Assembly: GCF_027359675.1 (NCBI RefSeq)
Contig: NZ_CP114786.1
Coordinates: 5,120,501 to 5,184,500 of the forward strand
DNA length: 64,000 bases
Direction of reading: 5' to 3'
Source of the DNA: Roseibium sp. Sym1
GTDB taxonomy: Bacteria > Pseudomonadota > Alphaproteobacteria > Rhizobiales > Stappiaceae
The notes beneath the pieces were generated by a model. It made no database searches. It saw only the letters and a program-made list of their open reading frames with translations, and was not told the origin of the DNA. A program made the translations under genes and the position numbers. Positions 1 to 64,000 of this stretch are shown one piece after another (position 1 is the first letter of the stretch; every line of letters starts with the position of its first letter).

Positions 1-893
1 CCCCGGTCCGCCAGCTTGCGGTGACATTGTGCAAGCGCATCGATGGCACGTTCCATCGCAGCATCGCTCAGGCGGCGGTTCGAGCCGACACCTTCGCCAA
101 GCCGGACGATCCGGGAATAGGCGTCGACGACCCGGAACCCGCGCTCTTCCGGGCGCGCGATCAGCAAACGGCAGTTGTTGGTGCCAAGATCGAGCGCGGC
201 GTAAAGCGGTGCATTCGCGCGAGAACCGTTGATCCTGGGCCTGTGGTGGTGGCCCGGGCGCTCTGCGCGTGGCCGATCGCCCTGTCCGGCCGGTTGCTGA
301 CCTTCGGATTTCTTGTGCTGACGGCCCGGGGCCGGAACCCGGTCCACGGCCCTGGCGGTCTTTTCACCGTTCTCCGGCACCTTGGTGCCCGTGCTGGCAA
401 GGTTGCCGTTCGCACCGGCCTGCCGGCGCCGCCGGCCACGCCTGCGCGCCGCTTTCTTGCCCTTGGCGCTTGTCAGTGCGTCGACCTGTCCGGCACCGTC
501 CGCGCCGGGTTGCTGCGCCGAAGACACCGCGGACTGAGAATCGCCTGCCGGACGGGACCGGCCGCGCCTGCGCTTCTTGCGTCCCTTTCCGGGGGCGGGC
601 TGCTGGTCTTTCGGGCGCGGAGATTCATCCGGTGCCTGCGAGGCGGTCTGCCTCCGGGCGCCGGTGTCGACGGGTCCGTTCTCAGCCTGGACCGGGACCG
701 GTCCGTTGGTCGGAGGCACTCCGGCCGCGCCATTTGAAACGGGGGCCGGTATGTTGCCTTTCGAACCTTTGCCAGACCGGCGCTTGCGCCGCCGTCTGCC
801 GGGTCCCTTGGACTCGCCTGGAGTCCCGCTGGAAACGGACGCGTCAGCGGTACGTCGCCCGTCTTCGGGCGGTTCCTGACCTGACTGAGTCAC
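1..893 (-). CDS. ppx: Ppx/GppA-type exopolyphosphatase / pppGpp phosphatase, 5' part only
   Basis: The gene runs off the left edge, so only about 297 N-terminal residues are visible. From about residue 231 the protein reads YAALDLGTNNCRLLIARP, the phosphate-1 motif of the ASKHA-fold Ppx/GppA family. It continues through VVDAYSRIVRLGEGV and RRLSDAAMERA, as family members do. These enzymes hydrolyse inorganic polyphosphate or pppGpp in the cytoplasm. I chose a GTG start at 893-891 because GAAAGG lies seven bases upstream and the frame is open to the edge. The odd part is residues 1-230. They are low-complexity, rich in Pro, Gly, Gln and Ala, with Arg/Lys clusters such as GRRRRKRRSGK, RKKRRRGRSR and RRRGRRRRQ. 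The family normally begins almost at the ASKHA core. The family call is firm; polyP versus pppGpp specificity is not decidable here. Confidence 0.85.
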   Translation of the reverse strand, partial: MTQSGQEPPEDGRRTADASVSSGTPGESKGPGRRRRKRRSGKGSKGNIPAPVSNGAAGVPPTNGPVPVQAENGPVDTGARRQTASQAPDESPRPKDQQPAPGKGRKKRRRGRSRPAGDSQSAVSSAQQPGADGAGQVDALTSAKGKKAARRRGRRRRQAGANGNLASTGTKVPENGEKTARAVDRVPAPGRQHKKSEGQQPAGQGDRPRAERPGHHHRPRINGSRANAPLYAALDLGTNNCRLLIARPEERGFRVVDAYSRIVRLGEGVGSNRRLSDAAMERAIDALAQCHRKLADR

Positions 894-1083
894 GTTTATG
901 CCTTTCAGATCCCCGCTGCAGCCGGCCTTTTTCAAGGGGCGCGGACGGGAACTGCGTCTGTCGTTGACAAAACTGTAACAGGAAGACCCGCGCGGGAAAA
1001 GCACCGCGTGTTACGAAAGCCGCCTGAGCAAACGCGGGTTCGTCCACAGCCGGCGGATTTCACAAAAAAGTCGGACACGGGTC

Positions 1084-1113
1084 TTGCATTCCCGATTATG
1101 ATGGATGTATATG
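1084..1113 (+). promoter_or_regulatory. Possible sigma-70 promoter of the tRNA-Gln gene
   Basis: TTGCAT at 1084-1089 is followed 17 bases later by GTATAT at 1107-1112, a fair -35/-10 pair pointing toward the tRNA at 1188. The remaining sequence from 894 to 1187 holds no gene I can support. Confidence 0.35.
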
Positions 1114-1187
1114 CGGCACACCAATCGCGGCGGACATCTTCGTTCAGCACCAAAGCGCGATCGGCGGCTCCACCAGCGAGCTCAAGT

Positions 1188-1261
1188 TGGGGAATAGGTT
1201 AACGGTAGACCCGCGGACTCTGACTCCGTTAGTCCTGGTTCGAATCCAGGTTCCCCAGCCA
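1188..1261 (+). tRNA. tRNA-Gln (anticodon CUG), CCA encoded
   Basis: A full cloverleaf can be drawn. The acceptor stem TGGGGAA (1188-1194) pairs with TTCCCCA (1251-1257). The anticodon loop is CTCTGAC with anticodon CTG. The T arm is CCTGG-TTCGAAT-CCAGG. It ends in discriminator G plus CCA at 1259-1261. The loop and acceptor resemble bacterial tRNA-Gln. No integrase or att-like repeat is visible beside it. The next 247 bases (1262-1508) hold nothing I can identify. Confidence 0.95.
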
Positions 1262-1508
1262 ACTTTTTCACAATTCTGTCAGTGCTGTTCGCCAAAGCAT
1301 TTGCGAATAAACCAAACAGCATTCTTGCGCGTTTGTTGCGCCCATATCCGGCGAATGCCCGCGAATCTCCACGTCATCCCGCTTTTCCGTGCAACATAGA
1401 CGCACCAGTCACGCAGCGCGGAACGTCCCGACGCGAAGGAGGCGCTTACATTTGGCAAGTGCCGCGATTTGGCCGATGGCAGCAATCTATATTTGAAACA
1501 GCACCCCT

Positions 1509-1853
1509 TCAGTTGGAATTTTGAGAAACGAGGACGCGCCGTCCGTCAGCGTCCTGAGCAATGAAGCGCAGAAAACCGTTGCGATTGGTGATGTCTGAAA
1601 TGATTGTGACGCCCGCAGCAGCTAATCGGTTCCGACAGTCCTTCAGATCCTCAACTTCGAAACCCAGCAGGACCCCGTCCCCGTACACTTTCTCAGCCGG
1701 GTAGATCTCGAGCGCGAGCCCGGCTGTTTCGCTCGCCAAATGAAGCGGCCCGCTCCCGTGTCGTTCTTCTACGAAGTCGAGCCCCAGCGGGCGGTAGAAC
1801 GATGCAGTGACTTCGATGTCGCGGGCGTGAAGAGTAATGAAACTCAGTGGCAT
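1509..1853 (-). CDS. VOC (glyoxalase/bleomycin-resistance fold) family protein
   Basis: This is a 114-residue protein of single-module VOC size. It opens with MPLSFITLHARDIEVTASFY, the usual first beta strand and helix ('...DIE.T..FY...LG'). It continues with SGPLHLASETAGLALEIYP and ends with a strand carrying FIAQDADGRRVLVSQ, where many members place the last metal ligand. Members are metal-dependent dioxygenases, isomerases or resistance proteins, and the sequence does not say which. It is a single gene on the minus strand between the tRNA and the ectoine locus, with no operon partner. Substrate unknown. Confidence 0.75.
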   Translation of the reverse strand: MPLSFITLHARDIEVTASFYRPLGLDFVEERHGSGPLHLASETAGLALEIYPAEKVYGDGVLLGFEVEDLKDCRNRLAAAGVTIISDITNRNGFLRFIAQDADGRRVLVSQNSN

Positions 1854-2332
1854 GTTGTCTCCTCAGATCGGATTAACGCTGCCGTCACCCGCGAGAAAGA
1901 GCAAGATCGCCGAAGGCATCGGCGCCGTGGAGACAATGGCGGCCGCCAGACTAGGCGATACCCCAGGATCAAAACAACCCGGTAGTGCTCGAAGTATGAA
2001 GGGAGCGGAGAACTGCCCAGGAAAGACTGCAGCGACGGCGATTCTATGGCCCTGTTCCTGAAACGGCGCGGTGTCACGACTGGAGGAAAAGATCAGCGGC
2101 AGAACGCGGCTTAAAGTCAGGCCACCCACAGGCAATAGCAACACTGCACTTACATTGCCGCGCAGACGAGACTTGAGCTGAGCGCTACTGCCGGATGCAC
2201 TCTGACATTTCCAAACAGTCGGCTGAATCGGCGGAACAGCAGCGCTCCGAGGTAATGTCCTACACGACGACAAACCTTCTAATCAACACCTGATTGATTT
2301 GTACACCCGGATCTCAAGGGGCGTCTGCCCCC
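1854..2332. other. Gene-free stretch, possibly decayed sequence
   Basis: No convincing gene lies here. Open frames on the minus strand (for example 1863-2273) have no recognisable domain, and their composition does not look coding. The stretch contains ATTTGTACAC at 2297-2306, which matches the operator-like word upstream of eutB at 5532-5541. Confidence 0.4.
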
Positions 2333-3061
2333 CTATTCACCAGGGTTGTCCACCACCATATTCTTGTGCCTTTGCAGCCGTCGGAACCCCATGGACAGGT
2401 GGGCCCTGCGGATCAGGGCTGCGGCCCGCACATCGTCCGTGGCAACGGCATTGGTGATTTCGTCGACTTCGTCGCAGAACATTTCGACCTCCTTCACGAG
2501 GTCCCGGTCCGGAATAAGCGTCAACCAGATCCGGCAGGTCTGGTAGAACAGTTTTTCCGCGACATCGTGCAATGGCCTGTTTTCACTCAGGAGCTGGAAA
2601 ATGTGAAAGAAGTCGATATTCAGCCGGGCAAAGCCCTGGCGGCTGGGGGACTGCCGCAGGCCGTCGGCGCGAAGACGGATCTTGCCGAAGGCCTGCAGCA
2701 AGACACCGTCAACTACGGCCGGTGACAGTTTGCCGGTCAACTCGTTGAGTTCCATGCGCAACTGGTAGACCTGGTCGAGTTCGTCCAGGTCGACATCGGT
2801 CACCAGCGTACCGACCCCCTGTTGAGATTGCAGGAGACCGTCGGCTTCCAGGATCTGCAGCGCCTTGCGCAAGGGGGATCGGCTGATGCCGAATTCCGCC
2901 GCCAGCGCCTCTTCACTCAGTTGCGTGCCGGGCGGATAGACCAGCACGCAGATGCGGTCACGCAGAACGGAATAGAGTATCTGGAAACGTTCCTGGGCAT
3001 TGGCGGCCTGCTCAAGCTGGCCTGCGACATCGTCGGTATCTATGTCGGGCAAGTCTGTCAT
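2333..3061 (-). CDS. GntR-family transcriptional regulator, FCD (FadR) subfamily, of the ectoine locus
   Basis: The protein has 242 residues. The N-terminal winged helix-turn-helix includes LVYPPGTQLSEEALAAEFGISRSPLRKALQILEADGLL, the GntR signature (quoted in part: PPGTQLSEEALAAEFGIS). An all-helical C-terminal region of about 140 residues is typical of FCD effector-binding domains. The ATG at 3061 overlaps the stop of the upstream deacetylase gene (ATGA), so the two are translationally coupled. It is the last gene of the doeA arm, so it probably senses ectoine or an intermediate and controls the divergent promoters. Known ectoine regulators at this position are MocR-type EnuR proteins; this one is a different GntR subfamily. 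Repressor or activator action cannot be read from sequence. Confidence 0.88.
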   Translation of the reverse strand: MTDLPDIDTDDVAGQLEQAANAQERFQILYSVLRDRICVLVYPPGTQLSEEALAAEFGISRSPLRKALQILEADGLLQSQQGVGTLVTDVDLDELDQVYQLRMELNELTGKLSPAVVDGVLLQAFGKIRLRADGLRQSPSRQGFARLNIDFFHIFQLLSENRPLHDVAEKLFYQTCRIWLTLIPDRDLVKEVEMFCDEVDEITNAVATDDVRAAALIRRAHLSMGFRRLQRHKNMVVDNPGE

Positions 3062-4236
3062 GCCGGCTGCACCAGCGTCCTTTCCAGTCCCGTCAGCATG
3101 CCCAGACATTTTTCCAGCTGTTCGACGGAAACGAATTCATCCGGCTGGTGCGCCTGGGCGATGGATCCCGGCCCGCAGACAACCACCGACATGCCAAGCG
3201 ACTGGAACAGGCCGGCCTCGGTCCCGAAGGCGACGACATCACACAGATTGGCCCCCGTCAGCGCGCTCACGATATCCCGCGCCTCGTTCTGGTTCATGAC
3301 CGCAAGTCCGGCGACCTCGCCGATCACCTCGGTGACAATGTCCGCGTCCGGATAGACGGCACGCATATTCGGCAGAAGAACATCCTGACAGTAGCTTTCC
3401 AGGGCCGCCTTGACTGCACGGGCATCCTCATCTCGCACCGGGCGCATTTCCCAGTCCACCGAACAGTGCCGGGCAATGACGTTGCGTGCCAGGCCACCGT
3501 CTATGCGGCCGGTTTGCAGGGTTGTCCACGGAGGTGAGAAGCACGCGCTGTCCGCACCCGCCTTTTGCTGCATCTCCTCGGCAAGTTCGAGCATTTTGTT
3601 GATGAAACGGGCGGCCACGTGAATGGCGTTGACCCCCTTGTCGGGCTCCGATCCGTGACCATCGGTGCCGTGGAAGGACGTCGTATATTCGTAGCAGCCC
3701 TTGTGGCCCTCTATCACTCGCATTTCGGTGGGCTCGCCAATGATGGCAACCGAGGGCCTCAGATCCGTCTCACCGAGTTCCTCCACCAGGTGCCGGGCAC
3801 CGAAGCAACCGACTTCCTCGTCGTAGGTCAGCGCAAAATGAAGCGGCCTCCTGAGGTCCAGCGCCGCGTATTCGGGCGCTTTCGCAAGCATGGCGGCGAT
3901 GAAACCCTTCATGTCGCAGGTGCCCCGGCCGTAAAGCCGGCCGTCGGACTGCCGCATCCGGAAGGGATCACTGGTCCATTCGCTGGCATCGGCGGGCACC
4001 ACATCCGAGTGTCCCGACAGGACCACCCCACCCGAGGTCTCCGGTCCGAGCGTTGCGAACAGGTTGGCCTTTGTTCCGGTCCGGTCCCTGGAGACCTTCA
4101 GCCGGGCACCGCAATCCGCCAGCAGTTCTGCGGAATAGTTGATCAGGTCGATATTGCTGTCGGCGGAAACCGTCGGAAAGCCGACCAGCTTTTCCAGGAT
4201 CGTTTCGGTCCGGTCGAGGAGATGCAGCGGTCCCAT
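3058..4236 (-). CDS. M20-family deacetylase (ArgE/acetylornithine deacetylase-like), probable N-acetyl-diaminobutyrate deacetylase
   Basis: This 392-residue zinc amidohydrolase carries the M20 metal and catalytic motifs in order: SGHSDVVPADASEW (first His ligand and catalytic Asp), GRGTCDMKGFIAAML (bridging Asp), DEEVGCFGARHLVEE (catalytic Glu pair) and IGEPTEMRVIEGHKG. A dimerisation domain follows, then a late His region near AFGTEAGLFQSLG. It starts seven bases after doeA and overlaps the GntR gene. In described ectoine pathways the acetyl group of N-acetyl-L-2,4-diaminobutyrate is removed by DoeB/EutE, of the unrelated AstE/AspA family. I infer this M20 enzyme takes that step. Classical acetylornithine deacetylase activity remains possible, since the substrates are homologues differing by one methylene. 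Confidence 0.85.
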   Translation of the reverse strand: MGPLHLLDRTETILEKLVGFPTVSADSNIDLINYSAELLADCGARLKVSRDRTGTKANLFATLGPETSGGVVLSGHSDVVPADASEWTSDPFRMRQSDGRLYGRGTCDMKGFIAAMLAKAPEYAALDLRRPLHFALTYDEEVGCFGARHLVEELGETDLRPSVAIIGEPTEMRVIEGHKGCYEYTTSFHGTDGHGSEPDKGVNAIHVAARFINKMLELAEEMQQKAGADSACFSPPWTTLQTGRIDGGLARNVIARHCSVDWEMRPVRDEDARAVKAALESYCQDVLLPNMRAVYPDADIVTEVIGEVAGLAVMNQNEARDIVSALTGANLCDVVAFGTEAGLFQSLGMSVVVCGPGSIAQAHQPDEFVSVEQLEKCLGMLTGLERTLVQPA

Positions 4237-4243
4237 GGGTGCC

Positions 4244-5428
4244 TCAGGTCTTCACGAAGAGTTCGCGCGGACGGTTGCACAGGCATTCGGCCCGGCTGCC
4301 GTCGCGGATCAGGATGCTTTCGGTGATTTCCAGGCCCCAGCCGTCCATCCAGAGACCCGGCATGAAATGGAACGTCATGCCCGGTTGCAGCTCCGTCGTG
4401 TCCTCGTCACGGATCGAAATGGTGCGCTCGCCCCAGTCCGGAGGATAGGAAATTCCGATCGGATATCCGGCACGCGCGCCTCGTTCAATCCCGGCCGCTT
4501 CCAGAGGCTTGGCGAGTGCCCGGGCGATGTCGCCGGCGGTGTTGCCCGGCCGCGCCGCCTCGAGGCCCGCCTCCAGCCCCTCGACCAGCGCCTTTTCGGC
4601 GTCAAGTATGTATTGCGGAGGTTTTCCGAGAAAGACGGTCCGGCAAAACGGGGCGTGATAACGCCGGAAACAGCCGGAAAGTTCAAAGAAGGTCGCCTCG
4701 CCCTCCTGCATGAAGCGGCCGTCCCACGTCAGGTGCGGCGCGGAGGCATCGGCGCCGCTTGGCAGCAGCGGAACGATGGCAGGATAGTCTCCCCAGGCGT
4801 CATCGAGACCGCGAATGGCATCCGCATAGATTTCGGCAACAAGATCCGCCTTGCGCATACCGGGCGTTACCCGTTCGAACACACCGTCCATGATCTTCTG
4901 CGATATGCGCGCCGCCTTGCGCATAAAGACGAGTTCCTCGTCGGACTTCACGGCGCGTTGCCAGTTGACCAGGCTTGTCGCATCCAGGAATTCCGCGTTC
5001 GGCAACTCTTCGCACAGGGTGAGATAGGCCTTGGCCGAAAAATAGTAATTCTCCAGTTCTACGCCGATACGCTTGCCGGCATAGCCCTTGGATGACAGCA
5101 GTCGCGCAAGATCCTGCATCGGGTGGCGATGGGAGGACTGGATGAAATTGTCGGCATAGGCGCAGACCCGGTCATCGGACATCCAGACGGTCCGCCGGGC
5201 CCCATTTGCGTCCTGGCGCCGTCCCCACCAGATCGGGTCTTCATCCAGGAAGACAATGACCCCCTGATGCACATAGAAGGACCAGCCGTCATACCCCGTG
5301 GACCAGGCCATGTTCGAGGGGTCTTCAAGAAACAGGACATCCAGTCCGCGTGCGCTCATCTCATCGCGGATCAGGCCGAGCCGGCGGTCATACTCGGCGC
5401 GTGTGAACGGTAAATCCAAACCAGGCAT
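4244..5428 (-). CDS. doeA: Ectoine hydrolase DoeA (M24/creatinase fold)
   Basis: This 394-residue protein matches DoeA/EutD in length and in long stretches: MAWSTGYDGWSFYVHQGV, WWGRRQDANGARRTVWM, IGVELENYYFSAKAY and LVNWQRAVKS. DoeA opens the ectoine ring to N-acetyl-L-2,4-diaminobutyrate in the cytoplasm. It has the creatinase N-domain followed by the pita-bread C-domain. The usual M24 metal positions are replaced (FFELSG where an Asp is expected, YHAPF for the second Asp, GYPIG for GHGIG), as in metal-free creatinase. This fits a non-peptidase hydrolase. The ATG at 5428 is preceded by AGAGGAG. It is the first gene of the minus-strand arm, and the divergent region to eutB carries the operator-like palindromes. 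Confidence 0.93.
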   Translation of the reverse strand: MPGLDLPFTRAEYDRRLGLIRDEMSARGLDVLFLEDPSNMAWSTGYDGWSFYVHQGVIVFLDEDPIWWGRRQDANGARRTVWMSDDRVCAYADNFIQSSHRHPMQDLARLLSSKGYAGKRIGVELENYYFSAKAYLTLCEELPNAEFLDATSLVNWQRAVKSDEELVFMRKAARISQKIMDGVFERVTPGMRKADLVAEIYADAIRGLDDAWGDYPAIVPLLPSGADASAPHLTWDGRFMQEGEATFFELSGCFRRYHAPFCRTVFLGKPPQYILDAEKALVEGLEAGLEAARPGNTAGDIARALAKPLEAAGIERGARAGYPIGISYPPDWGERTISIRDEDTTELQPGMTFHFMPGLWMDGWGLEITESILIRDGSRAECLCNRPRELFVKT

Positions 5429-5447
5429 GCTCGCTCCTCTTTGCCAT

Positions 5448-5461
5448 ATTTGTATACAAAT
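5448..5461. promoter_or_regulatory. Perfect 14-bp palindrome, candidate GntR operator upstream of doeA
   Basis: ATTTGTATACAAAT reads identically on both strands and lies 20 bp upstream of the doeA start codon. TTGTATACAA-type palindromes are typical of FCD-GntR operators. A related element lies at 5532-5544. Confidence 0.6.
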
Positions 5462-5531
5462 GACATCATCTTCAGGGGATCTTGCAAGAAAAATCTTCGT
5501 TGTTGACGAGTCAAATGAACGTCACTAGCCT

Positions 5532-5544
5532 ATTTGTACACAAT
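5532..5544. promoter_or_regulatory. Second operator-like palindrome upstream of eutB
   Basis: ATTTGTACACAAT has the same TTGT..ACAA arms with two differences in the core from the doeA-proximal palindrome. The two centres are about 83 bp apart, close to eight helical turns. Its first ten bases recur at 2297-2306. Confidence 0.5.
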
Positions 5545-5612
5545 TGAGCGATGCAGCAGAGATGCGCGGATCGATTGGAATCGCCGCCAGGTTGCGGACC
5601 GAAAGGACATTC

Positions 5613-6620
5613 ATGAAACTCTCGCTCGCGGACATCCTGGCGGCGCAGAAGGCGATTTCCGGCAAAGTGACCAGAACGCCGCTGGTGCCGTCCCTTCACT
5701 TGAGTTCGGTGGCAGGCGTGCCGTTTTTCCTGAAGATGGAAACGATGCAGCCGACGGGTGCCTTCAAACTGAGGGGCGCCACCAATGCGGCCCTGAACGT
5801 TCCCGATGGTACCATTACGCTGACCTGCTGCTCGACGGGCAATCATGGCCGAGGCGTCGCCTATGCGGCGCGCGAGCTGGGTCTGAAGGCGGTCATCTGC
5901 ATGTCCTCGCTTGTGCCACAGACCAAGGTCGACGGCATCCGGGCTCTTGGCGCCGAGGCGCGCATTGTCGGCACCAGTCAGGACGACGCGCTGGCCGAAT
6001 GCCAGAAACTGGCGCAGGCAGATGGCATCGCGGAGATCTCGCCGTTCGACGATCCTTACGTGATTGCGGGCCAGGGCACGATCGGGCTCGAGATTCTCGA
6101 GGAATTGCCCGGTCTGCAGACCCTGCTCGTGCCGTTGTCCGGGGGCGGTCTGGCGGCAGGTGTGGCTCTTGCCGCCAAAACCATCAATCCGAAGATACGA
6201 GTGGTCGGTCTGACCATGGATCGTGGCGCCGCGATGAAGGCATCGATGGATGCCGGGCACCCCGTAGAGGTGCAGGAAGTTGCCAGTCTTGCCGATTCCC
6301 TTGGCGGCGGCATCGGGCTCGACAACAAGCTGTCCTTCCAGATGTGCAGCGATCTTCTCGACGAGGTGATCCTGGTCACGGAAGAAGAAATCTACCGTGC
6401 GATGCAGGTGCTCTACTACGAAGACAGCCACATTGCCGAAGGAGCGTGCGTTGTCGGCATCGCCGCCTGCCTCGCCGGAAAACTGACCGGGCTGGACGGA
6501 CCTGTTGCCACGATCATCACAGGCCGTAATGTGGACATGGGCCAGTTCACGAAAGTCGTCACCGGCCAGGACATCATGCTCGGCGACTATCACCTGAAGG
6601 GAACCTCCTATGGCGCATGA
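5613..6620 (+). CDS. eutB: Hydroxyectoine-utilisation dehydratase EutB (PLP-dependent, threonine dehydratase-like)
   Basis: The protein has 335 residues and belongs to the fold-type II PLP serine/threonine dehydratases. The PLP lysine is Lys52 in PTGAFKLRGAT. A phosphate-binding glycine loop reads LSGGGLAAGVALA and a substrate loop reads STGNHGRG. EutB is proposed to dehydrate the 3-hydroxylated diaminobutyrate intermediate from hydroxyectoine, feeding it back to the ectoine route with EutC. The ATG at 5613 follows GAAAGGACATTC; an in-frame upstream start at 5544 would overlap the operator region and is less likely. The stop overlaps eutC by 11 bp, so the pair is coupled. It is the first gene of the plus-strand arm. 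Confidence 0.9.
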   Translation: MKLSLADILAAQKAISGKVTRTPLVPSLHLSSVAGVPFFLKMETMQPTGAFKLRGATNAALNVPDGTITLTCCSTGNHGRGVAYAARELGLKAVICMSSLVPQTKVDGIRALGAEARIVGTSQDDALAECQKLAQADGIAEISPFDDPYVIAGQGTIGLEILEELPGLQTLLVPLSGGGLAAGVALAAKTINPKIRVVGLTMDRGAAMKASMDAGHPVEVQEVASLADSLGGGIGLDNKLSFQMCSDLLDEVILVTEEEIYRAMQVLYYEDSHIAEGACVVGIAACLAGKLTGLDGPVATIITGRNVDMGQFTKVVTGQDIMLGDYHLKGTSYGA

Positions 6621-7605
6621 GATCAAGCTTGTGACCGAGGCGGAGCTGCGCCGGACGGTGCATCTCGATCTGGAGGTCATAGACTGTGTCGAGGAAGCCT
6701 TTGCAAAACTGGCCACCGGCAAGGTCGTTATGCCCCCGGTCCTGTCCATGGCGTTGCCGGAGGCCAACGCGGAAGTTGACGTCAAGACCGCCTATGTACC
6801 GGGCCTGGAAGGATTCGCACTGAAGGTGTCGCCCGGGTTCTTCAACAACCCTTCACTCGGCCTGCCGAGCCTCAACGGCCTGATGGTTCTGCTTTCGTCA
6901 ACAACCGGCCTGGTCGATGCGGTCTTTCTTGACAACGGCTACCTGACGGACGTGCGAACGGCCGCCGCCGGAGCTGTTTCCGCCAGGCACCTTGCACGGC
7001 AGGACGTCGATACGATCGGTATCCTCGGCACCGGTGTCCAGGCGAAATTGCAGCTGATCGCGGCGGCAAAGGTGCGCCCCGCCGCAAGGGCCCTGATCTG
7101 GGGGCGCGACGGCGACAAGGCCGGTCTGTTGGCCGCGGAGATGAAAACGACTCTCGGGATCGACGTTGCCGCCTGCCCGGAACCGGCGGACCTGGTTGCG
7201 CAAAGCCAGCTCGTCATCACCACGACACCGGCAAGGGACCCGGTCCTGAGCGCCGACTGGCTGCATCCCGGTCTCCACATTACGGCCATGGGCTCGGACC
7301 AGGAAGACAAGAACGAACTGGATCCCAAGATCCTCGCTGTTGCGGATGCCATTATCTGTGACCGGATCAGCCAGTGCGAAAAGATGGGGGAATTGCGCAG
7401 TGCCCTGGAGACGGGCCTCCTCGCAGGCACCGGGAATGTCCGGGAACTCGGCGACGTGATTTCCGGCGCCTCGGCCGGGCGGCAGTCCGACGATGACATT
7501 ACGGTCTGTGACCTGACCGGAACCGGGGTTCAGGATACGGCGATTGCCACCCTGGCGCTCGGCAAGGTCCGGCGGGCGAACGCCGGCACCACCGTTCTCG
7601 CCTGA
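6610..7605 (+). CDS. eutC: EutC, ornithine cyclodeaminase/mu-crystallin family protein of hydroxyectoine use
   Basis: This 331-residue protein has the Rossmann NAD(P) site ILGTGVQAKLQLIAA and the family signature AFLDNGYLTDVRTAAAGAVS (seen as VFLDNGYLTDVRTAAAG). It ends with GTGVQDTAIATLALGKV, typical of ornithine cyclodeaminase/alanine dehydrogenase/ketimine reductases. In hydroxyectoine clusters this paralogue is EutC, always beside EutB. It likely reduces or cyclises the imine/enamine made by EutB, but its exact reaction is not settled as far as I know. It overlaps eutB by 11 bp and precedes doeX by 14 bp, so all three are probably co-transcribed. Confidence 0.9.
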   Translation: MAHEIKLVTEAELRRTVHLDLEVIDCVEEAFAKLATGKVVMPPVLSMALPEANAEVDVKTAYVPGLEGFALKVSPGFFNNPSLGLPSLNGLMVLLSSTTGLVDAVFLDNGYLTDVRTAAAGAVSARHLARQDVDTIGILGTGVQAKLQLIAAAKVRPAARALIWGRDGDKAGLLAAEMKTTLGIDVAACPEPADLVAQSQLVITTTPARDPVLSADWLHPGLHITAMGSDQEDKNELDPKILAVADAIICDRISQCEKMGELRSALETGLLAGTGNVRELGDVISGASAGRQSDDDITVCDLTGTGVQDTAIATLALGKVRRANAGTTVLA

Positions 7606-7619
7606 CAGAGAAGGTCTTC

Positions 7620-8135
7620 ATGCTGAAACTCGACAAGCGAGACCTGGAAATCCTGAATGTTCTGGCCCGGGAAGGACGAATCTCGAAAGCGGATCTCGCC
7701 AAACGTATCAACCTAAGCCCGAGCCCCTGCTGGAAGCGGTTGGAACGGCTGGAAAAGGCTGGTGTCATCCAGGGATATTCGGCCGACATTTCCCTCAGAA
7801 ACCTGGCGCCCCATGTGACGGTCTTCGTCACAATCGAGCTTGAACATCACCGTGCCGAATATTTCCAGAAATTCGAGCGGGTGATCCGGGATTGCGACGA
7901 AGTCGTTTCCTGCTGGGCAATCGGTGGCGGGCTCGACTACCTGCTGCAGATCGTTGCCCGGGACATCGATACCTACCAGCGGTTCATTGACGGGCTGCTC
8001 GACCGGGAGCTCAGCGTGGTTCGTTACTTCACCTATGTGGTGACCAAGCCGGTGAAACAGAGCGCAGCCCCTCCCCTGGAAAACCTGATGGCCGGCTTCC
8101 TGGGAACGGAACCCGACGAAGACGGCATGGATTAG
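7620..8135 (+). CDS. doeX: Lrp/AsnC-family regulator DoeX
   Basis: This 171-residue protein has the Lrp/AsnC winged HTH at the N terminus (LDKRDLEILNVLAREGRISKADLAKRINLS, read here in part) followed by the RAM effector domain. Contact segments GVIQGYSADIS and VVSCWAIGGGLDYLLQIV are visible. AsnC proteins in this position in ectoine clusters are DoeX, which binds DNA upstream of the doe genes and responds to diaminobutyrate derivatives in Halomonas. It lies 14 bp after eutC and before doeC. It is notable that the locus also carries a GntR regulator, so two sensors may act on it. Confidence 0.88.
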   Translation: MLKLDKRDLEILNVLAREGRISKADLAKRINLSPSPCWKRLERLEKAGVIQGYSADISLRNLAPHVTVFVTIELEHHRAEYFQKFERVIRDCDEVVSCWAIGGGLDYLLQIVARDIDTYQRFIDGLLDRELSVVRYFTYVVTKPVKQSAAPPLENLMAGFLGTEPDEDGMD

Positions 8136-8227
8136 GAACGATTGCCGTCTTCATCCAGGGAAGTTTGGTCATTTCGTTCCCCGCATCGCCCCTAGGCTAG
8201 AGCCCAGACAACACAAAGGGCTTCGCC

Positions 8228-9724
8228 ATGCAAAACCTGTCTCTCGCAGCTGCTCCGCTCGCCACCGACCTGTTCCGTCAGATCGAAAACCGGCACCTCG
8301 TGCGCAGTTTCGGTTACGTCGACGGACGCTGGATGGATGCCGAGGATGGTTCGGTCTTCTCGGTCACCGATCCCGCCGATGGCAGCTGGCTTGGCGACGT
8401 CGCCAGGCTGACGGGCGCGCAGGCGCATGACGCCATCGGCAAGGCGGACAAGGCGTTTCGCGCCTGGGCCGGCCTGTTGCCGCAGGACCGGGCACGCTAT
8501 CTGCACGAATGGCACGCGCTGATCCTTGAGAACAAGGAAGACCTCGCGTTGATCATGACCCGGGAACAGGGCAAGCCGATTTCCGAAGCGCGCGGTGAAA
8601 TCGACTACGCGGCTTCCTTCATCGAATTTTACGCCGAAGAAGCTAAACGGCCGAACATCGAAAGCATCACGTCACACCTGGCGGACGCGGAGATGGAAGT
8701 CTGGCGTGAACCTCTGGGCGTCGCTGCCCTGATCACACCGTGGAATTTTCCCTGCGCCATGATCACCCGCAAGGCAGCCGCGGCGCTGGCAGCCGGTTGC
8801 ACCGTGCTTGTACATCCATCTGAAGAAACGCCGTTTTCCGCGCTGGCTCTGGCGGAACTTGCCGACCGGGCCGGATTGCCTGCGGGCGTTTTCAACGTTC
8901 TGCCCGGCAAGGCGCCCGAGATCGTCGCGCCGTGGATGGAAGACCCGCGGGTGCGCGCCGTCTCCTTCACCGGGTCGACCGAAATCGGCCGGTTGCTTTA
9001 CCGGCAAAGCGCCGACACGGTCAAACGGCTTGTCCTCGAACTTGGCGGACATGCTCCCTTCATCGTCTTCGCGGACGCCGATCTGGATCATGCCGTCGAG
9101 CAGGCGATCGCGGCCAAGTTCGCGACGTCCGGCCAGGACTGTCTCGCGGCCAACCGGATCATGGTCGAAAGGCCGATCTATGACGTCTTCTGTTCAGCTT
9201 TTGCCCAAAGGACGGCGGATCTTACTGTCGGCGCCGGCCTGGACGACCCGGATATCGGACCCTTGATGCACAAGCGCGCGGTTGCCAAGCAGGAGGCGCA
9301 GGTCAAGGACGCCCTGGACCTCGGGGCAAAGCTTCTGACAGGCGGCAAGCGACACGCGGCCGGGCCGCTCTTCTACGAACCCACGGTTCTTGCCGACGTT
9401 CCCGCCGACGCCGCCATCTTTCGGGAGGAAACCTTTGGTCCGGTTGCTGCCATCGCTCCGTTCGACACGGAAGACGAAGTGATCGACCGGGCCAATGACA
9501 GTGAATACGGTCTCATAGCCTACCTGCACACCCAGGATCCGCGCCGCATCTACAGGGCAAGCCGGGCACTGCAATACGGCATGGTTGCCGTCAATCGCAC
9601 CAAGGTGACCGGCTACCCGATCCCCTTTGGCGGCGTCAAACAATCGGGTCTCGGGCGCGAAGGCGCCAGATTTGGCCTTGAAGCTTTCACCGAAATCAAA
9701 TTTGTCTGCAGGGACTGGCGCTGA
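8228..9724 (+). CDS. doeC: Aldehyde dehydrogenase DoeC (aspartate-semialdehyde to aspartate)
   Basis: This 498-residue protein belongs to the NAD(P)-dependent succinate-semialdehyde dehydrogenase branch. Motifs in order: LITPWNFPCAMITRK (cofactor loop), SFTGSTEIGRLL, LELGGHAPFIV (general-base Glu) and SGQDCLAANR with catalytic Cys305. EETFGPVAAI and the C-terminal PFGGVKQSGLGREG are also present. In the ectoine route DoeC oxidises aspartate semialdehyde, made by DoeD, to aspartate. A 92-bp gap separates it from doeX, so it may have its own promoter. The position between doeX and doeD matches the Ruegeria/Halomonas order (called ssd there). Succinate semialdehyde could also be used. Confidence 0.88.
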   Translation: MQNLSLAAAPLATDLFRQIENRHLVRSFGYVDGRWMDAEDGSVFSVTDPADGSWLGDVARLTGAQAHDAIGKADKAFRAWAGLLPQDRARYLHEWHALILENKEDLALIMTREQGKPISEARGEIDYAASFIEFYAEEAKRPNIESITSHLADAEMEVWREPLGVAALITPWNFPCAMITRKAAAALAAGCTVLVHPSEETPFSALALAELADRAGLPAGVFNVLPGKAPEIVAPWMEDPRVRAVSFTGSTEIGRLLYRQSADTVKRLVLELGGHAPFIVFADADLDHAVEQAIAAKFATSGQDCLAANRIMVERPIYDVFCSAFAQRTADLTVGAGLDDPDIGPLMHKRAVAKQEAQVKDALDLGAKLLTGGKRHAAGPLFYEPTVLADVPADAAIFREETFGPVAAIAPFDTEDEVIDRANDSEYGLIAYLHTQDPRRIYRASRALQYGMVAVNRTKVTGYPIPFGGVKQSGLGREGARFGLEAFTEIKFVCRDWR

Positions 9725-9756
9725 GCCGCCCTGCCCTCAACTGGAAGGAAAACATC

Positions 9757-11124
9757 ATGCTGAAAAACGACCAACTGGATGCCTGGGACAGGGAAAATTT
9801 CTTTCATCCCTCTACGCATCTGGCCCAGCATGCACGCGGCGAAAGCCCGAGCCGGATCGTGACCGGCGGCAGTGGCGTCTTCATCGAGGACCGGGACGGA
9901 AACCGTCTTCTCGACGCCTTTGCCGGTCTTTACTGCGTCAACGTCGGCTACGGCCGTAGCGAAATTGCCGACGCGATTGCCGAACAGGCCCGGGAACTTG
10001 CCTATTACCATGCCTATGTCGGTCACGGCACCGAGGCATCGATCACCCTAGCGAAGATGGTTCTCGACCGGGCGCCGGACAACATGTCCAAGGTCTATTT
10101 CGGTCTGGGCGGCTCGGATGCGAACGAGACCAACGTCAAGCTGGTCTGGTACTACAACAACATCCTCGGCCGTCCGGAAAAGAAGAAGATCATCTCGCGC
10201 TGGCGTGGCTACCATGGGTCCGGACTGATGACCGGTTCGCTGACCGGCCTGGAACTGTTCCACAAGAAGTTCGACCTGCCGCTGGACACGGTGCTGCACA
10301 CGATCGCCCCGGACTATTTCCGCCGGGAGGACCTGTCCATGTCCGAAGCCGACTTCGTTGCGCATTGCGCGGCTGAACTGGAGGCCTTGATCGAACGCGA
10401 AGGTGCGGACACGATCGCCGCCTTCATCGGCGAGCCTGTGCTCGGAACCGGCGGCATCGTGCCGCCGCCGGCCGGTTATTGGGATGCCATCCAGCCGATT
10501 CTGAAAAAACATGACATCCTGTTGATCGCGGACGAAGTTGTTTCTGGTTTTGGCCGTTTGGGCACCATGTTCGGGTCCGCCCACTACGGCATCGAGCCGG
10601 ATTTCATTACCATCGCCAAAGGCCTGACCTCCGCCTATGCGCCACTGTCGGGTTCGATTGTCTCCGACAGGGTCTGGAAGGTTCTTGAAGACGGCACCGA
10701 CGCGTTCGGTCCGATCGGTCATGGATGGACCTATTCGGCGCACCCGATCGGCGCCGCCGCCGGGGTTGCCAATCTCAAACTGATCGATCAGCTCGGCCTT
10801 GTCGCCAATGCCGGTTCGACCGGAGCCTATTTCAAGAAGGCGCTTGTGGATGCGCTCGGTGATCATCCCAATGTCGGCGATATTCGCGGTGAAGGCCTGA
10901 TGTGCGCTGTTGAATTCGTGGCCGACCGGGACAGCCGAACCTATCTGGATCCGGGCGCGAAGACCGGTCCCCAGATCGCCGGTGCGCTGTTGAAGGAAGG
11001 CGTCATCGGCCGCGCCATGCCCCAGGGCGACATTCTCGGTTTTGCTCCGCCGCTCTGCATCTCGGAAAGCGAGATCGACAAGGTGGTTTCCGCCACGGAA
11101 AAAGCGGTGAAATCCGTGCTTTGA
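9757..11124 (+). CDS. doeD: Class III aminotransferase DoeD (diaminobutyrate transaminase)
   Basis: This 455-residue class III PLP aminotransferase has VFIEDRDGNRLLDAFAGLYC at the N terminus, YHGSGLMTGSLTG, LLIADEVVSGFGRLG with the PLP-pairing Asp, and the Schiff-base Lys288 in TIAKGLTSAYAPLSG. DoeD converts L-2,4-diaminobutyrate to aspartate semialdehyde. It follows doeC by 32 bp, with AAGGAAAACATC before the ATG. It is the last gene of the arm and is followed by a strong terminator. Homologues are often annotated as omega-aminotransferases; locus context favours diaminobutyrate. Confidence 0.9.
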   Translation: MLKNDQLDAWDRENFFHPSTHLAQHARGESPSRIVTGGSGVFIEDRDGNRLLDAFAGLYCVNVGYGRSEIADAIAEQARELAYYHAYVGHGTEASITLAKMVLDRAPDNMSKVYFGLGGSDANETNVKLVWYYNNILGRPEKKKIISRWRGYHGSGLMTGSLTGLELFHKKFDLPLDTVLHTIAPDYFRREDLSMSEADFVAHCAAELEALIEREGADTIAAFIGEPVLGTGGIVPPPAGYWDAIQPILKKHDILLIADEVVSGFGRLGTMFGSAHYGIEPDFITIAKGLTSAYAPLSGSIVSDRVWKVLEDGTDAFGPIGHGWTYSAHPIGAAAGVANLKLIDQLGLVANAGSTGAYFKKALVDALGDHPNVGDIRGEGLMCAVEFVADRDSRTYLDPGAKTGPQIAGALLKEGVIGRAMPQGDILGFAPPLCISESEIDKVVSATEKAVKSVL

Positions 11125-11151
11125 TCCGGTGAGACCATCAGGTTCAGGAAG

Positions 11152-11181
11152 CGGTCGCCCCAGGGCGGCCGTTTTCGTTTG
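11152..11181 (+). terminator. Rho-independent terminator after doeD
   Basis: CGGTCGCCC (11152-11160) pairs with GGGCGGCCG (11163-11171), followed by TTTTCGTTT. It lies 28 bp past the doeD stop. Confidence 0.8.
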
Positions 11182-11299
11182 CGCGGTTGCGCCTTCTGGC
11201 TGACGGATGACCACTCAAACAAATTTTCCCTGTCGGCGTGTTCACTTGTAAGGTCTGCGTGCCCGTATGTTCCTTTTCGAGAAAGATCCGAGGAAGTCT

Positions 11300-12067
11300 A
11301 TGTCTCTCAAACTCTTTGACCTGACCGGGAAAACAGCGCTTGTCACCGGGTCCTCCAGGGGGCTCGGCCGCGCCTTTGCCGAAGGGCTGGGACAAGCCGG
11401 TGCCAGGATCGTGCTTAACGGCACCGACGAGGACAGGCTCTCCACAGCAGCGGATACATTGGCTGCAAGCGGTCTTGACGTAACCTGTGCAGCCTTCGAC
11501 GTTTCCGACGATAGCGCGGTCAGGGCCGCCTTTGACCGGTTCGACGCCGACGGCGTCTCGATCGACATTCTCGTCAATAATGCAGGGATCCAGTTTCGCA
11601 AACCGATGCTCGACCTTGAAACGGCAGACTGGCAGCGCGTGCTCGACGTCAACCTGACGGCAGCCTTTGTTGTCGGCCGCGAAGCCGCACGCCGGATGAG
11701 CCAACGGGGCTCCGGAAAGATCATCAACATCGGCTCGGTCATGTCCATGGTCGCCCGCGCAACGATCGCGCCCTACTCGGTTTCCAAGGGGGGTATCAAG
11801 TTGTTGACCCAGTCCATGGCAGCCGAATGGAGCCCGCTGGGGATACAGGCCAACGCCATCGGTCCCGGCTACATGGAGACCGACATGAACGAAGCGCTGA
11901 TCGCGGACCGGGACTTCAACGCCTGGGTCGTGGGGCGGACCCCTTCGCGCCGTTGGGGAGCGCCGGACGAACTGGCCGGCACGGCCATCTACCTGGCTTC
12001 GGATGCGTCGAATTATGTGTCGGGGCAGATCATCTATGTTGACGGAGGGATGACCTCGGTCCTGTGA
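11300..12067 (+). CDS. SDR-family oxidoreductase, gluconate 5-dehydrogenase-like
   Basis: This 255-residue classical short-chain dehydrogenase has the cofactor loop TGSSRGLGRAF, the NNAGIQFRKP motif, catalytic Ser in NIGSVMS, the YSVSKGG motif with Tyr159 and its Lys, and a C-terminal YVSGQIIYVDGGMTSVL. The pattern fits the IdnO/gluconate 5-dehydrogenase branch, which reduces 5-ketogluconate with NADPH. The ATG at 11300 has GAGGAAG ahead of it. The gene stands alone between the doeD terminator and the convergent secretion gene, with no sugar-acid genes nearby, so the substrate is uncertain. SDR assignments by motif alone are weak on specificity. Confidence 0.8.
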   Translation: MSLKLFDLTGKTALVTGSSRGLGRAFAEGLGQAGARIVLNGTDEDRLSTAADTLAASGLDVTCAAFDVSDDSAVRAAFDRFDADGVSIDILVNNAGIQFRKPMLDLETADWQRVLDVNLTAAFVVGREAARRMSQRGSGKIINIGSVMSMVARATIAPYSVSKGGIKLLTQSMAAEWSPLGIQANAIGPGYMETDMNEALIADRDFNAWVVGRTPSRRWGAPDELAGTAIYLASDASNYVSGQIIYVDGGMTSVL

Positions 12068-12103
12068 TCGGGTCAGGAACTGCGCACCCGAACCCGCGGG
12101 TGC

Positions 12104-14320
12104 TCAACCTGCCTTGGCGGGTTGGCCCATCAAGGCAGGCACCACCTGGTCCGGTGTTCCCATCATTGCAATCTGGCCGGATTTCATCACCACCACCCTG
12201 TCCGCCAGTTTCATGTGGCTTGGGCGCTGGGTGTTGATGATGACCGTTGACTTGCCCTTCAGTGCCTCGATCATGGCCATGAATTTCTTGTCCCCTTCGA
12301 AATCGAGGTGAGTGCCAGGATTGTCGAACAGATAGAGCGGCACGGTTTTTACGAAGGCCCTGGCAAGGACGATCCGCTGTTTCATGTTGTCGGGGATCTG
12401 TTTGAGGACTTCACCGTTCAGGCGGGTTTCCAGCCCGTCGAAATGATCTTCCAGATAGGACAGCAGGCCGAGCTGGCCGGTGACTTCGATCAGCCGGGAA
12501 TCGCTCACGCCCGGGTCCGCCATGAGCAAGTTCTGCTTCACCGTTCCATAGAAAAAGTCGAGATCGTCAGGGGCATAGCCTATGGAGGCGCGCCATTCGG
12601 CCGCGTCTAGCTGGCGCACGTCGAGACCGTCGAACAGGATAGAGCCGACTTGCGGCTGAAACAGACCGATGATGGACTGGAAGAGTGCTGTCTTGCCGGA
12701 TCCGCTCGGACCTGTGATGGCAACCAGCTCGCCCTGTTTGACGGTCAGTTCCAGGCCCTTCAACGATGCTTCGGTTGCCCCCGGATAGCGCAGGACCAGC
12801 GAGGTCATTTTCAAGTCACCCTTGATATCGCGGGCGATTTTCGGCAAATGGCCGGGCTCCCGCTCAAGCGGAACCTGCATCAGATTGTTGATCTGCTCGA
12901 TGACCGTCCGGCTCTGTGCCAGCTGGGTGATGCTCAGGAAGGCCTGGTTCATCGGGTTCAGCACGCGCCAGCTCAGTGCCATGGTTGCGATCAGGGCGCC
13001 AAGGCTCATCTCGCCTTCCATGACCCGCATGGCACCGATGCCCAGAACAAGCACGCCGCACACCGTCATCAGTGTTTGTGACACAGTTTGCAGCACGTGG
13101 GTTATGTTGCGGGCGTGGATGTTGAGTTTGTTGAATTGGGTCGAGAGCTGTGAAAAGCGGTCAAGCCAGATGCCCTCCACCGACAGGTTCCTGAGCGCGC
13201 GCTGGTTGCGGAACGTCTCGATCATGAAGCTGTTGAGTTTCGATTTCTGTTCTCCCACCGCCGCAACTTCGCGCTGGACCTTGGGCAGGACGTAGACGGC
13301 CATCAGTACATAGATCGCCAGCAGGGCCAGCGGCGGATAGGCGACCGGACCGCCGATCAGGAAAATCGCCAGGATGAAGATCATCGTGAACGGAATATCG
13401 ACAATCGCGTTGAACAGCGAGCTCTGGAAAATGTCGCGTACGCTGTCGAAATAGCGCAGGCGCATCACCTGGGTCCCGATCGGCGCTTCTGACAACATGG
13501 AATACGGCAGATGCAGGATCCGCTCGAAGGTCTTGTTGCCCACGATCGCGTCGATCCGTCCACCCAGATAGGACTGCAGCCAGGTCTTTGTCCGCCGGAG
13601 TGCGGTTTCGCAAACGAGAATGATACCGATGCCCACTGCCATGGTAATCAGCACTTCCGTGGACTTGGCCCCCATTGCCTTGTCATAGATCGCCATGATG
13701 AACAGCGGGGGGCCAAGCGCAAGAATGTTGAGTACGAAACCGAGCGCGAGAATGGAAAAGATGCTTGTCCGGAAACGTTGGGTAACCGAGGAAAACCAGC
13801 TTCGGTTGCTCTGGGTCTGGCCGGTTTCGTCCTTGTCTTCAAACGCCAGGTAGATTTCGCTGACGGATACCTTAGCGGGAGCAAGGATGATCGCCTCGTT
13901 GTCTTTGCCGGAATAGGCTCGCAGATCACCTGTTTCCGCCCTTCCGGCGATGACCTGAACATCATCCTCGGTGACGCGCAGACACGGGAAGTGCGCCTGA
14001 TTGAGCTCCGCCACGCGTCCGTGAAAGGCTTCCGTCCGGACGTTGAGACGGGTCAGGACGGTCCTGAGCTGCTGCAGGGTTTCAACCCGATCGAAATGCG
14101 GCATGGCTTCAAACAGCAGCCGATCGTTGCCTTGCCAGCGCATTTCCCGCAGCAACGGTACGAGGCATCGCTCGGCGGCCGCCATGTCGCCGGCGCCCTG
14201 ACCAGAAGAACTGTCCTGGTCAGTCCCCGGCTCGAGTTCCTCGGAAAGGTCCTGCCATTGGCGGTGAACCGCATTTTCACCGATGTGGACACCATCGAGA
14301 TTGAAGAGAGGCCTGCTCAC
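12104..14320 (-). CDS. Type I secretion ABC permease/ATPase, subunit with a degenerate ATPase domain
   Basis: The protein has 738 residues in three parts. Residues 1-150 form a C39-like region without a visible catalytic Cys. A six-helix exporter membrane domain follows (about 185-460; for example SILALGFVLNILALGPPLFI). The nucleotide-binding domain starts near 500. Walker A is intact (GPSGSGKT, Lys543). The other motifs are eroded: the Q-loop reads YAPDD, the signature reads LKQIPDNMKQR instead of LSGGQ.QR, Walker B ends FDNPG with Asn replacing the catalytic Glu, and the switch His is Gln (NTQRPS). It should bind ATP but hydrolyse poorly. The GTG start overlaps the stop of the partner gene (GTGA), implying equal synthesis and a heterodimeric exporter. 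Confidence 0.85.
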   Translation of the reverse strand: MSRPLFNLDGVHIGENAVHRQWQDLSEELEPGTDQDSSSGQGAGDMAAAERCLVPLLREMRWQGNDRLLFEAMPHFDRVETLQQLRTVLTRLNVRTEAFHGRVAELNQAHFPCLRVTEDDVQVIAGRAETGDLRAYSGKDNEAIILAPAKVSVSEIYLAFEDKDETGQTQSNRSWFSSVTQRFRTSIFSILALGFVLNILALGPPLFIMAIYDKAMGAKSTEVLITMAVGIGIILVCETALRRTKTWLQSYLGGRIDAIVGNKTFERILHLPYSMLSEAPIGTQVMRLRYFDSVRDIFQSSLFNAIVDIPFTMIFILAIFLIGGPVAYPPLALLAIYVLMAVYVLPKVQREVAAVGEQKSKLNSFMIETFRNQRALRNLSVEGIWLDRFSQLSTQFNKLNIHARNITHVLQTVSQTLMTVCGVLVLGIGAMRVMEGEMSLGALIATMALSWRVLNPMNQAFLSITQLAQSRTVIEQINNLMQVPLEREPGHLPKIARDIKGDLKMTSLVLRYPGATEASLKGLELTVKQGELVAITGPSGSGKTALFQSIIGLFQPQVGSILFDGLDVRQLDAAEWRASIGYAPDDLDFFYGTVKQNLLMADPGVSDSRLIEVTGQLGLLSYLEDHFDGLETRLNGEVLKQIPDNMKQRIVLARAFVKTVPLYLFDNPGTHLDFEGDKKFMAMIEALKGKSTVIINTQRPSHMKLADRVVVMKSGQIAMMGTPDQVVPALMGQPAKAG

Positions 14321-16050
14321 GCCGACTGCCCCGCTTTGCGGTCATTGCCGGGTCTGGAGGCATCGTCAAGGGCGCAAAGCCGCCCGTCTTTCAATTCGAA
14401 CTGGCGATCGGCGACGGCGAGCATGGAAGGTCTATGCGAAATGATCACAACCGTCAGATAGCCTTTCAGTCGCATCAGGGCATCGATCAGCCCCTTCTCC
14501 GCCTGCTGGTCGAGCTGGGCATTGGCTTCGTCCAGGATCAGGATCTTGGGTTCGCCGGCCAGCGCCCGGGCAATGCTAATCCGTTGCAGGGTTGCCGTCG
14601 GCACCTTGCCGCCGAGATCGGAGCCAAGCTGCGTTTCATAGCCGCGTGGCAGAAGGTGGATCTCCTTTTCCAGCCCGATCAGCTTGGCCGCCATGCGGGC
14701 ATGGTTGATATCCGACACCGCGCCGAACATGGTGATGTTTTCGAGAATTGTGCCGTTGAAGATGGCGGTTTGATTGTCAACGTAGGCGATGCTCTTGCGC
14801 AAATCTTGCTGGTGGTCCTCGTCGTATTGCTGGCCCCCGATGGTGACCAAACCGGACGTGGGGGTAAGTTCGCCCGTCAGCAGCTTCATGAGTGTGGATT
14901 TTCCACTGCCGTCCGCTCCACGGAAGCCTACGAACTGTCCGGGTTCGATGGACAGGTTGATGTCCTGGAGCACGCGACGTCCGTTGTCGCCAACTTCGAC
15001 GGTCACGTTGTCGAGGTGGATCGACCCGTCCGTTTCAAACGGCAGGGGCTTCTGGACAGGCACCTCCGGCAGTTCGAACAGGTCCTCGACCTGGCTGTAA
15101 TCGTGTTTCAGGCGCTGCATGTCGGTCAGCTGGTTGATGGCGCGCAGAAACGGTTGCACGAACTGCCCCGAAAGCAAGGTGCTGGCGGCAACGCCGCCGA
15201 TGCTGAAGTTGCCATTGATCGTCATCAGGGCACCGAAAAGGACGACGAAAACGGTGGTGAGGGTTCCAAACAACGAGGAAGCATCACGGGCCTGACCGGA
15301 CAGGCGCATGTATCTGGCACTGAGATCGGCGGTCACTCTCTGCAAGCGTTCGAAACGCCGCATGATCAAGGCTTCCATCGCCTGTGACTTGACGGTCTTG
15401 GCGCCCGAAAGCACTTCCAGAACAAAATCGGATTTGCGGTCGTCCTGATCCGCACGATCCGAAACGACCTGCTGCAGCTCCCGGTTCCGGTTCAGGGCAA
15501 ACAGCATGAAGACTGCCAGGAGGCATACAGGGACAAGCGCAAGCGGACCGGCAATGAATATCAGCACCGCGAGAAAGATCCCGCCGGCCGGCAGGTCGAT
15601 CGCAAGCAGGCGACCCTGGTCGCCATAGTGATCGGCGATCGATTGCAGCGACCGAAGCTGATGGACCTGCACGGACACCGGGGTTTTGGAGAACTGGGAC
15701 GGTTCGGCATTGAGCACGCGCCGGAACAGTTCCGTATGCGCCTGGTGATTGAACCCGGCGCCCAGACGTCCAACAACTGCCGCGCGCGCGATCTTGATAC
15801 AGGCGTCCGCGATCAGCACTCCGGAAACACCGAGTGTGAGCACCAGGAGCGTGTCGGTTGAAGCGTTGGGAAGCACCCTGTCATAGACCTGAAGAATGGC
15901 GAGCGGCATCGCCAGGCTCATGACGTTCGCGACGACGGAGCCAATGACAACATCACGCGGCAATCCGGGAGAGGAAATCCACTTTCCGCTCGGCGAGTGC
16001 CTTACCCGCATTCGGGGCAGGAAGAAGGATGAAAAAACCGAACTCAGCAT
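14317..16050 (-). CDS. Type I secretion ABC permease/ATPase, partner subunit with active-type Walker B
   Basis: This 577-residue half-transporter lacks the C39-like region. The membrane domain covers about residues 30-310, for example VIGSVVANVMSLAMPLAILQVYDRVLP, typical of PrtD/HlyB-like exporters (quoted in part: SLAMPLAILQVYDRVLP). The ATPase domain keeps Walker A (GADGSGKS, Lys384), a full Walker B with catalytic Glu (ILILDEANAQLD) and the switch His (IISHRPS). Its signature is altered (LGGKVPTATLQR). Start ATG at 16050. It is the first gene of a two-gene operon transcribed away from the giant adhesin, its probable cargo. With the downstream subunit it likely forms a heterodimer with one hydrolysing site. 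Confidence 0.87.
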   Translation of the reverse strand: MLSSVFSSFFLPRMRVRHSPSGKWISSPGLPRDVVIGSVVANVMSLAMPLAILQVYDRVLPNASTDTLLVLTLGVSGVLIADACIKIARAAVVGRLGAGFNHQAHTELFRRVLNAEPSQFSKTPVSVQVHQLRSLQSIADHYGDQGRLLAIDLPAGGIFLAVLIFIAGPLALVPVCLLAVFMLFALNRNRELQQVVSDRADQDDRKSDFVLEVLSGAKTVKSQAMEALIMRRFERLQRVTADLSARYMRLSGQARDASSLFGTLTTVFVVLFGALMTINGNFSIGGVAASTLLSGQFVQPFLRAINQLTDMQRLKHDYSQVEDLFELPEVPVQKPLPFETDGSIHLDNVTVEVGDNGRRVLQDINLSIEPGQFVGFRGADGSGKSTLMKLLTGELTPTSGLVTIGGQQYDEDHQQDLRKSIAYVDNQTAIFNGTILENITMFGAVSDINHARMAAKLIGLEKEIHLLPRGYETQLGSDLGGKVPTATLQRISIARALAGEPKILILDEANAQLDQQAEKGLIDALMRLKGYLTVVIISHRPSMLAVADRQFELKDGRLCALDDASRPGNDRKAGQSA

Positions 16051-16237
16051 CAATTGGCCAGAATCAAGTAGCTACTCGTTCAAACTGTTCGGTTCGGGTT
16101 TAAAAAGCGTTTACCCTACAGTGTAAATTCAGAATTTTATTAGAACTAACATCCAGATTCTAAGAGGAATTTTTCGCTTTGTTAAGGACGGTGGCATTCA
16201 GTGGCACGATCGGAAATTTTGCGGATAAGCGACCGAG
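16051..16237. promoter_or_regulatory. AT-rich divergent control region between exporter and adhesin
   Basis: The region is clearly richer in A/T than its surroundings. It holds the inverted repeat TTTACCCTACAGTGTAAA at 16110-16127 (TTTAC and GTAAA arms) and an A/T-rich run at 16128-16180. Both the exporter operon and the adhesin must start here, so a shared regulator site is plausible. Confidence 0.4.
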
Positions 16238-19200
16238 ATGGCAAGCGATACTGAAACCCGTGAAGACAAAAACGGCGGTCCGAGTGACGGTGGTTCGACG
16301 GAAACGAGAACAACCCTGAATTCGGACAGCGCCCTTCATTCCGGATTGCTCGACAACAGGGACCAGCATCTCGACAAGGCGCACGATTACCATCTTGACC
16401 AGGACATGGGTGAATCCATGGAACAGGTCAATTCGAACCTGCATCTTGGAAGCCAGTCGGAAGAGCAGCATTTCGGGCTTGAGGAGGAACCGGGCAACGG
16501 TGCTTATGAGGCCGATGTTGTCGACTTGGCCCCTGCCCTTGCCGATGTCTCCGGCGATGAACCGCAGCTTGATCAGGACACAGAACTTCCGGTTTCTGCC
16601 GCCGGCGACCTCCCTGTCGAGGAAACATCTTCCGGTGGCGCCCAGTCCTTCACGGGTTCCTTTGGCGGTGCAACTGAGCGCCTGACCGGTTCTGAGCCGA
16701 AAATTTCAGGAGCCTCCGATCTCGATACGAGCGCGGACAACGGCGCCGTCGCACAGGACAGCCAGCCCCGGACCGTGGCCGCCTCGGAAACGGACGACGT
16801 TGACCCTGGCGAAAGTGTTGTCGCTTCCGACCTGTCCGCAGTAACCGATATCGATACTGCGGTCGATGCTGTTGACGAGGATGCCGGTATCGGTGCGGCA
16901 ACCGGCCTTCGGGCTTCCGCCGAAGCCTCGGACGGCACATCCGTCACCTACAGCTTGCTTGATGATGCAGGTGGACTTTTCAGCATCGACCCGGAAACGG
17001 GCATTGTCACCGTGGCTGGCGCGCTCGATGCGGAAGCCGCCGGCAGCCACGATATCGTTGTGCTTGCGACAGCGTCTGACGGCGACACGCAGACCGAGAC
17101 CTTCACGATCGCCATTCGTGATGTCAACGAACATGACGTCAGCCCGATCAGCACGATTGGCTCTATTTCGGACGAGATCTCCGAACATGTCGAAGGTGGC
17201 AGTCTCGCCGGCATCGAAGTCTCCGCCTATGATCTCGATGTTTCGGATACGGTGAGTTATTCGATCGATGATCCCCGCTTCGTCATTGACGACCAGGGTG
17301 TCGTCAGCATCGCGGAAAATGCATCCTTTGACGCTGAAACCGAGGGTTCTGTTTCTTTCACGGTGACAGCAACCTCGACAGACGGCTCCCAGTCCGAACG
17401 GACCTTCACTCTCCAGATTGCGGATGAAAACGAATACGCGGTGTCGGACCTGACCGACACCGACGCTTCGGACAACACGATTGCCGAGGACGCGTCGGCC
17501 GGCACGCAGGTCGGTGTCACGGCCCTCGCGACCGACGCCGATGCAACGGACAGCGTCTCCTACTCTGTTGACGACGCCCGTTTCACCGTGGATGAGAACG
17601 GTGTGGTGACCGTCGTCGACGGCGCGTCGTTCGATGCAGAGACCGAAGGCTCCATCGATGTCACGGTGACCGCGACGTCCACGGATGGCTCGACCTCGAC
17701 GGAAACCTTCTCGATTGCCGTCTCGGATGTGAACGAGAGCGCTGTGTCTACTGTCACCGACACCGACGCTTCGGACAACACCATTGCCGAAGACGCGACG
17801 GCCGGCACCCAGGTCGGTGTCACCGCCCTGGCAACCGATGCCGATGCTACCGACAGTGTCAGCTATTCCGTCGACGACGCCCGTTTCTCCGTCGATGAGA
17901 ACGGTGTGGTCACGGTTGCCGACGGTGCCTCGTTCGATGCGGAGACCGAAGGCTCCATCGACGTCACTGTGACGGCAACGTCCACGGATGGCTCGACCTC
18001 GACCGAGACCTTCTCGATTGCCGTCTCCGATGTAAACGAGAGCACCGTTTCTGCAGTTACAGACACGGATGCATCGGCCAACACGATTGCTGAAGACGCG
18101 ACGGCCGGTACCCAGGTCGGAGTGACTGCTCTGGCAACCGATGCCGATGCCACCGACAGTGTCTCCTACTCCGTCGACGATGCCCGCTTCACCGTCGATG
18201 AGAACGGTGTGGTCACGATTGCCGACGGCGCAAGCTTCGATGCCGAGACCGAAGGTTCCATCGACGTCACCGTGACGGCAACGTCCACGGATGGCTCGAC
18301 CTCGACCGAGACCTTCTCGATTGCGGTTTCCGACGTGAATGAGAGCACCGTTTCTGCCGTCACCGACACCGACGCCTCCGACAACACCATTGCCGAGGAC
18401 GCAACCGCCGGAACCCAGGTTGGTGTCACGGCGCTCGCGACCGATGCCGATGCCACCGACAGTGTCTCCTATTCCGTCGATGACGCCCGCTTCACCGTCG
18501 ATGAAAACGGTGTCGTCACCGTCGCCGACGGCGCAAGTTTTGACGCCGAGACCGAAGGTTCCATCGACATCACCGTGACGGCAACGTCTACAGACGGATC
18601 CACGTCCAACGAGACGTTCTCGATTGCTGTTTCCGACGTCAACGAATCAAGCGTCTCTGCCGTCACCGACACCGACGCTTCGGACAACACCATCGCCGAA
18701 GACGCGACGGCCGGCACGCAGGTCGGTGTCACTGCGCTCGCGACCGACGCCGACGCGACCGACAGCGTCAGCTACTCCGTCGATGATGCCCGCTTCACCG
18801 TAAATGAAAATGGGGTGGTCACCGTCGCCGATGGTGCAAGATTCGATGCGGAAACCGAAGGATCCATCGACATCACCGTAACCGCAACGTCCACGGACGG
18901 CTCGACCTCCAACGAGACTTTCTCGATTGCCGTCTCGGATGTGAACGAGAGCGCTGTTTCTGCCGTCACCGACACGGATGCCTCGGACAACACCATCGCC
19001 GAGGACGCGACGGCCGGCACGCAGGTCGGTGTCACGGCCCTGGCGACCGACGCCGACGCGACCGACAGCGTCAGCTACTCTGTTAACGACGCCCGTTTCA
19101 CCGTTGACGAGAATGGTGTTGTCACCGTCGCCGACGGTGCAAGCTTTGACGCGGAAACCGAAGGTTCCATCGATGTCACGGTGACCGCTACATCCACAGA

Positions 19201-22200
19201 TGGGTCGACCTCCACCGAAACCTTCTCGATCGCCGTTTCTGACGTCAACGAGAGTGCCGTGTCTGCCGTCACCGACACGGATGCCTCGGACAACACCATC
19301 GCCGAGGACGCGACGGCCGGCACCCAGGTCGGTGTCACGGCCCTCGCGACCGACGCCGATGCGACCGACAGTGTCAGCTACTCCGTCAATGATGCCCGTT
19401 TCACCGTTGACGAGAACGGTGTTGTCACCGTCGCCGACGGTGCAAGCTTCGATGCGGAAACCGAAGGTTCCATCGACATCACCGTAACGGCAACGTCCAC
19501 GGACGGGTCGACCTCGACGGAAACCTTCACCATCGCCGTTTCTGACGTCAATGAAACTGCCGTGTCCGCCGTCACTGACACCGATGCCTCGGACAACACG
19601 ATCGCCGAGGACGCGACGGCCGGCACGCAGGTCGGTGTCACTGCGCTCGCGACCGACGCCGACGCCACCGACAGTGTCAGCTATTCCGTCGATGATACCC
19701 GCTTCACCGTGGATGAGAATGGTGTTGTCACCATCGCTGACGGGGCCTCGTTCGATGCCGAGGCCGAAGGCTCTATAGACATCACAGTGACGGCAACGTC
19801 CACGGATGGCTCGACCTCGACCGAGACATTCTCGATTGCCGTCTCCGATGTGAATGAAAGCGCTGTCTCTGCCGTTACAGATACGGATGCTTCGGACAAC
19901 ACCATCGCCGAAGATGCAACGGCGGGCACCCAGGTCGGCGTTACCGCTCTGGCGACCGACGCCGATGCAACGGACAGCGTCTCCTACTCGGTTGACGACA
20001 GCCGCTTCACGGTAAATGAAAACGGTGTTGTCACCGTCGCTGATGGTGCAAGCTTCGATGCGGAAACCGAAGGATCCATCGACATCACCGTGACCGCAAC
20101 GTCCACGGACGGGTCGACCTCCACCGAGATTTTCTCGATCGCCGTTTCTGACGTCAATGAAACTGCCGTCTCTGCCGTTACAGATACGGATGCTTCGGAC
20201 AACACCATTGCCGAGGACGCAACGGCCGGCACGCAGGTCGGCGTTACCGCTCTGGCGACCGACGCCGATGCGACCGACAGCGTCTCCTACTCGGTTGACG
20301 ACAGCCGCTTCACCGTGGATGAGAACGGTGTGGTGACCGTCGCCGACGGCGCGTCGTTCGATGCAGAGACCGAAGGCTCCATCGACGTCACCGTGTCCGC
20401 AAGTTCCACGGATGGGTCGACCTCCACGGAAACCTTCTCGATTGCCGTCTCGGATGTGAACGAGAGCGCTGTGTCTACCGTCACCGACACCGACGCTTCG
20501 GACAACACCATTGCCGAGGACGCGACGGCCGGCACCCAGGTCGGTGTCACGGCCCTCGCGACCGACGCCGATGCGACCGACAGTGTCAGCTACTCGGTTG
20601 ACGACAACCGCTTCACCGTGAATGAGAACGGTGTGGTGACCGTCGCCGACGGTGCAAGCTTCGATGCGGAAACCGAAGGTTCCATCGACGTCACGGTGAC
20701 CGCGACGTCCACGGATGGGTCGACCTCCACCGAAACCTTCTCGATTGCCGTCTCGGATGTGAACGAGAGCGCTGTCTCTGCCGTCACCGACACCGACGCT
20801 TCGGACAACACCATCGCCGAGGACGCGACGGCCGGCACCCAGGTCGGTGTCACCGCCCTGGCGACCGACGCCGATGCCACCGACAGCGTCTCCTACTCGG
20901 TTGACGACGCCCGCTTCACCGTTGACGAGAATGGTGTTGTCACCGTGGCCGACGGCGCAAGCTTTGACGCGGAAACCGAAGGTTCCATCGACATCACCGT
21001 GACCGCAACGTCCACGGATGGGTCGACCTCCACGGAAACCTTCAGCATCGCCGTTTCCGACGTCAACGAGAGCGCTGTCTCTGCCGTCACCGACAGCGAC
21101 GCTTCGGACAACACGATTGCCGAGGACGCGACGGCCGGCACGGAGGTCGGTGTCACTGCGCTCGCGACCGACGCCGACGCGACCGACAGTGTCTCCTACT
21201 CGGTTGACGACAGCCGCTTCACGGTTGACGAAAATGGTGTTGTGACCGTCGCCGATGGGGCCTCGTTCGATGCGGAAACCGAAGGTTCCATCGACGTCAC
21301 CGTGACGGCGACGTCCACGGATGGGTCGACCTCCACCGAGACCTTCTCGATTGCCGTCTCGGATGTTGATGAGTACGACGTTTCTGCCGTCACCGACATT
21401 GACGCCGCGGCGAACGGCCTTGCCGAAAACGCGGCCGAGGGTACCAGCATCGGCGTGACTGCGTCCGCAGGCGACGATGATGTCACGGACGATGTCACCT
21501 TCTCCATTTCCGACAATCGGTTCACGATTGACGAGAACGGAGAGGTCACCGTCGCGGCCAATGCTTCGTTCGACTATGAAAACGAACCGACCATCTACCT
21601 GACCGTCACAGCGACATCGACTGACGGATCGACTTCCCAGGAAACCTTTGAAGTGTCCGTTGCCGACGTGGCGGAAGCCTATCAAATGGAGTTGGGCCAG
21701 ACGACCTTCACGGATACGGGTGTCGCAGAAACATCCATCACCGGGAATGACAGCGCGGATACCATCACGGCCCATGACGACGGCAGCACGATCTACAGTG
21801 GCGCCGGAGACGACACCGTCTACGGCGGTGCCGGCGATGACGCCATTCTCTACGGCGAAGGCGCCGACGTGGTTTATGGCGGCGCAGGCAATGATTTCAT
21901 CGACGATGAAATCGGCACGCAGCCCAACAGCGACGCCAACTACCTGGACGGGGGTGACGGCAACGACACCATCTATGGCGGCGGCGGCAACGACGCGCTG
22001 GTCGGCGGTGACGGCAGTGACCGCCTGTACGGTGAAAATGACGACGACACGATCGAGGGCGGCGCCGGCTCGGACAAGCTCTATGGCGGGTCGGGCAATG
22101 ACACGCTGGAAGGCGGCGCCGGCAACGACTACATCGACGGTGGCAGCGGCACCGATACCGCTGTCTATTCCGGCAACCGGGCCGACTATTCGATCACCAA

Positions 22201-24517
22201 AAACAGCGACGGCTCCTTCACCGTGATCGATTTGCGAGACGGATCGCCCGAAGGGACCGACACTGTCTACAATGTCGAGAATTTCCGTTTCTCTGACGGC
22301 GATGTTCTGGCGGGCGACCTAGTAGCGCAAGATGTAAGTGCGGTAACGGACGCTGACAGTTCCGCCGACGGCATGGCGGAAGACGCAGGCGCTGGAAGCA
22401 GCGTTGGCATCACGGCATTTGCATCCGACGGCAATGCGTCGGACACCGTCAGCTACACCGTTGACGACAACCGGTTCAGTGTCGACGACAATGGCGCGGT
22501 CACCGTCGCCGACGGCGCAAGCTTCGACTACGAAACCGAGCCTGAAGTGTCGATAACCGTCACGGCCACCTCTTCGGACGGCTCGACGTCACAGGAAACC
22601 TTCACACTTGATGTTGCGGACGTGGCCGAGGATCTTCAGCTTTCTGACGGTGGTGCCACGTTCACGGATTCAGGCGTGTCGGAAACGTCGATCACCGGTG
22701 GATCGGGCAACGATACGATCACGGCCCATGATGATGGCGGCAACCTGTCCGGCGGCGAAGGTGATGACACACTGATCGGCGGAGCAGGCAACGACACGCT
22801 GTCTGGCGGCGCGGGAACCGACACTCTCCAGGGCGGCGACGGCGACGATACGCTGATTGCCGGGAGCGGTGCGACAGACGCCATTGGCGGAACCGGCACG
22901 GTCGGCTCGACATATTCGTTCATTCATCTTGGCACCATGGCGGACATCGACACGGATGAAAGCAACGGCGTGAGCGAGAATGCGTCCAGTCTGCTTGGCG
23001 CCTATGGTAACGCGAATTCCCCGCTTTACACCCAAACCGTGAGCGTCACCGCCAATGACACCAATGGTGACGGTGTGCTGGCGGACAACGACTACTCGGG
23101 GACGGCGGAAACCTTCACAATCGGTGGTGCCGATCATGCGCTCGATTCCCTGCAGGTTTTTGATGCCACGGTGACGTTCACGGACGGAACCACCGGGACG
23201 TTCTCGGCGGTTGTCATCCAGTTGGACAATGGCGACGTCTACATGGCGCCGGAATACATGTCGAACGCTGATTCCGACCTGTTGGCAAGCAAGCCGATCC
23301 AGGGCATCTCGCTGGATTCGATCAGTGTCGACGACGCGAGCATGTACGCAAACAGGCTGGACACCGATTACCAGGTGCCGGGCGATACACTCGAAGGCGG
23401 TGCCGGAAACGACACGCTTGTCGGTGGTGAGGCGGCTGACCTGCTTGAAGGCGGCGCCGGCAACGATTCCATCGATGGCGGCGCCGGAGCGGACACGGCC
23501 GTCTATTCCGGCAACTGGGAAGACTATGACATCGTCGAAAACGTGGATGGCAGCTACACGGTCACAGACCTGCGCGCCGGTGCGCCGGACGGTGTCGATA
23601 CGGTTGCCAATGTCGAGAATTTCCGGTTTGCCGATGGCGATGTCGCGGCCACAGACCTGATCCAAACCGACGTCGGCGCCGTGACGGATTCGGACGGCTC
23701 CACCAACAGCATTCATGAGACGGACGGAGCCGGCACCCAGGTCGGCATCACAGCGACGGCGACCGATCCGAATGGCGATGCAGTCAACTATTCTCTCAGC
23801 GACGACCGGTTCGAGATCGGTGCAGACGGTGTTGTTACCGTCGCTGATCACGCCTTCTTCGACAGCCAGGTGGAAAGTTCGATCGACCTTGTCGTGACGG
23901 CCATCTCCGCGGACGGTTCGGAAAGTTCCGAGACATTCAGCATTTCCGTGAATGGCAACTACGACAGCCAGTTCACGGGTGGTACCGAAAGCGGCAGTTT
24001 CAGCGGTTCCGGCCAGTCCTACTACGTCAATGGCGTAGGTGGTGACGACAACATCACGACCGGTGAATACGACGACCGGATCGATGGCGGCACCTATGGT
24101 GGCAACGACAATCTGAACGGCGGTGGCGGTGACGACCTGATCTTCGGCCGTGGCGGCGTTGACAACATATTCGGGGGTTCGGGCGACGACACGATCATCG
24201 GCGGCACCGGAAACGACAGCCTGAATGGCGGAGACGGCTCGGACCTGTTCATGCATGGTCTCGGCGACGGCAGCGATACGATCAATGCCGGCACCGGCGC
24301 GGCCTGGACCGACGTCATAGATCTCGGCGGCGGCCCCGGCGTGACGTCGGCGGGCGAATTCGGCACCGACTGGACGGTGACCATCACAAACGGTTCCATC
24401 GAGACCACCGACACGGAAAACGGCATCATGGAACTGTCGCAGGATGCCGACGGCTACATCGATTTCTCGGATGGCAGCCGCGTCAACTTCAACGATGTCG
24501 AGGAAATCCGCTGGTAG
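16238..24517 (+). CDS. Giant type I-secreted adhesin with cadherin-like repeats and RTX calcium-binding blocks
   Basis: This protein of 2759 residues has no N-terminal signal peptide. Residues 1-200 are acidic and low-complexity. Two divergent cadherin-like domains follow (about 200-400), then 13 nearly identical 101-residue units (about 401-1713), each running from AVSAVTDTDASDNTIAED to STETFSIAVSDVNES, and one divergent unit. Four clusters of GGxGxDxUx RTX nonapeptides lie near 1851-1971, 2167-2208, 2385-2421 and 2601-2671, with further cadherin-like units between. A distinct insert occupies 2223-2381. The C terminus (FSDGSRVNFNDVEEIRW) is acidic/aromatic, as in type I substrates. It should be exported in one step and fold on Ca2+ outside the cell as a surface adhesin. 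The ribosome-binding site at 16238 is weak; no better start is nearby. Confidence 0.9.
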   Translation: MASDTETREDKNGGPSDGGSTETRTTLNSDSALHSGLLDNRDQHLDKAHDYHLDQDMGESMEQVNSNLHLGSQSEEQHFGLEEEPGNGAYEADVVDLAPALADVSGDEPQLDQDTELPVSAAGDLPVEETSSGGAQSFTGSFGGATERLTGSEPKISGASDLDTSADNGAVAQDSQPRTVAASETDDVDPGESVVASDLSAVTDIDTAVDAVDEDAGIGAATGLRASAEASDGTSVTYSLLDDAGGLFSIDPETGIVTVAGALDAEAAGSHDIVVLATASDGDTQTETFTIAIRDVNEHDVSPISTIGSISDEISEHVEGGSLAGIEVSAYDLDVSDTVSYSIDDPRFVIDDQGVVSIAENASFDAETEGSVSFTVTATSTDGSQSERTFTLQIADENEYAVSDLTDTDASDNTIAEDASAGTQVGVTALATDADATDSVSYSVDDARFTVDENGVVTVVDGASFDAETEGSIDVTVTATSTDGSTSTETFSIAVSDVNESAVSTVTDTDASDNTIAEDATAGTQVGVTALATDADATDSVSYSVDDARFSVDENGVVTVADGASFDAETEGSIDVTVTATSTDGSTSTETFSIAVSDVNESTVSAVTDTDASANTIAEDATAGTQVGVTALATDADATDSVSYSVDDARFTVDENGVVTIADGASFDAETEGSIDVTVTATSTDGSTSTETFSIAVSDVNESTVSAVTDTDASDNTIAEDATAGTQVGVTALATDADATDSVSYSVDDARFTVDENGVVTVADGASFDAETEGSIDITVTATSTDGSTSNETFSIAVSDVNESSVSAVTDTDASDNTIAEDATAGTQVGVTALATDADATDSVSYSVDDARFTVNENGVVTVADGARFDAETEGSIDITVTATSTDGSTSNETFSIAVSDVNESAVSAVTDTDASDNTIAEDATAGTQVGVTALATDADATDSVSYSVNDARFTVDENGVVTVADGASFDAETEGSIDVTVTATSTDGSTSTETFSIAVSDVNESAVSAVTDTDASDNTIAEDATAGTQVGVTALATDADATDSVSYSVNDARFTVDENGVVTVADGASFDAETEGSIDITVTATSTDGSTSTETFTIAVSDVNETAVSAVTDTDASDNTIAEDATAGTQVGVTALATDADATDSVSYSVDDTRFTVDENGVVTIADGASFDAEAEGSIDITVTATSTDGSTSTETFSIAVSDVNESAVSAVTDTDASDNTIAEDATAGTQVGVTALATDADATDSVSYSVDDSRFTVNENGVVTVADGASFDAETEGSIDITVTATSTDGSTSTEIFSIAVSDVNETAVSAVTDTDASDNTIAEDATAGTQVGVTALATDADATDSVSYSVDDSRFTVDENGVVTVADGASFDAETEGSIDVTVSASSTDGSTSTETFSIAVSDVNESAVSTVTDTDASDNTIAEDATAGTQVGVTALATDADATDSVSYSVDDNRFTVNENGVVTVADGASFDAETEGSIDVTVTATSTDGSTSTETFSIAVSDVNESAVSAVTDTDASDNTIAEDATAGTQVGVTALATDADATDSVSYSVDDARFTVDENGVVTVADGASFDAETEGSIDITVTATSTDGSTSTETFSIAVSDVNESAVSAVTDSDASDNTIAEDATAGTEVGVTALATDADATDSVSYSVDDSRFTVDENGVVTVADGASFDAETEGSIDVTVTATSTDGSTSTETFSIAVSDVDEYDVSAVTDIDAAANGLAENAAEGTSIGVTASAGDDDVTDDVTFSISDNRFTIDENGEVTVAANASFDYENEPTIYLTVTATSTDGSTSQETFEVSVADVAEAYQMELGQTTFTDTGVAETSITGNDSADTITAHDDGSTIYSGAGDDTVYGGAGDDAILYGEGADVVYGGAGNDFIDDEIGTQPNSDANYLDGGDGNDTIYGGGGNDALVGGDGSDRLYGENDDDTIEGGAGSDKLYGGSGNDTLEGGAGNDYIDGGSGTDTAVYSGNRADYSITKNSDGSFTVIDLRDGSPEGTDTVYNVENFRFSDGDVLAGDLVAQDVSAVTDADSSADGMAEDAGAGSSVGITAFASDGNASDTVSYTVDDNRFSVDDNGAVTVADGASFDYETEPEVSITVTATSSDGSTSQETFTLDVADVAEDLQLSDGGATFTDSGVSETSITGGSGNDTITAHDDGGNLSGGEGDDTLIGGAGNDTLSGGAGTDTLQGGDGDDTLIAGSGATDAIGGTGTVGSTYSFIHLGTMADIDTDESNGVSENASSLLGAYGNANSPLYTQTVSVTANDTNGDGVLADNDYSGTAETFTIGGADHALDSLQVFDATVTFTDGTTGTFSAVVIQLDNGDVYMAPEYMSNADSDLLASKPIQGISLDSISVDDASMYANRLDTDYQVPGDTLEGGAGNDTLVGGEAADLLEGGAGNDSIDGGAGADTAVYSGNWEDYDIVENVDGSYTVTDLRAGAPDGVDTVANVENFRFADGDVAATDLIQTDVGAVTDSDGSTNSIHETDGAGTQVGITATATDPNGDAVNYSLSDDRFEIGADGVVTVADHAFFDSQVESSIDLVVTAISADGSESSETFSISVNGNYDSQFTGGTESGSFSGSGQSYYVNGVGGDDNITTGEYDDRIDGGTYGGNDNLNGGGGDDLIFGRGGVDNIFGGSGDDTIIGGTGNDSLNGGDGSDLFMHGLGDGSDTINAGTGAAWTDVIDLGGGPGVTSAGEFGTDWTVTITNGSIETTDTENGIMELSQDADGYIDFSDGSRVNFNDVEEIRW
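17438..21376 (+). repeat. Thirteen tandem 303-bp repeats inside the adhesin gene
   Basis: Exactly 13 units of 303 bp (3939 bp) follow in register, each encoding 101 residues. Differences are few: the first Asp/Asn of V(D/N)D(A/S/N/T)RF, NES/NET at the end, and silent changes. One unit has VSASSTDG instead of VTATSTDG. The high DNA identity suggests recent expansion or gene conversion and could allow length variation. Confidence 0.93.
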
Positions 24518-24547
24518 CTGATGTCACCGGACAGCGGCAACTGACAG

Positions 24548-24577
24548 AAGGCCCCATCGGAAACGGTGGGGCCTTTG
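24548..24577 (+). terminator. Rho-independent terminator after the adhesin
   Basis: AAGGCCCCATC (24548-24558) pairs with GGTGGGGCCTT (24565-24575) around the loop GGAAAC, with one G-T pair, then T-rich sequence. It lies 30 bp after the adhesin stop and before the convergent HlyD gene. Confidence 0.8.
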
Positions 24578-24638
24578 CTCCGTTCAGGACGTCTTTTGCC
24601 GTTTGTCGTTTGTGTGGCTTGCGAGAGCAGTCGCCGGC

Positions 24639-25961
24639 TCACCGTTCGCTGAGGGGATCCCCGATTGCGCGGGTGACGGGCTTCAGCATGTACTGAAGCA
24701 CGGATTTTGAACCGGTCACGATCTTGGCGTCCACGACCATACCGGGCGAGATCGTTTCCGCGCTGGCTCCCTGGCCGATCGAATTGGACGCCAGCGGAAT
24801 GATCGCCTTGAAATAGTAGTTGCCGTACTCGTCGCGGAAACTGGAGGCGGAGATGACCGACACTTCGCCCTTCAGCGTGCCTTCGATGTTCGGGTCGAAG
24901 GTGGTCACGGCGATTTCCGCTTCATCGCCGACCTCGACATGACCGATGTCGCGCGGCGAGACGCGCACCTCGGCAACGAGGTCGCTGTTGCTCGGCACAA
25001 TTTCGGCAACAACATCGCCCGGCGCCAGGACACTTCCGGCGCCTTTCAGATAAAGCGCCTTGATGTGGCCGCTCACCGGGGCACGTACGAACAGCCTGTC
25101 GACCCGGTCGCGCTGTTTCTCCGCCTCGAAAGCCAGTTCACTGCGTTCCTGAACAACCCGGCTGCGCTCTTCGGCAAGTTCTTCCTGAGCCACCGCGAGG
25201 GATCGTTCCAGTCCCGCCTGCGCTTCGGCCAATTGCGCCTGGGTGCGGCCGCGCATGCCCTTCAGCTCGCTCATTTCGCTTTGTGCGTTTTGAAGGGAGG
25301 ATTTCGCGTCCAGATACCGTCGTTTTGACGTATAGCCCTGGTCATAGAGGGATTGCTGGATATTGAATTTTTCCTGCTCTATCTCGAGCTGGGTTTCCTG
25401 CAGTTCGATGCGTTCCAGAATGCTGGTCAGTTCAGCCTGTTTCTCATTGATCCGGGCTTTCAGCGCCTGCTGCTCGGTTTCCAAAGCCTTGCGCTGCGCG
25501 TCGAAAGCAGCCTGCTGGGCTTCGCTGAAGTCCGCGCCACCACTCAGCCTCAGGCCGTTGGGATCCGTCGAGGGTGTTCTGCTGCCTGCAAGGCGTTGTT
25601 CTTCCGTTGCCAGGAACCTCAAGCGCGTCTGCACGCGTTCCAGGTCGCTCGACGTGGCCGTTTCCTGCAACCGGACCAGTGGTGTTCCCTTGTCGACCAA
25701 CTGTCCCTCAAGGACCAGAACTTCGGCAACGATACCGCCTTCAAGATGCCCCACGGCCTGAACCTTTCCGGCCGGTACGATTTCTCCGGTGGCATTGGCC
25801 ACCTCACGCACCTGGCCGAATGCTGCCCAGACCAGAAAGGACACGGCGCTCAGGGACAGGATCTGCAGAACCCGGCGATAGGCAACGGGCGGAGGCCCCT
25901 CCTCCAGTTCCAGAGGGACATCCAGAGAAAAATTCTCGATGGTGGATTTACGAATGAACAT
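24639..25961 (-). CDS. HlyD-family membrane fusion protein of the type I secretion system
   Basis: This 440-residue periplasmic adaptor has a short cytoplasmic N terminus and one membrane helix (about 30-50, LSLSAVSFLVWAAFGQV). A lipoyl/barrel-sandwich half-motif follows (GEIVPAGKVQAVGHLEGGIV), then a long coiled-coil hairpin (about 130-290, rich in Gln, Glu and Lys). The second lipoyl half is DRLFVRAPVSGHIKALYL. The C-terminal beta-barrel part reads SPGMVVDAKIVTGSKSVLQYM, typical of PrtE/HlyD/LapC proteins. It bridges the exporter pair to an outer-membrane TolC, which is not in the window. It is encoded convergently to the adhesin rather than in the exporter operon, so it must use its own promoter upstream of 25961. 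Confidence 0.92.
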   Translation of the reverse strand: MFIRKSTIENFSLDVPLELEEGPPPVAYRRVLQILSLSAVSFLVWAAFGQVREVANATGEIVPAGKVQAVGHLEGGIVAEVLVLEGQLVDKGTPLVRLQETATSSDLERVQTRLRFLATEEQRLAGSRTPSTDPNGLRLSGGADFSEAQQAAFDAQRKALETEQQALKARINEKQAELTSILERIELQETQLEIEQEKFNIQQSLYDQGYTSKRRYLDAKSSLQNAQSEMSELKGMRGRTQAQLAEAQAGLERSLAVAQEELAEERSRVVQERSELAFEAEKQRDRVDRLFVRAPVSGHIKALYLKGAGSVLAPGDVVAEIVPSNSDLVAEVRVSPRDIGHVEVGDEAEIAVTTFDPNIEGTLKGEVSVISASSFRDEYGNYYFKAIIPLASNSIGQGASAETISPGMVVDAKIVTGSKSVLQYMLKPVTRAIGDPLSER

Positions 25962-26216
25962 TGCGCCCTGACGCCGACCTTACCCGGGCTAACTATCCGC
26001 GATTAAAGTAAATATCAGCTGAATCACCAAACTGGTTTTTATCCATGTTTTCCCGGATGATCCGAAACCCCTGGCTGATGCCCGCTGTTATGGCCGGCAA
26101 AGCCGGACTGCGTACCCGATTGACAAAATCCGGCTTTGACCGGGACCTGATGTCGTGCATTAATGTCACAAATTTCAGAGCTTTTGAAGAAAAGCGTGAT
26201 GCTTTGGGAGGAGCGC

Positions 26217-27011
26217 ATGGCGGACGCCGAACCTGTTCTCGCTGAACGGCGGGACGGTTATCTGATGATTACCCTGAATCGGCCCGAAAGGCTCAATGCC
26301 TTTAATGAATCCATGCACCTGGCCCTGCGGGCCCGACTGGAAGACGCAGCGACAAGCGCCGATATCCGGGCTGTTCTGCTGACGGGCGCCGGGCGGGCTT
26401 TCTGCGCGGGACAGGACCTGTCCGACCGGGACATGCGCGGCGGCGGTGAAGCCCCCGATCTCGGCGTGACACTGGAGACGCTTTACAATCCCCTTGTCCG
26501 TCAGATCCGGTCGCTGAAAAAACCGGTTGTCTGTGCCGTCAACGGGGTCGCGGCCGGCGCCGGTGCCAATCTCGCGCTTGCCTGCGATATCGTGCTTGCC
26601 GCGCAGTCTGCCCGGTTCATCCAGGCCTTTTCCAAGATCGGGCTTGTGCCCGATTCCGGCGGCACCTGGTTGCTGCCGCGGCTGATCGGGGAAGTTCGGG
26701 CCAAGGCACTCGCAATGACCGGCGAGCCGCTCCAGGCGGAAACAGCAGCAGACTGGGGCCTGATCTGGAAGGCAATACCGGATGAAGACCTTATGGCGGA
26801 AGCCGGCAAGCTGGCCGCACAGCTCGCCGCCGGTGCGACCAGGGGGCTTTCGCTTACCAAACAACTGATCCAGGCAGCCGCTGACCAGGGTCTCGACCCG
26901 CATCTCGATGCGGAGCGGGACGCGCAGCGCCTGGCCGGGAGGAGCGACGACTATCGCGAAGGCGTGACAGCCTTTCTTGAAAAACGCCCTGCCCGTTTCA
27001 CCGGAGCCTGA
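26217..27011 (+). CDS. paaG: PaaG, 1,2-epoxyphenylacetyl-CoA isomerase (crotonase fold)
   Basis: This 264-residue crotonase-superfamily protein has RRDGYLMITLNRPERLNAFN at the N terminus, oxyanion-hole segments AGRAFCAGQDLSDRDM and VNGVAAGAGANLALACD, and FSKIGLVPDSGGTWLLPR, the PaaG pattern with its catalytic Asp. PaaG converts ring-1,2-epoxyphenylacetyl-CoA to the oxepin. The ATG at 26217 follows GGGAGGAGCGC; the frame extends upstream but lacks a better site. It leads paaG-paaI-paaK and is convergent with the epoxidase operon. The thiolase and dehydrogenase genes (paaJ, paaH, paaF) are not in the window. Confidence 0.9.
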   Translation: MADAEPVLAERRDGYLMITLNRPERLNAFNESMHLALRARLEDAATSADIRAVLLTGAGRAFCAGQDLSDRDMRGGGEAPDLGVTLETLYNPLVRQIRSLKKPVVCAVNGVAAGAGANLALACDIVLAAQSARFIQAFSKIGLVPDSGGTWLLPRLIGEVRAKALAMTGEPLQAETAADWGLIWKAIPDEDLMAEAGKLAAQLAAGATRGLSLTKQLIQAAADQGLDPHLDAERDAQRLAGRSDDYREGVTAFLEKRPARFTGA

Positions 27012-27012
27012 C

Positions 27013-27444
27013 ATGAAAATGACCCCGGACGAACTCGCCAAGGCCTGTGCCGAGCGCATGTGGTCACAGGACACCGCCACCCAGCATCTGGACATGAAAC
27101 TGGCACATGTGCGGGCCGGTCACTCGACCATGTCCATGACGGTGACCAAGGCAATGACCAATGGTCACGGCATTTGCCACGGCGGTTATATCTTCACGCT
27201 GGCGGACAGTGCTTTCGCCTTTGCCTGCAACACCTACAATAACGTGACAGTTGCCCAGCATTGTGACATCTCGTTTCTGGCTCCCGCTCATCTGGGCGAC
27301 CGGCTGACGGCCACGGCGCGGGAAGTGAGCCGGAAAGGACGGTCCGGCCTCTATGATGTGACGGTCAGCAACCAGACTGGCGACGTGATCGCGGAATTCC
27401 GCGGCAATTCAAGAACAACAAAGGGCACTATACTGCCGGAATGA
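27013..27444 (+). CDS. paaI: PaaI, hydroxyphenylacetyl-CoA thioesterase (hotdog fold)
   Basis: This 143-residue hotdog protein carries GHGICHGGYIFTLADSAFAF, the PaaI active-site loop with the HGG motif and Asp, and AQHCDISFLAPAHLGDRLTA. PaaI relieves CoA trapping by hydrolysing dead-end CoA esters such as 2-hydroxyphenylacetyl-CoA. It starts one base after the paaG stop and ends 35 bp before the paaK start, so the three genes form one operon. The alternative upstream start at 26977 would overlap paaG; ATG at 27013 gives normal PaaI length. Confidence 0.92.
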   Translation: MKMTPDELAKACAERMWSQDTATQHLDMKLAHVRAGHSTMSMTVTKAMTNGHGICHGGYIFTLADSAFAFACNTYNNVTVAQHCDISFLAPAHLGDRLTATAREVSRKGRSGLYDVTVSNQTGDVIAEFRGNSRTTKGTILPE

Positions 27445-27479
27445 TGGTGGCGGCCAACCGGACGCCAAGGGAGGAAACA

Positions 27480-28787
27480 ATGGAAAATCTGGCTCCGCTT
27501 CCCGGAGATCTCGAGCCGATCGAAACCGCCAGCCGGGACGAACTGTCGGCGCTGCAACTGGAACGGCTGAAATGGTCGCTCAACCATGCCTATGAAAACG
27601 TGCCGTTATTCAAGAAACGTTTCGACGACAAGGGCGTGCATCCGTCCGACCTGAAGACGCTCTCCGACCTTTCAAAGTTTCCGTTCACGACCAAGGGGGA
27701 CCTGCGCGACCATTATCCGTTCGGCCTGTTCGCCGTGCCCCGCGACAAGATCGTGCGCGTTCATGCCTCCTCCGGCACCACGGGCAAACCGACGGTCGTC
27801 GGTTATACCGCCAATGACATCGAGATGTGGGCGCATCTGGTGGCGCGGTCGATCCGGGCTTCCGGCGGCCGTCCGGGCGATATCATCCACGTCGCCTATG
27901 GATACGGTCTCTTCACCGGTGGCCTCGGCGCCCATTACGGCGCGGAAAAAATGGGCTGCACGGTGGTGCCGGTCTCGGGCGGAATGACAGAGCGCCAGGT
28001 AACGCTGATCCAGGATTTCAAACCGCGGGTCATCATGGTGACACCGTCCTATCTCCTGTCGATCCTCGACGAATTCCGCCGTCAGGGCATCGATCCGCGC
28101 GAGAGCTCCCTGGCGACCGGCATCTTCGGCGCGGAACCCTGGACGAATGCCATGCGCCAGGAAATCGAACAGGCCTTCGACATGCACGCGGTCGACATCT
28201 ACGGCCTTTCGGAAGTGATGGGCCCCGGTGTCGCCAATGAATGCGTCGAGACCAAGGACGGTCTGCACATCTGGGAGGATCACTTCTATCCGGAGATCAT
28301 CGATCCGCAGTCCGGCGAGGTCCTGCCTGACGGCGAGATCGGTGAGCTGGTGTTCACCACGCTCACCAAGGAAGGTTTGCCGATGATCCGCTACCGCACG
28401 CGTGATCTGACCCGGCTTTTGCCCGGCACCGCCCGGAGCATGCGCCGGATGGAAAAGATCACCGGCCGGTCCGACGACATGATCATTCTGCGTGGTGTCA
28501 ATGTGTTCCCGACCCAGATCGAGGAGCAGATCCTGAAATGCGAAGGCCTGTCGCCGCATTTCCAGATCGAGCTGGCCAAGAAAGACCGGCTGGACGTGAT
28601 GACGGTTCACGTCGAAGCCCTTCCTGCGGCCGCGTCCTCCGAGGCACGTCAGGCTTCAGCCAGGGAACTTGCGCATCACATCAAGAGCGTGGTTGGTGTC
28701 TCTTCGGTGATCGATGTGACCGAACCCGGCCAGGTGGAGCGGTCCGCCGGCAAAGCCAAGCGAGTCGTCGACAACAGGTCCCGGTAG
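27480..28787 (+). CDS. paaK: PaaK, phenylacetate-CoA ligase
   Basis: This 435-residue adenylate-forming ligase begins the pathway, making phenylacetyl-CoA from phenylacetate, ATP and CoA. It has the P-loop-like VHASSGTTGKPTVVGYT, YGYGLFTGGLGAHYGAEKMG, DIYGLSEVMGPGVA and the hinge region YRTRDLTRLLPG followed by ITGRSDDMIILRGVNVFP. All of these are PaaK-family hallmarks. The ATG at 27480 is preceded by GGGAGGAAACA. It is the last gene of the paaGIK operon. No clear T-tailed terminator follows, though GGGTGAC/GTCACCC can pair at about 28815-28835. Confidence 0.95.
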   Translation: MENLAPLPGDLEPIETASRDELSALQLERLKWSLNHAYENVPLFKKRFDDKGVHPSDLKTLSDLSKFPFTTKGDLRDHYPFGLFAVPRDKIVRVHASSGTTGKPTVVGYTANDIEMWAHLVARSIRASGGRPGDIIHVAYGYGLFTGGLGAHYGAEKMGCTVVPVSGGMTERQVTLIQDFKPRVIMVTPSYLLSILDEFRRQGIDPRESSLATGIFGAEPWTNAMRQEIEQAFDMHAVDIYGLSEVMGPGVANECVETKDGLHIWEDHFYPEIIDPQSGEVLPDGEIGELVFTTLTKEGLPMIRYRTRDLTRLLPGTARSMRRMEKITGRSDDMIILRGVNVFPTQIEEQILKCEGLSPHFQIELAKKDRLDVMTVHVEALPAAASSEARQASARELAHHIKSVVGVSSVIDVTEPGQVERSAGKAKRVVDNRSR

Positions 28788-28892
28788 GAGTGTGATGGAG
28801 GAAGCCGGGGTGACTGTGTTCCCGTCACCCTGGTGCTCCCGGCATTTCCGTCCCCTCCGCACCGCCGCACGATTGCTCTGCTCCGGGGCGGG

Positions 28893-29255
28893 TTATTCGC
28901 CCAGGACGCGACGCCGTTCCTCGAACTCTTCCTTGTCGATTTCACCCCGGGCATAGCGCTCCTTCAGGATGTCGACGGATTTGTGGGTTTGAGGCTGGTG
29001 ATGCCCGGGCGACGCATGCCATGCGCCGCCAAGCCAGCGCACGAGGAGCACAGCTATGGCGATCACCAGAGCGAGTACCAGGATCATGAAGATCGGGCCG
29101 AAGACCATACCGTACCAGGCGCCACCCCATCCCGACATGTGGTGGCCCCAGCCATAACGGTCGAAATCCTGGGTGGACTGTGCCAGGGCGGTGCCCGGCA
29201 GCACAAACGCGATGGCACCTTGCAGGCGCAAACACCAGACCGCGACAGTGTTCAT
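28893..29255 (-). CDS. Small membrane protein with SHOCT domain
   Basis: This 120-residue protein has an N-terminal signal-like or membrane segment (about 8-25, ending ALAQ), a His/Gly/Trp-rich stretch (DRYGWGHHMSGWGGAWY) and a strong transmembrane helix (MVFGPIFMILVLALVIAIAV). It ends in a SHOCT module, SVDILKERYARGEIDKEEFEERR. SHOCT modules are short C-terminal oligomerisation elements. The ATG at 29255 has GGGAGT upstream. It lies downstream of paaZ on the same strand with a 279-bp gap, so it is probably separate. Function unknown. Confidence 0.75.
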   Translation of the reverse strand: MNTVAVWCLRLQGAIAFVLPGTALAQSTQDFDRYGWGHHMSGWGGAWYGMVFGPIFMILVLALVIAIAVLLVRWLGGAWHASPGHHQPQTHKSVDILKERYARGEIDKEEFEERRRVLGE

Positions 29256-29534
29256 CAACTTACTCCCTTCAGGTTCCGTGGAGCATCGTGCCAGTCAGAT
29301 CAGCGGAAATGCAGCGCGACCTGGCTGGCGCTTGAGTCCGGCCTTTTGGCGGCGGAATACGCCACGCCTGACCGTGAACACGTCTATACTATCCGGTTCG
29401 ATCCTGAATGCTCTGATCTCGATCAAGAGTTCCCAGTTTCATGCGGCTGGCGGGAACCTGCCGCAGACCGCCGCGACGGGCGCTGATTGTTTCTCTGATC
29501 AGCGGCGTTGCCGACGTTCTTTTGGCACCGGGAC

Positions 29535-31583
29535 CTAGGTCTTCGGTTGCCATTCCTTGGCGACGAGGGTCAGCACATCATATTGTGCCACCGGCTCGTC
29601 GTTCTGGTTGGTGACAAGGCAGTCCCAGCGAACCTCGCCATAGTCGGCTGTGATCCGGGGCGAGATTTCCTTTGCCGTCAGCTGGACCTTCAGCGCGTCA
29701 CCGGCATTGACGGGCGTCAGGAAACGCAGATTGTCGACACCGTAATTCGCCAGGACCGGACCTTCGTCCGGGTCGACAAAGAGACCGGCGGCAAATGACA
29801 CAATCAGGTAGCCATGGGCCACCCTGCCCTCGAAAAAGGGATTTCTCTCGGCCGCGGCCGCGTCCATGTGGGCATAGAAGGTGTCGCCGGTGAATTCCGC
29901 AAAATGTTCAATATCCTGCAGGGTTACGTCTCGCGACCTAGTGACCAGCCTGTCGCCAATCTTGAGTTCCGCCAGGGACTTGCGGAACGGGTGGCGCTTG
30001 TCTTCGTGGCCCGGCGCCCCGGAAATCCAGCGCCCGGTCACGGCGCCGAGAAGGTTCGGAGCCCCCTGCACCGCGGTGCGCTGCATGTAATGCTTGATCG
30101 AGCGCAATCCGCCGAGTTCTTCGCCGCCTCCGGCCCGTCCGGGTCCACCATGGACGAGCATCGGTAGTGGCGAGCCATGTCCGGTCGATGATTTGGCGCT
30201 TCGCCGATTGCCGATCAGGATGCGCCCGTGGAACGGCGCCATGCCGAGCACGGCTTCCTCGGCGACCTGCGGATCATTGGTGAAGACCGAAGCCACCAGG
30301 GACCCCTTGCCCTTTTGAGTCAGTTCGACCGCATCTTCCACGGTGTCGTAGGGCATGATCGTCGCGACCGGCCCAAAGGCCTCCACGGAATGCACCGCCT
30401 CGCCCTTCAGCGGATTGGCACAATGAAGCAGCACGGGTCCGGCAAAAGCGCCTTCCAAAGCCAGGTCGCGCGTTGGTGCCGACACGATCTCCGCTTCCGA
30501 TGTCAGGTCCTCTATGCGTGCGTGCACTTCCTCTACCTGGCCTTTCGAGGCCAACGGGCCCATCGTGACCGCCTCGTCGCGCGGGTCGCCGACCACCGCC
30601 TTGCCAAGGCGCTGCCCCAGCGCGTCCGCAACGGCATCCACCATAGGACCCGGAACGATCACGCGGCGGATCGCCGTACATTTCTGTCCGGCCTTCACAG
30701 TCATTTCTCCAGCAACTTCCCTGATGAAGAGCTGGAATTCCGGGTCTTCCGGTGACACATCTGGCCCGAGAACGGCCGCGTTCAGGCTGTCCGCCTCCAT
30801 GGTAAAGCGTGTGGAATTTCGAACGATCGCCTTGTTCTGGCGGAGCATCTGGCCGGTTGCCGCCGAGCCTGTAAAGGTGACCACGTCCTGGCCGGTGACA
30901 TGGTCGACAAGATCTCCGGCCGAACCGCACAGGAGCTGCAGGGAGCCTTCAGGTAGGATCCCGGTTGCCAGGATGTGACGGACCATCAGCTCCGTCAGGT
31001 AGGCGGTCTGGCTGGCAGGCTTGACCAGGCATGGCACGCCCGCGATCAGAGCGGGCGCGATCTTTTCAAGCATGCCCCAGCAGGGAAAGTTGAAGGCATT
31101 GATGTGTATGGCGATTCCACGCAAGGGGGTCAGAACGTGCTGACCTGAGAAACTGTTGTCGCGCGAGAGCGGCTCGACCGCACCTTCGACAAACACTTTC
31201 GTGTTCGGCATTTCGCGGCGTGCCTTGGAGGAATAGGCGAACATGGTGCCGATGCCGCCCTCGATGTCGATCCAGCCGTCCTTGCGGGTCGCACCGGTGG
31301 CAAAACTTTCCTGGTAGAAGAGTTCCTTCTTGTCCATCAGTGCCTGGGCAAGCGTCTTCAGCATCAGGGCGCGCTCGTGATAGGTCATCTTGCGCAGGGC
31401 GCTGCCACCCGTTGCACGCCCCCATTCGAGCGCTTCCGCCAGATCCAGGCCCGATGCATCTATGGTGGCGACAGGTGCGCCGGTCGACGCATCGAGTAGA
31501 GGCTTGCCGTCTCCCTTTCCGGGGCGCCAGCTTCCGGCCAGATAACTTTCCAGAATACGGGTTTTCTGCGGATGAACGGTCAT
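29535..31583 (-). CDS. paaZ: PaaZ, oxepin-CoA hydrolase/3-oxo-5,6-dehydrosuberyl-CoA semialdehyde dehydrogenase
   Basis: This 682-residue fusion is the usual PaaZ length. The N-terminal aldehyde dehydrogenase domain (1-~520) shows NAFNFPCWGMLEKIAPALIAG, FTGSAATGQML, the TMEADSLNAAVLGPD region and GQKCTAIRR with the catalytic Cys. The C-terminal MaoC-like hotdog hydratase (~535-682) shows FAEFTGDTFYAHMD and GRVAHGYLIVSFAAGLF. PaaZ opens the oxepin ring and oxidises the aldehyde formed. The ATG at 31583 was chosen over upstream in-frame codons that would overlap paaE. It is 23 bp after paaE, the last pathway gene of the minus-strand operon. Confidence 0.95.
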   Translation of the reverse strand: MTVHPQKTRILESYLAGSWRPGKGDGKPLLDASTGAPVATIDASGLDLAEALEWGRATGGSALRKMTYHERALMLKTLAQALMDKKELFYQESFATGATRKDGWIDIEGGIGTMFAYSSKARREMPNTKVFVEGAVEPLSRDNSFSGQHVLTPLRGIAIHINAFNFPCWGMLEKIAPALIAGVPCLVKPASQTAYLTELMVRHILATGILPEGSLQLLCGSAGDLVDHVTGQDVVTFTGSAATGQMLRQNKAIVRNSTRFTMEADSLNAAVLGPDVSPEDPEFQLFIREVAGEMTVKAGQKCTAIRRVIVPGPMVDAVADALGQRLGKAVVGDPRDEAVTMGPLASKGQVEEVHARIEDLTSEAEIVSAPTRDLALEGAFAGPVLLHCANPLKGEAVHSVEAFGPVATIMPYDTVEDAVELTQKGKGSLVASVFTNDPQVAEEAVLGMAPFHGRILIGNRRSAKSSTGHGSPLPMLVHGGPGRAGGGEELGGLRSIKHYMQRTAVQGAPNLLGAVTGRWISGAPGHEDKRHPFRKSLAELKIGDRLVTRSRDVTLQDIEHFAEFTGDTFYAHMDAAAAERNPFFEGRVAHGYLIVSFAAGLFVDPDEGPVLANYGVDNLRFLTPVNAGDALKVQLTAKEISPRITADYGEVRWDCLVTNQNDEPVAQYDVLTLVAKEWQPKT

Positions 31584-31606
31584 GAAATGGCTTTCGGATT
31601 TGAGGT

Positions 31607-32680
31607 TCAGGCGTCGTAGGTGACCACGAGGTGCTTGCTCAGCGGTCGCGACTGGCAGGTGAGCACGTAGCCGTCCCGGATCTCGTCGTCTTCCAGGGCA
31701 TGGTTGGCGGCCATCTCGACTTCGCCCTCCAATACCTTGCCGCGGCAGGTGGAGCAGACCCCGGCACAACAGGAATACGGCGCATCGATGTTGTTTCGGT
31801 GGGCAGATTCCAGAATGGTTTCGCCCGGCTCCATGTGAATGTCGCGGGTGGTACCGTCGATGGTCAGTTTCAGATCGGCATCCTTGGCGGACCCGTCGAC
31901 GACCTCCGGCCGAAGCTTGGGCGGAAGGCGGCCGGGCTGGTCGGACTTGAAGAGTTCCTGCTTGATCCGGTCGGCGTCCACACCGCGCGCTTCGAGACTT
32001 TTGCGCACCGTTTCCATCATGCCGTGCGGACCGCACAGGAAGGCGAGATCAATGTCCTGCGGGTCGATCAGCGTGTCGAAAAGGTCGGCAAGTTTCTCCT
32101 CGTCGATGCGGCCGGAAAAGAGTTCGGTGTCCTGGGCATCGCTCTTGAGAATATGGATCACTTGCAGACGGCCGAGATAACGGTTCTTGAGGTCCTCCAA
32201 CTCCTCCCGGAACATGATCGAGGAGATCTGCCGGTTGGCATAGACCAGTGTAAACTGGGCATTGGGCTCACGCGCCAGAACGGTTTTCAGGATCGACAGG
32301 ACCGGCGTAATGCCGGAGCCGCCTGCAAAGCCAACATAAAACCGTGCCTGGTCAGGTGCGATCGGCGCATTGAAGCTTCCACGCGGCGGCATGGCTTCCA
32401 CCGTGTCGCCAACTGCAAGGCTTTCATGGGCCCAGCAGGAAAAAGCGCCGCCGTCCACACGCTTGATACCGACCTTCAGTGCGCCCTCTTCCGTGCCTGC
32501 GCAGATCGAATAGCAGCGGCGCACTTCATGGCCGTCGAAGTCTCGGCGGAATGTCAGGTATTGGCCCTGGTCGAAGCGGAACAGATCCTCGTCTTCCGGC
32601 CGCGGTTTCAGTGTCACAACGACCGAATCCCGTGTTTCCGGCGAAACGCCGGTCACCGTCAGGGCGTGAAACCGTGACAT
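31607..32680 (-). CDS. paaE: PaaE, reductase subunit of phenylacetyl-CoA epoxidase
   Basis: This 357-residue reductase contains an FAD domain (RRCYSICAG, about residue 55), an NAD(P) domain (GFAGGSGITPVLSILKTVL and FLCGPHGMMETV) and a C-terminal plant-type [2Fe-2S] ferredoxin domain with YSCCAGVCSTCRGKV plus a distal Cys in LTCQSRPLS. It passes electrons from NADPH to the di-iron PaaA. The ATG at 32680 follows GGGAGGACTAGC. It lies between paaD and paaZ in the operon. Confidence 0.96.
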   Translation of the reverse strand: MSRFHALTVTGVSPETRDSVVVTLKPRPEDEDLFRFDQGQYLTFRRDFDGHEVRRCYSICAGTEEGALKVGIKRVDGGAFSCWAHESLAVGDTVEAMPPRGSFNAPIAPDQARFYVGFAGGSGITPVLSILKTVLAREPNAQFTLVYANRQISSIMFREELEDLKNRYLGRLQVIHILKSDAQDTELFSGRIDEEKLADLFDTLIDPQDIDLAFLCGPHGMMETVRKSLEARGVDADRIKQELFKSDQPGRLPPKLRPEVVDGSAKDADLKLTIDGTTRDIHMEPGETILESAHRNNIDAPYSCCAGVCSTCRGKVLEGEVEMAANHALEDDEIRDGYVLTCQSRPLSKHLVVTYDA

Positions 32681-32712
32681 GCTAGTCCTCCCAAGTGCTC
32701 TTCAAGGCGTGT

Positions 32713-33225
32713 TTAATGGCATTTGAAATAGTCGAACGGCTCCAGGCAGGACCGGCACCGATAAGCCGCCTTACAGGGGGTGGAGCCGAACTGGCTTATT
32801 TTTTCCGTGTCTTCAGACCCGCACCGTGGACAGGCAACCGCGAAGTCACCACCTCCGGTGAGGCGGGCAAGGCGCCCCTCTGCCGCATTCGTGCTTCCCG
32901 TTCCCGTCACCGGCGGCGCGATGCCGTATTTGCGCAGTTTTTCGCGGCCCTTTTCGCTCAACCAATCCGTCGTCCATGGCGGGCTGAGCTGCTGTTCGAG
33001 GCGCAGTTTTTCGATGCCGCAGGACCGCAGCTTGGTTTCGATGTCCAGATTTATCACCGCCGTTGCGGGGCAGCCCGAATAGGTCGGCGTGACCGTGACC
33101 ACGAGCGTCTCGTCCTGCCAGTGGACGTCACGGATCACGCCGAGATCGGTCAGCGACAGGACAGGAATTTCAGGATCCGGAACATCGGCGAGCCATTTCC
33201 AGACCGTCTCAGTCGGTACAGGCAT
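32713..33225 (-). CDS. paaD: PaaD, Fe-S assembly/maturation protein of the phenylacetyl-CoA epoxidase
   Basis: This 170-residue protein starts with a MIP18/DUF59 domain (VPDPEIPVLSLTDLGVIRDV; TPTYSGCPATAVI). It ends with a Cys-rich tail, CPRCGSEDTEKISQFGSTPC and RCRSC, likely a metal-binding zinc-ribbon-like element. PaaD is needed for epoxidase activity in vivo, probably for cluster insertion into PaaE. It starts 4 bp after the paaC stop. Confidence 0.93.
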   Translation of the reverse strand: MPVPTETVWKWLADVPDPEIPVLSLTDLGVIRDVHWQDETLVVTVTPTYSGCPATAVINLDIETKLRSCGIEKLRLEQQLSPPWTTDWLSEKGREKLRKYGIAPPVTGTGSTNAAEGRLARLTGGGDFAVACPRCGSEDTEKISQFGSTPCKAAYRCRSCLEPFDYFKCH

Positions 33226-33229
33226 GGTG

Positions 33230-34006
33230 TCACCAGGTGGCGCCGGGATAGGCCCGCTGCAGGAACTGCATTTCGGCCAACAGATGTCCCAGATGTTCCG
33301 AATGTCGCCCTGTCAGGCCGCCCAGATGGGCAAAATCGGAGTCCGGCGGTGTCAGTGTTGCCTCGGACAGAACCTCGTCGACCGTTTTCCGCCAGTCTTC
33401 CCTCAGCTCCTTGGCGTCGGGAGCCAGACCGGCCGCGCACATCGCGGCATCGACCTCGTCGGAAGCAAACAGCTCGCCGGTATAAGACCAGAGTTGGTCA
33501 AGCGCGTCCTGCATGCGCCGGTGACTTTCCGGCGTGCCGTCCCCGAGGCGGATGACCAGATCAGCGGACCGGTCCAGGTGGTAGGCCGCTTCCTTGCCGG
33601 CCTTCGCGGCAATCGCTGCGATCCTTGTGTCCGCTGAACCTTCCAGCGCTTTCAGCATCAGGACCTGGAACGCGTCGATCAGGAACTGGCGCATCAGGGT
33701 CTTGCCGAAATCGCCATTGGGCTGCTCGGCCAGGAGCACGTTTCGGAAATCCCAGGCGTCGCGCAGATAGGCGAGTTCGTTTTCGCCGCGCCCCTTGCCT
33801 TCGACCTCACCGGCCAGGCTGAGCCACATGCGCGCCTGCCCGATCAAGTCGAGCGCGACATTAGCGAGCGCGATATCCTCTTCGAGCACAGGCGAGTGCC
33901 CGCACCACTCCGAGACCCGATGGCCGAGTACCAGAGCGGTGTCACCCCTTCGCAGGAGCCATTCGAACAGAATATCGTTCGCGATCTTATCGGTCGTGTC
34001 GGCCAT
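33230..34006 (-). CDS. paaC: PaaC, structural subunit of phenylacetyl-CoA epoxidase
   Basis: This 258-residue ferritin-like helical protein has LLRRGDTALVLGHRVSEWCG and LEEDIALANVALDLIGQARM near the N terminus, ENELAYLRDAWDFRN, and KEAAYHLDRSADLVIRLGDG. PaaC pairs with PaaA but lacks a working di-iron site. The ATG at 34006 overlaps the paaB stop (TGATG), giving coupled translation. Confidence 0.95.
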   Translation of the reverse strand: MADTTDKIANDILFEWLLRRGDTALVLGHRVSEWCGHSPVLEEDIALANVALDLIGQARMWLSLAGEVEGKGRGENELAYLRDAWDFRNVLLAEQPNGDFGKTLMRQFLIDAFQVLMLKALEGSADTRIAAIAAKAGKEAAYHLDRSADLVIRLGDGTPESHRRMQDALDQLWSYTGELFASDEVDAAMCAAGLAPDAKELREDWRKTVDEVLSEATLTPPDSDFAHLGGLTGRHSEHLGHLLAEMQFLQRAYPGATW

Positions 34007-34290
34007 CACATTTTCCCGACGTCTTCGGGAATGTCATAAAAACTCGGATGTCTGTAGATCTTGTCCATCGACGGCTCGAACAGGCTGTCCTTCGCGCCCG
34101 GGTCCGACGCGGAAATCTGTGCGGACGGCACCACCCATATGGAGACACCTTCCTTGCGGCGCGTATAGACGTCGCGGGCATTCTTGATCGCCATTTCGGC
34201 GTCCGGTGCATGCAGGGATCCGACATGCCGGTGGTTCAAGCCATGCTGCCCCCGGATGAAGACCTCCCAAAGCGGCCATTCCTTTTTCAT
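34006..34290 (-). CDS. paaB: PaaB, subunit of phenylacetyl-CoA epoxidase
   Basis: This 94-residue protein matches PaaB size and sequence features: WPLWEVFIRGQHGLNHRHVG at the N terminus, AEMAIKNARDVYTRRKEG and SIWVVPSAQI. PaaB is a small bridging subunit of the PaaABCE complex. The ATG at 34290 was chosen because the upstream extension has no PaaB similarity and the next gene ends at 34398. A 107-bp gap separates it from the DUF3291 gene, larger than other gaps in this operon. Confidence 0.95.
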   Translation of the reverse strand: MKKEWPLWEVFIRGQHGLNHRHVGSLHAPDAEMAIKNARDVYTRRKEGVSIWVVPSAQISASDPGAKDSLFEPSMDKIYRHPSFYDIPEDVGKM

Positions 34291-34397
34291 TCTTGAATTC
34301 TCCCGAAGTTTAGGCGGCTGAGCCGGAGCAGCGCGCCGAGCGCCATAAAACGGCTTCAGGCACATGGTCCCAGCCAATGGCCTGATCAGTCGATCCG

Positions 34398-34793
34398 TCA
34401 GTGTTGTACCGGTCCAGCATCCGCCGGGCTTCCTTCCAGTGTCGGCTCGTGGCCGACGGCCACCGGCCACATCACGAAATGCATCCTGTCCATGATCTCG
34501 AACCATTCCGCCAGTCGGTCATGGAAACGCTTGTGCACCGTCTTGAAGACGAAGTTTTCCAGCGAGGACACGCCACGCCACACCGACAGGTTCTGGATCA
34601 CCATAGGCTCGGTCTCAGCGGTCATTGAAACAGAGGACCCCGCCTCGTCCCTCAGGCGCCAGACAAACCCCTCGCTGCGGTCCACCGCGGCGTTTACCCG
34701 TGTGTGATTCTTGACGAAATCCGCAATGCACGGATCTTTGATGTCATGCTTGAGACGGGCAACATTCAATTCGGCAATATGACATTCGCTCAT
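34398..34793 (-). CDS. DUF3291-family protein inserted in the paa operon
   Basis: This 131-residue protein has the DUF3291 layout: an N-terminal HIAELNVARLKHDIKDPCIADF, then DRSEGFVWRLRDEAG, MVIQNLSVWRGVSSLENFVF, and a C-terminal MHFVMWPVAVGHEPTLEGSP. DUF3291 proteins have a dimeric alpha-beta-barrel-like fold related to small monooxygenases and have no settled function. The ATG at 34793 lies 7 bp after the paaA stop, so it is almost surely co-translated with paaA. Its place between paaA and paaB is not part of the usual paaABCDE order. A role in handling a reactive phenylacetyl-CoA product is conjecture. Confidence 0.8.
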   Translation of the reverse strand: MSECHIAELNVARLKHDIKDPCIADFVKNHTRVNAAVDRSEGFVWRLRDEAGSSVSMTAETEPMVIQNLSVWRGVSSLENFVFKTVHKRFHDRLAEWFEIMDRMHFVMWPVAVGHEPTLEGSPADAGPVQH

Positions 34794-34800
34794 GTCCGCC

Positions 34801-35793
34801 CTACTCCGCTGCAACCCGGGCCGCAGCCCTCTTGTCGGCATGGGCCATCAGGCCGTCACGCACCCAGGTGCCGTCTTCCCAGGCCTTGACCCGTGCTTCC
34901 ATGCGTTCCCGGTTGCATGGGCCGTTGCCCTTCAGCACCTCGAAAAATTCGCTCCAGTCCGGTTCGGAGAAATCGTAGCCGCCCTTTTCCTCATTCCACG
35001 CGAGATGTTCATCCGGGATGCTCAAACCGAGATATTCGGCCTGGGGCACTGTCTGATCGACAAATTTCTGGCGGAGTTCGTCATTGGTGTTGATCTTGAT
35101 CTTCCAGGCCATGGACTGGGCGGAATGAACAGAGTCCCTGTCCGACGGACCGAACATCATGAGCGACGGATACCAGAACCGGTTAAGCGCATCCTGTGCC
35201 ATGCGGCGTTGCGCTTCCGTCCCTTTGGCCATCTTCATCATGATGTCGAAGCCCTGGCGCTGGTGGAAGCTCTCCTCCTTGCAGATACGGATCATGGCGC
35301 GCGAATAAGGCCCGAAGGATGTCCGCTGAAGCGGCACCTGATTCATGATCGCCGCACCGTCCACCAGCCAGCCAACCGCACCAATATCGGCCCAGGTCAG
35401 CGTCGGGTAATTGAAGATCGATGAGTATTTCATCTTGCCTTCGTGCAGCAGGTCGATCAGCTCGTCCCTGCTGACCCCGAGCGTCTCGGCAGCACAATAG
35501 AGATAAAGACCGTGGCCGGCCTCGTCCTGAACCTTGGCCAGAAGGATGGCCTTGCGCTCAAGCGTCGGCGCCCGGGTGATCCAGTTGCCTTCCGGAAGCT
35601 GGCCGACAATCTCTGAATGGGCGTGCTGGCCAATCTGGCGGATCAGCGTCTTACGGTAGCCTTCGGGCATCCAGTCGGTCGGTTCGATCTTCTCGCCCCG
35701 GTCGATGCGTTCCTGAAACGCGCGCTCCTCTGCGGACATCTCGGAAATGTCACGCACCTTGTCCGCGTCTGTTTTCACCATCTGTGCGTACAT
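34801..35793 (-). CDS. paaA: PaaA, catalytic di-iron subunit of phenylacetyl-CoA epoxidase
   Basis: This 330-residue protein carries the ferritin-like di-iron ligand motifs [20 protein letters not shown] and [16 protein letters not shown], with earlier [19 protein letters not shown]. PaaA inserts one oxygen atom from O2 into phenylacetyl-CoA to give the 1,2-epoxide. The ATG at 35793 follows GAGGAGGCGTC, a strong ribosome-binding site; the frame extends upstream without one. It is the first gene of the epoxidase operon, 129 bp downstream of paaX on the same strand. Confidence 0.96.
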
Positions 35794-35842
35794 GACGCCT
35801 CCTCTCGTCATGTGGACTTTCGAAGAAGATACCGTACAACAC

Positions 35843-35880
35843 GTCACAGAAGAAGTCTGTTTTTCAAAAATATTGTGATG
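35843..35880. promoter_or_regulatory. Possible PaaX operator upstream of paaA
   Basis: CGTCACAG (35842-35849) and TTGTGATG (35873-35880) form an imperfect inverted repeat in the paaX-paaA gap. GTCACA recurs at 26165-26170 upstream of paaG. The match to described PaaX sites is loose. Confidence 0.3.
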
Positions 35881-35922
35881 CTTTTAAAGCGCGCGTGTTC
35901 CAGCCCTGTTTTTATCATGAAA

Positions 35923-36783
35923 TCAAGGGGTTGGCGTCAGGGATGCTATGCGCTTGCGGACGGCCTCGGGTGTCGCCGGCAAAGGACCGTGCCTTGCGAG
36001 CAGATGGTCACCGATATAGACATCGGCCGGAGCGGACAGTTGACGGTAGAGGTCCGCGAACAGGTCTCTTGCGGCAAAGCCCGGCCAGCGTTCCGGCAGC
36101 GCGGCGAGCGGCAGCCTCGGATCGCGCAGGCGAATTTCACGATAGGAATGAACAAGAGCCAGACGGCAGAGCAGCGCCGCCTTGGGCGGCAGATCGCTTC
36201 CCGCCAAACCTCGCATCGCGTCGAACCGATCCAGAAAGCCGGCATAGTCCCTGGAAAGATCCTCCAGCTGGAAGGCGGCCGCCATCAAATTCCGGAGCTC
36301 GTCCGCATCCGGTTCCAGTGCTTTTGCACGGAAAGCCGTACCCAGTCGAGGCCGGGCCGGCCTGTCGGCGCCCGCGAAGACAGCACCGCCGAGCTGAACA
36401 AACCCGTTCCGGAGCAGGATCACCTGTTCATCCGGGTCCGGACATATCGTCAGCAACCAGCCGCAATCGCCATCTGCCGGGCCAAAAAACAACTCGGCGG
36501 CAAGGTGGTACTCTTCCCGTGCGGCGGCGGTCAGGCCGTAATAGCTGCGCCGCCCTTCCCGCTCACCGGCTAGCTGCCCCTTTGAGACAAGTCGGGAAAC
36601 AGCGGTGCGCACGAGGGATTCATTGACACCGAACCCCTCGCACAAGCTGATGAGATCGCCCATCCAGAGCACGCCGCCGCGTGGTTCGACGATATCGCCA
36701 TATATGGTGACGATAAGCTGGGCGGCCCTCGGCGGACCTGAGCGCAGGAAACTGACTGCCATGTTGTCGGCGCTGGAGAGCAT
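35923..36783 (-). CDS. paaX: PaaX-type phenylacetyl-CoA-responsive repressor
   Basis: This 286-residue protein has the PaaX N-terminal winged HTH (IVTIYGDIVEPRGGVLWMGD; GVNESLVRTAVSRLVSKGQL), a central domain with RRSYYGLTAAAREEY, and a C-terminal helical domain ending HLLARHGPLPATPEAVRKRI. PaaX represses paa operons and is released by phenylacetyl-CoA. ATG at 36783 is the longest start; ATG at 36762 (MAVSFLRSGPP) is a reasonable alternative. It lies just upstream of the epoxidase operon in the same direction and divergent from znuA. Confidence 0.92.
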   Translation of the reverse strand: MLSSADNMAVSFLRSGPPRAAQLIVTIYGDIVEPRGGVLWMGDLISLCEGFGVNESLVRTAVSRLVSKGQLAGEREGRRSYYGLTAAAREEYHLAAELFFGPADGDCGWLLTICPDPDEQVILLRNGFVQLGGAVFAGADRPARPRLGTAFRAKALEPDADELRNLMAAAFQLEDLSRDYAGFLDRFDAMRGLAGSDLPPKAALLCRLALVHSYREIRLRDPRLPLAALPERWPGFAARDLFADLYRQLSAPADVYIGDHLLARHGPLPATPEAVRKRIASLTPTP

Positions 36784-36904
36784 GCGGGTATTGATCCAGT
36801 TGTTTTCGCAGGACCTTACCTGTCCGCTAGCCTCAAACCAAGTGGCCCGTTGATCGTGCTTGTCAACACGCCCTCATGCTCCCTTGCGCTTCTCAATTGG
36901 AAAC

Positions 36905-36932
36905 GTTATATAGTTACGCGTTATAAAGTAAC
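36905..36932. promoter_or_regulatory. Tandem Zur-like boxes upstream of znuA
   Basis: GTTATATAGTTAC (36905-36917) and GTTATAAAGTAAC (36920-36932) are near-identical 13-mers offset by 15 bp. The second has GTTA-N5-TAAC dyad symmetry. They sit 20-47 bp before the znuA start, where a zinc-responsive Zur repressor would block transcription. The AT-rich GTTATA/TAAC form resembles alphaproteobacterial Zur sites. Confidence 0.5.
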
Positions 36933-36951
36933 ATCATGTTGGACACGCTCA

Positions 36952-38031
36952 ATGACATTCCAGTTTTCCCGGCACCTGGCCGGGTTCGGCAAACGCGGCC
37001 TGTTGTCAGCCGCTTTCTGCAGCAGCCTTGCCGCGACCTCATTTGACGCCATGGCTGAAGCGCCGTCCGTCGTCACCACGATCAAGCCGTTGCATTCCAT
37101 TGCCGCGGCCGTGATGGAAGGCGTGGGCGAGCCTCACATCCTGATCGACGGCGCCGCGTCTCCGCACGGCTTTGCCCTGAAGCCGTCCCAGGCGTTTCTG
37201 CTGCAGGGCGCGGACGTGGTGTTCTGGATCGGGCCGGATTTGACCGCGTCCCTTGCCAAGCCGATCTCCTCCATGGCCACCGGTGCTGAAGTGGTCGAAA
37301 TGATGGATGTACCCGGCATTTCCCATCTCGGCCTGCGGGAAGGCGCCAATTTCGAGGCGCATGATCACGAGGACGGTGAGCATCACGCCGAAGAGGAACA
37401 CGGACACGATGACCATGGGCATGACGAACATTCCGATTCAGATCATGACGATGATCAGGAGGGGCATGTTGAAACGGAACATGACCACGGCAACGACCAT
37501 GCGGGTGAGGTTCGGGACCCCCATATCTGGCTGAATCCAGACAACGGCATCGCCATCGCGGCACAAATGGCCGAAACACTTGCCGCTGCCGATCCGGACA
37601 ATGCCGGAACCTACCGGGAAAATGCCGAGGCCTTCCGCAACCGGATCGAAGCGCTGGAACGGGATATCGAAGACAGCCTCCAGGCAGTAAAAGACGGGAA
37701 ATTCATCGTCTTCCACGATGCCTATCATCATTTCGAACATCATTTTGAGTTCGAGGCCAGCGGCGCGATCTCCGTGTCTCCGGAAACCTTGTCGAGCGCG
37801 GAGCGCATCGGTCAGGTTCGCAACCGGATCAAGGAACTCGATGTGTCATGTGTTTTCCAGGAGCCCCAGTTCGAGGCGAAGCTGGTTGATGTGGTCATGG
37901 AAGGTAGCAATGCCCGGACCGGCGTTCTGGATCCGCTGGGAACCCGGCTCAACAATGGCAAGGATCTGTACCCGGATCTGCTCAAGACCCTGTCTGATGC
38001 CCTGACGGACTGTCTTGAGCAATCGAGCTGA
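36952..38031 (+). CDS. znuA: Zinc ABC transporter substrate-binding protein ZnuA
   Basis: This 359-residue periplasmic protein begins with a signal peptide (basic start, hydrophobic GLLSAAFCSSLAATSFDAMA, cleavage near AMA-EA). It then shows VVTTIKPLHSIAAAVMEGVG with the first His ligand. A long loop of about 60 residues rich in His, Asp and Glu (HDHEDGEHHAEEEHGHDDHG) is typical of zinc rather than manganese proteins. DPHIWLNPDN and VFHDAYHHFEHHF give further ligands. It captures Zn2+ for a ZnuBC permease. No znuB or znuC is in the window. The start at 36952 fits the signal peptide; its ribosome-binding site is weak. Confidence 0.92.
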   Translation: MTFQFSRHLAGFGKRGLLSAAFCSSLAATSFDAMAEAPSVVTTIKPLHSIAAAVMEGVGEPHILIDGAASPHGFALKPSQAFLLQGADVVFWIGPDLTASLAKPISSMATGAEVVEMMDVPGISHLGLREGANFEAHDHEDGEHHAEEEHGHDDHGHDEHSDSDHDDDQEGHVETEHDHGNDHAGEVRDPHIWLNPDNGIAIAAQMAETLAAADPDNAGTYRENAEAFRNRIEALERDIEDSLQAVKDGKFIVFHDAYHHFEHHFEFEASGAISVSPETLSSAERIGQVRNRIKELDVSCVFQEPQFEAKLVDVVMEGSNARTGVLDPLGTRLNNGKDLYPDLLKTLSDALTDCLEQSS

Positions 38032-38038
38032 CAAAAAA

Positions 38039-38067
38039 ACCGCCGGCGAATGCCGGCGGTTGTTTCT
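38039..38067. terminator. Terminator between znuA and the convergent L,D-transpeptidase gene
   Basis: ACCGCCGGC and GCCGGCGGT form a 9-bp stem (38039-38060) with loop GAAT, flanked by an A-run before and TTGTTTCTT after. It can work in both directions. Confidence 0.8.
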
Positions 38068-38085
38068 TGGTGACAAGCGATCAGC

Positions 38086-40077
38086 TCAGGACGGTCGTGC
38101 CTTGGCCCGCACCGCTTCGGTCTTTTCCAGAGCCTTCAGGAGGTGCCGGTCGCGGTCGTAGACATCGGAGTAGAAACCGATCGACCCGTCGAGGTCCGGC
38201 CAGGCCGTGAAATAGGAAACATAGACCGGAATGTCGCCGTTGACCTGTTCCTGCTCGTTCTGCCCCTGGGCGATGCGGGAGGTCACATAGTCCTTGGACT
38301 TGCCGAGCACGGCGGCTGCCATGGCCTTCGGGTCGTGCAGTCGGATGCAGCCATGGCTGAAGGCGCGCATGTCTTTGTTGAAGAGGTTCTTCGAAGGCGT
38401 GTCGTGCATGTAGATGTGGTGTTTGTTCGGGAACAGGATCTTGACTTCACCAAGCGCGTTCGAACGGCCGGGATACTGCCTCACATTGATGGATTGCTGC
38501 TTGGCGGCCACTGCATACCAGTTGACGGATGCCGACGACACCTTGCGTCCTCCCGGCGTGGAGACCTCATAACCCGCGCGGTCCAGGTAACTTGGATCGT
38601 TGGCGAGTTTCGGCAGCATTTCGTTGACAATGATCGAATACGGCACGCCCCAATAGGGATTGTACTCAACGATCTCGATCTTGTCGTAGAAGAAGTTGGT
38701 CTGGTTGGACTTCTTGCCGACGACAACACGCATCTGCAACGGCACTTCGCCCGGCGCAAAATAGGTTGCGGTGAATGCGGCCTGGTTGATGAACACCTTG
38801 CGTTCGCCGAGTTCTTCCGGAATCCAGCGGCTGCGCTCCATGGCCAGTTCGACCTTTGCAATCTTCGCCGCGTTGGTTTCGCCGACCATGGCCTTGATGG
38901 TGTTTTTACCCACGATCCCGTCTGGTGTCAGCTTGGCTTCCTTCTGGAAGGCCTTGACCAGGGCGACCAGTTCCGGCGTGTAGACCTCGCCATCGTCATA
39001 GGCTTCCAGGGTCTCGGCATGGGCAGTCCGCAGCTCGTCAGACCCGTTCTTTGCGATCGCCGCGACGATATTCTTCATTTCGGGGCTGGACTTGCCCGCC
39101 TTCAGGAATGTGCCGGGAGCGATGACGATCTGGTCCGCTTCCTCGTCCTCCGCCTTCAGGCGCTTCAGTTCCGCGGTCAGTTTTTTGAAGTGCTCGTTCT
39201 GGGGCTGGTGCCCGGAAAGCGCGGTTGCGACATCGCTTGCGCCTTCAAGCTGTTCCAGCGCGGCCACGAGATCGACCTCGTGGCGCGGAAGGTCGTGATA
39301 TTGCGAGATCCGGTTCGGATCGACCCGGCCGCGCGTCGCGTCGAGCACATAGGTGAGTGCAGCGGCACTCAGTTCCATTTCGAAACGCATCAGGGCGGCG
39401 TCGCGTTCCGCGCCTTCCAGGCCGGAGGCCGCCGGCAGGGCGACAAAATAGTCGTCCGGGTTCAGCGCGAAAGTGCCCGCTTCCGCGAGCGCCCGGCGCA
39501 GCTGTGCGGCTTTGACGGTCGCCTTGCCGTCCTCAAGCCAGAGGAAGTCCGGGTGTTCCCGATAATAGGCAATCAGGGCGTCGCCGACTTCCGGCAGGAC
39601 GGTCAGGGACATTTCCTTCAGCGCCGGTCGGGCCTCATCAAAGGCGGTCAGCACAACCGGTGCCGCAGGCGCGGTGTCCGCCTGCGTGGTGGGGACGGGC
39701 TGACCGGCTTCGTCCACGGCTGCCTCAGGCTGAACTTCGGCGGTTTTCTTCTCCGACAGTTCCTCGAGCGATACCTGCTTCCAGCTGTCCGGCACGTAGT
39801 TCAGATAGCGTGGCGCGGATACCCTCGCCTTGCTGGCCTTTTGCCGGAGCTGCTCCTGCCGCAGACGTTCCTGTTCCCTGCGCTGATGTTCCGGATTGAA
39901 CAGGCGTTGGAAAAAATTCTGGGCGCTGGCCGTTTCAACGGCGGTGAAACTGAAGCCGGTCGCCAGCACCGATGCCATAAGGCCGGCCTTCAGCGAATTT
40001 CCAAGGAACAATTTCGTTCGTCCTGCCAGCGCATGGCCCCGGACCCGCACGCCATGTTTGACTTCATCTGCTCGCAT
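38086..40077 (-). CDS. L,D-transpeptidase (YcbB/LdtD type) with peptidoglycan-binding domain
   Basis: This 663-residue exported enzyme has an N-terminal signal region (LFLGNSLKAGLMASVLATG, ending ASAQ) and a Pro/Ala/Gln-rich linker. A scaffold domain (about 150-330) follows, then a PG_binding_1 motif (VYTPELVALVKAFQKEAKL; DGIVGKNTIKAM). The YkuD catalytic domain ends with HMHDTPSKNLF-type sequence and AFSHGCIRLHDP, where His575 and Cys577 form the active site. It makes 3-3 cross-links in peptidoglycan or attaches proteins to it. The order (scaffold, binding domain, YkuD) is the YcbB subgroup. Monocistronic, convergent with znuA. Confidence 0.9.
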   Translation of the reverse strand: MRADEVKHGVRVRGHALAGRTKLFLGNSLKAGLMASVLATGFSFTAVETASAQNFFQRLFNPEHQRREQERLRQEQLRQKASKARVSAPRYLNYVPDSWKQVSLEELSEKKTAEVQPEAAVDEAGQPVPTTQADTAPAAPVVLTAFDEARPALKEMSLTVLPEVGDALIAYYREHPDFLWLEDGKATVKAAQLRRALAEAGTFALNPDDYFVALPAASGLEGAERDAALMRFEMELSAAALTYVLDATRGRVDPNRISQYHDLPRHEVDLVAALEQLEGASDVATALSGHQPQNEHFKKLTAELKRLKAEDEEADQIVIAPGTFLKAGKSSPEMKNIVAAIAKNGSDELRTAHAETLEAYDDGEVYTPELVALVKAFQKEAKLTPDGIVGKNTIKAMVGETNAAKIAKVELAMERSRWIPEELGERKVFINQAAFTATYFAPGEVPLQMRVVVGKKSNQTNFFYDKIEIVEYNPYWGVPYSIIVNEMLPKLANDPSYLDRAGYEVSTPGGRKVSSASVNWYAVAAKQQSINVRQYPGRSNALGEVKILFPNKHHIYMHDTPSKNLFNKDMRAFSHGCIRLHDPKAMAAAVLGKSKDYVTSRIAQGQNEQEQVNGDIPVYVSYFTAWPDLDGSIGFYSDVYDRDRHLLKALEKTEAVRAKARPS

Positions 40078-40554
40078 TGTCTCAACCCGAAATGTTTAAA
40101 TCTTCTGGGGCCGGCCGCAGCGCCCGATGCAACCGGCTTTGTTCGTTCCCTGCCAGGAAAACCGTAGCCCGAACCACTTAGCCGGGCAATGTGTCACGCT
40201 GGTGCCGGCAAATTGGTTTCGTTGTCTGAAACCACGCCAACGCCCCGTTTGCAACTGGTTAATACTACATCAGGCCTGTGCAGTCGGTTAAGGGCACGTG
40301 TCTTGCACAGGTTTTGAATTCACTTTGGTGTGACGATAATGCCGCGCCTGTATAAGCCTATGGTAGAGACGAGGCAAACCCCTCCATCCTGAATTGCGCC
40401 TGGGCAGAAGCGCGCGCCGTGCCGGCTCGAAACAGTCGGATAAATGACCTGTTATTAGTGCCAATCCGCAACGCTGTGACGCGCATCACTCAGCAAGGTC
40501 AAAAGGCTTCCTAAACCGGTCTCTCGAAATGGTGAAACACCACCGGAGACCTTA
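40078..40554. other. Gene-free divergent region before the HExxH protein gene
   Basis: Nothing coding is supported in these 477 bases. They must hold promoters for the L,D-transpeptidase gene (leftward) and the HExxH gene (rightward). The only clear structure is the hairpin at 40518-40551. Confidence 0.5.
40518..40551 (+). promoter_or_regulatory. Hairpin covering the ribosome-binding site of the HExxH gene
   Basis: GGTCTC (40518-40523) pairs with GAGACC (40546-40551), and inside it GGTG (40531-40534) pairs with CACC (40538-40541). The Shine-Dalgarno-like GGAGA lies in the 3' arm, four bases before the ATG. The leader could hide the ribosome-binding site. Confidence 0.5.
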
Positions 40555-41031
40555 ATGCCGTTCCAATTCAATGTCGGAGACCATGTATCTCCGGTCCTGA
40601 AATACAAGAATTTCGACATCTCCCAATATACCCAGCTGAAATGGGCGCGCGGCAAGCTTTTCCGCATGGTCGGGAACAACCCGTCCTGCAACGCCTACTT
40701 CCGGACGCTGCCCATGGGGCGCAGCCTCACAAGCCTCATCAAAGACAGCGGCATCTGGGTGAATTACGGCCCGACCATTTCGCCGCTTCACGGCGAAATC
40801 CATATGCCGAGTGGCGAAATCGCGGTTGGTGACAGGGCCTTCAACATGGGCCGCTGGATGGTTTTGGCAACCATCATTCACGAACTGGCGCACTACAACG
40901 GCGCACCCATATCGGGCGGCGACACCAGTGCCGAGGAAGCCGTCTATCACTGCGGGCTCGGAACGTCCGAAGAGTATTTGCAAGGGATCGACGATCCACG
41001 CACGCCCTACGATCCGACGATCGGCGGGTGA
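40555..41031 (+). CDS. Uncharacterised small HExxH metallopeptidase-like protein
   Basis: I do not recognise the family. The protein has 158 residues, no signal peptide and no membrane segment. A zincin motif appears late: VLATIIHELAHYNGAP (about 103-118), followed by GGDTSAEEAVYHCG, which could supply a third ligand (Asp or His) as in aspzincin-like peptidases. Earlier segments include RMVGNNPSCNAYFRTL and HGEIHMPSGEIAVGD. The size suggests a bare catalytic core. It stands alone between the L,D-transpeptidase and ssb genes, which gives no functional clue. Its ribosome-binding site lies in a hairpin. It may be a cytoplasmic peptidase or an exported toxin/effector; neither is shown. Confidence 0.6.
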   Translation: MPFQFNVGDHVSPVLKYKNFDISQYTQLKWARGKLFRMVGNNPSCNAYFRTLPMGRSLTSLIKDSGIWVNYGPTISPLHGEIHMPSGEIAVGDRAFNMGRWMVLATIIHELAHYNGAPISGGDTSAEEAVYHCGLGTSEEYLQGIDDPRTPYDPTIGG

Positions 41032-41086
41032 AATGCACTCCGTGCGGTGGCGATTCCAGCCACCGCACCAATCAGGTAAAGTCCGA

Positions 41087-41641
41087 TCAGAACGGAATTT
41101 CGTCGTCCATCGGCCCGCTGCCGCCACCGCCGGAAGGTCCGCCGAAGCCGCCGCTGCTTGATCCGCCGCCATAGCCTCCACCGCTGCTGCCTCCGCTGAA
41201 TCCGCCACCGGATCCACCGCCGAAGCCGCCACCGCCCTGGCCTTCGTTGCCGTAGTCGGGCAGACCGCCACCGCCGCCGGCGCCCTCACCGCGGCCGTCC
41301 AGCATGGTCAGGTTGGAGTTGAACCCCTGCAAGACCACTTCGGTGGAGTACCGGTCCTGGCCGCTCTGGTCCTGCCATTTGCGGGTCTGCAACTGTCCCT
41401 CGAGATAGACCTTGGACCCTTTGCGCAGATAGCTTTCGGCAACCTTGCAGAGGCCTTCGTTGAAGATCACCACACGGTGCCATTCGGTTTTTTCCCGGCG
41501 CTCGCCGGTGTTGCGGTCGCGCCAGGATTCTGACGTTGCAATACGCAGGTTGGCGATGGGACGCCCGTCCTGCGTGCGGCGGATTTCCGGATCGGCACCC
41601 AGATTGCCGACCAAAATGACTTTGTTGACGCTGCCCGCCAT
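41087..41641 (-). CDS. ssb: Single-stranded DNA-binding protein SSB
   Basis: This 184-residue protein has an OB-fold N-terminal domain beginning [20 protein letters not shown] and containing [21 protein letters not shown] and [16 protein letters not shown] Gly/Ser-rich flexible linker follows (about 115-175). The conserved acidic tip DDEIPF recruits partner proteins. It binds ssDNA as a tetramer in replication, repair and recombination. The ATG at 41641 has AGGAGTGCAG-type sequence ahead. It is divergent from uvrA, an arrangement common in Proteobacteria. Confidence 0.97.
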
Positions 41642-42001
41642 TCTGCACTCCTGTTGTTCACGCGCGATGCTGCCATTGTTGAGACATCGGCCTTGCTTGG
41701 CCGTTCCATCGCGCTTCAAGCCATGCTGCTAGAAACCAGAACCCTAGCGGCCAGCCAACAGCTGCGCCTGCATTTTTCTGGCCCGGCACCCATTTTCCAC
41801 AAGGCAGCGGGCCTGCTGCGGCCTATTGCCATGCATATTTTCCGCTCAAGCTGCACGACCTCCACCCGTGATTGCATCCGGTTACATTTTGCGCCGCTTT
41901 TGTTCCGACCGCCTGCACCGGCCTTGTCAGGAACGGGAGCCGGTCATTGCGGCGCGTTCCGGCGTCTCCGGCACTTTCCTACTGACGTATCGCAGCTTAC
42001 C

Positions 42002-42016
42002 GTACTTGTTTTGTTC
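42002..42016. promoter_or_regulatory. Near-consensus alphaproteobacterial LexA box upstream of uvrA
   Basis: GTAC-N7-GTTC matches the alphaproteobacterial SOS box GTTC-N7-GTTC at seven of eight positions. It lies 194 bp before the uvrA start and 361 bp before ssb. The other parts of 41642-42209 hold no supported gene. Confidence 0.45.
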
Positions 42017-42209
42017 TTATCATTTCTGTAAAACCGATTCAATCAGCCAGAGCAGCCAGTGCCGTATTTTGAAGGCTACCGGAAAACGCCTTACTGGAAG
42101 CGGCGCGCTAAACTGCTATATCGGGGCAAACGGACAGATACGTGACGGGAAACTGCGCGCACGGCGTCGCGCGACCGGCAGCACGCGCATGAGGTCAGGA
42201 AGAACTGCA

Positions 42210-45140
<2,931 letters not shown>

Positions 45141-45164
45141 CACAAAGCAGCAGGCGCTTTCCCC

Positions 45165-45214
45165 AACGGCAGCATTCTATGTGCAGTGCACACTGAATGC
45201 TGCTGTTTGTTTTT
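45165..45214 (+). terminator. Terminator after uvrA
   Basis: GCAGCATTC (45169-45177) pairs with GAATGCTGC (45195-45203), and the inner GTGCAGTGCAC is itself palindromic. TGTTTGTTTTT follows. Confidence 0.75.
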
Positions 45215-45383
45215 ACGGGTGTTTTTCGAATCACCTCGACCAGTCTGGATTTTCTTTGCTGCATTGCACCACGTGCATGACAGGCATGCAGAGATGGCAC
45301 TTCTTTTAATTCGAGCGGTGAAATATATAGGTATCAACAACGGCGCGGAACGCTGAGGCGTTTCGGTTAATAAGGAAAACAAA

Positions 45384-45533
45384 ATGTTTGACACAGTGCG
45401 CCAACGCTACAGCAACTGGGTAAGCTACCGCCGCGCGGTCGACGAACTGTCCCGCCTGTCCTCGCGTGAGCTTGCCGACCTCGGCATCAGCCGGAGCGAT
45501 ATCAAGTTTATCGCTCGCCGTCAGATCGGCTAA
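45384..45533 (+). CDS. DUF1127 (YjiS-like) small protein, CcaF1-like, first copy
   Basis: This 49-residue basic protein has the DUF1127 core: NWVSYRRAVDELSRLSSREL followed by ADLGISRSDIKFIARR. It is too short to be flagged by length cut-offs but has a ribosome-binding site (AAGGAAAAC) and typical codon use. DUF1127 proteins are Arg-rich; in Rhodobacter one of them, CcaF1, binds RNA and is co-transcribed with CCUCCUCCC-loop sRNAs. Here three such hairpins follow 16 bp after the stop. A role in RNA maturation or turnover is inferred from that context. It lies downstream of the uvrA terminator, so it has its own promoter. Confidence 0.88.
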   Translation: MFDTVRQRYSNWVSYRRAVDELSRLSSRELADLGISRSDIKFIARRQIG

Positions 45534-45548
45534 CACATTTAGAGATCG

Positions 45549-45582
45549 CGTCCCTAGGCATCCTCCTCCCAGCCGACGGGCG
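45549..45582 (+). ncRNA. CcsR-type ('cuckoo') hairpin RNA 1
   Basis: CGTCC/GGGCG and GGC/GCC stems enclose a loop with CCTCCTCCC (45562-45570). The 18-mer GGCATCCTCCTCCCAGCC here recurs exactly at 45595 and 46519. The loop resembles the anti-Shine-Dalgarno sequence. Confidence 0.7.
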
Positions 45583-45583
45583 T

Positions 45584-45619
45584 GTGACACGCAGGGCATC
45601 CTCCTCCCAGCCCTGTCAC
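45584..45619 (+). ncRNA. CcsR-type hairpin RNA 2
   Basis: CAGGGC (45592-45597) pairs with GCCCTG (45610-45615), extended by GTGA/TCAC with a bulge. The 12-nt loop ATCCTCCTCCCA presents CCTCCTCCC (45600-45608). Confidence 0.78.
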
Positions 45620-45628
45620 GTCGAAACG

Positions 45629-45670
45629 ACGCCCGCCAGTACCTCCTCCCACTGGCGGGCGTTCGTTTGT
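45629..45670 (+). ncRNA. CcsR-type hairpin RNA 3, doubling as terminator
   Basis: A 12-bp stem (45629-45640 with 45651-45662) has a 10-nt loop holding CCTCCTCCC (45642-45650). TCGTTTGTC follows, so it probably ends the transcript that starts with the DUF1127 gene. Confidence 0.78.
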
Positions 45671-45753
45671 CTGGCGCTTGATTTTCATTTGAACAGCACT
45701 TTCAGTCATGTCTCTAATCTACAGATGTATTCATCTGCTGATGGAGACCTTCA

Positions 45754-45978
45754 ATGTCCATTGATTCCAACAAGATCGACGACGCCGTTCTGGCTCTTCT
45801 GACCCTGACGCTGCATGACGGACAAAGAGCCTGGAAAGGCCATGACTGGGACGTGCTGGGACGTTTGCATGAAAAAGGCTATATCAGCGACCCGGTTGGC
45901 AAGACCAAATCCGTGTGGTTGACGGAGGATGGGCTCAAGCGGTCCAAAGAACTTTTCGAACAGCTCTTTTCCACATAG
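45754..45978 (+). CDS. DUF6429-family small protein
   Basis: This 74-residue protein matches the DUF6429 pattern: DKIDDAVLALLTLTLHDG-like N terminus, RAWKGHDWDVLGRLHEKGYI, DPVGKTKSVWLTEDGL and a closing KELFEQLF. The middle looks like a small winged-helix (RLHEKGYISDPVGKTKSVWLTEDG), so DNA or RNA binding is possible. It lies between the two DUF1127-RNA units. No function is established as far as I know. Confidence 0.75.
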   Translation: MSIDSNKIDDAVLALLTLTLHDGQRAWKGHDWDVLGRLHEKGYISDPVGKTKSVWLTEDGLKRSKELFEQLFST

Positions 45979-46349
45979 GCCCCTGGAGCAACAACTTTGC
46001 CCGGCCTTGTCGCCGGGCTGAGGACACCCGGTGCAGCCTCGCCAACTCAAACCCGCCCGGTCTTTCGAAAGACCGGCCCTGGCCAGCTGTTCGAAAACGG
46101 GCTTTCTGGAGAACATTTTATCTCGCACATGCGAGATGAATATTTCGCCTGTTATGCGTTTGATGCGGGCAATTGTGGCATTTCAAGCCCTTTAACCGGT
46201 TATTAATCTGCAAAAAATGCATACCTGCTTCGCGATTTGCCCTCTACCTCGCACTGCACAAAGTCCCTATCTTCCAATCATCAACGATGAACGGGCCAGA
46301 CGCCGATCCGCGGTGCCATGGCCAAGAGATAAAGCGAAAGGCCTAAACC
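45979..46349. other. Intergenic stretch with two hairpins
   Basis: This stretch holds no supported gene. GCCCGGC/GCCGGGC can pair at 45999-46018. A perfect 20-bp palindrome, CCGGTCTTTCGAAAGACCGG, lies at 46057-46076. Neither has a T-run. The promoter of the second DUF1127 gene must lie in the last part, which is AT-richer (46180-46290). Confidence 0.5.
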
Positions 46350-46499
46350 ATGATCGATAACGTTGTTCGCAAATTCAACAACTGGAAACGCTTCCGTCAG
46401 ACCTATGACGAGCTGTCCAACCTGTCCAACCGCGAACTGAACGACCTGGGCATTGCCCGTGCCGACATCGCCCGTTACGCGCGCATGTCCGCAAAGTAA
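46350..46499 (+). CDS. DUF1127 small protein, second copy
   Basis: This 49-residue paralogue has exactly the same length as the first. It reads NWKRFRQTYDELSNLSNREL then NDLGIARADIARYARMSAK. The two share the DEL-LS-NREL-DLGI-R-DI frame but differ in about half of the residues, so this is an old duplication. The ATG at 46350 follows AAAGGCCTAAACC. A CCTCCTCCC hairpin begins 10 bp after the stop and a second one ends the unit. The same gene-plus-RNA layout as at 45384-45670 argues that the pairing is functional. Confidence 0.88.
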   Translation: MIDNVVRKFNNWKRFRQTYDELSNLSNRELNDLGIARADIARYARMSAK

Positions 46500-46508
46500 G
46501 TCAGTTTC

Positions 46509-46546
46509 GCGATCCCGCGGCATCCTCCTCCCAGCCAACGGATCGC
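46509..46546 (+). ncRNA. CcsR-type hairpin RNA 4
   Basis: GCGATCC (46509-46515) pairs with GGATCGC (46540-46546), with inner GGC/GCC, around a loop with CCTCCTCCC (46524-46532). It shares the exact 18-mer with hairpins 1 and 2. Confidence 0.78.
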
Positions 46547-46575
46547 ACCATCTGCACCTTCGGGCGCAGACTTCA

Positions 46576-46620
46576 AAAAGCGCCTGCCGGATCCTCCTCC
46601 CACCGGCAGGCGTTTTTTTG
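46576..46620 (+). ncRNA. CcsR-type hairpin RNA 5, terminator form
   Basis: CGCCTGCCGG (46581-46590) pairs with CCGGCAGGCG (46603-46612); the loop is ATCCTCCTCCCA. Seven T residues follow (46613-46619), so this is an intrinsic terminator whose loop carries the RNA motif. Confidence 0.82.
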
Positions 46621-46787
46621 TGTTCGGGGTGATCTCCCGGAAGTCCGCGTGCCCCACCAGTGGCCAGACGTCGGTTGCCCGTTGCGGAAATGGACCGGAC
46701 TCTGTATCAGGTCACTCAATACAGAGGATCGGCAATCGCGTGCCAGGTGGCATCCATTGACTTGCCGGCTTGTCCCAGGGACGAATA

Positions 46788-48203
46788 ATGACCCCCATCC
46801 ATATCATCGGCGGCGGCCTTGCCGGATCGGAAGCGGCATGGCAGATCGCGCAAGCGGGCCTGGACGTTGTGCTCCATGAAATGCGGCCGGTGCGCAAAAC
46901 CGATGCGCACCAGACCGACGGACTCGCGGAGCTGGTCTGTTCCAATTCTTTCCGCTCCGACGATTCGGAGCAGAATGCCGTCGGCCTGATTCATCACGAA
47001 TTGCGCCAGCTCGGTTCGCTGATCATGACCTGTGCCGACGCGCACCAGGTGCCGGCCGGCAGTGCGCTTGCTGTTGACCGGGACGGATTTTCCAATGCCG
47101 TGACACATGCGCTGGAAAGCCATCCGCGTATTTCGATCGAGCGCCAGGAAATAGCCGGTCTTCCCCCGGAAGACTGGGACAAGGTCATCATCGCCACCGG
47201 GCCGCTGACGTCGCCTGCCCTGTCCGAGGCAGTCCTGGAAAAAAGCGGTGAGGACGCGCTCGCCTTCTTCGACGCCATCGCCCCGATCGTGCATTTCGAC
47301 AGCGTTGACCTGTCAAAGGCCTGGTTCCAGTCGCGCTATGACAAGGTCGGACCGGGGGGAACGGGCAAGGATTACCTCAACTGCCCGATGGACCGGGACC
47401 AGTACGAGGCCTTTATCGATGCCTTGCTGGCCGGGGAAACGGCCGACTTCAAGGAATGGGAGGGCACACCCTATTTCGACGGTTGCCTGCCCATCGAGGT
47501 CATGGCGTCCCGCGGCCGGGAAACCCTGCGCCATGGGCCGATGAAACCGATGGGGCTGACCAACGCCCACAATCCGGACGTCAAGGCCTATGCCGTCGTG
47601 CAGCTGCGCCAGGACAACGCGCTCGGCACGCTCTACAACATGGTCGGGTTCCAGACGAAGCTGAAATACGGCGCGCAAGCGGATATCTTCCGCATGATCC
47701 CGGGTCTCGAAGACGCACAGTTCGCGCGGCTCGGCGGTCTGCACCGCAACACCTTTCTGAATTCGCCGAAAGTGCTGGATCACGGCCTTCGTCTGAAGGC
47801 CGACCCGCGTCTTCGTTTCGCCGGCCAGATCACCGGTTGCGAGGGCTATGTGGAATCGGCCAGCGTCGGCTGTCTCGCCGGCCTGTTCGAGGTGATGGAA
47901 GCGCGCGGCCAGGACATCGTGCCGCCACCCGAAACCTCCGCCATGGGCGCCCTGCTCGGCCACATCACCGGCGGGCATATTACGCGCGAGGACGGGGCCG
48001 GAAAGCCGGGGTCGTTTCAGCCGATGAATGTCAATTTTGGTCTTTTTCCGCCGATCGAGGCGCCGACCAGGGACGCTGACGGCAATCGGTTGAAGGGCAA
48101 GGACAAGGCGCGCGCCAAGAAACTCGCCATGACCAGACGCGCCAAGGAAGACTTTTCCGTGTGGCGGGCATCTGTGGGCCTGCGGAACCAGGCTGCCGAA
48201 TAA
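46788..48203 (+). CDS. trmFO: TrmFO, folate/FAD-dependent tRNA (uracil-54-C5)-methyltransferase
   Basis: This 471-residue flavoprotein opens with the FAD-binding [18 protein letters not shown] and VVLHEMRP. It has [11 protein letters not shown] with the conserved Cys, [32 protein letters not shown], and [10 protein letters not shown] near the C terminus. This is the TrmFO/GidA-small pattern. It makes ribothymidine-54 in tRNA using methylenetetrahydrofolate. The ATG at 46788 is favoured because the protein then begins directly at the FAD loop. Monocistronic. Confidence 0.96.
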
Positions 48204-48245
48204 CGCCGCCTGCAGTTCACCTGAAAATGAAAAACGCCGGGACGG

Positions 48246-49097
48246 TCAGATCCGTTTCATGACAGACCCGGACGCCCGCCAGAGCAGCCACTGGCGGCGC
48301 AACTGCGACACTTCCGCGACCTGTTTCAGCGGGTCGAATTCAGGCGCTTCGAGCTTTTTCAAAAACGGCTCGACAAGGACCAGCGGCAGGAAAGCCGGTT
48401 CGCAATCTTCTGGAACCTCCGCAGCGACCTGACGTACGCGCCCAAGGTGATGGCGAACATGGCCACGCAACTCGGCCAACACGGCGTTGAGTTCCGGGGT
48501 GGTTTCCCCACGGAAGACGGTTTCCTGATCGAGATTGTGCCTGGAACAGATATCCTGTGGCAGGTACATCTGCCGGCGGGAAGCGTGCCATGGCAACGCA
48601 CGCATCAATCCCGTCAGAGCATAGGCGACACCTGCATGCCCCGCCGCTGTCGCGGTTCCCGGGTCTTCCCCGCCGTTCAGGACCAGGCAGGCGAGCTGGA
48701 TCAGTCCCGAGACGGTTTCTCCGGCATAGCCCTCCAGATCGTTCAGGCTGGGCATCTGGTCGTTGTAGAGATCGAACACCCGCGCTTCGGTCATGGCGAC
48801 CAGGCCCTGCTTGGGAAGGTTATAGGTGTCGATGGTCCGAAGCAGCGCGTTGGCAACCGGGTTCGAGGCAACCGCTCCGTGCTCGGTTCCCGCCAGAAGA
48901 TCACGCCACCACTGCAGCCGGACCTCGCCCGGCAGCGGCTCTGAAACCAGTTCGCGGATCCGGGCGATCTCGGTGTTGAACGCATAAAGCGCCATCAATC
49001 CGGGGCGGTGCGCTTCGGGTGCCAGGAGCGCGCTCAGATAACGATCCTTGTCATACTGGCGCACAACGTCGGCCGCGAGGTCGAAATCAGTGGTCAT
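48246..49097 (-). CDS. Squalene/phytoene synthase-fold protein, NDUFAF6-like (probable non-catalytic complex I assembly factor)
   Basis: This 283-residue helical protein has the isoprenoid synthase fold (LMALYAFNTEIARIREL, VRLQWWRDLLAG, GYAGETVSGLIQLACL, RRQMYLPQD). The two Asp-rich catalytic motifs are missing: the first reads NTEIARIRE instead of DD..D, and the second reads GLMRALPWHA instead of the N..RD..ED type. That is the pattern of mitochondrial NDUFAF6, needed for complex I assembly. It lies directly next to an NDUFAF3-like gene on the same strand, downstream of secF. Catalytic prenyl transfer is unlikely but not excluded. Confidence 0.8.
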   Translation of the reverse strand: MTTDFDLAADVVRQYDKDRYLSALLAPEAHRPGLMALYAFNTEIARIRELVSEPLPGEVRLQWWRDLLAGTEHGAVASNPVANALLRTIDTYNLPKQGLVAMTEARVFDLYNDQMPSLNDLEGYAGETVSGLIQLACLVLNGGEDPGTATAAGHAGVAYALTGLMRALPWHASRRQMYLPQDICSRHNLDQETVFRGETTPELNAVLAELRGHVRHHLGRVRQVAAEVPEDCEPAFLPLVLVEPFLKKLEAPEFDPLKQVAEVSQLRRQWLLWRASGSVMKRI

Positions 49098-49124
49098 AAC
49101 CGCACATATGGCATTCCGGAGACC

Positions 49125-49502
49125 TCAGTCCACTGCCAGGAGAGCGGTGGCAACCGCGCGGTCTTCTGAAAGGAGCACGTTGTAGGTGCGCACCGCTGCG
49201 CCTGTCGACATCGGATCCGCCAGGATCCCCGCCTCGCGGAACCGTTCCTTCAAAAACGCCGGTAGCGGACACAGTTCCCGGCCGGTTCCCACCAGCAGCA
49301 CTTCGATATCCGCCTGTTCCTCAAAGACCTTCTGAAAGGCGTCTTCGGAAAAGTCGGCCGGTTCGGTAACCGCCCAGCCGTAAATCCCGCTCGGGATGCA
49401 AAGCAGGGAGCCTCGATGGGACATGTCCGCGAACCGGAAGCCGCCGTTGCCATAGGCATCCAGCGGCGCCCGGCCGGGAAAATGCGCGTCTCGAATTTCC
49501 AT
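49125..49502 (-). CDS. Mth938-like (DUF498) protein, NDUFAF3 homologue
   Basis: This 125-residue protein shows the Mth938 fold pattern: GRAPLDAYGNGGFRFADMSH, SLLCIPSGIYGWAV, EVLLVGTGRELCPLPAFL and MSTGAAVRTYNVLLSEDRAVA. The family includes human NDUFAF3, a complex I assembly factor. It sits 12 bp after secF and 27 bp before the NDUFAF6-like gene, probably as part of the yajC-secD-secF transcript. A role in respiratory complex I or membrane-protein assembly is inferred. Confidence 0.88.
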   Translation of the reverse strand: MEIRDAHFPGRAPLDAYGNGGFRFADMSHRGSLLCIPSGIYGWAVTEPADFSEDAFQKVFEEQADIEVLLVGTGRELCPLPAFLKERFREAGILADPMSTGAAVRTYNVLLSEDRAVATALLAVD

Positions 49503-49514
49503 TCGCAGCGGTTC

Positions 49515-50465
49515 CTAGACAGACGCCTTGGCTTCTGTCCCCTCCTTGCCGTCGTCGTCCTTCTTGTCGAGTGCGTCGGGCCTGAGGTTGAAAAGGATCA
49601 GGAACGGTGCCGCCAGGAAGATCGACGAGTAGGTGCCGATCACGATGCCGAAGATCATGGCAAGCGTGAAGGACTGGATCACTTCGCCGCCGAAAATGTA
49701 GAGCGCAAACAGCGCCAGCAGCGTGGTGACGGAAGTCATGGTCGTGCGCGAGAGCGTCTCGTTGATCGACTGGTCAAGAATGTCCTGCAAGGGGCGCTTC
49801 TTGTATTTTCGCAGGTTCTCTCGAATACGGTCATACACCACGACGGTATCGTTGAGCGAATAACCGATGATCGTCAGCACGGCCGCAATACTGGACAGCG
49901 AGAAGTCGAGTTGCAACAGGACGAACAATCCGACCGTGATGACGACGTCATTGGCGGTGGTCAGGATCGCTCCGAGCGCGAACTGCCATTCGAACCGGAA
50001 CCAGATGTAGAACAGGATCGCCAGCAGAGACGCGATCACGGCAATTGCCCCGGCCTGGGCCAGTTCGCCGGAAACACGCGGGCCAACCACTTCCACACGG
50101 CGGAAGTCGACATTCTGGCCTTCGAAGATGGTACGCACCCGGCTGACAACCGATTGCTGGGCCAACTCGCCGCCCGGCTGTTCCTCGACACGGATCAGGA
50201 TGTCATCCGAGGCACCGAATTCCTGGACCTGAACGTCACCCAGATTGAGCTCGGAAAGCTGAGCGCGGATGGAGCCGACATCGGCGGGGCCGTCGGTCTT
50301 GATTTCAATGATCGTGCCGCCCTTGAAATCGATGCCGTAATTCAGGCCGACCATGAAGAAGCCGGCGAGCGATGCAACCACCAACAGGATGGACAGCGGA
50401 AAACTGACTTTCCGCAGCCACATGAATTTGATTTTGGTGTTGTCCGGAACGAGTCTCAGCAACAT
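49515..50465 (-). CDS. secF: SecF, protein translocase subunit
   Basis: This 316-residue membrane protein has one helix near the N terminus (FPLSILLVVASLAGFFMVG), a periplasmic segment with YGIDFKGGTIIEIKT, and a block of five helices including ALGAILTTANDVVITVGLF and IIGYSLNDTVVVYDRIREN, the SecF signature. With SecD it uses the proton gradient to pull proteins through SecYEG. ATG at 50465, 16 bp after secD. The C-terminal tail is charged. Confidence 0.96.
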   Translation of the reverse strand: MLLRLVPDNTKIKFMWLRKVSFPLSILLVVASLAGFFMVGLNYGIDFKGGTIIEIKTDGPADVGSIRAQLSELNLGDVQVQEFGASDDILIRVEEQPGGELAQQSVVSRVRTIFEGQNVDFRRVEVVGPRVSGELAQAGAIAVIASLLAILFYIWFRFEWQFALGAILTTANDVVITVGLFVLLQLDFSLSSIAAVLTIIGYSLNDTVVVYDRIRENLRKYKKRPLQDILDQSINETLSRTTMTSVTTLLALFALYIFGGEVIQSFTLAMIFGIVIGTYSSIFLAAPFLILFNLRPDALDKKDDDGKEGTEAKASV

Positions 50466-50481
50466 TTGATTGTCTCCCGGA

Positions 50482-52092
50482 TCAGATCGGCAATTTGGAC
50501 GGACGGCGCTGGCGGATCCAAAGAGCCACAAGCAGCCGGCTGAACGTGAAGGCCGAGAACACGGTGGTAAAGATACCGATTGCCAGCGTCACTGCGAAGC
50601 CGCGCACCGGACCGGAACCGAGCTGGAACAGGATCACAGCCGCGATCAGCGTCGTGATGTTGGCATCGAGGATCGTCCCGAGCGCCCGGCTGTAACCGGC
50701 GTCGATGGCCGAGATCACCGATCTTCCTGCCCTGGCTTCCTCGCGTATGCGCTCGAAGATCAGGACGTTGGCATCCACCGCCATACCGATGGTCAGCACG
50801 ATGCCCGCGATGCCCGGCAACGTGAGCGTCGCCTGCAGGAAGGTCAGCGCCCCGAAGATCAGGAAGATGTTCGCCAGAAGCGCCAGGTCGGCAATGATAC
50901 CGAACCTGCCATAGGCCAGGATCATGAACACGATCACGGCAATGCCGCCGATGATCGAGGCCAGTTTGCCGGCTTCGATGGAATCGGCGCCAAGACCCGG
51001 ACCGATGGAACGTTCCTCGATGACCGTCAATTTGGCGGGAAGCGCACCGGCGCGCAGCAGAACCGCCAGATTGTTGGCGCTGTCGACGGTGAAGTTGCCC
51101 GAGATCTGTCCCGAACCGCCGGTAATGGGCTCGCGAATGACCGGTGCCGAAATGACTTCCTCGTCGAGGACAATCGCGAACGGCCTGTTGACGTTCTGCT
51201 GCGTGATCAGCGCAAACTTGCGCGCACCGGACTGGTTGAAGCGGAAATTCACAACGGGTTCGTTTGACCGCTGATCAAAGGCCACCTGTGCATCGACGAG
51301 ATCCTCTCCCGACAGAAGCGGAGCTTCTTCCAGCAAATACGGGAAAGGCGGATCGTCGACCGACATCATGACTACTGTTCCGACCGGCGGTCGGGTCTGC
51401 ATGGCCTGTTCACCGGTCATCGACGTGTCGACCATGTGGAATGTCAGCACGGCGGTCGTCCCGATGACATCCTTGAGAAGTTCCGGATCATCCTCACCCG
51501 GTGCTTCCACCAGGATCCTGTCCGCTCCCTGCCGCTGGATGCTCGGTTCGGTCGTGCCAAGTTCGTCGACGCGGCGGCGGATGACCTCGATGGACTGCTG
51601 GACAATGTTGGTCATCCGGTCCTCGAGGCCCTGCTCCGAATAGGTGAAGCGAACCAGTCCGTTTTCGTTGACGCTGATGTCAAATTCGTTGACGGGCTGC
51701 CCACCGAACAGGTTGGTGACCAGCGGATTGACCAGCGGCTGCAACCGTTCCTCTGCTTCCTGGAGGCGGGTCAGGTCGCGGATACGCACCTGGGCCGCTT
51801 CGCCCTGCACGCCAAGGCCTGTGTAACCGATCCGGGGATCTTCCCGCAGAGCCGTGCGGATCTCTCCTTCCAGTTGCTTCATGCGCTTCTGGATGTAGTC
51901 CTTCTGATCGATCTCGTAGAGCAGATAGGCACCGCCCCGAAGGTCAAGGCCGAGAACCATCTGGCTTTTGGGAAGGAAATCCGGCCAGCTTTCAAGCTGT
52001 TTGGCGGAGAAGAAATTCGGCAGAGTCGTTATGATGCCTGCGGCAACCACAAGCAGGATCAGCACGATCTTCCAGCGGGCGAAATAGAGCAT
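50482..52092 (-). CDS. secD: SecD, protein translocase subunit
   Basis: This 536-residue protein has an N-terminal helix (IVLILLVVAAGIITTLP), the motif LGLDLRGGAYLLYEID, a large periplasmic domain (about 50-350), and a C-terminal helix bundle with GLGADSIEAGKLASIIGG and GMAVDANVLIFERIREE, typical of SecD. ATG at 52092 follows AAGG; a TTG two codons earlier is too close to it. It lies between yajC and secF. Confidence 0.96.
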   Translation of the reverse strand: MLYFARWKIVLILLVVAAGIITTLPNFFSAKQLESWPDFLPKSQMVLGLDLRGGAYLLYEIDQKDYIQKRMKQLEGEIRTALREDPRIGYTGLGVQGEAAQVRIRDLTRLQEAEERLQPLVNPLVTNLFGGQPVNEFDISVNENGLVRFTYSEQGLEDRMTNIVQQSIEVIRRRVDELGTTEPSIQRQGADRILVEAPGEDDPELLKDVIGTTAVLTFHMVDTSMTGEQAMQTRPPVGTVVMMSVDDPPFPYLLEEAPLLSGEDLVDAQVAFDQRSNEPVVNFRFNQSGARKFALITQQNVNRPFAIVLDEEVISAPVIREPITGGSGQISGNFTVDSANNLAVLLRAGALPAKLTVIEERSIGPGLGADSIEAGKLASIIGGIAVIVFMILAYGRFGIIADLALLANIFLIFGALTFLQATLTLPGIAGIVLTIGMAVDANVLIFERIREEARAGRSVISAIDAGYSRALGTILDANITTLIAAVILFQLGSGPVRGFAVTLAIGIFTTVFSAFTFSRLLVALWIRQRRPSKLPI

Positions 52093-52164
52093 GGTCAAGC
52101 CTTAAAAGCGGCCAGGCCGATCTGGAACCGGCCCGGCATAATCATCAAAGCGGCGCGTTGGAAA

Positions 52165-52500
52165 TCAGCCGTTGTCCTTGGCCGGTTCGGTCTTGGAGCG
52201 CACTTCCGATACCATGGAGCGGACCACGCGTACCTTCACACCCTCACCGAGTTCCACCTGGATCTCGCCGTCATCGACGACCTTGGCGACCTTGCCGATG
52301 AGACCGCCGGTGGTCACGATGGTGTCGCCGCGGCGCAGGTTGGCCACAAGTTCCTGGTGCTGTTTCATCCGCTGGCGCTGCGGCCGGATGATCAGGAAAT
52401 ACATGATGGCGAAAATTGCCACGAACGGCAGAATCTGGATCAGGAAACCGGAGGTCCCTGCCGGACCGGCTGCCTGTGCATAGGCTGGGGTGATGAACAT
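52165..52500 (-). CDS. yajC: YajC, SecDF-associated membrane protein
   Basis: This 111-residue protein has one transmembrane helix (about 20-40, FLIQILPFVAIFAIMYFLII), the RPQRQRMKQHQELVANLRRG motif and the basic/acidic TTGGLIGKVAKV. That is the YajC family pattern; YajC associates with SecDF. It is the first gene of yajC-secD-secF, 72 bp before secD. Its promoter must lie in 52501-52743, shared with the divergent DUF815 gene. Confidence 0.94.
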   Translation of the reverse strand: MFITPAYAQAAGPAGTSGFLIQILPFVAIFAIMYFLIIRPQRQRMKQHQELVANLRRGDTIVTTGGLIGKVAKVVDDGEIQVELGEGVKVRVVRSMVSEVRSKTEPAKDNG

Positions 52501-52743
52501 TTACTACTCCTAAGGGGGCGCCTTCGTCATCCGGTCCTCCATTTTCTGGCAACCGGGAAAAACGCTCTCGTTCTGGTCGCGCGGACTATAACGGCGGCGC
52601 GTCTCATTTCAAGCTTTGCAAGCAGTTTCCAGCGTACCGGTATGGGAATAACTGGCGTTTTCGCGATTCCTTGACCGTGTTACTCCTGCCTCCACTTAAC
52701 TCAGGGCCTGACATGGGCCTTTTTGACAGGGCTTGCAAGAAGA

Positions 52744-53616
52744 ATGAGCGCGCAAAACGACATCGCCACCTTGAATGCCAAACTCGATTCCCTGATCGAG
52801 CTGATCGGCCGGGCCGTGCCCGCCGCCGCCAAGGCTCCGGACTGGCGGGCCGCCGAGGCGTTCGTCTGGGTGCCCGAGCCGGGCGAACTCCAGGCAGTCG
52901 AGAAGGTGAACCGCGTCGATATCACGCTGCTTTGCGCGGTCGGCCATGTCCGCGATCTCCTGCTCGACAACACAAGACGCTTCGCAAAGGGGCTGCCTGC
53001 CAACAATGCGCTCTTGTGGGGCGCGCGCGGCATGGGAAAATCGTCGCTGGTCAAGGCGGCCCATGCCGCCGTCAACCTGGAAGCCGGTACGAGTGACGTG
53101 AAGCTGATCGAAATTCACCGCGAAGATATCGAGTCCCTGCCAAAACTGATGGCAGCCATCCGGTCCGCTCCCTTCCGGTTCATCGTCTTTTGCGACGACC
53201 TCAGCTTCGACAATGACGACACGTCCTACAAATCGTTGAAAGCGGTCCTGGAAGGTGGGATTGAAGGACGGCCGGAGAATGTCATCTTCTATGCGACCTC
53301 CAACCGGCGCCACCTTTTGCCCCGGGACATGATCGAGAACGAACGCTCGACCGCGATCAATCCGGCGGAAGCTGTGGAGGAAAAGGTCTCCCTTTCAGAC
53401 CGGTTCGGCCTCTGGCTCGGCTTTCACAAATGCAGCCAGGACGACTATCTCGACATGGTGCGTGGCTACACTGCCCATTTCGGGCTCGCTATCCCGGAAG
53501 AAGACTTGCGCGCGCAGGCTCTGGAATGGGCAACCACCCGCGGCAGCCGCTCGGGCCGCGTGGCCTATCAGTTCATCCAGGACCTTGCGGGGCGTCTCGG
53601 CAAGCAACTTCCCTGA
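52744..53616 (+). CDS. DUF815 AAA-type ATP-binding protein
   Basis: This 290-residue P-loop protein has Walker A WGARGMGKSSLVKA, Walker B FIVFCDDLSFD, the sensor-1-like VIFYATSNRRHLL and an Arg-finger-like region before VEEKVSLSDRFGLWLGF. This is the DUF815 family, distantly related to DnaA/DnaC-type AAA ATPases. The family has no firm function. ATG at 52744. It is divergent from yajC and followed by a shared terminator. Confidence 0.9.
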   Translation: MSAQNDIATLNAKLDSLIELIGRAVPAAAKAPDWRAAEAFVWVPEPGELQAVEKVNRVDITLLCAVGHVRDLLLDNTRRFAKGLPANNALLWGARGMGKSSLVKAAHAAVNLEAGTSDVKLIEIHREDIESLPKLMAAIRSAPFRFIVFCDDLSFDNDDTSYKSLKAVLEGGIEGRPENVIFYATSNRRHLLPRDMIENERSTAINPAEAVEEKVSLSDRFGLWLGFHKCSQDDYLDMVRGYTAHFGLAIPEEDLRAQALEWATTRGSRSGRVAYQFIQDLAGRLGKQLP

Positions 53617-53619
53617 ACA

Positions 53620-53650
53620 AGAAAACCCGGCACGAGGCCGGGTTTTCTTT
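53620..53650. terminator. Bidirectional terminator between DUF815 and nlpD genes
   Basis: AAAACCCGGC (53622-53631) pairs with GCCGGGTTTT (53637-53646), then CTTT. The A-run on the left makes it work for the convergent nlpD gene too. Confidence 0.85.
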
Positions 53651-53670
53651 CATACACTTAATAGGCTGGA

Positions 53671-55092
53671 TCAGCGCTGCGGCAGGTGTTTCAGCGGATC
53701 GACCGGCTTGTTGCCCTTGCGCAGCTCGAAATGAACCTGGGGCTGGTTGACGGAGCCGGTCGCACCCGCGAGTGCAACGACGTCGCCCCTCCGGATCGTG
53801 TCCCCGCGCTTGACCTTCAACTCGCTGTTATGCGCATAGGCGGACACCCAGCCGTCGCTGTGGCGCACGAGAATGAGGTTGCCGTAGCCTTTCAGCTCGT
53901 TTCCGGAATAGATGACCGTGCCATCATCCGCGGCATGAACCGCCGTTCCTTCCGGCACCGCCAGGTTGACACCTTCGTTTCGGCCGCCGCCAGGCTTGGC
54001 GCCGAAGTCGGAAATGATGCGGCCGCGGACCGGCCAGCGGAACTGTTCGGTGCTGACGTCGTCTTCGCGCACGCTCGCGACAGTGGTCGGGGTCTTGATC
54101 GGTGCTGTCGGACGGGCCTCCTTGGTCAGGGCCGGCTGAGGCAAGCTGCCCTTTTCAACCGTTCCGGACGGAGCTGCGGCGACCTGGGCAGCCGGCGCCT
54201 TCGGTTGCCGGCGCGGCGCCGGCACGTCGGACGAAGGTGTGCCGGAAGAGATCGACGCCGTGGTCAGCGGGCGCGAAGAGGTGCCGGGCTTGCGTTTCGG
54301 CAAGGTGCTGACACGCGCGATCCTGACAGTGTCCGATGCGACCTCGCCGCGGCTGATGTCGGCAAAACTGGGCTGCCCGGCAGGTTTGGCATCCGGGCGC
54401 GGCATGTTGCGGGCCGATGACGGGATCGAGCCGGTGACCACCCTGTCGCCTGCCGAAACCCTGGGAAGCTTGACCCGTCCGTTCTCGCCTTCGGTCGTGC
54501 TGGCATGCCCGTTCCGGTCCGAATAAACGTAGGTCGGAATAACGACGCTTTGACCTGGGCGGACCTTTGACGGGTCGTCTATTCCGTTTACCGCGACCAA
54601 TGCCTGAATAGGAACGCCATAGCGGCGGGCAACGGAATTGAGGTTGTCACCCTGGCGGAGTTGTACGCGTGTCCCGCCAGCCGAGGTCCAGCCTTTCCAG
54701 CTTCGGGCCTCCTGAGACACTTCAGGTGCCGGCAATGTCGCAACCGGGGACGCCTTCACCGGCGCGGCACTCGCGGCCGGGACCGCGGGCAATGGCGCCG
54801 ACTGGATCCGGGGCGTCGACTTGGGAACAGAGGCGGTGGTCAACGGTTCCGATGAGGACGGAGGCAATCCGGCCGGAGTCCCTCCCGGACCGTTGGCAAT
54901 ATCCTGATAGGTCGGCTGCCGCACGGAGCCGTTCAGTATATCGCGCTGATTCTGGGTGTTGCCGGTATAATAGGGAGGTTCCCCAAACCGTTCCGTCGCG
55001 CTGGAACATCCTGCAAGGGCCGCAGCTACAAGTGCTACCGTGGCCACCTTGCCCATCAGATCCCTGCGGAGGGTACGCATCCGCTTTTTCAT
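53671..55092 (-). CDS. nlpD: NlpD-like lipoprotein: LysM plus degenerate LytM (M23) domain
   Basis: This 473-residue protein has a lipoprotein signal with lipobox LAGC (about residue 28) and a LysM domain (VQLRQGDNLNSVARRYGVPI). A long Pro/Ala/Thr-rich linker follows, then a C-terminal LytM domain. The zinc ligands are altered: NEGVNLAVP where HxGxD is usual, and QPQVHFELR where the first His of HxH is Gln. This is the signature of non-hydrolytic NlpD/EnvC-type amidase activators. It lies downstream of surE-pcm, as nlpD does in E. coli. It probably activates a cell-separation amidase in the periplasm. Confidence 0.87.
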   Translation of the reverse strand: MKKRMRTLRRDLMGKVATVALVAAALAGCSSATERFGEPPYYTGNTQNQRDILNGSVRQPTYQDIANGPGGTPAGLPPSSSEPLTTASVPKSTPRIQSAPLPAVPAASAAPVKASPVATLPAPEVSQEARSWKGWTSAGGTRVQLRQGDNLNSVARRYGVPIQALVAVNGIDDPSKVRPGQSVVIPTYVYSDRNGHASTTEGENGRVKLPRVSAGDRVVTGSIPSSARNMPRPDAKPAGQPSFADISRGEVASDTVRIARVSTLPKRKPGTSSRPLTTASISSGTPSSDVPAPRRQPKAPAAQVAAAPSGTVEKGSLPQPALTKEARPTAPIKTPTTVASVREDDVSTEQFRWPVRGRIISDFGAKPGGGRNEGVNLAVPEGTAVHAADDGTVIYSGNELKGYGNLILVRHSDGWVSAYAHNSELKVKRGDTIRRGDVVALAGATGSVNQPQVHFELRKGNKPVDPLKHLPQR

Positions 55093-55319
55093 CGCCTTAA
55101 CTCTAACCGCTAACTATGGCTGATATGGTTAAGAGTAGACGGCAGTAAGGTTTATAAAGGCTAAAGGCGGTGAAACGAATTCCCGAAAAACCCGGATTTT
55201 TCAGTATTGAAGGTCGCGGCTTAACCCGCCTGCCGGCTGATTATAGTAAATAAGCGCCCATATCGCCCTGGTCGCGCAACAATTCGATTCTCATGACAGA
55301 ATCGGTCAAATGGCCGGAT

Positions 55320-56012
55320 TCAAAGCTTCTTTGCAAGACCTGCCTGCAGCATCACCGTGCGCACCTGCATCAGCGTTTCGGCGGTCATGATACCTTCTGT
55401 CTTTTGGAATTTGATCAGGGATTGCACCTGATTCATTTGGCCAACGGGCGCGATCAGCAGGCCGCCGGGCTTTAGCTGCTGAACCCAGCAGTCCGGAATC
55501 GACTCAACCGCAGCGGTGACGATGATCCGGTCGAACGGCCCCTTCTGCTTGAACCCCTCGAGGCCGTCCGACTGACGGGCCCTGACACTTTCAAGCCTGA
55601 GCGCCTCGAAACGCCGGGTCGCCAGGGTCGTGAGCGTTGAAAACCTGTCGAGCGTTTCCACCCGCGCAGCAAGATGCCCCATGATCGCGGCCTGGTACCC
55701 TGAACCCGTTCCAATTTCCAGAACCGCATGGTCTTTCGAAAGCCCGAGGGCCTGAACCGCAAAAGCGACAAGGGACGGCGCCGTGATCGTCTGCCCGCAC
55801 TCGATGGGCAGCGCCGTATCTTCGTAGGCAAGCCCATGATGTCTTGCCGGCAGGAACAAGCGCCTCGGCACGCGCTCAATGGCTGCGAGAACATCGCGCG
55901 CTCCGACCCCCCGCCGCCTCAGCGCCAGCACCAGTGCCGCGCGTGCTTCGGCTTCGTCCGGCAATCCTGTGGATCCTGCCCCGTCGTCTCCTTCGGGCGT
56001 CTGGCCGGCCAT
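55320..56012 (-). CDS. pcm: Protein-L-isoaspartate O-methyltransferase
   Basis: This 230-residue SAM-dependent methyltransferase shows PLIECGQTITAPSLVAFAVQ (PIMT-specific substrate loop), motif I VLEIGTGSGYQAAIMGHLA, RFEALRLESVRARQSDGLEG and FDRIIVTAAVESIPDCWVQQL. It repairs isoaspartyl residues in aged proteins. The start is 20 bp past the surE stop, so the two are co-transcribed. Confidence 0.94.
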   Translation of the reverse strand: MAGQTPEGDDGAGSTGLPDEAEARAALVLALRRRGVGARDVLAAIERVPRRLFLPARHHGLAYEDTALPIECGQTITAPSLVAFAVQALGLSKDHAVLEIGTGSGYQAAIMGHLAARVETLDRFSTLTTLATRRFEALRLESVRARQSDGLEGFKQKGPFDRIIVTAAVESIPDCWVQQLKPGGLLIAPVGQMNQVQSLIKFQKTEGIMTAETLMQVRTVMLQAGLAKKL

Positions 56013-56032
56013 CTGTTGCTCCCCGCTCGGGA

Positions 56033-56791
56033 TTACTGAAGCGCCCCCGCCAGTTGTGTTACCAGATCGTGGGCCGTCAGATCTATGCGTAGCGGTGAAA
56101 CAGAGACATATCCATCGGCAATCGCCTGCAGGTCCGAATTATCAAGCACCGATTTTCCGCGGTCCTGAAAGCGCAGCCAGTAATACGGATAACCGCGTCC
56201 GTCCTGCCGCTCATCGATCGAGAGCCCGCTTTGCTCATGATGGCCTTGAACCGTGACTTTCACGCCCTTGACCTCTTCCGCCGAACAGGCCGGAAAATTG
56301 ACATTCAGGAGTGTGTAGGGAGGCAAGTCGAAGCCAATCAGTTTCCTGAACAAGTCCGGAGCATGTGTTTCTGCTGTCGAGAAGTCCGGCTCCGCTCTGA
56401 CATCCCAGTTATAGGCCTGGGAAACGGCGATTGACCGGATGCCGAGTATCGCCGCCTCCATCGCCCCGGCGACGGTTCCGGAATAGGTGACGTCCTCTGC
56501 CAGGTTCTGGCCCCTGTTGATCCCCGACAGAACAAGGTCCGGCAAGTCCGGAAGAACCTTGCGAACTCCCATGATCACGCAATCGGTCGGCGTCCCCTTC
56601 AGCGCGAAGTGACGTTCGTCTATGCGCCTCAGGCGAAGCGGATCGCTCAACGTGAGGGAATGGGCGACGCCGCTCTGGTCGGTTTCCGGTGCAATCACCC
56701 AGACGTCTTCGGACAACGTCCTGGCGATGGATTCAAGGACAGCAAGACCCGGCGAATGAATGCCGTCGTCATTGGTAATCAGAATGCGCAT
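56033..56791 (-). CDS. surE: SurE, 5'/3'-nucleotidase
   Basis: This 252-residue protein begins [16 protein letters not shown] with the metal-binding Asp pair (Asp8, Asp9), then [48 protein letters not shown] and LLNVNFPAC (motifs quoted in part). SurE dephosphorylates nucleoside monophosphates in the cytoplasm. ATG at 56791 places the NDDG motif at the N terminus, as the family requires. It heads surE-pcm. Confidence 0.96.
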
Positions 56792-56860
56792 GTTCGGCCT
56801 GCTCCAAGAAAATTGGGACGATGGTTCGGTGCTGCGGTGTGCACACAATCGTCAAAGCTG

Positions 56861-56899
56861 AAGAAAAAAGGGCGGCAAGTTTTTCGGATCGCCGCCCTT
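56861..56899 (-). terminator. Terminator after serS
   Basis: AAGGGCGGC (56868-56876) and GCCGCCCTT (56891-56899) pair; on the minus strand the stem is followed by a T-run (A-run at 56861-56869 on the plus strand). Confidence 0.8.
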
Positions 56900-56950
56900 A
56901 GCAACCGGGTTGTCCGACCTGGAGCCGGGCGCCGGCGCGCCCGGCAGTGG

Positions 56951-58231
56951 TCAGCCGATCTTTTCCCGACCGCCCATGTAGGGCCGCAGGACTTCCGGCA
57001 CGGTGATGGTGCCATCGCCGTTCTGGTAGTTCTCAAGGACCGCGATCAGGGCACGGCCAACGGCAATTCCCGATCCGTTGAGCGTGTGAACGTGAACCGG
57101 GTTCTTTGCGTCGGCCGGGCGGTAACGCGCATTCATGCGCCGAGCCTGGAAGTCGCCGCAGACCGAACAGGACGAGATTTCCCGGTAGGTGTCCTGCCCC
57201 GGCAACCAGACCTCGATGTCATAGGTCTTGCGCGCGCCAAAGCCCATGTCACCGGTACACAGCGTCATGACACGATAATGCAGGCCGAGTTTTTGCAGCA
57301 CCAGTTCCGCGCATCCAAGCATGCGTTCCAGTTCACCAAGCGAGTCCTCGGGCTTCGTGACAGACACCAGCTCACATTTCAGGAACTGGTGCTGGCGCAG
57401 CATGCCGCGCGTGTCCCGCCCGGCGGACCCGGCCTCGGACCGGAAACAATACGTCAGGGCGGTGACCCGCATGGGCAACTGGTCCTCGCCCAGCATTTCG
57501 CCGGCGACCAGATTGGTCAGGGGAACTTCCGCGGTCGGGATCAGATAGTGATCCGTGGTTGTCTTGAACAGGTCCTCGCCGAATTTTGGCAGCTGGCCGG
57601 TGCCGTAGAGCGGATCGCCATGCACCAGCAGAGGCGGCGACACTTCCGTGTAGCCGTTTTCCTGTGTGTGCAGGTCGACCATGAACTGGCCAAGTGCCCG
57701 CTCAAGCCGCGCGATCTGGCCCTTCAGCACGACAAAGCGCGAACCGGATAGCCTGGCGGCGGCCGCGAAATCCATGTCGCCGAGGGCTTCACCGAGTTCG
57801 AAATGCTCCTTCGGCGCCTCATTGAAGGTGAATGCGGGCTTGTCTCCATGGGTCTTCAGAAGCACGTTGTCGGCCTCGTCCGCCCCTTCCGGCACATCGT
57901 CATGCGGCAGGTTGGGGATCACGGCCATGGCCGATTCAAGATCGGCGATCAGCTTGCGCTCTTGCTCTTCGCCCGACTGGATGAAGGCCTTGATCTGGGC
58001 GACTTCGTCAATCAGTTCCTGGGCGCGCGCATCGTCGCCCGCGCCCTTGGCCTTGCCGATTTCCTTGGAGGCGGCATTGCGCCGTTCCTGGGCTTCCTGA
58101 AGTCTGGTGATATGGGAGCGGCGGGAATCGTCGAGCGCAATCAGCTTGGCCGCGGAGGCTTCAAAGCCCCGCTTTGCCAGGGCCTGGTCAAAAGCGTCGG
58201 GGTTTTCCCGGATCCATCTAATATCAAACAT
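56951..58231 (-). CDS. serS: Seryl-tRNA synthetase
   Basis: This 426-residue class II synthetase begins [22 protein letters not shown]. It has a coiled-coil tRNA-binding arm (about 30-100) and the class II motifs: motif 2 [20 protein letters not shown] and motif 3 [22 protein letters not shown] at 58231 gives the standard N terminus. Same strand as tatC upstream and surE downstream. Confidence 0.97.
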
Positions 58232-58301
58232 CTTCGCTTCCCGAACGACGGTCGTTGCTGTTGCATTCGTCTGTCGTCCGGAGAGCGATTGCTTGCCGCG
58301 A

Positions 58302-59102
58302 TCAGGCCGCCGCGTCTTCCGCTTCGCGCGCGGCTTCCCGCTCGGCGCGCTGCCGCTCCACCAGTCTGACAGACAGAATGGAGACTTCGTAGAGAAGCAG
58401 CGTTGGCAGCGCAAGACCGATCTGCGAGATCGGGTCCGGGGGTGTCAAAATTGCAGCAGCGGCGAAGGCCCCGACAATCGCATATTTGCGCTTGGACTTC
58501 AGCCCGTCCGCTGACACCAGGCCGGCACGGCCCAGAAGGGTCAGAACGACCGGCAACTGGAAAACGAGGCCGAAGGCGAAGATCAGGATCATGATCAGGC
58601 CGAGATATTCGCTCACCTTGGCAAGGTGCTGAATCGCGACCTTGCCCTGCCCGGCCAGCTGTTCCTGGGACAGGAAAAAGCCCATCGCCATCGGCATGAC
58701 CAGGAAATAGACCAGGCAGGCACCGATCAGGAACAGGATCGGCGTCGCAACCAGAAACGGCAGGAAAGCCCCGCGTTCGTTCTTGTAGAGGCCCGGCGCC
58801 ACGAACATGTAGATCTGGCTGGCAACAACCGGGAAAGCCAGGAACAGGGCGCCAAAAAGCGCCAGTTTCAGCTGGGTGAAGAACCATTCCTGTGGCGCTG
58901 TGAAGATCATCTGCACCGCGTCGGGATCCGGCGCGGCCCTGAGATAGGGCACGGTGAGGATGTTGTAGATGTCGGTTGCGAAGTAGAAACACACGACAAA
59001 CATCACCAGAATCGCGGCAATCGACCACATCAGCCTCTGGCGCAATTCGATCAGGTGTTCGATCAGGGGCGCCTTGGAGGCGTCGATTTCATCCTGACTC
59101 AT
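58302..59102 (-). CDS. tatC: TatC, twin-arginine translocase core subunit
   Basis: This 266-residue protein has six membrane helices. It opens with the conserved [20 protein letters not shown] and has [21 protein letters not shown], the [17 protein letters not shown] loop and [14 protein letters not shown] (quoted in part). It recognises twin-arginine signals. Start codon overlaps the tatB stop (ATGA). The C-terminal tail is highly charged. Confidence 0.96.
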
Positions 59103-59569
59103 GCTTTTGCTTCTTCCGTCACGGGCCGGGTGTCCGGTCTGGTTTCTGGATCGGCCGGTACTGCGTCAGCATCAGGCGCCCTTTCCGGGGCGCTTGTCTC
59201 GTTCTTTTCAGGTTCCGGAGACGCTTCGGCCTCGGATTCCTTGGCCGGTTTGGACGGAAGCGGCCGCTCCGGCTTCTTGCCGACGACCTTCTTCTTTTCC
59301 CCATCCTCCTCGATCGACTTCTTCAGATCGCCGAGAGGATTGAAGTTGCCGACATCTTCAACCTGCTTCTTCATGTCGGCAATGTCGGCCTGCTGCTCCG
59401 CTTCGCGCAGGGCATCATTGAAGGTCGACTGGAATTCCCGCGACATGCGCCGCATCTTTCCCATCGTCTGCCCAAGCGTGCGCAGCATGCGCGGCAGGTC
59501 TTTTGGCCCCACAACGATGATCGCCACCGAGGCGATCACCAAGAGTTCGGTCCAGCCGATATCGAACAT
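59099..59569 (-). CDS. tatB: TatB, twin-arginine translocase subunit
   Basis: This 156-residue protein has one N-terminal membrane helix with the TatB signature MFDIGWTELLVIASVAIIVV and GPKDLPRMLRTLGQTMGKMR, then an amphipathic helix and a long acidic Pro/Glu/Lys tail. It docks Tat substrates at TatC. It lies between tatA and tatC. Confidence 0.95.
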   Translation of the reverse strand: MFDIGWTELLVIASVAIIVVGPKDLPRMLRTLGQTMGKMRRMSREFQSTFNDALREAEQQADIADMKKQVEDVGNFNPLGDLKKSIEEDGEKKKVVGKKPERPLPSKPAKESEAEASPEPEKNETSAPERAPDADAVPADPETRPDTRPVTEEAKA

Positions 59570-59610
59570 GTGATGTTCCGTCCCTTAAGGAGACGCGATG
59601 CAGATTGAGA

Positions 59611-59835
59611 TCAGCTCGCTTTGGTCTGATCTTCAGCTTTTGCGGACGGTGCCGATTCGCTTGCCTGATGATCGATCGTCTTCGCGGAGTCGGCTGTGTC
59701 GTCTTCGGCCATGCCCTTCTTGAAGCTCTTGATTCCCTTGGCAACGTCACCCATGAGGTCGGAAATCTTGCCACGTCCGAACAGCAGAACCACCACCACT
59801 GCGATGATCAAGATCTGCCAGATACTAATGCCCAT
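59611..59835 (-). CDS. tatA: TatA, twin-arginine translocase pore subunit
   Basis: This 74-residue protein begins [20 protein letters not shown], followed by [20 protein letters not shown], the TatA hallmark with the FGRGKI hinge. The C-terminal half is polar. First of the tatABC genes; 129 bp downstream of the ABC ATPase gene. Confidence 0.96.
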
Positions 59836-59964
59836 ACGCCAAACTCCTGATAATTGGCTTTAAAGCCGTTGAGCCCTTCTAACAAAAAGGGCTTCCTCCC
59901 TGCAACATGCCTGACATCATCATTTCGAACCTTTCGTCCGGAATGATGAACGGGCCGTTCTAAC

Positions 59965-61104
59965 CTAAAACTGGGCCTCGTGCCTCGGAAAAACAAGCAC
60001 GTCTTTCGGATCAGTCGTTACCGCAACGTCCATTCCGCGTTCCCACGGGCTTCCGGCACGCACCCTCGCCTGCAGCGGCGTGTCGAGACCGTCGATTGCG
60101 ATGGAGAGCAGATCGACCTCTCCGACAAACCGTTTGGAACGAACCCGTCCCGGTACGCCACACAGCCCGGCCGTGTTCACGATCACGCCCTGGGGGCGGA
60201 CACAGACATCGACCGGCTGACCGGGCGCAAGACCCGCGGCATCCAGCACACCGACCGGTGTTTCAACGCCGGCTCCCGTGACCAGACCTTCAAGCTGGTT
60301 CAGTTCGGAGAAGAACCGTGCCGCGAACAGGTCGACCGGTTCCTTGTACAGGTCGGCCGCGGTGCCATGCTGCAAGAGCCTGCCGCGCCGCATCAGGGCG
60401 ATCCGGTCGCCCATGCGCATCGCCTCCTCCGGGTCATGGGTCACTATGATGCATGTGGCCCGCGTTTCGCGGATCACGGCCAGGGTCTCGTCGCGCACAT
60501 TGTCTCGCAGGCGCTTGTCGAGACCGGAAAAGGGCTCGTCCATCAAAAGAATTCCCGGCCGGGGAACCAGCGCACGTGCCAGCGCGACCCGCTGCTGTTC
60601 GCCGCCGGACAGGGCATGGGGATAGTCCGCCGCATAATCTGCAAGACCCACGCGACCGAGCGCGCTGAGCGCCGCCGCCCTCGCTTCCTTTTTCGGCATG
60701 CCGGTCAGACCGAACATGACATTGGACAGAATGCTCATATGCGGAAACAGGGCATAGTCCTGAAACATCAGGCCGACACCGCGCTTTTCCGGCGGAAGGA
60801 AGGTGGTGTCGTCGGCAATGTTCCGGCCGTTGATCAGCACCCGGCCGCGCCTCTGCCGCTCAACGCCCGCCGCAATGCGCATGAGCGTTGTCTTGCCGCA
60901 GCCCGAATGACCGAGCAGGCACAGGATCTCACCGGGAGCAATCGACAGACTCAGATCCCGGACGGATGCGACGCCGTCATAATCGTGCGAAACATTTTCA
61001 AAAACGAGACCGGCAGCGATCGTCGCACCGGCGGTTCCCGGCGCGCCCCAGCGCAACGGATGACCGGAGCCATCGGAATTGCTCATCTTGTCGTGGTCTG
61101 GCAT
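59965..61104 (-). CDS. ABC transporter ATP-binding protein, Fe3+/FbpC-like with TOBE domain
   Basis: This 379-residue ATPase has Walker A GHSGCGKTTLMRIAAG, signature LSGGEQQRVALARAL, Walker B GILLMDEPFSGLD and switch IIVTHDPEEAMRMGDRI, then a TOBE domain (about 290-375). GHSGCGKT and the Q-loop MFQDYALFPHM fit the iron(III)/FbpC and potA-like class. Its ATG overlaps the scpB stop (TGATG), so it is coupled to scpB. No permease or binding-protein gene is nearby; it may serve a system encoded elsewhere. Substrate unknown. Confidence 0.85.
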   Translation of the reverse strand: MPDHDKMSNSDGSGHPLRWGAPGTAGATIAAGLVFENVSHDYDGVASVRDLSLSIAPGEILCLLGHSGCGKTTLMRIAAGVERQRRGRVLINGRNIADDTTFLPPEKRGVGLMFQDYALFPHMSILSNVMFGLTGMPKKEARAAALSALGRVGLADYAADYPHALSGGEQQRVALARALVPRPGILLMDEPFSGLDKRLRDNVRDETLAVIRETRATCIIVTHDPEEAMRMGDRIALMRRGRLLQHGTAADLYKEPVDLFAARFFSELNQLEGLVTGAGVETPVGVLDAAGLAPGQPVDVCVRPQGVIVNTAGLCGVPGRVRSKRFVGEVDLLSIAIDGLDTPLQARVRAGSPWERGMDVAVTTDPKDVLVFPRHEAQF

Positions 61105-61796
61105 CAGGCTCCGGCGGGATCGTCCGCATCTTCGTCAAACAGAGAACCGTCTTCTAGAGGATCCTCCTCCTCCGTCAATGCCGAGTCGTCATTTGGTGTC
61201 GGCACAAGGAAGGACGCCGGAACGGCACTGTCGAGCAATCCGGCACCTTTCAGCTCCTCCAGCCCGGGCAGATCCTTGATGCTGTCCAGCCCGAAATGGA
61301 CCATGAACTGCTCCGTCGTTCCATAGGTGACGGGCCGACCCGGCGTTCGCCGGCGGCCCCGCATCCGGATCCATGTCGTTTCCAGCAGGACATCGAGGGT
61401 ACCCTTCGAGGTCGACACACCGCGAATTTCCTCGATTTCAGCCCTGGTCACCGGCTGGTGATAGGCAATGATCGCCAAGGTCTCCAGCGCCGCACGGGAC
61501 AGCTTGCGCTGCTCCTCGACATTGCGCTGCATCAGAAACGCCAGATCTTCCGCCGTGCGGAAACACCATTTTCCCGCAACCCGCACCAGATTGACGCCGC
61601 GCGGCGCATACATCCGCTGCAGTTCTTCCAGCAGTCCCAGGACATCCGTGTTGTCCGGCAGCCGAAGGGTCAGTTCCTCAAGAGACAGGGGATCGGCCGA
61701 GGCAAACAACAGGGCTTCGACCATTCGCAGCCCCGACAAGTCCGTTCCTGCGGTGCGTTCGTGCATTTCATCCGGCACGTCTTCATAAAGATCCAT
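61104..61796 (-). CDS. scpB: ScpB, segregation and condensation protein
   Basis: This 230-residue protein has paired winged-helix domains: VEALLFASADPLSLEEL, then LSRAALETLAIIAYHQPVTRAEIEEIRGV, the ScpB signature (quoted in part: ETLAIIAYHQPVTRAEIE), and YGTTEQFMVHFGLDSIKDLP. The C terminus is acidic. It joins ScpA and SMC in the condensin complex. ATG at 61796 lies 2 bp after the scpA stop; a GTG at 61805 is an alternative start. Confidence 0.94.
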   Translation of the reverse strand: MDLYEDVPDEMHERTAGTDLSGLRMVEALLFASADPLSLEELTLRLPDNTDVLGLLEELQRMYAPRGVNLVRVAGKWCFRTAEDLAFLMQRNVEEQRKLSRAALETLAIIAYHQPVTRAEIEEIRGVSTSKGTLDVLLETTWIRMRGRRRTPGRPVTYGTTEQFMVHFGLDSIKDLPGLEELKGAGLLDSAVPASFLVPTPNDDSALTEEEDPLEDGSLFDEDADDPAGA

Positions 61797-61797
61797 C

Positions 61798-62637
61798 TCA
61801 GACACCCTGGTCCTGCTCCTTGGCTATCGAGCGGATATAGACCGGCGAGAACGGTTCACCCTGCCGGATCTCGACCTGGCCCTCGCGTACCATTTCCAGG
61901 CTTGCGGAAAATGTGCTGGCAACGATCGTTGCCCAGTCCTTGTTGTCGTAAAGGTAGTCCCGGAGATAGGCGTTCAAAGGGGCCCACTCGCTCACCCGCC
62001 CGACCAGTTTGGTCAGAAGCTCGCGTGCCTCCTGCAGAGACCAGACCGTTCGCCTGAGCACCCTGACGGATGTCACCGACTGGCGTTGTCTCTGGGTCGC
62101 ATACGCCGACAGGAGATCATAGACGGATGCTTCCCAGATGCTCTTGTGCTCCACGGACATGGTTTCCGGCTCCCCACGGTGGAACACGTCCCTGCCCTGC
62201 CTGTTTCGAGCCAGCAGTCTTTCGGAAACCTCGCGCATTGCTTCCAGGCGGCGGAGCCTGAACGCCAGCGCAGCGGCCAGTTCCTCGCCCGTCGGCTCGT
62301 CCTCGTCCCTTTGCTCGGGCAGGAGAAGCTTCGATTTGAGGAATGCCAGCCAAGCCGCCATGACAAGGTAATCCGCCGCCAGTTCCAGGCGCATGCGACG
62401 GGCCTCGGCCACGAATTCAAGATATTGTTCAACAAGTTCCAGAATGGATATCCGGGCCAGATCGACCTTCTGGGTCCGCGCCAGGCCGAGCAACAGGTCA
62501 AGAGGCCCCTCGAACCCCTCCACATCGACAACAAGTTGCGGATCGGAGCTGGTACGGTCCTCCATGGAACTGACCGAGGTCAGCAGGTCAAAGGAGCTTT
62601 CCTCGGTGATCTGTTTGTTCCCTTCCAGTTCGCTCAT
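61798..62637 (-). CDS. scpA: ScpA, kleisin subunit of the SMC condensin
   Basis: This 279-residue protein has the kleisin N-terminal motif VEGFEGPLDLLLGLARTQKVDLARI and YLVMAAWLAFLKSKLLLP (quoted in part), with a C-terminal winged helix ending FLALL-type sequence TFSASLEMVREGQVEIRQ. It bridges SMC heads with ScpB. ATG at 62637; stop nearly touches scpB. Located after nagZ by 11 bp. Confidence 0.94.
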   Translation of the reverse strand: MSELEGNKQITEESSFDLLTSVSSMEDRTSSDPQLVVDVEGFEGPLDLLLGLARTQKVDLARISILELVEQYLEFVAEARRMRLELAADYLVMAAWLAFLKSKLLLPEQRDEDEPTGEELAAALAFRLRRLEAMREVSERLLARNRQGRDVFHRGEPETMSVEHKSIWEASVYDLLSAYATQRQRQSVTSVRVLRRTVWSLQEARELLTKLVGRVSEWAPLNAYLRDYLYDNKDWATIVASTFSASLEMVREGQVEIRQGEPFSPVYIRSIAKEQDQGV

Positions 62638-62648
62638 GAACGCTCCGG

Positions 62649-63668
62649 TCAAACACCTTGCCAACCGGTCAGGGTCCGGAATTCCTCCCAGGCCGCCTGA
62701 CCGTCAAAGTCCCCATTCGGCGTCTGCAACCCTTGCAGCGCCCTGTCGCAGCGGCTTTTTGCCTTGCCGGACAGCTCAGGCACGGCTGCGGCGACAGCGC
62801 GCATTTCCGCCATGTCGCCATTGCAGTGCAGGACAATGTCGCAGCCGGCCTCGATGATCTTGTGCGCCCGCTCCCCGAAACCGCCGCCAAGTGCCTTCAT
62901 CGAGATATCATCGCTCATCAGGCACCCCTCGAAGCCTATCTCGCCTCTTATGATCTCTCCGATGACCTTCGTGCTCTGGGTGCATGCCGTTTGCGCATCG
63001 ATCCCTTCGTATACAATATGGGCTGTCATCCCCAATGACACGTGGGAAAGCGCCTTGAATGGGCGGAAATCCACGCTTTCCAGAGAAGAATGGTCTGCTT
63101 CGACCCTCGGAAGCACCAGATGGCTGTCGACGCGCGCCCTTCCGTGGCCCGGAATGTGCTTGATCACCGGCAGCACACCACCGGCAAGGGCACCGTCCAC
63201 CATGGCCTGCCCAAGTTGGGCGACCGTGTCCGGGTTCTGTGAGAAGGCACGGTCGCCGATGGCATCTACCGTATCGGGAAACCGGACATCAAGGCATGGC
63301 AGGCAATCAATGGTGATTCCCACGCAACGCAAGTCTTCCGCAATCAGGCGTGCCCCCAGCCATGCTGCCCGTTTCCCCGCATCGGGTTCCCTGTCATGAA
63401 GGTCGCCATATAGCCCAGGCGCAGGGTATTTGCGCCATTGTGGCGGTCTGAGCCTCTGGACCCTGCCTCCCTCCTGGTCGACCAGAACGGGCGCATCATC
63501 GCGGCCCACGGCGTCGCGGAAGGTGTTTGTCAGGTCGACGACCTGGTCCGGAGTTTCGATATTCCTGGCAAACAGGATCAATCCCCAGGGTCTTTCTGCC
63601 CTCATGAAGGAAAATTCGTCTGCGCTCAGGCGCGGTCCGGCACAACCGGTGACAAAGGCTTTGGTCAT
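62649..63668 (-). CDS. nagZ: NagZ, beta-N-acetylglucosaminidase (GH3) of peptidoglycan recycling
   Basis: This 339-residue GH3 enzyme shows PWGLILFARNIETPDQVVDL, VLVDQEGGRVQRL, the active-site loop IKHIPGHGRARVDSH (His in HGRA general acid loop) and SDDISMKALGG with the nucleophile Asp. NagZ removes GlcNAc from anhydromuropeptides in the cytoplasm. First gene of the nagZ-scpA-scpB-ABC series. ATG at 63668. Confidence 0.95.
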   Translation of the reverse strand: MTKAFVTGCAGPRLSADEFSFMRAERPWGLILFARNIETPDQVVDLTNTFRDAVGRDDAPVLVDQEGGRVQRLRPPQWRKYPAPGLYGDLHDREPDAGKRAAWLGARLIAEDLRCVGITIDCLPCLDVRFPDTVDAIGDRAFSQNPDTVAQLGQAMVDGALAGGVLPVIKHIPGHGRARVDSHLVLPRVEADHSSLESVDFRPFKALSHVSLGMTAHIVYEGIDAQTACTQSTKVIGEIIRGEIGFEGCLMSDDISMKALGGGFGERAHKIIEAGCDIVLHCNGDMAEMRAVAAAVPELSGKAKSRCDRALQGLQTPNGDFDGQAAWEEFRTLTGWQGV

Positions 63669-63786
63669 GAAACCGGCTTAGCCGCCACGTGGTGACCCGT
63701 CAAGAAAGTCAGACCCGGACACTTGCGCCTGGGCTGTGAACTTGCTTTCTAATTGCCTCAAGACCCAGACCTGATCGGAGCCTTCC

Positions 63787-64000
63787 ATGCGTGCGCGTCT
63801 CGACATTCCCACCGGAAGCCTGCACAGGTTCTCCCACCGGTCCGAAATACTCGGTCGCAACCGGCTCGGTGACACGGCAACGCGCGAGATCGTCGTCTAT
63901 ACGCCTCACGGTCATGACGGCAGCGGTCTGCCGCTCCTGGTGGACATCGTCGGTTTCACGGCCGGTGGCCCCGCACATGTCAACTGGAAGAATTTCGGCG
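63787..64000 (+). CDS. Esterase-like alpha/beta hydrolase, 5' part only
   Basis: The first 71 codons of a gene run off the right edge: RARLDIPTGSLHRFSHRSEI, then REIVVYTPHGHDGSGLPLLV and DIVGFTAGGPAHVNWKNFG. 'Y.P..YD....LP.L' followed by an early Gly-rich strand is typical of Esterase/enterochelin-esterase-like alpha/beta hydrolases. The catalytic Ser would lie beyond the window, so catalysis cannot be judged. GGAGCC precedes the ATG. Divergent from nagZ. Confidence 0.65.
   Translation, partial: MRARLDIPTGSLHRFSHRSEILGRNRLGDTATREIVVYTPHGHDGSGLPLLVDIVGFTAGGPAHVNWKNFG

Follow-up and report, generated by a model that had tools for sequence, protein, structure and literature searches.

Organization of the locus

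The stretch of DNA analyzed here (64 kb of the Roseibium sp. Sym1 genome, hereafter the window) carries two adjoining operons, in each of which a short DUF1127 gene is followed directly by a set of RNA hairpins and preceded by a predicted promoter with an upstream LysR-type box (Table 1). A first-pass annotation of the sequence had described both genes as 49-codon DUF1127 genes, and Pfam scores well above the cut-off bear this out. Between the operons lies a DUF6429 gene (window 45754-45978, 119.3 bits).

Table 1. Features of the two DUF1127 operons, in window coordinates
Feature	Position	Strand	Evidence
LsrB-type LysR box TGCACCACGTGCAT, operon 1	45265..45278	+	pattern and spacing match
Predicted promoter, operon 1	45300..45328	+	-35 CTTCTT 45300-45305, 17-nt spacer, -10 ATATAT 45323-45328; aligned upstream regions
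DUF1127 gene 1, 49 aa	45384..45533	+	PF06568 56.8 bits, cut-off 23.3
ar14 sRNA, operon 1, three motif hairpins	45542..45667	+	RF02344 63.2 bits, gathering 58.8; covariation
Operon 1 hairpin 1	45547..45584	+	motif 45562-45570 in loop
Operon 1 hairpin 2	45591..45616	+	motif 45600-45608 in loop
Operon 1 hairpin 3, long stem, weak U tail	45625..45667	+	motif 45642-45650
LsrB-type LysR box TGCAAAAAATGCAT, operon 2	46209..46222	+	pattern and spacing match
Predicted promoter, operon 2	46244..46272	+	-35 CTACCT 46244-46249, 17-nt spacer, -10 CTATCT 46267-46272; aligned upstream regions
Conserved 5' leader of DUF1127 gene 2	46289..46349	+	alignment A3; without covariation
DUF1127 gene 2, 49 aa	46350..46499	+	PF06568 54.2 bits, cut-off 23.3
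ar14-like RNA, operon 2: two motif loops flanking a motif-free hairpin	46504..46618	+	RF02344 51.2 bits, below gathering 58.8
Operon 2 hairpin 1	46509..46546	+	motif 46524-46532
Operon 2 middle hairpin, motif-free	46551..46570	+	folding; relatives compared
Operon 2 terminator-like hairpin, T tract at end	46575..46618	+	motif 46593-46601 in loop

The motif CCTCCTCCC occurs at the five plus-strand sites at which it had been noticed and nowhere else on either strand of the window, and five copies were reached in none of 100 dinucleotide shuffles of the window (mean 0.84). The 18-mer GGCATCCTCCTCCCAGCC, likewise noticed before, is present in three copies and absent from the shuffles. Folding of both sets places every one of the five motifs in a predicted hairpin loop, as annotated, with z values of -4.18 for set 1 and -6.45 for set 2; 0/200 shuffles were as stable in either case. 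In the 7.26-Mb genome, the arrangement CCTCCTCCC-N20-32-CCTCCTCCC has a single occurrence, at these operons.

The first-pass annotation had both sets begin 10-16 bp after the DUF1127 gene; the first stems lie ~13 nt (set 1) and ~9 nt (set 2) past the stop codons. Two of its details needed correction. Set 2 had been described as plain motif hairpins, and two motif loops are indeed there, with an extra motif-free hairpin between them. Moreover, of two claimed terminator stems, the one at the end of set 2 has a strong U tract (GCGTTTTTTTG), whereas the tail of set 1 is weak (GCGTTCGTTTGTC). A promoter and terminator scan of the plus strand gave nothing assignable to either operon; both end hairpins were missed by the terminator scan because it was restricted to loops of 3-8.

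Identity of the RNAs

The first-pass annotation had proposed a covariance search against Rfam, and this search identified set 1 as ar14 (RF02344), with a score above the gathering threshold. This family is founded on NfeR1 of Sinorhizobium (S.) meliloti and, in the portions available of the papers describing it, has three hairpins with variable stems and an ultraconserved anti-Shine-Dalgarno motif, CCUCCUCCC, which is unpaired (PMC10746234, PMC7143759). Set 1 has this architecture, CCUCCUCCC being unpaired in each of its three hairpins. Set 2 scores below the threshold, its middle hairpin is devoid of CCUCCUCCC, and it is classed as ar14-like only. Membership in CcsR1 (RF02791) was rejected for both sets (31.0 and 27.7 bits versus a cut-off of 65.3), as was an assignment to 6C RNA (27.9 bits versus 47).

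The kinship with Rhodobacter CcsR RNAs that had been put forward thus holds at the level of the 'cuckoo' type, while the nearest curated family is ar14/NfeR1 and not CcsR1. The remaining claims stand: the species has two operons with 'cuckoo'-type RNAs, each attached to a DUF1127 gene, and the loops resemble an anti-Shine-Dalgarno sequence. The 3' end of 16S rRNA likewise has CCUCC as its core. In both operons the short DUF1127 gene is followed directly by the CCUCCUCCC-loop RNAs, as at CIN1/cuckoo loci; the pairing of DUF1127 with a CcsR-like RNA is what the excerpts available of PMC10253847 and PMC7143759 call the CIN1 locus. What is added to this known type of RNA is detail, namely the paired layout and the common predicted switch. 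In literature searches that lay mostly outside subscription journals, DUF1127 together with CCUCCUCCC was not found, and DUF1127 with Roseibium or Labrenzia was not among the matches listed; DUF1127 alongside anti-Shine-Dalgarno led to work on GlmZ and RapZ, available in part.

Conservation in the genus

Two neighboring DUF1127 genes with the motif after the first are found in 35/36 same-genus relatives, and at least two ar14 matches (E <=0.01) also in 35/36. The relative with no ar14 match (G022) has just three DUF1127 matches, all <=43.6 bits, and was left out of the regions; the second contig of G029 (L159) was left out of the per-genome counts, and L167-L170, which belong to other families, of the genus counts. 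In all 35 regions read, two or more DUF1127 genes lie on the motif strand (in G029 across two contigs). The layout of the window, with two ar14 matches within ~2.5 kb, recurs in 32/36 relatives; in G014 and G017 the second gene has no ar14 match after it, and in G029 the operons lie on separate contigs.

Exact operon-1 motifs, counted in the window and 35 relatives, number three in 32 of the 36 genomes, six in one and nine in three. The higher numbers are those of L145, L146, L151 and L158 (G015, G016, G021 and G029), and in L151 five DUF1127 genes follow one another. Outside the genus, L167 (G043) has four consecutive DUF1127 genes with ar14-like matches, the exact CCTCCTCCC being absent. In alignment A1 of the operon-1 RNA, the three loops are invariant in 36/36 rows; these rows were cut around exact motifs, and it is therefore the separate motif count (32/1/3 of 36) that constitutes independent evidence. 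The first-pass annotation had been prepared to give up its reading if the loops were not conserved in related genomes, and the operon-1 motifs are kept in 36/36. The operon-1 stems vary, with 18/32 pairs changed on both sides in A1, and 99.1% of alignment cells are paired, versus 32.6-45.9% in slid-partner controls, which are firmer than a shuffle control, since the latter can be inflated by related sequences.

Hairpins that follow closely behind a gene, with a long stem at the end and, in set 2, a good U tract to close it, could be mere 3'-end structures that terminate or stabilize the DUF1127 mRNAs and do not act in trans. A terminator, however, does not need an invariant 9-nt loop, and the operon-1 motifs are exact in 36/36 genomes while the stems vary; the motif numbers of six or nine in 4/36 genomes and the NfeR1 loops, which are proven seeds in a relative according to the accessible text of PMC10746234, also speak against a purely structural role, which we consider quite improbable.

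Operon 2 was counted in the 34 genomes with exactly two DUF1127 genes (L151 and L158 left out). Under a strict rule, its succession of motif loop, motif-free hairpin and motif loop is found in 29/34. Among the exceptions, L144 and L145 have no loops within 135 nt of the gene (L145 has an ar14 match of 48.5 bits beginning ~108 nt past it), L147 has a single loop, and L157 and L166 have both loops, with CCTCC also in between. Exact 9-mers number two in 21 genomes, one in 4 and zero in 9, and several of these nine RNAs carry shorter CCUCCC loops. The sequence of the middle hairpin varies among relatives. Because a consensus emerged only for the last hairpin when set 2 was aligned with MAFFT (A2), this set was assessed one sequence at a time; A2 and A3 were made without L144, L145, L146, L151, L158 and L159, which are divergent or multi-copy.

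The DUF1127 proteins fall into two groups according to operon, separated by one dividing branch with support of 100/99 (77 rows, 49 columns only), and their sampled mean identity is 0.77 and 0.76 within the groups and 0.56 between them. The twin layout therefore probably predates the genus.

Upstream of DUF1127 gene 2, the leader is strongly conserved, with a mean column identity of 76% over 31 Roseibium leaders, L147, L153 and L166 being the most divergent. It was considered as a structured element, which was rejected with two-sided changes in 0/6 predicted pairs, and as the site of a conserved uORF, which was rejected because the ATG is missing in some genomes (e.g. L152, L163, L164). Its folding energy is not unusual (z from -0.86 to 0.43, four single sequences folded), and an Rfam search of the leader had no match.

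Promoters and predicted LsrB control

Both operons have a TGCA-N6-GCAT box upstream of the promoter, as expected for members of an LsrB/VtlR regulon; NfeR1 is activated by LsrB at TGCA-N6-GCAT in the text available of PMC10746234. The box is present in 52/78 DUF1127 upstreams (extra copies included) versus 97/7,800 shuffles. In the window, both boxes stand exactly 21 nt before a -35-like hexamer, itself separated from the -10 by 17 nt, and this box-N21-(-35)-N17-(-10) geometry is shared by 28/36 operon-1 and 25/36 operon-2 upstreams, with 0 at every other box spacing from 15 to 27. The genome has 8 DUF1127 genes, and an upstream box combined with a motif directly downstream is confined to these 2.

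A longer form, TGCA-N6-GCAT-N2-CWG, is exact in 33/36 operon-1 upstreams (window included) and in only 16/36 of operon 2. It occurs 8 times in the genome, versus 0 in a reversed control, and 3/8 of the sites are at the two operons and an AbcR-like RNA; since ~7 sites are expected by chance (an estimate at equal base frequencies), it is the position and spacing of the long box that carry weight, not its number. Another of its sites (L209) lies ~420 nt from a further DUF1127 gene, albeit on the 3' side and the other strand. The second published LsrB consensus, GCAT-N3-TG-N3-T (PMC8844928, seen in part), differs from each of the three promoters at a single position, as read by eye.

The third copy of the box/-35/-10 geometry is found before the AbcR-like RNA (L011; C1 ~3541300-3541510, minus strand), which has a CCUCCUCCC loop, scores 23.1 bits with ar15 (below the cut-off of 40) and lies just downstream of a LysR gene. 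This LysR gene directly follows trxB, which presumably also neighbors lsrB in S. meliloti. It reached no cut-off among the 25 NCBIfam models listed of 56 matching, and is putatively LsrB-like by its place only. In S. meliloti, AbcR1/2 adjoin lsrB, as stated in the part available of PMC8844928.

Given that the LsrB-type box precedes the -35 by exactly 21 nt at both operons and at the AbcR-like RNA, the sequence suggests LsrB with sigma-70, and not RpoH, as the promoter input of both operons. The gene order equals that of ccaF1-CcsR1-4 (PMC10253847, in excerpt) and DUF1127 is present in both operons, as it would be in an RpoH-dependent operon of the CcsR type, responsive to heat and singlet oxygen, whose RNAs are matured by the DUF1127 protein; the CcsR1 scores far below the cut-off and the upstream LsrB-type box at a fixed distance from the -35/-10 pair nevertheless make such an operon unlikely.

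DUF1127 genes beyond the genus

A survey of other genomes used the 80 best, named, of 589 confirmed trmFO loci, with 260-nt search windows; as it began from trmFO neighbors, it does not sample DUF1127 genes as a whole. DUF1127 genes are present at 64 of these 80 loci, 102 in total, of which 23 have both the box and the exact motif, 13 the box only, 19 the motif only (a class that includes second genes of tandem pairs with the box before the first gene) and 47 neither. In other Hyphomicrobiales, box and -10 show the 21-nt geometry in 35/94 DUF1127 genes near trmFO, and <=6 at each other spacing, with the last base of TGCA left free and the Roseibium loci L051-L054 left out. When a -35 is also required, the 21-nt geometry is seen in 5/94 DUF1127 genes of these other families, and 2 are at spacing 19. 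We note that Brucella rhizosphaerae (L062) and B. endophytica (L064) have CCTCCTCCC repeats directly 3' of a DUF1127 gene near trmFO; the exact TGCA-N6-GCAT is absent within 260 nt upstream of that gene in both.

Proposed mechanism and candidate targets

We read the locus as two old paralogous operons, each encoding a 49-aa DUF1127 protein and a 3' anti-Shine-Dalgarno sRNA, under LsrB-type control and with loops that block translation, and we give this reading a probability of roughly 75%. An LsrB-type LysR regulator would activate both operons and the AbcR-like RNA through the identically spaced predicted promoters. Each DUF1127 gene would be co-transcribed with its 3' RNA, and the transcript may be cleaved by RNase E or a similar enzyme, by analogy with R. 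sphaeroides CcsR, where ccaF1-CcsR is a single, RNase E-cut transcript in the excerpts available (PMC10253847, PMC8625941). Operon 1 would thereby release a three-motif ar14 RNA and operon 2 a two-motif variant. Through their CCUCCUCCC loops, these RNAs may then base-pair to Shine-Dalgarno sequences resembling GGGAGGAGG and keep translation from starting, in the manner of S. meliloti NfeR1, which represses mRNAs through its anti-Shine-Dalgarno loops (PMC10746234, in part). RNA maturation and protein contacts are candidate roles for the DUF1127 protein here: the idea that it might bind or mature these RNAs comes from CcaF1 by analogy only, and Agrobacterium DUF1127 proteins work by protein-protein contact, with PhoR, according to the available part of PMC12501420.

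Full complements of the 9-nt motif before an ATG are few in the genome (10 sites, compared with 3 in the reversed control), and the AbcR-like loop, read on its opposite strand, accounts for one of the ten. The 7-nt complement precedes an ATG at 216 sites versus 26 in the control, a difference for which ordinary Shine-Dalgarno sequences account. One full complement, GGGAGGAGG, is located a few nucleotides before the ATG of a DctP-type solute-binding protein gene of the same genome (L199; C1:1935889, plus strand). This gene is a candidate target that recalls the transporter targets of NfeR1, on anecdotal grounds. The sequence TCCTCCTCCCA was found 8 times in the genome and 3 times in the reversed control. 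Four of the genomic sites belong to these operons and one to the AbcR-like RNA; the further sites are L009, L010 and L016, L009 being the complement of the Shine-Dalgarno sequence of the DctP-type gene.

Instead of pairing with mRNA, the loops could chiefly serve as a sponge for a protein, be it DUF1127 or some other. In R. sphaeroides, CcaF1 indeed binds RNA and influences the CcsR RNAs encoded alongside it in the operon (PMC10253847, available in part), and the motif-free hairpin of set 2 is retained with a variable sequence, so that structure rather than sequence may count there. Invariant unpaired C/U loops complementary to the Shine-Dalgarno sequence, on the other hand, fit pairing, as proven for NfeR1, and the exact CCTCCTCCC is absent within 260 nt downstream in 60/102 DUF1127 genes near trmFO. 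A protein sponge appears improbable, and translational block by anti-Shine-Dalgarno loops is the likely mechanism.

On a wider scale, the DUF1127 protein and the ar14 RNA might be two outputs of one ancestral LsrB/VtlR operon in Hyphomicrobiales, of which the VtlR-DUF1127 and LsrB-NfeR1 branches, described apart from each other, would represent the halves, still fused in Roseibium, Phyllobacterium, Mesorhizobium and others, with Roseibium keeping a second, specialized two-motif copy alongside. We advance this scenario tentatively, at somewhat less than even odds. The link between LsrB/VtlR, small DUF1127 proteins and anti-Shine-Dalgarno RNAs, which are handled apart in the literature found, is testable. 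Should LsrB drive transcripts in which DUF1127 and ar14 are fused, the RNA of the same transcript may be responsible for part of the effects that have been put down to the small proteins alone.

Comparison with known systems

The sRNA family reported here for a marine genus is a known one; it is arranged in two operons, and this layout is retained across the genomes read. As in ar14/NfeR1 of S. meliloti, there are three hairpins with CCUCCUCCC loops and variable stems, although operon 2 differs in having two motif loops only. The TGCA-N6-GCAT box is also common to both, at -72 to -60 for NfeR1 and at ~-70 to -57 in Roseibium, relative to a start inferred from the -10. NfeR1, however, has been presented as a transcript with its own promoter, whereas the Roseibium RNA is located 3' of a DUF1127 gene and the promoter precedes the gene.

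The order of a short DUF1127 gene and CcsR-like RNAs is that of the CIN1/cuckoo loci of Reinkensmeier and Giegerich (2015), known to us through the portions available of PMC10253847 and PMC7143759; unlike the CIN1 locus as presented there, Roseibium has two adjoining copies that form two groups genus-wide. The same order, with CCUCCUCCC RNAs downstream of the DUF1127 gene, is seen in ccaF1-CcsR1-4 of Rhodobacter sphaeroides (RF02791). That operon has an RpoHI/RpoHII promoter, whereas the Roseibium promoters look LsrB-type, and the CcsR1 model has two hairpins, in contrast to the three per set found here, which score below its cut-off.

Lastly, in the part available of PMC12595884, Brucella VtlR activates three DUF1127 genes and AbcR2, and its motif is CAATGCAGCCATGCA. 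The predicted Roseibium regulon is similar in that a LysR-type regulator would act on DUF1127 genes and on an AbcR RNA, and differs from the VtlR regulon as described there in that each predicted DUF1127 target is accompanied by an ar14-type RNA on its 3' side.
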